From: a virus
Virus record (IMG/VR): IMGVR_UViG_3300014903_000015
Coordinates: 1 to 25,098 of that record
DNA length: 25,098 bases
Strand: one strand, 5' to 3'
Part shown: one piece after another, positions 1 to 25,098 of the stretch
Layout: every line of letters starts with the position of its first letter
Numbering within the stretch: position 1 is the first letter of the stretch
Notes under the pieces: model-generated
What the model was told of the DNA's origin: nothing
Database searches by the model: none
The model's input: only the letters and a program-made list of their open reading frames with translations
Made by a program: the position numbers and the translations under genes

Positions 1-3000
1 CTTCGTCTTAATTATGTGTCTTTCTAAAGGACCAGTATATAAATCTTCAAGAGATTTTCTATTGACATAATCATTCCAAAAATATTGAGAAGCTAACATT
101 TCAATAGGCTTCTTAGTTTGCTTAACAAGCGTTTCGGTTAACCCTAAAGAAGAAACTTCTTTTACTAATTGATTGATATCTTCTTGATATTTTCCATTAA
201 CATCAGGGTTCTTATTCTCAGAAACAACAACGTTTCCATTTTTAATAGAAACATCATTTATCGTCATGTTATTTAAAGCATCAACAAACTTATTTAAAGA
301 GCTTTCATCTAATCCACTCCATTGATCTTTGATAGACTCAATAACAGCTTTGTCACGATTATACAAATCATTAAGAACCTTCTTTCCGGAATCATTTAAT
401 TTCCCATCAACACCAACCATAGAATGTTTTGGTGACGTAAAAAATGTTTGATAACCTCTATCAGCTGTAACACCAATCCATTGATCGTAATGTTTAGAGT
501 TAATTGCTTCAGCTAGTGAGAATCTTAAAAGGCTATTTACCTTATTGTCAATTGTTGATTGTTTAGAGTAATCATTTGTATTGTTATTTAATACATTAGA
601 CATTGCATCATGAATACTCATCTCCATATTCATTCCTTGTCGAAGTGACTTAACAACAGGATTGTTAGCATAAACATTAGTTTTTGAAAGTCGTTGAACA
701 TAATCAGGATTATTTAAATCTTTACGAACCAATGAGAAGTTACTTTCCAATCTAATTGAAGTAACCCTATTTCCCATTGTGTTAATAAAGTTTGGTTGAA
801 GAACATCTAAATCAGATTCAGCTACTGATATTAATCTTAAGAAATTCTTGTAATCTTTAATGACATCTTTTTGAGTTGATTTAGAATCAAGCTCATTAGA
901 AGCCTGAGAAATCATTTTCCTTAAGAAAGGGAACTTATATCCAGTTATCTTAGAAAATGCCTGATAATCAAAATTAGATAGCTCAAACACATCTTGAATA
1001 GCGTTTGAAATAGAAGAGATCTTACTTTCTTCTGATTGAGATGAATTAATAATCTTTACATGAGAATCAAGTTTGCCACTTTTAGAAGCTCTAAGTAAAT
1101 CATTTGAATACTTATTGATTGATTCCTCTTGATTATAATCTTGATTAACGATACGCTTTCTAAATACGGTATCACCATTAGCATCTTTCATGATAACAGT
1201 ACTAGTGTATTTAACTTGCTCTAATGAAGACAAATCTCTTATGATTGGATTAGAGTATTTGTTATTCAAAGTCTTTAAAATGAATGATAGTCTTTCAGAT
1301 ACTAAATCACCTTTAGCAGATCTCAAATCTAATTCTCTCATGAACTGAGCAGAACCACTAGCCTTATTATTGATTGAAAGAATAGTTCTCAAAACATTTT
1401 CTTTAGAAACTGGAGAACCTGTTTCATAATCAAGTATTGAATTAATAATAGTTCTAGTGTTGGCCGATACACCAGCTTGAGGTTTGATTTCAATTTTTGA
1501 ATGATCAATAACTTCAGGAACTGAATCAGCAAAAGAACTATCAATTGAATTCATCATGTACTCCCAACGATTTGGGAACGAATTTTGGAAAGAAAGAAAG
1601 AATGAATTTAAATTTTCAGCCTCACTTTTTTCTCTTATGTCAGCCAAAGAAGGCCCATACTCTTTACCATTAAATATCCTTTCACCTTTTGATGTTCCAT
1701 TTAATTCAGATACATACCTGCTATACAAAGCTTTAATACCCATCTCTGTAGCTCGATATGCATTTGGAGCTTCTTCATTCTTAATTGAATTGAATTTTTC
1801 TAAGAGAATAACAGTATTGGTTATGTTGGCTGTAAAAGGCATACCCTTATCGGTAAGCTTCATTCTATTGCCAAGTTGATACCTTAACGATATCTTTGGA
1901 ATTTTATCCGACAAAGGATTGTTTCTGATAGATAAATCACTAGCCATTAAGTCTACGATATCTCTAGATTTATCTTTAGAAATTCTATCCTTAATTTTAT
2001 TCCAAAAATGCTTTGCCCATGCAACAAACTTTTTAACTGGACCACCTTCTAACTTCTCAAGTAACTTTGAATAAGTTTTTTCAGTTACTGCTTGTACCAA
2101 AGCCTCATTGAGCTGTACATCTTTAGAATAGTCTTTATACAATATTTTTGCTTCTTCATGATATTTAGTTCCTTCAATGAACTGTAAACCTCTTTTAATT
2201 AATGATGCATTTAAATCTTTCATTAAGTCAACATAAACCTCAGCGAACTCATGAACCTGAGTAGATTGCATTGCAGCATCTCTATTAAGGGTGATCGCAT
2301 TGTTTACTATTTGACCTAATACCTGGTTCCCATACTTATCAATCATCTTATCTGATTGAGTAACTGATATTGATGGAAAAATATTTTTAAAGTGCTTCTG
2401 AATTTTATTAAATAACTCAGGATTACTTGCTATTTGAGAATCATACTTGATTCTACTAAAACCACTCAACTGATGATTAACATCTAAGTCATCATTAGCA
2501 TCAAGATTTAATTGATCATTTATACTACCCAAATTACTTTTACCAAAATCTAAAGTCTTAGGAGCTTTTGATTTATTCTTTCTTTCGGTAAATTCTTTTT
2601 CAATAGAAGACCTCTTCTCTTTAATTTCTGGAGAAGCTTCTTTAATAGCCCCGGCTTGTTGTAGTATCTGTTTACCAAGAACAGTTTCTTTACTTACAAT
2701 GTTTCCAGAATTCTCATTCCTAATTGTTCCTTCAGGAGAAACTGAATATTTTTTACCTTGATAAGTAACCGTTTTATCTTGAGATATCCCCTCAACTTTT
2801 CCTTCAGGAGTTGTAGCTATTTTAGCAACAGGTTTTATATCAAGTGGCTTTTTAATTTCAGGAATCTTTTTAATAGGCTTAGATCCTTCTTTTACAGAAG
2901 TAGCATCTTCAGTAGTAGTCTCAGCTACTTTAAGAGAAGTTTTTACCTCACCTTCTTTAGAATCTTTTGGTTTAGCAACACTAGGCTCCTTAGAAACTAT

Positions 3001-4872
3001 AGAATCAATTTTAGCTTGTGCTTTTTCTTGATTAACCTTAGTGCCTTCAATTTTGTATTCACCAGTTTTTGGATCTTCTTTGATTTTAACATCATTGCTA
3101 TCCTCAATAGATTTTATTTGAGAATCAGAAAGCTTTATTTTTTCTTTCTCCTGGACTTTCTGTTCTTTCTGTATTGGGGAAACTGATTTATTGTCTTGCT
3201 TGATTTCGCCGGCCTCTTTAATTTTGGTGGCGTCTTGTGACTTTTGCTGTACATTTTCTTTAGATTTTATTCCGAAATCATCTAATTCCTTTTCAAACTT
3301 TTCATCTGAAATATCATTGTTGATTACTTTTTTATAAAGACCTTTAGCCTTATTCATCATCTTCTCAAACCTAGCTTTACTCTTAGTTACAGGCTTCTTT
3401 TCTTTAAGCATGTAATCAATTTCTTCATCTAGCTTCTCAGTAATTTTTTCAGACTTTGCTTTATTCTCGTTGTAGTATTTTGCAATTAAAGGATCTACAT
3501 CATCTGGTGATAATTCTTGTTCAACAATTCCAGTAACCTCTTCTTTAGCTCTTAAAGCTTCATACAATTGATGGTTTGCCTTATTGTCAGTAATGTTCAA
3601 TCTCTTAGTTTGCTCAGAAAACTTTTGTAAATCCTCAAGCTTACCTCTTACGTTAGAATGCTCTTCTTCAGTAATCGTACCCTTTTGAAGCTGAGCATCA
3701 ACTTGATCATACATTTTGTTCAACCCTTTGAAATCATTTGATTTTACCTTCTTATCAATAAAACCTAGAGCAGTATCAATGTTGTTATTAATTTTAGCAC
3801 CGGCACCCATACCACCACCAATCATAGCTCCAATTATACCACCATAAGTAGCTTCTTCAAATTGATCCCACGTCAACATTTCTTTTGTGAAATGGTCAGA
3901 TTTAGTTATGAAAGTGTCATAAGCTTCTTTTAAACCATCTTCAATATATGTTTGAAAGAATTCTTGACCGAACTCAATACCAGCACCTCTACCACCAGCT
4001 TTCAAAGCATTTCCTAAAGCATTTCTAGCAGACTTAGCCCCACCTTTAAACCCTATTTCAGCCATAAGATTTTTAGAGAATAACTTTTGAGTTTTCCAAA
4101 AATCTTTTACACCTAATTGAGCTGATTCTTTAAATGTATTTGATAAGGCTTTTGTAGCAACTTCTTTTGGAATCCACGAAGTAGCACCTTTACCTATCCA
4201 CTCTAAAGCTTTACCTTCAGTCATTGAAACAACACCAGCTGTTCCCAATGCAATTCTTGCAGCATCTTTAGCTTCAAAACCGGCATTGATACTTTCATCA
4301 TATAGATCTGAATACATCATTAATGTACCAGTAGCAAAACTCTTAGCTTTATTAGAGGCATTTACAACTTTACCGACTTTATTTAAACCACCTCCACCAG
4401 CAATTCCTAATACAAATCCAACACCTTCTCCTAAAGTACTAGCTACTTTACCAGAACTAAAATAATCTGAAAAATGTTCAGCCGGCTCGTAAGCGCTATC
4501 TGAATACAATGTTCTTTGCTTATTAAACCAAGCACTTGTATTTTCTATCCAATCCTGAGATAAGTTACTAACTAATCCATCTTCATCTGGACCAGTAGCT
4601 AAAGCTATAGTTGGCATTAAATTAACATAACCTTCTCCAAGACCTAGAACCAATTCATTATAAACACCACTAAGAAAATCTACAGTGGCACTCTGTTCAA
4701 ATTCATTCCATTCAACATCTTCTTGAGCTGACCATGGATTCGGTCCGTAAGGATCTACAGTATCATGTAAATGCCATCCGGCTCTTCTTACATCTTCAGG
4801 GGTAATTCCTTCTTGAGCAGCCATTGCTTGTAAGGCTTCTCTTTGCTTGTTAGCATCTGGAGTTCCAGGCAT
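1..4872 (-). CDS. Giant virion-associated protein, N-terminal 1624 residues (partial)
   Basis: This frame starts at ATG 4872 (MPGTPDANKQ) and stays open to the left edge, so the protein exceeds 1624 residues and its C-terminus is not visible. Residues about 130-420 contain Gly/Ala-rich, weakly hydrophobic stretches (GFVLGIAGGGG, then GGIIGAMIGGGMGAGA) and a YSDLYDESINAG...KDA segment of a type often seen in large phage internal proteins. Residues about 420-760 are Lys/Glu-rich and probably coiled-coil. Around residues 860-930 is a zincin-like pattern, VHEFAEVYVDLM with H874, E875 and E878, followed by NEALVQAV (E923). The usual second His is replaced by Glu, so catalysis is doubtful. The gene begins 2 bases after the stop of the 535-residue gene. 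In crAss-like phages, giant proteins at this position are packaged in the virion, and some are RNA polymerases. No DxDGD-type motif was found in the parts I read. The virion role is inferred; the open frame is directly seen. Confidence 0.9.
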   Translation of the reverse strand, partial: MPGTPDANKQREALQAMAAQEGITPEDVRRAGWHLHDTVDPYGPNPWSAQEDVEWNEFEQSATVDFLSGVYNELVLGLGEGYVNLMPTIALATGPDEDGLVSNLSQDWIENTSAWFNKQRTLYSDSAYEPAEHFSDYFSSGKVASTLGEGVGFVLGIAGGGGLNKVGKVVNASNKAKSFATGTLMMYSDLYDESINAGFEAKDAARIALGTAGVVSMTEGKALEWIGKGATSWIPKEVATKALSNTFKESAQLGVKDFWKTQKLFSKNLMAEIGFKGGAKSARNALGNALKAGGRGAGIEFGQEFFQTYIEDGLKEAYDTFITKSDHFTKEMLTWDQFEEATYGGIIGAMIGGGMGAGAKINNNIDTALGFIDKKVKSNDFKGLNKMYDQVDAQLQKGTITEEEHSNVRGKLEDLQKFSEQTKRLNITDNKANHQLYEALRAKEEVTGIVEQELSPDDVDPLIAKYYNENKAKSEKITEKLDEEIDYMLKEKKPVTKSKARFEKMMNKAKGLYKKVINNDISDEKFEKELDDFGIKSKENVQQKSQDATKIKEAGEIKQDNKSVSPIQKEQKVQEKEKIKLSDSQIKSIEDSNDVKIKEDPKTGEYKIEGTKVNQEKAQAKIDSIVSKEPSVAKPKDSKEGEVKTSLKVAETTTEDATSVKEGSKPIKKIPEIKKPLDIKPVAKIATTPEGKVEGISQDKTVTYQGKKYSVSPEGTIRNENSGNIVSKETVLGKQILQQAGAIKEASPEIKEKRSSIEKEFTERKNKSKAPKTLDFGKSNLGSINDQLNLDANDDLDVNHQLSGFSRIKYDSQIASNPELFNKIQKHFKNIFPSISVTQSDKMIDKYGNQVLGQIVNNAITLNRDAAMQSTQVHEFAEVYVDLMKDLNASLIKRGLQFIEGTKYHEEAKILYKDYSKDVQLNEALVQAVTEKTYSKLLEKLEGGPVKKFVAWAKHFWNKIKDRISKDKSRDIVDLMASDLSIRNNPLSDKIPKISLRYQLGNRMKLTDKGMPFTANITNTVILLEKFNSIKNEEAPNAYRATEMGIKALYSRYVSELNGTSKGERIFNGKEYGPSLADIREKSEAENLNSFFLSFQNSFPNRWEYMMNSIDSSFADSVPEVIDHSKIEIKPQAGVSANTRTIINSILDYETGSPVSKENVLRTILSINNKASGSAQFMRELDLRSAKGDLVSERLSFILKTLNNKYSNPIIRDLSSLEQVKYTSTVIMKDANGDTVFRKRIVNQDYNQEESINKYSNDLLRASKSGKLDSHVKIINSSQSEESKISSISNAIQDVFELSNFDYQAFSKITGYKFPFLRKMISQASNELDSKSTQKDVIKDYKNFLRLISVAESDLDVLQPNFINTMGNRVTSIRLESNFSLVRKDLNNPDYVQRLSKTNVYANNPVVKSLRQGMNMEMSIHDAMSNVLNNNTNDYSKQSTIDNKVNSLLRFSLAEAINSKHYDQWIGVTADRGYQTFFTSPKHSMVGVDGKLNDSGKKVLNDLYNRDKAVIESIKDQWSGLDESSLNKFVDALNNMTINDVSIKNGNVVVSENKNPDVNGKYQEDINQLVKEVSSLGLTETLVKQTKKPIEMLASQYFWNDYVNRKSLEDLYTGPLERHIIKTK
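1175..1201. repeat. 27-base near-identical repeat, copy in the giant gene
   Basis: Matches 6745-6771 at 26 of 27 bases and encodes TVIMKDANG in the giant protein at around residues 1225-1233. The conservation is at DNA as well as protein level, over a short span only. Confidence 0.6.
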
Positions 4873-4874
4873 AA

Positions 4875-6482
4875 TTATTCTTGTTGGTTTGAAAACGTTT
4901 GTTGGGCGCCACCTGCAAAAGGATTTAATTGGCCGCCACCACTTTCGTTTTGCATAGCCCAATTATACCCCATTTCTAAAGCACCATCTCTATTGGCACC
5001 AGTCGTTGACATAATTGCACCAGTCGTATTATTTAGTAAGTTACTATAATATCTAGTACGATCATCATTCACACGCATAGCAGATGCAGGAGTCATGTAC
5101 GCATTTTGTCTTACATTAATTTGATCATTCAAATAAGTTTGTGGATATTCACTTTGATAATAATCAGTTATAGGAACATAAACATCTCCTTCATAAACTG
5201 AATTACCACCCAAGAAACTCCAATTATCTTCTACTTTTTCCCAGTTATTTAAATGAGCACCATCATTAACTTGCTCTAATCCAAGAGCAGCTTCATATAA
5301 TGGCATCTTATCTGTATCCATTTCAGGGTCGGTTCTAGCTTTCATTTTAAGCATAACCTCACCTTTAGGTCCAATATGATATCCTTGAGGATAAAAAGAA
5401 GTAAAATCTCTTAAATCATATTGCTTTGGATTAGGATTATCTAAACCAGACCTATCAAAAGCAGGTAAATTTCTAGTAGTATTATATCTTCCAGATTCTT
5501 GATCAAAAACAAAACCAAATTGCTGAGCAAAAAACTTTTCTTCTTCAGGAAGTAATTTAACATCTTGACCAGGAGCAGCGTTTCTAATTCTTGATTGAAA
5601 ATCTAATACTGCAGAAGAAGTAAGATTTTGAGACATAGCTTGTTTGTTCATCTTACTTTTTTGTCTCATGTTAGATAACTGTTGCTGTTGAAGTTTATAC
5701 TTCATCATATCACCAGACTTATATCTCCACTCAGTTCCACCTTGGTTAACGTACTGAGTATATTTATTCATTTTAGCTTTGGCCTGATCATCAGAACCAC
5801 CTCTTTCTCTTACCCATAAATAAACATCTTCCGGAGTTACATTTGTATCTTGAGAATATGGATTTCTTGGATCCTTAAATATTTTTTGAAACATATCAGG
5901 ACCAACATCAATATCTTTTTCAGAACCATCATATGGCAATTGTTTAATGTGACCTTTTTCAAAAAGACTATAAGCTTCATCCATTGAAACTTTTCTTCTC
6001 TCCTTAGTTACATTACCCTCTTCATCCATTACAGGTAAATCTACACCAACATCTTTAACGAATAAACCATTGGCTTGAGCATGGGCCCATTGAGCATAGT
6101 TCATTTTATTACCAATAGCAGTCTTTACTTCTTCAGACTCCATGACGTTATTCTTGTATCTTTCAAGTGCTCCGGAACCCCCACCATGCATAAAGTGAGA
6201 TAAATTACCATTATACTTTTTCACCAAATCAACAACATCAGCTCTATATCTTTTTTCTGCAGCACCTACTCTTTCCTGATCTTGCTGAAGAATATCTATT
6301 TCATTAACAGCTGAATAGAATTCTTGCATCTTGGCATCAATCTCAGATTCTTCCTGAAGCTTTTGTTGAGAACGTTGCTCTATTGCACTAGTAATCTGAA
6401 GCTCCATTTGTCTATTGGCAGCTTTAGTTTCAAAGATGTTCGACTTTCTTTGTAAACCTTGATATAAAGCGAAATCAGTCAT
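4875..6482 (-). CDS. Internal virion/cargo-type protein, 535 residues
   Basis: ATG start (MTDFALYQGL) lies 6 bases after the stop of the preceding 544-residue gene. The stop is 2 bases before the giant gene. Residues about 15-110 are rich in Gln, Glu, Arg and Lys with few helix breakers and look coiled-coil. A second Gln/Met/Lys-rich stretch around residues 265-290 (KYKLQQQQLSNMRQKSKMNK) is similar. The C-terminal half has many Tyr, Asn and Asp and ends in a Gly/Gln-rich tail. There is no signal peptide, membrane helix or enzymatic motif that I can recognise. Its position between the glycine-rich and 544-residue proteins and the giant protein matches the block that encodes proteins packaged inside the capsid and tail barrel of crAss-like phages. 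The function is inferred from context only. Confidence 0.85.
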   Translation of the reverse strand: MTDFALYQGLQRKSNIFETKAANRQMELQITSAIEQRSQQKLQEESEIDAKMQEFYSAVNEIDILQQDQERVGAAEKRYRADVVDLVKKYNGNLSHFMHGGGSGALERYKNNVMESEEVKTAIGNKMNYAQWAHAQANGLFVKDVGVDLPVMDEEGNVTKERRKVSMDEAYSLFEKGHIKQLPYDGSEKDIDVGPDMFQKIFKDPRNPYSQDTNVTPEDVYLWVRERGGSDDQAKAKMNKYTQYVNQGGTEWRYKSGDMMKYKLQQQQLSNMRQKSKMNKQAMSQNLTSSAVLDFQSRIRNAAPGQDVKLLPEEEKFFAQQFGFVFDQESGRYNTTRNLPAFDRSGLDNPNPKQYDLRDFTSFYPQGYHIGPKGEVMLKMKARTDPEMDTDKMPLYEAALGLEQVNDGAHLNNWEKVEDNWSFLGGNSVYEGDVYVPITDYYQSEYPQTYLNDQINVRQNAYMTPASAMRVNDDRTRYYSNLLNNTTGAIMSTTGANRDGALEMGYNWAMQNESGGGQLNPFAGGAQQTFSNQQE

Positions 6483-6488
6483 AAAGTA

Positions 6489-8123
6489 TTATTTTAAGTA
6501 TTGGTCTTGCTTAGCTTTTAATTCAGCTTTCTTTCTTTCGTCAAGCTCTTTCTTAAGCTTGTTGTATTTTTTCTCATCCTTTATAAACCAAGTATCTAAA
6601 AGATTTTTCTCTTCTTCAGCATAAGCCATGTTCACACCATCTTCCAAATCTAAGAATTCTTGATCATTCATTGATTTTGGTTGAGCATCACCCATTGGTT
6701 GAGCTAACCCATAAGTATTGTAACTTACTGGTGGTAGCTCATTTCCATTAGCATCTTTCATGATGACAGTATGAGTTTGTCTATCAATTCCTTTATCAGC
6801 TAAATCTTTATCGCTCATGTCATTCATCTGAGTCTCAGTCATTCCGAATTCATTCTTAGACATTTGACTTTGAACAGGAGATGCTAAACCAGGAATAACG
6901 GGAGCATCCGCTGAATTAGCTGTGATATCCAAAATTGGATTACCATTATAGTTCTTAAAATCTTCTGCATTGTTAACTTCTGGTGAAAAACCATTTTTGA
7001 TAGCCTCTTGATTAAAATCATTAATAACACCTTTTTTAGCAGTATTGATACCTTCAATTTTTTCTTGCATTTCATTCTGAACGCCAAGTAAAAACTTATC
7101 AGCCTCAGTTTTACGAACCTTATGAGCTTCTTCTTTTAAGGCTCTATTTAATCTTGTGTCAAGAACCATTTCTTTCTTATACTGATAATAAGGACTTTCA
7201 GGATTCAAGTAAGTATCCTCATATTCTTTTCTATGCTTGATGTTATCCATTGAATCAGCAAGTAAAGATCCTGCAGCTTGTTTATTCATTAATTCAATTT
7301 GACGCTCATCATCAAACATCTGTCTATTAACTTGCTCACCAGCTAATGCAGCATTGTAATACTGACCTCTGTTTTGCATTTTAAGAGATTCATCTAAAGC
7401 ATTTAATTGATTCTGAGAATCATAAAATCTTTGACTAGCACCGCCCATATTTGCTAGAGCAGTAGCACCAGAACCACCAGATAAATTTCTAATATTCTTT
7501 TGATCGTAATTATAAACTCTCTCCATTCTATTAGCCATAGAAGAACGAGCTTCTTGAGTCAAACCTAAATTTCTTCTATCTCTTGACTCACTAATCATTG
7601 TTTTGAAGTCAGATGAAGGATTATACTTAGAAAGCTTTTCAGTAGCTCCAAAAGCAGCTAACGTTGCTTTACCAGCATCCATAAGATAACCAGGAACATC
7701 TCTAAAACCTTCTTTATCTGGAGCGTAAGATTTATCATACTGAAATTCTTCAGAAGGATCCATCAATCTTAACTTATCATAAGTTCTTTGATAAGCATCA
7801 AGATTAGCATCACCATAAAGAATTGGATCACCTTGTTCATCTACTTGTTGTGTTTGAGAAGCAAGACCTGTATTGGCAGTTGTTTGTATAGGTTGGCCTC
7901 CACCACCTCCAGTTGAGGTAGGTTTTTTAACACCCCTTTTAAAGTCCTTAAAAAACTGAGAAAACCTACTAGGAGCCATAACACCTTTTTTCCAAACCTT
8001 CTTTTTAGGTTTTGAGTTTGATCGTATAGGCGTATAGTTTTCAGCTTCTTCTAATTTATCATACAAACCACCATAGCTATCTGCTTGAACACCACCAGGT
8101 AAAACGTTTCCTTCTTTTGCCAT
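6489..8123 (-). CDS. Internal virion/cargo-type protein, 544 residues
   Basis: ATG start (MAKEGNVLPG) lies 3 bases after the stop of the 269-residue gene. Residues 35-68 are strongly basic (KPKKKVWKKG), followed by a GGGGG linker at 72-76. Residues about 185-310 form a long, likely helical region rich in Gln, Asn, Met and Arg (ARSSMANRMERVY, YYNAALAGEQVNRQMF). The last 40 residues are Lys/Glu-rich and end KAELKAKQDQYLK, probably a coiled coil. Residues around 450 carry TVIMKDANG, which also occurs in the giant protein. There is no enzymatic motif. A small frame at 6884-7087 inside this gene is a shadow. A virion-internal or ejection role is inferred from position and from the helical, linker-rich composition. 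Confidence 0.85.
   Translation of the reverse strand: MAKEGNVLPGGVQADSYGGLYDKLEEAENYTPIRSNSKPKKKVWKKGVMAPSRFSQFFKDFKRGVKKPTSTGGGGGQPIQTTANTGLASQTQQVDEQGDPILYGDANLDAYQRTYDKLRLMDPSEEFQYDKSYAPDKEGFRDVPGYLMDAGKATLAAFGATEKLSKYNPSSDFKTMISESRDRRNLGLTQEARSSMANRMERVYNYDQKNIRNLSGGSGATALANMGGASQRFYDSQNQLNALDESLKMQNRGQYYNAALAGEQVNRQMFDDERQIELMNKQAAGSLLADSMDNIKHRKEYEDTYLNPESPYYQYKKEMVLDTRLNRALKEEAHKVRKTEADKFLLGVQNEMQEKIEGINTAKKGVINDFNQEAIKNGFSPEVNNAEDFKNYNGNPILDITANSADAPVIPGLASPVQSQMSKNEFGMTETQMNDMSDKDLADKGIDRQTHTVIMKDANGNELPPVSYNTYGLAQPMGDAQPKSMNDQEFLDLEDGVNMAYAEEEKNLLDTWFIKDEKKYNKLKKELDERKKAELKAKQDQYLK
6745..6771. repeat. 27-base near-identical repeat, copy in the 544-residue gene
   Basis: Matches 1175-1201 in the giant gene at 26 of 27 bases, in the same frame, encoding TVIMKDANG in both. 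The single difference is a transition. It may mark a shared sequence element between two internal-virion candidates. Confidence 0.6.
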
Positions 8124-8126
8124 ATC

Positions 8127-8936
8127 TTATAAATAGTTAAATGATGGGTTAAATGCGAAATTACCTCTTTGTAAATCTTCTCTAGCATCTCTTTTAGAAG
8201 CACCACTATTAATCAGTGATGTTCCGAAATTAACACCTGTTTCTATTAAATTACCCCCTGCGATACTACCCATCAAATCTTTCATACCGCCACCTAGAGC
8301 ATTTACATTATTTTTATTTTGTTGAGACATTTGATCATTCTCAAAAGAATCATATTCCGGAGAACCTTCAATAAAAGGATTCTTTAAATTATCATTAGCA
8401 ACAGTTTCAGTAATCTTTGAAATACTATTCGCTAATGGATTTTTAGAATCACCTCCAAACATTCCTTTAAATTTTCCGCCAAATATTCCTTTCTGATCAA
8501 TAGGTCCTGTTTTTTGAGTTGCTTCTTGAGCAATCTCCATAGCTCCTTCTCCAAAACCTTCAGCGCCTGCAGCATCCATCATCTTGTTTCCACCACCAAA
8601 TAAGTCCTTCATTCCACCGCCCATACCACTCATTCCTCCGCTTCCAATTGTTTTAGCAAGGCTTACGCCGAATGCAGCACCAGCCAAATCTTGTGAAACA
8701 GCTTCATCAAAAGTTTGATTTAAAGCTTCTTTAGTGTCTCCAGAAGCTCTTGATTTTGCAATAGCATGAGAAGCAGTATTTATTCCAGGAGCTACCCCCA
8801 TAAACATTTTTCCCCATAAATTTCTTTCACCAGTTTCTTTAAACCCAAGAACCTTTAACATTGGATCATTATCCCATTTTACAGGAACGTGTCTTTTTTG
8901 TCTTGATAATTCTGCTCTTTGATTAAATACTGCCAT
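8127..8936 (-). CDS. Glycine-rich small virion protein, 269 residues
   Basis: The ATG overlaps the stop of the 1355-residue gene as TAATG, so translation is probably coupled. The N-terminus (MAVFNQRAELSRQKRH) is basic. Residues about 45-130 are Gly/Ala/Met-rich with amphipathic or weakly hydrophobic character (LAGAAFGVSLAKTIGSGG, then GMGGGMKDLFGGGNKM). GGGMKDL occurs twice, at residues 107-113 and 216-222. The tail (SKRDAREDLQRGNFAFNP) is charged then aromatic. Small Gly/Ala-rich proteins next to tail genes in short-tailed phages are often injected and membrane-active. That is a family-level analogy here, not something the sequence proves. I recognise no named family. Confidence 0.85.
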   Translation of the reverse strand: MAVFNQRAELSRQKRHVPVKWDNDPMLKVLGFKETGERNLWGKMFMGVAPGINTASHAIAKSRASGDTKEALNQTFDEAVSQDLAGAAFGVSLAKTIGSGGMSGMGGGMKDLFGGGNKMMDAAGAEGFGEGAMEIAQEATQKTGPIDQKGIFGGKFKGMFGGDSKNPLANSISKITETVANDNLKNPFIEGSPEYDSFENDQMSQQNKNNVNALGGGMKDLMGSIAGGNLIETGVNFGTSLINSGASKRDAREDLQRGNFAFNPSFNYL

Positions 8937-11900
8937 TACATTCTATTTGAAGGTCTGAAATACGTTAACAAATTAGTGAAAATTATTCTTTCATCAATAC
9001 TATTGTCAAATACAAAGGTAAGCTTTATGTATTTACCTCGCATACGATTAAGTTGATCAACAGTTCTTAAAGGCGCTCTCAGTATTTGTTCTAAATACTT
9101 CCAACGTGTATCAGAAGTCATATCAATAATAAAGTTTTGATCCTGAGTTTCCATTACAATTTCTTTAATCATTGTCTCAGCATTCTCATTAATATTCATT
9201 CGAATGGTTCCGAAAACTTTTGCAAGTGAAGGAATATCATTCACAACAACTGTAACCTTAGAATCAAATACATTTCCAAAGTAACTTCCTCTTGGACCTG
9301 AATCATGAAGCCATAATTGATTATTACTTTGAGCATTAAATTGATAAACAAAGTTCTTAAACGGTAAAGCGTAAGTAAGACTAAACAAAGAAGGAGTATC
9401 AACGAACTTATCTGTTATCTCATTATAAAGTATTGTATTAGCAAAAGGTCTTATTTCTCCATCAGGTGTGTTTACAAAATGGAACATAGCCTCTTCATTT
9501 TCAAAATCGAAAACAGAGATTATTCCTTTGCCACCTAAAGGATTGTCTTCTAAATCAAGACTTGGAGCATATAAATTCACATATGAATTAATATTTCGAT
9601 CATCTGAAATTGAGTTAGAACCATCTTGCGCAAACCTCATGATATCTTTCTTAAACACATCAACCCAATAAAGAGCTTTTCCTGAATTTATTAAAGACCA
9701 TTGATGCTGATTACCATTTACAACAGAGATATAATCAACCCCATCTAATTTTGAACCAACACCTGTATAAAGATTTCCAAGATTTTGATCAACTAAAGCA
9801 CCTCTATCAAATGCTCTTAGTCTACCAAAAGCTCCAAACTGGAAAGAGTAAATTTGATTAAAGATGTACTCAGAACTAGTAATAGGCCCATACACACCTT
9901 TAAGGTCAGTAAAATCATTCGCTAAGAATATTCTGAATCTATCAATATTTTCACCATAAATTTTAACATCAGAATATCTCCAACGAATAGGGAATTTATT
10001 TAGATCTTTAAATTGAGAAAACAAACCAAAGTATTCTCTCAAGTTTGCAGATAAAAATAAAACTCCAGAAATATTAAACTCTTCAACATTAGAATCAGCA
10101 ACTACAGTTTGGCCATAGTCTTTATTTTTATAATCCCAGCTTAAGAACAAACCATTTTGAATCCAAGGAGTTATCACATCTGTTCCGAAAAAAGCAGCAG
10201 CAGGTTGTATTCCGATATCAGGCCACATAGGATTTCTACCACCAACATCTTGAGCTTGTCTTAATGGATGGTGTATATCCGACTCCAAAGGAAATAAGTG
10301 ACCCATTCCATAATCAGAATAAGCATCATTATCTTGAAATGTATTATCTAAAAGAATACCATATATTCTAGCAAAACCATGATAATCTAAAAAACAATCA
10401 CCACCAAAAACCTCAACATCATTTATAACATCAGGGTCTGCAATTGAAGGATTGTTTACCGGTTGAAAATGTCCAGTAGAAATGAATCTTGTTTGTTCAA
10501 TTGAAGATGCAGTTACACCTCCATAAGGACTAGAGTTTGGTCTTATATAGTTAGATATGAAATATGAAGCAAGTTGTTTTTCACTTCTGTCTTCATAACA
10601 AAAAGCACTACTAGCTGTACCAATATTACCATGAAATAAAAGTATAGTTCTATTTTTACCGTGACCATAAAGATCAGATTTACCCACTGTATTACCTGCT
10701 TGAAAGAAGGCATGAGGCTCTGGGTTTGGAGTTGAAACACCGGCCTCAATACCAAACGAATTGTAAAAATCTAAAGAACCTACATAGTTTTCAATCTTAC
10801 CTTCAGGAGTTCCACCATAATCAGCAAGTCTTAAATCTTGTATTTCACATTGATCACCAAGTAAAGGATATGGAGCATCAGCTGTATAATGATATTCACT
10901 ATCAGTACAATCAAGCTTTTGAATAACATAATTATTATAATGCATGTACTGTCTCCATCTAGGTTCATCATCACCAATCATTTCTGATTGAGAACATACA
11001 CCAACTAATTTCACTCTATCTATTTGTTGAGGCACTGGAAGTCTAGCAATATCAAAATCAATATCAGGCATATATAAAGTAGAAGTATTTGGTCTTACTT
11101 GAAATCTACTATCTGACTCTTGAGCTCCAGTATCTTTTTCTAAATGATAAAAAGCTTTTGATTGCTTAGGCCAATCTAATTTAATTGTATTCCCAGCATC
11201 TCCTGGAACCATTGGGGTGATAGTATTTATTCCAAACCAATTTTGTGTGGGAGAAGGCAACGGAGTAGTATAACCCTGTTCTCTAACACAAGGCATTATC
11301 AAACCTTGTCCAAGAATCTGAGTATCACGCTCAGCTCTTACAATCATAAAACCACTAATTCTTGATTTTAAATTAGTGATATCTATACCGCTAAATTTGA
11401 AACCAAGTATTCTTAACCGAGCTAAAGCACTAGCTCCAGTTTCACCATTAAGAACAGGTTCTTCACCTACTTCAGTTCCGTTTTCAGTAGTTCTAAAGTA
11501 GTCTCCATAATTATAAGAACCAATGTCTGTTGTTCCATCAGACTTTAATCTTGTCCAACTAATTTCTTCTTCATGTTGATTTTGAACAGCAACATCAGCA
11601 AGGTGATAAGTAAAGCTTGGATTACCAGCTATATCAAAAAAGACAATTCCAAACCTATATGTTTCACCTCTCCAAAATCCTTGGTATTGATGTGAGACTT
11701 GGGTTCCTTTATAATTTATATAATCATTATTGACTGTGTAATCTTCAGTATGAGATTGATTTAATCTCTTCGTAGAAATACCAGTCTTTGGCACTTGATG
11801 TGTAATCGGATCAAAACCAGCTGTAGGTTGTATATCTGCAGGTGGTGGATTTAGAGTAATCAATCTTCTTTCATCCGATCGCATTAATCTAAAACTAGGT

Positions 11901-13003
11901 TCAATAGTTAAATTCACCAATAGATCTTCCTGCTCATCTTCTGTTAATCGAAAAAACCTTTCATTAACATTCCCTTTGTATAAAACGTCATCTTTAATGT
12001 CGATTGTTTTAGCACCTTCAAAGGACACACGTTGAGCAGGGATTTCTAAAGGGTCTATTGGAGTTCCTGAATTAGACACATGATCAAACTCCATTGATGT
12101 ACCAGTAATCGTTGTCCGAGCAAATATGTTAGATTCAAAAGGAGAATCATCAGCTATATAGTGCACATATGCTATTTCAATCTCAACATATCTATCGTCA
12201 ATACCAACTATTTGCAACCTATTCCCTTTGCCACTATTAACGAAAGTCTCTGTTCCCTCCATTTCATATTCATTCCAATTTGTTGGATTTATAGAATCTT
12301 GAGTAACAAACAAAGGAAGCATTGGTGGATACCATGGAGTAGCATATCCATCTTGAGTAATCAATCGATAAGAATAAACATATTGACCAGCTGGAATATT
12401 TCCACCAATAGTTTGTTTAAACTTCATTATTCCCATAAGGAATTCTGATTGTTCATTTACCGAGTGTGGTGTATTTGTGACCGCAGAGTAATTACTAGCC
12501 AAATTAAGATTACCACCATCAAACTTAAAGGTAAAAGCACGAGGGGGGTTACTATCATCTTCAACACCATCAACCCAGTAGAGCCTATGACAACTAGGAT
12601 TTTCATAAACACCCTTAGCTTCAATTTGATTTTTGATAAGGAAAGTAAACTTGTCAGAAAAAGAATCATCACTCATTAATGTTTTATATGAGTTCTGAAC
12701 ACCAAACTCATCAAATGTTATTAAAGCAATTTCACCAACAGCTTCATCTTCTCTAACCAAATAAAGAATTAACAAGTTGTTAATTATTGTATATCCTAAA
12801 GGTCTATAATCACCAGCAGCTTCAGGGTTTAAAGTGATAGCTACTGAATTACCTTTTGAATTAACCCAACTAATTGAAGCTTGATCATTATATATAACCC
12901 TTCCGTTTTCACTAAGAATATAAGAATCTTTCCCTATTGCCATTAAATCAAAATCAAGATTTAATCCACCAGAAAAAGTATTTGAAGCTCTTTGTTTAGC
13001 CAT
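8936..13003 (-). CDS. Tail stabilisation / 'muzzle'-type protein, 1355 residues
   Basis: By position and size this corresponds to the large tail stabilisation protein of crAss-like phages (gp75 of p-crAssphage; the muzzle of the PhicrAss001 virion), which forms the distal part of the short tail. The N-terminus has the family-like pattern FSGGLNLDFDLMAIGKDSYI...NGRV. The body is rich in aromatic, Gly, Asp and Asn residues with beta-strand patterning. It includes a segment read as paired strands, GQYVYSYRLITQDGYATPWYPP, around residues 205-230. The end carries RMRGKYIKLTF followed by ERIIFTNLLTYFRP. No transmembrane or enzymatic motif is visible. Its ATG overlaps the stop of the tail tubular gene as TAATG, and its own stop overlaps the next start in the same way. 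The assignment rests on motif recall and synteny, not on a search. Confidence 0.85.
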   Translation of the reverse strand: MAKQRASNTFSGGLNLDFDLMAIGKDSYILSENGRVIYNDQASISWVNSKGNSVAITLNPEAAGDYRPLGYTIINNLLILYLVREDEAVGEIALITFDEFGVQNSYKTLMSDDSFSDKFTFLIKNQIEAKGVYENPSCHRLYWVDGVEDDSNPPRAFTFKFDGGNLNLASNYSAVTNTPHSVNEQSEFLMGIMKFKQTIGGNIPAGQYVYSYRLITQDGYATPWYPPMLPLFVTQDSINPTNWNEYEMEGTETFVNSGKGNRLQIVGIDDRYVEIEIAYVHYIADDSPFESNIFARTTITGTSMEFDHVSNSGTPIDPLEIPAQRVSFEGAKTIDIKDDVLYKGNVNERFFRLTEDEQEDLLVNLTIEPSFRLMRSDERRLITLNPPPADIQPTAGFDPITHQVPKTGISTKRLNQSHTEDYTVNNDYINYKGTQVSHQYQGFWRGETYRFGIVFFDIAGNPSFTYHLADVAVQNQHEEEISWTRLKSDGTTDIGSYNYGDYFRTTENGTEVGEEPVLNGETGASALARLRILGFKFSGIDITNLKSRISGFMIVRAERDTQILGQGLIMPCVREQGYTTPLPSPTQNWFGINTITPMVPGDAGNTIKLDWPKQSKAFYHLEKDTGAQESDSRFQVRPNTSTLYMPDIDFDIARLPVPQQIDRVKLVGVCSQSEMIGDDEPRWRQYMHYNNYVIQKLDCTDSEYHYTADAPYPLLGDQCEIQDLRLADYGGTPEGKIENYVGSLDFYNSFGIEAGVSTPNPEPHAFFQAGNTVGKSDLYGHGKNRTILLFHGNIGTASSAFCYEDRSEKQLASYFISNYIRPNSSPYGGVTASSIEQTRFISTGHFQPVNNPSIADPDVINDVEVFGGDCFLDYHGFARIYGILLDNTFQDNDAYSDYGMGHLFPLESDIHHPLRQAQDVGGRNPMWPDIGIQPAAAFFGTDVITPWIQNGLFLSWDYKNKDYGQTVVADSNVEEFNISGVLFLSANLREYFGLFSQFKDLNKFPIRWRYSDVKIYGENIDRFRIFLANDFTDLKGVYGPITSSEYIFNQIYSFQFGAFGRLRAFDRGALVDQNLGNLYTGVGSKLDGVDYISVVNGNQHQWSLINSGKALYWVDVFKKDIMRFAQDGSNSISDDRNINSYVNLYAPSLDLEDNPLGGKGIISVFDFENEEAMFHFVNTPDGEIRPFANTILYNEITDKFVDTPSLFSLTYALPFKNFVYQFNAQSNNQLWLHDSGPRGSYFGNVFDSKVTVVVNDIPSLAKVFGTIRMNINENAETMIKEIVMETQDQNFIIDMTSDTRWKYLEQILRAPLRTVDQLNRMRGKYIKLTFVFDNSIDERIIFTNLLTYFRPSNRM

Positions 13004-14196
13004 TAGAAAAAGTTTTTATTTGGTAATGGTATTAATTGGTTCCAGGCATTAGCAAGGTATTGCAACTCATCTTCATTAGGCAATTCATCATCACCTCTAG
13101 CTTGGCCACAAAGCCAATACCATCTATCTTCTAACTTTTGAAAAGCTTGGCCTGATATCTTTCCTCTTGTAAAATTAGCCCATTGAGATTGCCACATTAA
13201 ATAATGAGTTACTGCATCTTCATGAACCTCATCAATCATAGGCCACCCCTCTTCGTCTAATTGTATTCCCATATAGCTTATACCCACTTTACCCTCTTTA
13301 AGGCCACTAAAGTGAATATAACCATTGCTAATTGAATATTTAGATGTAGTATAACTACCATGTCCAAAACCATTCCCAGTAACTCCTTCAAGAATTGGAG
13401 AATCAGAATTCATACCATCATTCAAATGATGAGTGGCTTTGTTCGCTAAATTTGAACTAGTACTTTTGATATTAACTTTACAATTTTCTGGATCAGAAGT
13501 AGCTTCTTCAACAGGTAGTATTCTTCTTTGAATAACTCTAGTAGTGATATTTCCAGTCAAACTTGTAGTTGAAACAACCACATTCATGTTGATCAAAGGT
13601 GTATCTCCAATTATCTGGAACCAAGTAGAATCTGGAACAGCAGTATATGGTGGATTAACAGTATTTATTTGTTGAACAAAAGCAGCAACAATACTGTTTA
13701 AATTATCCCCCGGCATCACAGTATAGTTATAGATATTTGTAGAAACATTCCCACAGTTATCATTTGATACTGTAACGTTAATTACATCACCATCACTAAA
13801 AATACCAGATAAATCTATTTGATGAGCATTAGGAACTCCAGGATGAGCTTGTCTAACTTTGTTTCCATTATTGAAATCATTTGGATCATCAATTTTAGCC
13901 GGAGCTGAACCTTTATGGAAATGAGTAAAATCTTTAAATGTAACTTCAAGATGATCATTATCTTTCTTCAAAGCAATAAGATGAACATATCCAGCTGGCA
14001 AACAAGCTCTATAGTTTTTTACATCTATCTCACATTCAAATTTTTCATAGGAGCTCTTACTTCCTATTTTTAATTGAGCATCAACAGCCCAATTAGCCAT
14101 AGAACTAATCCTACTAGAAACATCTTCTAATTGAAGTTTGTCAACAACATTACCAATTATCCTTCTAATTGATACTTTATTTTTTACATCTCCCAT
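13003..14196 (-). CDS. Tail tubular / head-tail connector protein (P22 gp4-like), 397 residues
   Basis: The N-terminal 100 residues (SIRRIIGNVVDKLQ, then WAVDAQLKIGS, then NYRACLPAGYVHLIAL) follow the pattern of the crAss-like tail tubular/connector family. So does the C-terminal 90 residues (QLDEEGWPMI, EDAVTHYLMWQSQWANF, WYWLCGQARGDDELP). The partner would be the portal and ring stack on one side and the stabilisation protein, encoded next, on the other. Residues about 135-225 look like an extra beta domain (GDVINVTV, then YNYTVMPGD, then PPYTA) that resembles part of the 228-residue protein. The gene is coupled by TAATG overlaps at both ends. The family call is fairly confident; the inserted-domain interpretation is inference. 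Confidence 0.83.
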   Translation of the reverse strand: MGDVKNKVSIRRIIGNVVDKLQLEDVSSRISSMANWAVDAQLKIGSKSSYEKFECEIDVKNYRACLPAGYVHLIALKKDNDHLEVTFKDFTHFHKGSAPAKIDDPNDFNNGNKVRQAHPGVPNAHQIDLSGIFSDGDVINVTVSNDNCGNVSTNIYNYTVMPGDNLNSIVAAFVQQINTVNPPYTAVPDSTWFQIIGDTPLINMNVVVSTTSLTGNITTRVIQRRILPVEEATSDPENCKVNIKSTSSNLANKATHHLNDGMNSDSPILEGVTGNGFGHGSYTTSKYSISNGYIHFSGLKEGKVGISYMGIQLDEEGWPMIDEVHEDAVTHYLMWQSQWANFTRGKISGQAFQKLEDRWYWLCGQARGDDELPNEDELQYLANAWNQLIPLPNKNFF

Positions 14197-14669
14197 TACT
14201 TTATATTTTGAACATAACTTGGTGAACCGGTCCTCCCGTAATTATCTAAATTCATTTCTGAATAATCTTTCTTAAGAACAAAAAAGTTATGGTATATTAA
14301 TTTCTTCCATTTCTTGGATGGCACGAATTTGAACATTCTCCACTTCTTACCACAATCCCAAAACATAAATGGGAACTTACCATCTCTTAATTCTACCTTT
14401 TCTGTTTTACGTACTCTAACGCCATTTTCTACAACAAAGTAAGTCTTAGTAGGATGATAACGAATACATAGCGTAGAGATTACGAAAAGATGCCCCATCT
14501 TATTATGTAAGGACATTATTGAACCCTTATTTATAATTTCCTCCATCCAATACTTAAAATACAAATTTATTACCCTAGTGAAAGAAGCGATATTAACATG
14601 TTCTTTGTTCTTTAAGTTTTTAACATCTGATCTTAGTTCATCAACAACTTCATTGTAAACTCCAGACAT
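14196..14669 (-). CDS. IHF/HU-like protein of crAss-like phage neck module, 157 residues
   Basis: The start is placed at ATG 14669 (MSGVYNEVVD), 7 bases after the stop of the preceding gene. A longer frame from TTG 14735 would overlap that gene by about 60 bases. The protein is basic. Residues 28-64 (FTRVINLYFKYWMEEIINKG, then LHNKMGHLFV) match the helix-helix-strand core of the family annotated as 'integration host factor subunit' or transcriptional regulator next to the tail tubular gene in crAss-like genomes. Residues 95-130 hold many aromatics and lysines (FMFWDCGKKWRMFKFVPSKK). Given its place among neck genes it may be a structural ring component rather than a DNA-bending regulator; the sequence alone does not decide. 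Its stop overlaps the next ATG as TAATG. Confidence 0.75.
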   Translation of the reverse strand: MSGVYNEVVDELRSDVKNLKNKEHVNIASFTRVINLYFKYWMEEIINKGSIMSLHNKMGHLFVISTLCIRYHPTKTYFVVENGVRVRKTEKVELRDGKFPFMFWDCGKKWRMFKFVPSKKWKKLIYHNFFVLKKDYSEMNLDNYGRTGSPSYVQNIK

Positions 14670-14676
14670 TGTGTAT

Positions 14677-15396
14677 TCACCCTTGCGGTTCTGAAGTTTG
14701 TATCTCATTTCTAGCGTTATTAAGTAAACTTTCAACAGTTTGTAAAGTCATTCCTAATTCTTTTTGCATAATGTTTGTTGATATGAATTCAAACAAATTC
14801 ATTGTCAAAGGATACTGATGAACAGCATCATCAAAGCAAACCTCAACACATTCGCCTTCTTCATTTTCTTCAATCCATTTTAATTGAGTAGGATCCTCAA
14901 CAACACCTCTAGCATTAACATATTTTATTCCCTCATCCTTCTTGGATAAACCAATATAAACTGTTGTTCCAACAATAAAGTATCGTGTGATTAAATGACC
15001 AAACCTTGTTTCACTAACAAACTCATGAGTGTTAGCATCATCTTTTTGGAAATTAGTTTGCTTATCAATTTTACCAATAAAAAGAAGAGCTCTATTTTTT
15101 GGAAGGTCAACCAAATTAGGAATAACAACCTTCATTATTTTACAACCCCACTCAATACCCTGACAATTAACTGTATCAGATTGATCAATTTCTTGCAACT
15201 CTAAAATTCCGAAATCAGAAACCAATTGAGGGTTAATATCTTTTCCGTAATTAGTTTTTTGCTCAATACCGACTGCTCGATAACCTTGAATCCAAAACTT
15301 AATTTGTCTGATACCTAAAGTATCGTCATCAGAATTACCAGCACCTGCTCTAGCTATGTTTCTGAAATTGTATGCCCATTGATCTAGTGTTGCCAT
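14677..15396 (-). CDS. Neck/ring structural protein, 239 residues
   Basis: ATG start (MATLDQWAYN) lies only 5 bases after the T-tract of the terminator at 15402-15434. The N-terminus YNFRNIARAGAGNSDDDTLG followed by IRQIKFWIQGYRA fits a family found in the connector region of many Bacteroidota phages: an N-terminal helix, a Gly/Asp loop, and an 'RQI.F.I..YRA' helix. The middle is beta-rich (RALLFIGKI, RYFIVGTTVYIGL). The C-terminus is helical (NLFEFISTNIMQKELGM). There is no catalytic signature. The stop is TGA, one of the few non-TAA stops here. A ring or neck role between portal and tail tube is inferred from synteny. Confidence 0.82.
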   Translation of the reverse strand: MATLDQWAYNFRNIARAGAGNSDDDTLGIRQIKFWIQGYRAVGIEQKTNYGKDINPQLVSDFGILELQEIDQSDTVNCQGIEWGCKIMKVVIPNLVDLPKNRALLFIGKIDKQTNFQKDDANTHEFVSETRFGHLITRYFIVGTTVYIGLSKKDEGIKYVNARGVVEDPTQLKWIEENEEGECVEVCFDDAVHQYPLTMNLFEFISTNIMQKELGMTLQTVESLLNNARNEIQTSEPQG

Positions 15397-15401
15397 ATGT
15401 C

Positions 15402-15434
15402 AAAAAAAAAGGGTGTCGCAAAACACGACACCCT
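15402..15434 (-). terminator. Strong factor-independent terminator after the 228-residue gene
   Basis: Read on the minus strand, GGGTGTCG pairs with CGACACCC around the 7-base loop TGTTTTG. The stem extends by one A-T pair and is followed at once by nine T residues. It begins about 21 bases after the stop of the 228-residue gene and ends 5 bases before the ATG of the 239-residue gene, so it separates the head block from the neck and tail block. Confidence 0.9.
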
Positions 15435-15455
15435 CAAATTTACAAAATTTCTCAA

Positions 15456-16142
15456 TTATAATCCATTGATTAAAGTTGCAAAGGCATTTCCTTCACCAGG
15501 AGTACCATACCAATAGACTTCACGAGCTCTTTTGGTTTTTGCATCAACAGACCCAATTGGAACCTCTGGAGAATAATCGAATCTCACAGTATCGTATGAC
15601 GCCAAATTGATGTCATTTGGATCGATACCCTTATCAATTAAATCTTGAGGTTGACCTTCTGAAATTGTTCCAACAGCAGGGCCTACAACAATAGTACCAG
15701 CTGACGAATCAGTTGAACCACTACCTTCGATACCTTTACTGTCATCATTCTTAGCAGTAACAGTCGTTACAGCAGCAGCAGAAGCAGCAGTGTAAGGAGC
15801 ATCAGCTAAACCATCTGTCTGAATTTTTGTTGCAAAATATGCAGCAATATCAGCCAAAGCAGTTCCACCAGAAGGCACAGTATGACGATAGATTTTTTTC
15901 CATTTCTGAGCGCTTCTATCGTTTGAGCATACAGTTACTACGATTTGGTCACCTACAGCGTAAGTACCTCCAAACGTAATCGGAAAGTTGAAGTTAACCC
16001 CAACCGCTGGTGCGATAAACACAGCATTACCTTGTAAAGCCGAAACCGGAACAACAAAGCTAGGTGTGATATCAACTAAACCGTTTGTAACAGAAGGAGT
16101 ATGTCCTTCGGCTACAACAGCAATATAATCTCTTCCTATCAT
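15456..16142 (-). CDS. Beta-rich virion protein, candidate head decoration/fibre protein, 228 residues
   Basis: ATG start (MIGRDYIAVV) follows an A-rich leader that shares GTTTAATTAAAAAA with the capsid gene. Composition is Ala, Val, Gly and Thr-rich with few Lys and Gln compared with its neighbours, typical of an abundant extracellular beta protein. The N-terminal 60 residues form short strands (VVPVSALQGNAVFIAP). Residues 63-130 carry GDQIVVTVCSND, then YRHTVPSGG, then DAPYTAA, resembling residues 136-190 of the tail tubular protein. A CAG-rich tract near 15770-15790 encodes Ala/Ser repeats. It is the last gene before a strong terminator. I do not recognise a named family. A head-surface role is inferred from location and composition; a neck component is the main alternative. 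Confidence 0.83.
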   Translation of the reverse strand: MIGRDYIAVVAEGHTPSVTNGLVDITPSFVVPVSALQGNAVFIAPAVGVNFNFPITFGGTYAVGDQIVVTVCSNDRSAQKWKKIYRHTVPSGGTALADIAAYFATKIQTDGLADAPYTAASAAAVTTVTAKNDDSKGIEGSGSTDSSAGTIVVGPAVGTISEGQPQDLIDKGIDPNDINLASYDTVRFDYSPEVPIGSVDAKTKRAREVYWYGTPGEGNAFATLINGL

Positions 16143-16150
16143 GATTATGA

Positions 16151-16164
16151 TTTTTTAATTAAAC
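16151..16164 (-). promoter_or_regulatory. A-rich translation leader before the 228-residue gene
   Basis: GTTTAATTAAAAAA on the minus strand lies 8 bases before the ATG and is identical over 14 bases to the leader of the major capsid gene. There is no Shine-Dalgarno sequence. A-rich leaders drive efficient initiation in Bacteroidota, so this may be an initiation enhancer; that role is inferred. Confidence 0.35.
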
Positions 16165-16173
16165 ATTTATTTT

Positions 16174-16425
16174 TTACCTTCTTCCATTAGACACAATAAC
16201 TGTGCGTCTTCCGGCTTTAGGTTTTTTCACAAGCAAAGTTTTAGCTTTTTCCTCAAACTCTTTCAAAACAGGATATTTTGATAAGTCTAAGTTTCCACCA
16301 TGATCACGCTTAGCAATAAGTTTTACCAACTCAGGTTTCTTCATTGATGAATAACCTGAAATTTTCAAATCTTTAGCTAAGGCTGTGATACCTTTACTAG
16401 TGAGTTTTTCTAATTCCTTTTTCAT
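16174..16425 (-). CDS. Small SAP/Rho-N-like domain protein, 83 residues
   Basis: The ATG overlaps the stop of the connector gene as TAATG. Residues 12-43 (ITALAKDLKISGYSSMKKPE, then LVKLIAKR) match the helix-extended loop-helix pattern of the SAP or Rho N-terminal type: 'LA..L.I.GYS.MKK.EL...I'. Such domains usually bind nucleic acid. The C-terminus is strongly basic (VKKPKAGRRTVIVSNGRR). There is no membrane segment. A virion DNA-contacting or assembly role is possible, but its place in a structural operon could equally mean a small connector accessory. The domain call rests on pattern only. Confidence 0.78.
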   Translation of the reverse strand: MKKELEKLTSKGITALAKDLKISGYSSMKKPELVKLIAKRDHGGNLDLSKYPVLKEFEEKAKTLLVKKPKAGRRTVIVSNGRR

Positions 16426-17051
16426 TACTCTTGATTGTTGATTTCATTTAACTGGACTTGATAACCATCAAACCCTTCAATAGTAGCTAGCATCATTCGA
16501 ATTGCAATGTTAACGATCTCTTCATGAGTATGCTCAGGTAAATCACAATTCACAGGAGTTGTAATGTTTACCACAGCAGGTCTCTTTAAATAAACCATTC
16601 TCAATTCTTCAGGAGTGTTATCAGAATAAACTTGTATAGTTTTATTCCCACCCTGAACATTCTGCAGATACTGAGGATATAAATCCTCTGCCTTATTAAA
16701 AGGATCTCTTTGAGTTTCAGCGAAATCATCATGCTGAACTGGTGGAACTGGTAAACCAGTTTTAAGCCCACAGCCAGTTTCGATATCAGCTTCAATTCTT
16801 AAAACGAATAAAAAATCCGCTATAGCCGTCAAGTCGATAATATCGGTATTAGCAAACGGTATAGTATCACTAACTAGAGTTAACAAATCCTCTCTGACCT
16901 TTTCACCAGTCTCAAATGCCTTGTGCTTATTTTTCGTGTACTCCATTATGGCTTGGTTAATAAAACTGTCTTTTTCGACTGGAGTAAACCACTCGCTATT
17001 AGCTTTATCAATTCGCTCATCAGCGTATACGTGCATTTCGGCAATTGTCAT
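16425..17051 (-). CDS. Head-tail connector/adaptor-like protein, 208 residues
   Basis: ATG start (MTIAEMHVYADERIDKANSE) is 2 bases after the preceding TAG stop. The N-terminal helices (TPVEKDSFINQAIMEYTKNK), the central region, and the C-terminal PEHTHEEIVNIAIRMMLATI helix resemble a structural family common in Bacteroidota and crAss-like phages in which a conserved P..HEEIV..A helix ends a small connector protein. Its position after the capsid and before the neck genes supports an adaptor on the portal. No catalytic residues are visible. The stop overlaps the following ATG (TAATG). The exact ring in the stack cannot be assigned from sequence alone. Confidence 0.8.
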   Translation of the reverse strand: MTIAEMHVYADERIDKANSEWFTPVEKDSFINQAIMEYTKNKHKAFETGEKVREDLLTLVSDTIPFANTDIIDLTAIADFLFVLRIEADIETGCGLKTGLPVPPVQHDDFAETQRDPFNKAEDLYPQYLQNVQGGNKTIQVYSDNTPEELRMVYLKRPAVVNITTPVNCDLPEHTHEEIVNIAIRMMLATIEGFDGYQVQLNEINNQE

Positions 17052-17053
17052 AT

Positions 17054-17935
17054 CTAAGAGTTTTTAATTCTATTTGTAATACTTGGAATCACGTTAGGGT
17101 TCTGCACTAAATAAAGAATTACTTCATCTGGAGACCCCCCAACAGTAGCTTGGTTGAATTTGTAGACAGCGCCATCAATAGCGATAACACCTTTTTCTAT
17201 TGCCTTCTTAACAAGGATATGAATTGATTTTTCTGGATGATTCCACATTTCAATAATGAAACTTGGTTTCTCATCACACATTTCATAAACCTTATTCTTA
17301 ATAACAATAGGGCTCACTCTTGAAGCTGAATCTACCCCTATGATTCTAGCAAAATCCCTAAGATCTTCTTCAACTAGTTCCATAATGATATTCTTAGCTT
17401 TTATAGCAAGCTCTTGTTTTTCTACATCATCAATAGCATCTTGGTACTGATTAATCAATAAGATATGTGGGTCAGGACCTAAAACGTAAACTGGATGACC
17501 TTTTAAGTGTTCGTAATACAAACGATCATTCTCTTTACTTAAATCCAACTTAAAATTCTTCTTGATTAACGTGGTACGTGAACTACCATGTTTGTCTAAA
17601 AATTTTATAACGACTCCATCATCATTCGTATAATCACGAACTCTTGAAGAGCCATGTTTCTTGTGGTTTTTTATCTTAACCAGGACAATACCTTTGTCGG
17701 TTGTTCTAGAAGCACTCAACGCTGGTTTAGGGCCATCATCTTTAACTTCAATTTCTGAATCCTTACCAAAATCAGCCGGCGCCTTTTCACCTGAAATTTT
17801 TTCAGCAAGACTTTTAACCGTTGAATTATGATGAGGTTCTTTTTCAAAAATTAGAGGGTAAAGAGTTTTTAACTCTTCAAACCCCATTAGAACACATTCC
17901 TCAAATGTGTATTCTCCTACATTCGCTTCAGCCAT
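17054..17935 (-). CDS. Conserved phage protein downstream of the capsid gene, 293 residues
   Basis: ATG start (MAEANVGEYT) follows a 43-base A/T-rich gap after the capsid gene. Residues 1-65 are an acidic helical or linker region. Residues 80-160 appear beta-rich (KGIVLVKIKN, GHPVYVLGPDPHILLINQY) and contain KHGSSR twice, at 93-98 and 115-120. Residues 165-280 are helical, with VYEMCDEKPSFIIEMWNHPE and KKAIEKGVIAIDGAVYKF; this resembles a conserved domain of Bacteroidota phages encoded just after the capsid gene. The stop is TAG. The function is unknown to me. A head completion or capsid-associated role is a reasonable guess from position only. Confidence 0.82.
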   Translation of the reverse strand: MAEANVGEYTFEECVLMGFEELKTLYPLIFEKEPHHNSTVKSLAEKISGEKAPADFGKDSEIEVKDDGPKPALSASRTTDKGIVLVKIKNHKKHGSSRVRDYTNDDGVVIKFLDKHGSSRTTLIKKNFKLDLSKENDRLYYEHLKGHPVYVLGPDPHILLINQYQDAIDDVEKQELAIKAKNIIMELVEEDLRDFARIIGVDSASRVSPIVIKNKVYEMCDEKPSFIIEMWNHPEKSIHILVKKAIEKGVIAIDGAVYKFNQATVGGSPDEVILYLVQNPNVIPSITNRIKNS

Positions 17936-17978
17936 TTTATTTTATTTTATTTTGATACTGTGTTGAACATTAATTTAA

Positions 17979-19364
17979 TTAAGCGTATAATAACTGTCCA
18001 CAAGACAGGTTGTTTCTCAATACTAACATTGATTCAGAAAGTACTTGACACTCAAAAGAATCTTCAGCTGTAGCAGCATTCATTTCTTTTTGAGAATATG
18101 GGTTTACCATACCGTTTACATACTTCATGATCATTCCACGATTGATTTTTCCAGCTCCTTTAACTTTTCTTTCTAAGTTAGAGTATCCATCAATTTTAGA
18201 ATTACCAAAATCAGTAAATACCATTCTGAAAGACTCTTTCAAGTAACCTGTATTAGGATCTACATCAGAGTGTAGATTAGGATCATCAAACAATGGATTT
18301 TCAACCAATGTCATTTTCACACCAACAGCTTGATAAGTATCAAAGTTACCTCCAATTTGAATTGACTTACCAGCCTGAGCATCATAGATATAGTTTCCAG
18401 TATCTACAATCAAGTGCTTCATTGCAGTATGGAAAGCTTCCATTCCTGCCGCACCTGTGTAAACTAACCAATGCTTATCTTTATATCCACAATTTAATTT
18501 CAATTGTGTAAAGAAAGAAGTGATTTGTTTCTCAGTTAAAAGACCGTTGTATGTATCCGTATTAGCAGATGAGATTTGTTTTAATAAACCATCACCAGCA
18601 ATAATCGGCTTACCAGTCTTAGGATCAAGAACAGTTGAGTTACCATTAACGTCTACAGTTCTTTCACCATACCAATCATAAAGCTCTCTTTGATACAAAA
18701 ACTCTTCCATGGCATCAGCGAACCCTTGGTGAAACCACAATTTACTACCTTTGTTCTCAATCCAAAGAATATCTGTCAAGGCAGAACCTGACATTTTCTT
18801 AGACTTACGAGAGATAGTAGTGTAGTTATCATACCAGTCTGGGAACTTATTATTTTCATAACCTCTAAGAGAGCTTTCAGAAAACGCATTACCAGTGGTA
18901 CCAACAGTAACACCTCCAACTAAATCAGTAGCTAAAAGACCTGGCTCATTAGCCCCTTGACCTCCAGTCATCTGGAAAGTAAAGTTGTAACCAGCAATAG
19001 TAGTAGTTGGCTCTTGCAATACGATTGCAGATCTACCACTTTTAAATCTTACTATGTCATTCGGATTTAAATAATTCTCTTCCATCTCAACTGTGAAAGT
19101 AGCACCACCTGCACCATCTCCAACATTTGTTCCCGTAAGGGTAGAAGGTTTATTTAAACGACCCTGAACAGACCATTGAAATCTGTTTTCACCAATCATC
19201 TCTTCTTTTGCATAACGTCCTAAACCGTCAACAAAATAGTTTAATGAATACTGCGGGAATTGTTTGATCATCAATTTTGAGATCTCAGGATACTTTAGCA
19301 AATTCGCTACAAACGAATTCGACTCAATAGTATCTTTTCCATACGTTCCACTATGGATTTTCAT
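17979..19364 (-). CDS. Major capsid protein (HK97-fold, crAss-like), 461 residues
   Basis: It forms the icosahedral shell. The assignment rests on length (461), position after portal and scaffold-like genes, and sequence features. These are an N-terminal arm (YPEISKLMIKQFPQYSLNYF), GRYAKEEMIGENRFQWSVQG, a Gly/Thr-rich loop region at about 75-150, a likely spine helix (HQGFADAMEEFLYQRELYDW, about 217-236), and the later strands (HWLVYTGAAGMEAFHTAMKH). The C-terminus ends LRNNLSCGQLLYA. ATG 19364 is used; another ATG 7 bases upstream is out of frame. The leader contains GTTTAATTAAAAAA and no Shine-Dalgarno sequence. No protease domain is fused, and none is evident in the neighbours, so whether maturation involves cleavage is not clear from this window. 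Confidence 0.88.
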   Translation of the reverse strand: MKIHSGTYGKDTIESNSFVANLLKYPEISKLMIKQFPQYSLNYFVDGLGRYAKEEMIGENRFQWSVQGRLNKPSTLTGTNVGDGAGGATFTVEMEENYLNPNDIVRFKSGRSAIVLQEPTTTIAGYNFTFQMTGGQGANEPGLLATDLVGGVTVGTTGNAFSESSLRGYENNKFPDWYDNYTTISRKSKKMSGSALTDILWIENKGSKLWFHQGFADAMEEFLYQRELYDWYGERTVDVNGNSTVLDPKTGKPIIAGDGLLKQISSANTDTYNGLLTEKQITSFFTQLKLNCGYKDKHWLVYTGAAGMEAFHTAMKHLIVDTGNYIYDAQAGKSIQIGGNFDTYQAVGVKMTLVENPLFDDPNLHSDVDPNTGYLKESFRMVFTDFGNSKIDGYSNLERKVKGAGKINRGMIMKYVNGMVNPYSQKEMNAATAEDSFECQVLSESMLVLRNNLSCGQLLYA

Positions 19365-19372
19365 AAGGCATT

Positions 19373-19386
19373 TTTTTTAATTAAAC
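19373..19386 (-). promoter_or_regulatory. A-rich translation leader before the major capsid gene
   Basis: GTTTAATTAAAAAA, extended by two more A residues, lies 8 bases before the capsid ATG and is repeated before the 228-residue gene. It fits the A-rich, Shine-Dalgarno-free initiation regions of Bacteroidota. A role in high expression is inferred. Confidence 0.35.
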
Positions 19387-20535
19387 TTACAATTCATCTA
19401 CATCACTAAATGCTGCAGGATTGAATTCCCCTTCCTTAATGTCGCTGTAATCTACTCGAGAGTCTATGGTAGGATTCTCTATTTCATCTAGAAGCTCACG
19501 CTTCGCTGTTTGACTTCCCTTGTTACTAAGAGCTTTGATTATTTGCTCTTTGTTACGGTGGAACCAAGCTGCCTCAACAACCGATTCTGGAGTAGCAAAT
19601 ACTTCATCAGCAAATTTTCCACTGCTGATGTACTCAAAGGTATTTGCTCGTACTTTCTCAAGGTCTTTTTTCTTAGCCATTTTAAACCCAAACATTGTCT
19701 CGGTCTTGTCTAAATGACTCTTTAATTCCCCCCTAACTTTCTCAATGTTAGCTTGCCTCTTTGAAGCAGCCTCTTTCTCTTGAGCTTTAATGTTACCGGT
19801 TTCCCTGGAAATACTTCCTCTTATAGCACCTCTAATACTAAAGGCTTCATTAGCTACCGTCCCGTTTTTCTCTAAATTACCAACAAGTTTTTTAGCTTCA
19901 TCTTCGCTAACCCCTTGAGCTTTATAATTTTCGAAAACAAGTTCTTTGTCTTCCAAAGATAAATAATTTTTCCAAGCTTTAATATTGTCATTAGTGTAAC
20001 TAGCATCTTCATAGATTTTCTTCTCAGTAACAATACCCTCAATAGAAGCGTAAACTTCCTCTATGCTTTTACCATTAATACCTAACTCATTAAACTTAGA
20101 AATTACTGTAGAATCAACTACGGCTGTATTTAAATCGGAATTATTATTATCATCATTTGAATCATCATTGTCATCATTAGAATCATCAGAATCATCAGAT
20201 GGATTATCATCATTATTGTCATCACTTTCGGTGAAAGGACTCCATTCCATTTCTAGATTTTCATCATCTCCATCATCACTAGAATCATCACCATTAGAAT
20301 CATCCCCAGAATCGTTTGAATCATCATTAGAATTATCATTTGAATCACTATTAGAAGAAGAACCATCATCAGGGTTCTCACCACTAAACGTACTATCATC
20401 ATCCATGAAGTCTTTCATATTGAAATCCTTTGATTCATTATCATCACTAGAATCGTTATCACCACCAGTTGAACCATCAACCTGATCTGCTAAAGCATGC
20501 TCGTCTTTATTTTCTTTGTTTTCTTTCTCAGACAT
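19387..20535 (-). CDS. Scaffold-like acidic protein between portal and capsid genes, 382 residues
   Basis: ATG start (MSEKENKENKDEHALADQVD) is 20 bases after the portal stop; its stop is 22 bases before the capsid ATG. Residues about 27-136 are almost entirely Asp, Ser, Asn and Glu with a few Gly, highly acidic and surely disordered. The rest is mostly helical and charged: residues 145-230, then 235-345 with a coiled-coil-like KAQEKEAASKRQANIEKVRG segment and an AAWFHRNKEQIIKAL helix, then an acidic tail (FNPAAFSDVDEL). The portal-scaffold-capsid order and the acidic, helical composition support a scaffolding or internal head protein. No protease triad is visible. The plus-strand open frame over the acidic tract (20063-20485) is a by-product of the repetitive codons. 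Confidence 0.82.
   Translation of the reverse strand: MSEKENKENKDEHALADQVDGSTGGDNDSSDDNESKDFNMKDFMDDDSTFSGENPDDGSSSNSDSNDNSNDDSNDSGDDSNGDDSSDDGDDENLEMEWSPFTESDDNNDDNPSDDSDDSNDDNDDSNDDNNNSDLNTAVVDSTVISKFNELGINGKSIEEVYASIEGIVTEKKIYEDASYTNDNIKAWKNYLSLEDKELVFENYKAQGVSEDEAKKLVGNLEKNGTVANEAFSIRGAIRGSISRETGNIKAQEKEAASKRQANIEKVRGELKSHLDKTETMFGFKMAKKKDLEKVRANTFEYISSGKFADEVFATPESVVEAAWFHRNKEQIIKALSNKGSQTAKRELLDEIENPTIDSRVDYSDIKEGEFNPAAFSDVDEL
20128..20457 (-). repeat. Low-complexity Asp/Ser/Asn-coding tract
   Basis: About 330 bases of imperfect triplet-like repetition, seen on the plus strand as recurring ATCATT, ATCATC and GAATCATCA units. It encodes the acidic tract of the scaffold-like protein. Units vary in length and sequence, so this is a coding low-complexity region and not a CRISPR array. 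Such tracts can change length by slippage. Confidence 0.85.
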
Positions 20536-20555
20536 AACTTATATTAATTTATTAT

Positions 20556-22745
20556 TTACTCTTTAACTGCTTGATTAGAAGATTCTAACATCATCTTATC
20601 AAGCTCATGTTCATTGTTTGTAGTGATAGAATCACCATCATGCTGAAGCTTCATCTCAGTTTCTGCAATTTTACCTTGATTGTTTATTTGAGCAACTGTG
20701 ATATCAGCATTAGCTTGTACCTGAGCTTTCTCAAGTTCAATACCCATTTTCTTTTCAGCAATTTGATTAGCTTGTTCTTGAATAGCCATCTTACGCTCTT
20801 CATTAGCTTGTAGAACATCTTTAGCTGCTTCAACCCCACTGTTAAGAATCTTTTCAACTGAACTAGCGCTTTCTGATCTTAATGCTCTTGCAAGCATAGT
20901 AAGGTCAACAGTTCCATTATTTGAGTTAATAGCTCTATCCATTATTCCAATCATGTCTCTCTTATCCTGCATATCTTTAGCAGAATTTTCTAAGAAAATA
21001 GAATATTCATCAGGCCCTATGGATTTATCCATTTCGACAATTTTCAACATATTGTCTCCATAAAGATTTGCAACCCATTTCTTATTTCCGGCCGAATACT
21101 TTAATTTTCCAGCCATTTTATTTAAGACCTTAGAAACTACTTTAAAGTGAGCCTCAAACAAAGGAAGCGTTATTAAAGATGATTGCATTTGGCTACTTTG
21201 GTTTACACCAACCAAATCACTTGAACTAACTATACCTGCCCTTGCTGCTGATATACCAGTAACTTTATCAGCTAGGTCTTCAAGCATTCCTTTAAGTGCA
21301 CTAAGCTGATTAACTGTGTTACTCATAGTGAAGTCAACTTGTGACCACTGATTAAAGGTATTCATTTGATTACCCTCTTGTTTAGAATTGATAAATATCA
21401 TACCACTATTTTTAGCGTGGTGCATGATAGATGCCAAAGACATTTTTTTAGGTTTTTGACCAACATCATAAATAACAGCTCTTGCTCCAGATCTAGCCAT
21501 AGCTAACTGAATACTGTACATTGTAATGTTGTAAATCATTTGGATATTCTTTAGAGCGTCAACCAACGAAGTTGAACTTCCAGAAAAAGTATTAGGACGT
21601 ACGCCAACATAGTCAAGCGTAGCCTTTGCGTAATTTTCTTCATATCTAATTTGATTAGGAGATCTTCTAAAATCATGAATCATATCATGACCTAAAAGAA
21701 CACCTTGATAAATATCATCAATTACTCTTTTCTCAATTTTATCTGATTTCTTTGTTTTAGCTCCTGGCTTAAGTAATTTCACATAAGGAGTTTCAGGGTC
21801 ATAAGGATTTTCTGAAAGTTTAAATTTCATCTCTCTTAATGACCTCCACTGAAGTTTTACAACTCTAACTTTTAATCCAGAACCTTCTTCATTTCTGTAC
21901 CACTGATGATTGTTAGTAACCATATCAGTTTGGCCCTGCATAAAGTCACCTTCTAATTTTTCAAGCTCTCTGACTTTCTCAACTGGTAAATTAGGAAACT
22001 CATCAATAACTTGATTTACTGTGTACCACTTATCAACACCACCAAACTTTCCTTCTTCAACATCTTCCTTGTCATTGTCATAATCAAGAATCGCATCACG
22101 TGGATCTATTCTCTCTGGATATGGTAAACCATTTTTGTAAGTAATATGGTATATCTCCTTGAAAACTATACCAGTATCATACATTCCTCTTTTGAACTCA
22201 TGCTTTAAATTGAACCTATGAATGAGATCTTGTAAACCAACCATCATATATTCTTCCATATGAGTTCTGAACTTTGTAGAGTCAAATTCTTTTAAGTCTT
22301 GAGGAACAGATAAATCTAATTCTTCATCAGTAAGTTTTGTACCTAAAGCGGCTTCCATTTCTCTTCTAATTGGTCTTAGTAAAGATTCAGTAGCAGCTGA
22401 TATCATTGCTTCATTCTTCTTTCTAACACCATCTCTGTTTACAACATGAGCAGTAAAATTTAATCCTTGAGCCATAAGCTCACCTACAATTAAATTTAAC
22501 TTTGGAAGTATTAATGGGTAATTAACTAATCTTGCCGGAGTAGTAAGACCATATGTTTTAGTAACATACTCATATTCTTTGTCATTAAAGTTACCATCAA
22601 CTAACTGATAGTTGTCGTAATCTTTCTGCCTAGCAACACTATATCTTTCGTAATTGTGATAATGAGAGATGATAGCTTTGATCGTCTTTTTCCCCCAGTC
22701 TTCATTCTTATCATTATCCGAAATTAGTTGCTTAGGTAGTTTCAT
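20556..22745 (-). CDS. Portal protein, 729 residues
   Basis: The portal forms the dodecameric DNA-entry ring at one capsid vertex and binds the terminase and the connector proteins. ATG 22745 (MKLPKQLISD) is preferred over an in-frame TTG three codons upstream. Evidence is the position directly after terL and a portal-like N-terminal half: LVNYPLILPKLNLIVGELMA at about 75-95, then KRGMYDTGIVFKEIYHITY and PERIDPRDAILDYDN around 200-230. A helical core follows (NIQMIYNITMYSIQLAMARS). The last 85 residues are a Gln/Glu/Lys/Ala-rich coiled coil (IAEKKMGIELEKAQVQANAD). Length fits crAss-like portals, which are larger than most. No fused domain is visible. Confidence 0.88.
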   Translation of the reverse strand: MKLPKQLISDNDKNEDWGKKTIKAIISHYHNYERYSVARQKDYDNYQLVDGNFNDKEYEYVTKTYGLTTPARLVNYPLILPKLNLIVGELMAQGLNFTAHVVNRDGVRKKNEAMISAATESLLRPIRREMEAALGTKLTDEELDLSVPQDLKEFDSTKFRTHMEEYMMVGLQDLIHRFNLKHEFKRGMYDTGIVFKEIYHITYKNGLPYPERIDPRDAILDYDNDKEDVEEGKFGGVDKWYTVNQVIDEFPNLPVEKVRELEKLEGDFMQGQTDMVTNNHQWYRNEEGSGLKVRVVKLQWRSLREMKFKLSENPYDPETPYVKLLKPGAKTKKSDKIEKRVIDDIYQGVLLGHDMIHDFRRSPNQIRYEENYAKATLDYVGVRPNTFSGSSTSLVDALKNIQMIYNITMYSIQLAMARSGARAVIYDVGQKPKKMSLASIMHHAKNSGMIFINSKQEGNQMNTFNQWSQVDFTMSNTVNQLSALKGMLEDLADKVTGISAARAGIVSSSDLVGVNQSSQMQSSLITLPLFEAHFKVVSKVLNKMAGKLKYSAGNKKWVANLYGDNMLKIVEMDKSIGPDEYSIFLENSAKDMQDKRDMIGIMDRAINSNNGTVDLTMLARALRSESASSVEKILNSGVEAAKDVLQANEERKMAIQEQANQIAEKKMGIELEKAQVQANADITVAQINNQGKIAETEMKLQHDGDSITTNNEHELDKMMLESSNQAVKE

Positions 22746-22778
22746 AATGTTCAATAATTATATCAAAAATATGGAAAA

Positions 22779-24653
22779 TTAATCATATAAGGAATCTATA
22801 TCAAATGGATCACCCTCAGATTCAATGTTAATTGCTACGATTCCATCATCAGTTTGCATCAATTCTGGAACTATGATTATGTCACCATCATCACCGCTAT
22901 CCCTGACTCTAGACTTATCATCTTCAGCAAAAATTAAAGCCATACCGAAAGCCATAACTCTATCTGTATTTTTCTTTCCAAATACAGCCATTTCTTTTAA
23001 AAGTCCTAAAAAGTATATATCGTCTGAATGATTTTTTATGTAAGTATCTACTAAATCAGTAAGCACAGTTTTTTGATGAGTCTTCATGTGTATACCAAAC
23101 TTATTTGTAGCAATACTATATGGAGAATCAGCTGACATTGGTCTAGCCTTTAAATATTTTATGAATCCTTTTTTTATGAAGTACTTAAAGAATCCATCAT
23201 CATTATACTCCACAAGAGCCATAGTATCGTAGAATATACTAACCATCAAACATTTTTCATAGAATTGCTCCTTAGTATAAGGCCTATCAAAATATTCGAA
23301 TACCGGCATATCACCAGGAGTAGAAAGGTCAATGTATTTTCTATGAACAAACATACATCCTTTCGAATTCTTCTTACTCATTGCACCTTCTTCTTCCAAA
23401 TCATCTGATATGTGATATGGATCCACAGCTGCTACATGAGCATTCTTTTTACCAGGTATTGGTCTTTCAACCATAAACATTGGACCAAGTTTATCCTCAA
23501 CAAACACAGGCATTTTACCAAATTGTTTAACACCTTTTTTGTTCTTCGGCCACTCAAGGCTTCCACGGATACCAATATTTAACTGCTTTTCAGTATTTAG
23601 AGCAGCTATCCTATCATTAATTTTATCTAAATCAAATGGAGTAGAACCATGAACTACAAATGCATCTTCAGGAGATAATGGCATTTCTTGCTTGAAAGCA
23701 TAATAAGCATCACGATCTTCCTTCTTATCTTCTGCTCTTTTTAGTATGTGCTTCCTAGCACCAATAGTATCTGATATTCCAGTATCGTCATTAAAAAATG
23801 GATAGTAAACTTTACTGGCCGGAACGAAGAATCTTCTTAATCCATACAACTCAGCATTATACCACATATCAGAAAAGTCTTCTGAATCATGTGACATTTT
23901 ATTTGATGTACCACCAATTATTGGACAACCAAATTGATGAGCTCCTTCACGAAAACATTCTTCATTTGCGTAATAAACTTTTTTCAAATTGACTACCTCA
24001 CCGGCCTCATCAACAATCCACCAAGTCAAAGTAGTTCCCCTAAATGTATCTGGTTTCTCAATAAGTCTGAAGTACATTAATGACCCCATACCTTTTTCAA
24101 CCCAAACACCTTCTTCTTTTTCTTTCCAACCTGAAGTAAATAGATCTGCATTATTCAGTAACCAATTATTTCTAAACTGAGGGTAAATATTATTATATGA
24201 AAGAAGCATTTTCTTTCGGAAATCGGAAACGTAATGTTGCTTTTGAGCACCCATTCCAATCTCAGCATCTTCATAAAATGACCATTCATGTAGCAGTATG
24301 TTTGAGTTCATAAAAGAAAAACCCTTACGTCTTGCTTTCAGAACTATAACACCCTCACCTTCATCTTTGGCCTTGTTTACAAAATCAAAGTATTCATGAT
24401 CTTGGTCTCTATAAAGAGGTGGCTTCATTTTCTTACGATTGGTCTTTTTGTCAAAGGCTCTAATCTTACAGAAATTTAAATAGAAATAATAGTTTCCAGG
24501 AATAAATGAACCTCCAGCAGGAGTGAAGCCATCCCTACATCTATTGAATTGTTTCTCCCAGTATCTATGGTAAGATGATGTTCCTTTCGTAAAATTCCCC
24601 GGTCTCTCTATTTCATCATAGAGAACAGGAGAGTAAAGTTTCGCTGATATCAT
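22779..24653 (-). CDS. terL: Terminase large subunit (packaging ATPase and nuclease), 624 residues
   Basis: This protein drives ATP-dependent DNA packaging and cuts concatemers. ATG 24653 (MISAKLYSPV) is preferred to an in-frame TTG at 24662. Numbered from the ATG, the N-terminal PGNYYFYLNFCKI (about 52-64) is typical of crAss-like and other Bacteroidota phage terminases. Walker A is KARRKGFS (about 106-113), Walker B is WWIVDEA with the DE pair at about 215-216, and the coupling motif is GGTS (about 247-250). The RNase H-like nuclease has candidate acidic residues in AAVDPYH (D at about 411), VEYND (E at about 482) and TDRVMAFGMAL (D at about 564). The set appears complete. A terminator sits just upstream, so it needs its own promoter or read-through. 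No small terminase gene was recognised. Confidence 0.94.
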   Translation of the reverse strand: MISAKLYSPVLYDEIERPGNFTKGTSSYHRYWEKQFNRCRDGFTPAGGSFIPGNYYFYLNFCKIRAFDKKTNRKKMKPPLYRDQDHEYFDFVNKAKDEGEGVIVLKARRKGFSFMNSNILLHEWSFYEDAEIGMGAQKQHYVSDFRKKMLLSYNNIYPQFRNNWLLNNADLFTSGWKEKEEGVWVEKGMGSLMYFRLIEKPDTFRGTTLTWWIVDEAGEVVNLKKVYYANEECFREGAHQFGCPIIGGTSNKMSHDSEDFSDMWYNAELYGLRRFFVPASKVYYPFFNDDTGISDTIGARKHILKRAEDKKEDRDAYYAFKQEMPLSPEDAFVVHGSTPFDLDKINDRIAALNTEKQLNIGIRGSLEWPKNKKGVKQFGKMPVFVEDKLGPMFMVERPIPGKKNAHVAAVDPYHISDDLEEEGAMSKKNSKGCMFVHRKYIDLSTPGDMPVFEYFDRPYTKEQFYEKCLMVSIFYDTMALVEYNDDGFFKYFIKKGFIKYLKARPMSADSPYSIATNKFGIHMKTHQKTVLTDLVDTYIKNHSDDIYFLGLLKEMAVFGKKNTDRVMAFGMALIFAEDDKSRVRDSGDDGDIIIVPELMQTDDGIVAINIESEGDPFDIDSLYD

Positions 24654-24659
24654 ACATAC

Positions 24660-24667
24660 CAAAAGTA
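24660..24667 (-). promoter_or_regulatory. Possible Bacteroidota-type -7 element before terL
   Basis: TACTTTTG on the minus strand matches the Bacteroidota -7 consensus TAnnTTTG exactly and lies between the terminator T-tract and the terL ATG. Transcription would begin at or near the ATG, giving an almost leaderless message. No clear -33 element is visible and the region is T-rich, so a chance match is quite possible. Confidence 0.25.
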
Positions 24668-24700
24668 CAAAAAAAAAGAGGTAGCTATAAAGCCACCTCT
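24668..24700 (-). terminator. Factor-independent terminator upstream of terL
   Basis: On the minus strand, AGAGGTGGCT pairs with AGCTACCTCT around a TTAT loop: a 10-bp stem with one G-T pair, followed by nine T residues. It begins about 28 bases after the stop of the 111-residue gene and ends about 15 bases before the terL ATG. Confidence 0.9.
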
Positions 24701-24728
24701 AATTTGAATTTAACTATTGATTAATATT

Positions 24729-25064
24729 TTATGCCTCTACAGGAATTTCTTCTTCAGGGATTTTTTCTTCAGAAACCTCTTTATCTTTTGATTCTTCTGA
24801 TTGAATTTTACCTGATGTTTCAGTAAACAAATCAGCCTCAGCTCTTTTACCATCAAACAAATACAAAAGAATTTCTTCAGTAATTGCATCAATTCTTGCA
24901 TCAAGATCTTCTTCCCAACCAAACTTATTTCCAGTCAATCTAATGCTAGGAGTTTTTAAAGACAAAGAAGATTTATTTCCTATTTCTAATTTCGCAGAAA
25001 GAACAACACTTCTTGCAGCGCCTTCACCTGAAATTTTAAACTCTGTAACATCAATCTTTGACAT
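24729..25064 (-). CDS. Small conserved phage protein with acidic tail, 111 residues or longer
   Basis: ATG start (MSKIDVTEFK) gives 111 residues. The frame is open upstream to the window edge, so a longer protein cannot be excluded. Residues 1-45 alternate as beta strands (RSVVLSAKLEIGN). Residues 46-85 include FGWEEDLDARIDAITEEILL and YLFDGKRAEADLF, resembling small proteins of Bacteroidota phages that end in a GK.A...LF pattern. The last 25 residues are Glu/Lys/Pro-rich and acidic. A terminator follows directly, so this gene ends its transcription unit and is not obligatorily co-transcribed with terL. The function is unknown; a small terminase is possible from position, but no helix-turn-helix DNA-binding segment is evident. 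Confidence 0.75.
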   Translation of the reverse strand: MSKIDVTEFKISGEGAARSVVLSAKLEIGNKSSLSLKTPSIRLTGNKFGWEEDLDARIDAITEEILLYLFDGKRAEADLFTETSGKIQSEESKDKEVSEEKIPEEEIPVEA

Positions 25065-25098
25065 TACATAATCATTTACATTGTCAATTACTCTATTC

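Follow-up and report, generated by a model that had tools for sequence, protein, structure and literature searches.

The virion genes of this phage raise the question of why two of its structural proteins, one of 228 residues and the other described as a tail tubular protein, carry a similar β domain. The initial annotation offered two answers: either a domain was duplicated within the genome, or a β module common in phages was recruited twice. The window that we analysed (the whole stretch of 25,098 nucleotides) is the virion module of a crAss-like phage, encoded on the minus strand, as shown by its ORFs and their Pfam and PHROG matches. The genes follow in the order terminase-sized ORF, portal (PHROG 6547), major capsid protein (MCP; 17979..19364; Pfam Crass_capsid PF23898, E 1.1e-41), a lone R3/R4-type ring protein (16425..17051; PF25710 at E 7e-5 and SU10_adaptor at E 9.9e-6, both slightly below the Pfam cut-offs), a short protein, the 228-residue protein (15456..16142), ring protein 2 (R2; 14677..15396; CrAss_Ring_2 PF25702, E 2.6e-23), a protein of 156-179 residues, ring protein 1 (R1; 13003..14196), which is the tail tubular protein, and the muzzle protein (8936..13003; crAss_MUZ PF25731, E 2.2e-100). 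In crAss001, gp32 is the MCP, gp34 and gp35 supply the R5/R4/R3 rings, gp36 is the auxiliary capsid protein (AUX), gp40 is R2, gp43 is R1 and gp44 is the muzzle (PMC10172136). The gene order of the virion module is the same in the window, so the 228-residue protein occupies the AUX position.

Two smaller genes of the module were also characterized. The short protein (83 residues, 16174-16425, minus strand) lies between the R3/4 ring gene and the AUX gene and contains a Rho_N domain; the related loci L001-L003 have an ORF of similar size in this slot. The gene at 14196-14735 (minus strand), in the slot of crAss001 gp42 (HU/IHF-like), was listed as 179 residues from a TTG, but an ATG start giving 156 residues fits better because it avoids an overlap with R2. 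Its product had no Pfam match.

The R1 protein, of 397 residues, was identified with confidence. It matched Pfam CrAss_Ring_1 (PF24228) over residues 8-391 at E 9.5e-38, with 130.6 bits against a curated cut-off of 27. Its AlphaFold2 model had the core fold of crAss001 gp43 (7qog_B; Z 14.4, with 201 aligned residues between model positions 3 and 394), and it shares with gp43 the gene order R2, gp42 slot, R1, muzzle. Model quality was mediocre overall (pLDDT 73) and approximately 92 in a large insert. Unlike R1 of the window, gp43 has only 236 residues and lacks this insert of approximately 150 residues.

The 228-residue protein was recognized through its fold. Its AlphaFold2 model (mean pLDDT 91) could be aligned with crAss001 gp36 (7qof_a) over the full length, covering 222 of 228 residues with a Z of 10.4 and an rmsd of 4.6. 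The gene lies between R3/4 and R2, the slot that gp36 has in crAss001. By sequence alone the comparison with gp36 was uninformative, the kinship being visible only through the fold. The protein is also shorter than gp36 (228 against 333 residues) and did not match Pfam crAss_AuxCP (PF25650), nor did this profile match in any of ten related records. Among six reference phages, PF25650 matched crAss001, DAC15 and phi14:2 but not cr10_1, cr118_1 or Fpv3, and is therefore a narrow profile. The structure of gp36 consists of a PH and an FD domain; residues 75-237 were named FD when the crAss001 structure was described (Bayfield et al. 2023, PMC10172136). On the predicted PH-like plus FD architecture and the gene slot, we assign the 228-residue protein to the crassvirus AUX proteins in the wider sense, with a predicted location on the capsid, and do not count it as a member of PF25650.

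How alike are the two β domains? All five of the motifs that had been reported in the same order in both proteins were present: GDQIVVTV at residue 64, ND at 74, YRHTVPSG at 85, IAAYF at 99 and PYTA at 116 in AUX, and GDVINVTV at 136, ND at 145, YNYTVMPG at 156, IVAAF at 169 and PYTA at 183 in R1. BLASTP of the whole proteins aligned AUX 55-119 with R1 127-186 (65 residues, 40% identity, 30.8 bits, E 2e-5). When the 228-residue protein was shuffled 20,000 times, this score against R1 was never reached, and no other window ORF of at least 80 residues exceeded 20 bits against R1. Relatives were collected from IMG/VR by means of the MCP, the 228-residue protein and R1. The family profile of the 228-residue protein matched R1 of most long-form relatives (E 6e-5 to 3.5e-10), and the pair of AUX protein and R1 insert was present in essentially every relative with a long R1, and thus beyond the window alone. 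Aligning the AUX domain (28 rows) with the R1 insert (19 rows) by hhalign gave 101 columns at 99% probability and E 2e-18, and using all rows gave the same result. This alignment spans AUX residues ~47-161 and R1 residues ~118-230, which shows that the homology extends past the segments first noticed.

Structure comparison gave the same picture. The AUX domain (residues 47-161, 15660..16004, minus strand, delimited by the structure-match range in VIA-align) matched domains of cyanophage and T7-type nozzle proteins, of the tail sheaths of A-1(L), PhiTE, Mu and Milano, and of flagellin, with Z of 9-12. The domain within the R1 insert (residues ~118-230, 13507..13845, minus strand, pLDDT ~92) matched the same sheath, nozzle and flagellin domains, together with FliC and FliD. 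Both models matched gp36 at residues ~75-237, for R1 with a Z of 10.8, and both are thus FD-type domains. The expectation that the two would prove to have the same fold is borne out at the level of the AlphaFold2 models, where it is supported by the shared structure targets and by the profile alignment. A LysM reading of the stretch YxVxxGDTLxxIA was less convincing: the LysM profile matched 5 of 34 AUX members (best E 0.0082) and PDB profiles matched mainly on this stretch, all of them weakly, whereas the predicted structures of both proteins resemble FD-type domains. The R1 insert and the central domain of AUX are homologous copies of one FD-type (FliD/flagellin-like) β domain.

Is the domain an addition to R1? 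Alignment of 37 R1 rows separated long forms (390-400 residues) from short forms (221-243 residues), in which the flanks are directly joined. The short R1 proteins of crAss001 (236 residues), DAC15 (232) and cr118_1 (241) have no insert. The segment therefore does sit between two family-typical ends, as the initial annotation had supposed, and its absence from the short forms, crAss001 included, means that it is not universal. From the same alignment the whole insert covers residues ~97-246 (13459..13908, minus strand; boundaries approximate). Long R1 proteins were confined to one lineage; eight deeper branches of the MCP tree and crAss001 have short ones. The phage records searched contained no cultured phage with a long R1. 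FD copies were counted in ten records of 25-71 kb: exactly two were found in each of six long-R1 records, one (in AUX) in each of the short-R1 records G003 and G004, and none in L044. As these records are fragments, further copies may exist. In a seventh long-R1 record, L003, the R1 copy is interrupted by a frame break within the insert at 8477-8501 (ORFs 7992-8480 and 8501-9175), which could be a sequencing error or a genuine lesion.

A different extra stretch of ~85 residues was observed near the same loop in R1 proteins of 307-310 residues from the gut Suoliviridae cr56_1, cr10_1 and cr4_1 (L083, L084 and L087). It gave no FD match. The loop thus seems to accept inserts, and looks like an insertion hot spot.

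The phylogeny of the FD domains was inferred from 110 columns, with three similar tail-sheath sequences as the outgroup. All 22 R1 inserts fell into one clade (support 100/99), which shows that the insertion happened once: the insert entered R1 a single time, in the ancestor of the window's lineage. The trees of the proteins themselves place two short-R1 relatives, L018 and L023, differently. In the R1-core tree the long forms grouped together (82/65) with the short L018 as their sister. In the MCP tree the lineage was split from the eight short-R1 branches at 100/100, with L018 and L023 weakly inside the long-R1 group, so that one loss may be needed; long R1 as one MCP clade was, in turn, not rejected (p 0.28). 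This permitted loss, of at least one insert, is what could be said for an insert that was ancestral in R1 and lost in the short forms, with AUX acquiring its FD domain from R1 or both proteins having one initially. Such a history would demand many clean losses, and the R1 proteins of crAss001, DAC15 and cr118_1 (232-241 residues) have no insert while distant AUX proteins, gp36 among them, do have the FD domain. We regard it as very improbable.

When did the single insertion take place? If the copies had been duplicated recently in the genome of the window, or been kept alike by gene conversion, pairs from the same genome should be the most similar. The pair in the window does rank high in similarity (28.7%; for this insert, 93% of other AUX proteins score lower). 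However, over 23 same-genome pairs the mean identity between AUX and R1 insert was 26.2%, compared to 25.2% across genomes, with a mean rank of 0.52; recent copying and gene conversion thus both fail to explain the likeness, and the insertion is old. In the FD tree, moreover, each copy groups with its own kind, the two copies of the window falling into different well-supported groups. We reject recent duplication or conversion, which is hardly credible on these data.

The remaining question is where the old insertion came from. In the best FD tree the R1 inserts lay among the AUX domains of their own lineage, apart from the distant AUX domains (84/82), and all crAss FD domains were separate from the sheath domains (100/100). 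The hhalign scores agreed: the R1 insert scored 102 against near AUX domains (E 7e-18), compared to 103 for near against far AUX, and 76-102 across the near and far sets, while the sheath set scored 43-55 against either the insert or AUX, albeit with a thin sheath alignment of three similar sequences. A strict TDSxxGTI motif occurred in 22 of 27 near AUX domains and 10 of 22 R1 inserts, but in none of the six far AUX domains or three sheath domains. These data point to the lineage's own AUX gene, and to its FD domain, as the likely donor. In the lineage ancestor this domain, encoded ~1.2 kb from R1, would have been copied to a surface loop of R1 between the two parts of its core.

Alternatively, the R1 insert could derive from a different phage that had an FD-type domain in, for example, a tail sheath or other structural protein, its likeness to AUX then reflecting general kinship. 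The fold is indeed widespread, with matches at Z 5-13 to the T7-type nozzle, the sheaths of Milano, Mu, PhiTE and A-1(L), flagellin and FliD. Individual R1 inserts and AUX proteins weakly match the tail sheath PHROG 165 (best E 1.9e-5 and 0.0041, respectively), and a clade of all AUX domains without R1 was not rejected (p-AU 0.45). It also counts against AUX as the donor that the branch leading to the R1 insert clade is long, at 0.99 changes per column, in a tree of 110 columns. The higher scores of the insert with AUX than with the thin sheath set argue against this origin, and a closer donor was not found: tblastn with single FD domains against 50,697 phage records gave nothing at E 1. We consider it possible but unlikely; the best reading, ahead of recruitment from elsewhere, is probably that R1 received a copy of the AUX domain. 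Each of the two original answers thus holds in part. Phages share this module widely, but the sheath copies tested are more distant from the R1 and AUX copies than these are from each other, and R1 acquired its copy a single time.

What might the domain do in R1? The pair was first noted as one that could put matching surfaces on head and neck. The assignment to head and neck agrees with the identities of the proteins, the 228-residue protein being of the capsid auxiliary type and R1 a portal-proximal neck ring. In crAss001, R1 forms a ring of twelve subunits at the barrel's portal end, R1 and R2 bear the fibre hubs, the FD domain of AUX contacts the A-domain of the MCP, and the portal blocks AUX sites at the portal vertex (PMC10172136). 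By analogy, we infer that twelve FD domains would project around the neck beside the portal vertex. There they could stiffen, brace or seal the head-neck junction; alternatively, they could form a docking collar at the neck, as the AUX FD domain does against the capsid. For extra β domains of tail sheaths, roles in stability or adhesion have been proposed (PMC9230969). A docking surface may be common to the head and neck copies. In its boldest form, this proposal has the domain that decorates the head copied to the neck-ring gene nearby with its binding mode kept, so that R1 docks through FD on capsid proteins around the portal vertex, where the portal blocks ordinary AUX sites in crAss001; we offer this as a rather unlikely speculation. 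Taken as a whole, the account of homologous FD copies, a single insertion into R1, a likely donor in the lineage's own AUX and a role at the neck as proposed from crAss001 seems to us reasonably probable.

Two further observations concern the neck. The cysteine at R1 residue 148 of the window (13753-13755) belongs to an [ND]CG or SCG motif that 20 of 22 R1 inserts share (the exceptions being L012 and L019). As the barrel proteins of crAss001 are linked by disulfides (PMC10172136), an inter-subunit bond through this cysteine is conceivable. Tail hub genes (THA/THB) were not found between AUX and R2 in long-R1 or short-R1 genomes (window 13003-16142 and loci L001-L077). The tail hub profile PF25724 had no match in the ten records, but among the six reference phages it matched only crAss001 and DAC15, so that absence of a hub is weakly shown. 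We rejected replacement of THA/THB by the R1 insert, since the short-R1 relatives also have no hub genes in this interval and the absence thus does not go with the insert. This lineage may attach its fibres to the neck in another way than crAss001, or through unrecognised proteins.

The architectures of R1 and AUX and the FD domain itself are known; the novelty is the place of the domain in R1. The 228-residue protein resembles gp36 in its whole-length fold, FD domain and gene slot, and differs in that a second FD copy is present in R1. The extra FD-type domains of contractile sheaths (Milano, 7-7-1, PhiTE and Mu) and of the T7-type nozzle gp12 have the same fold and are likewise additions to tail proteins, but their host proteins are others and the sequence similarity is weak, as the scores for the sheaths tested show. 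The D2-D3 domains of flagellin FliC and the flagellar cap FliD share the fold (Z 5-10), but these are bacterial flagellar proteins and gave no significant sequence match in this analysis. As phage surface proteins were already known to gain FD- or Ig-like domains, the advance is modest. It provides a case of single origin, in which a virus bears one structural domain on both its head and its neck and close relatives have no insert. With such relatives at hand, the effect of an added domain on a phage neck becomes open to study, as does the growth of neck rings in podoviruses.
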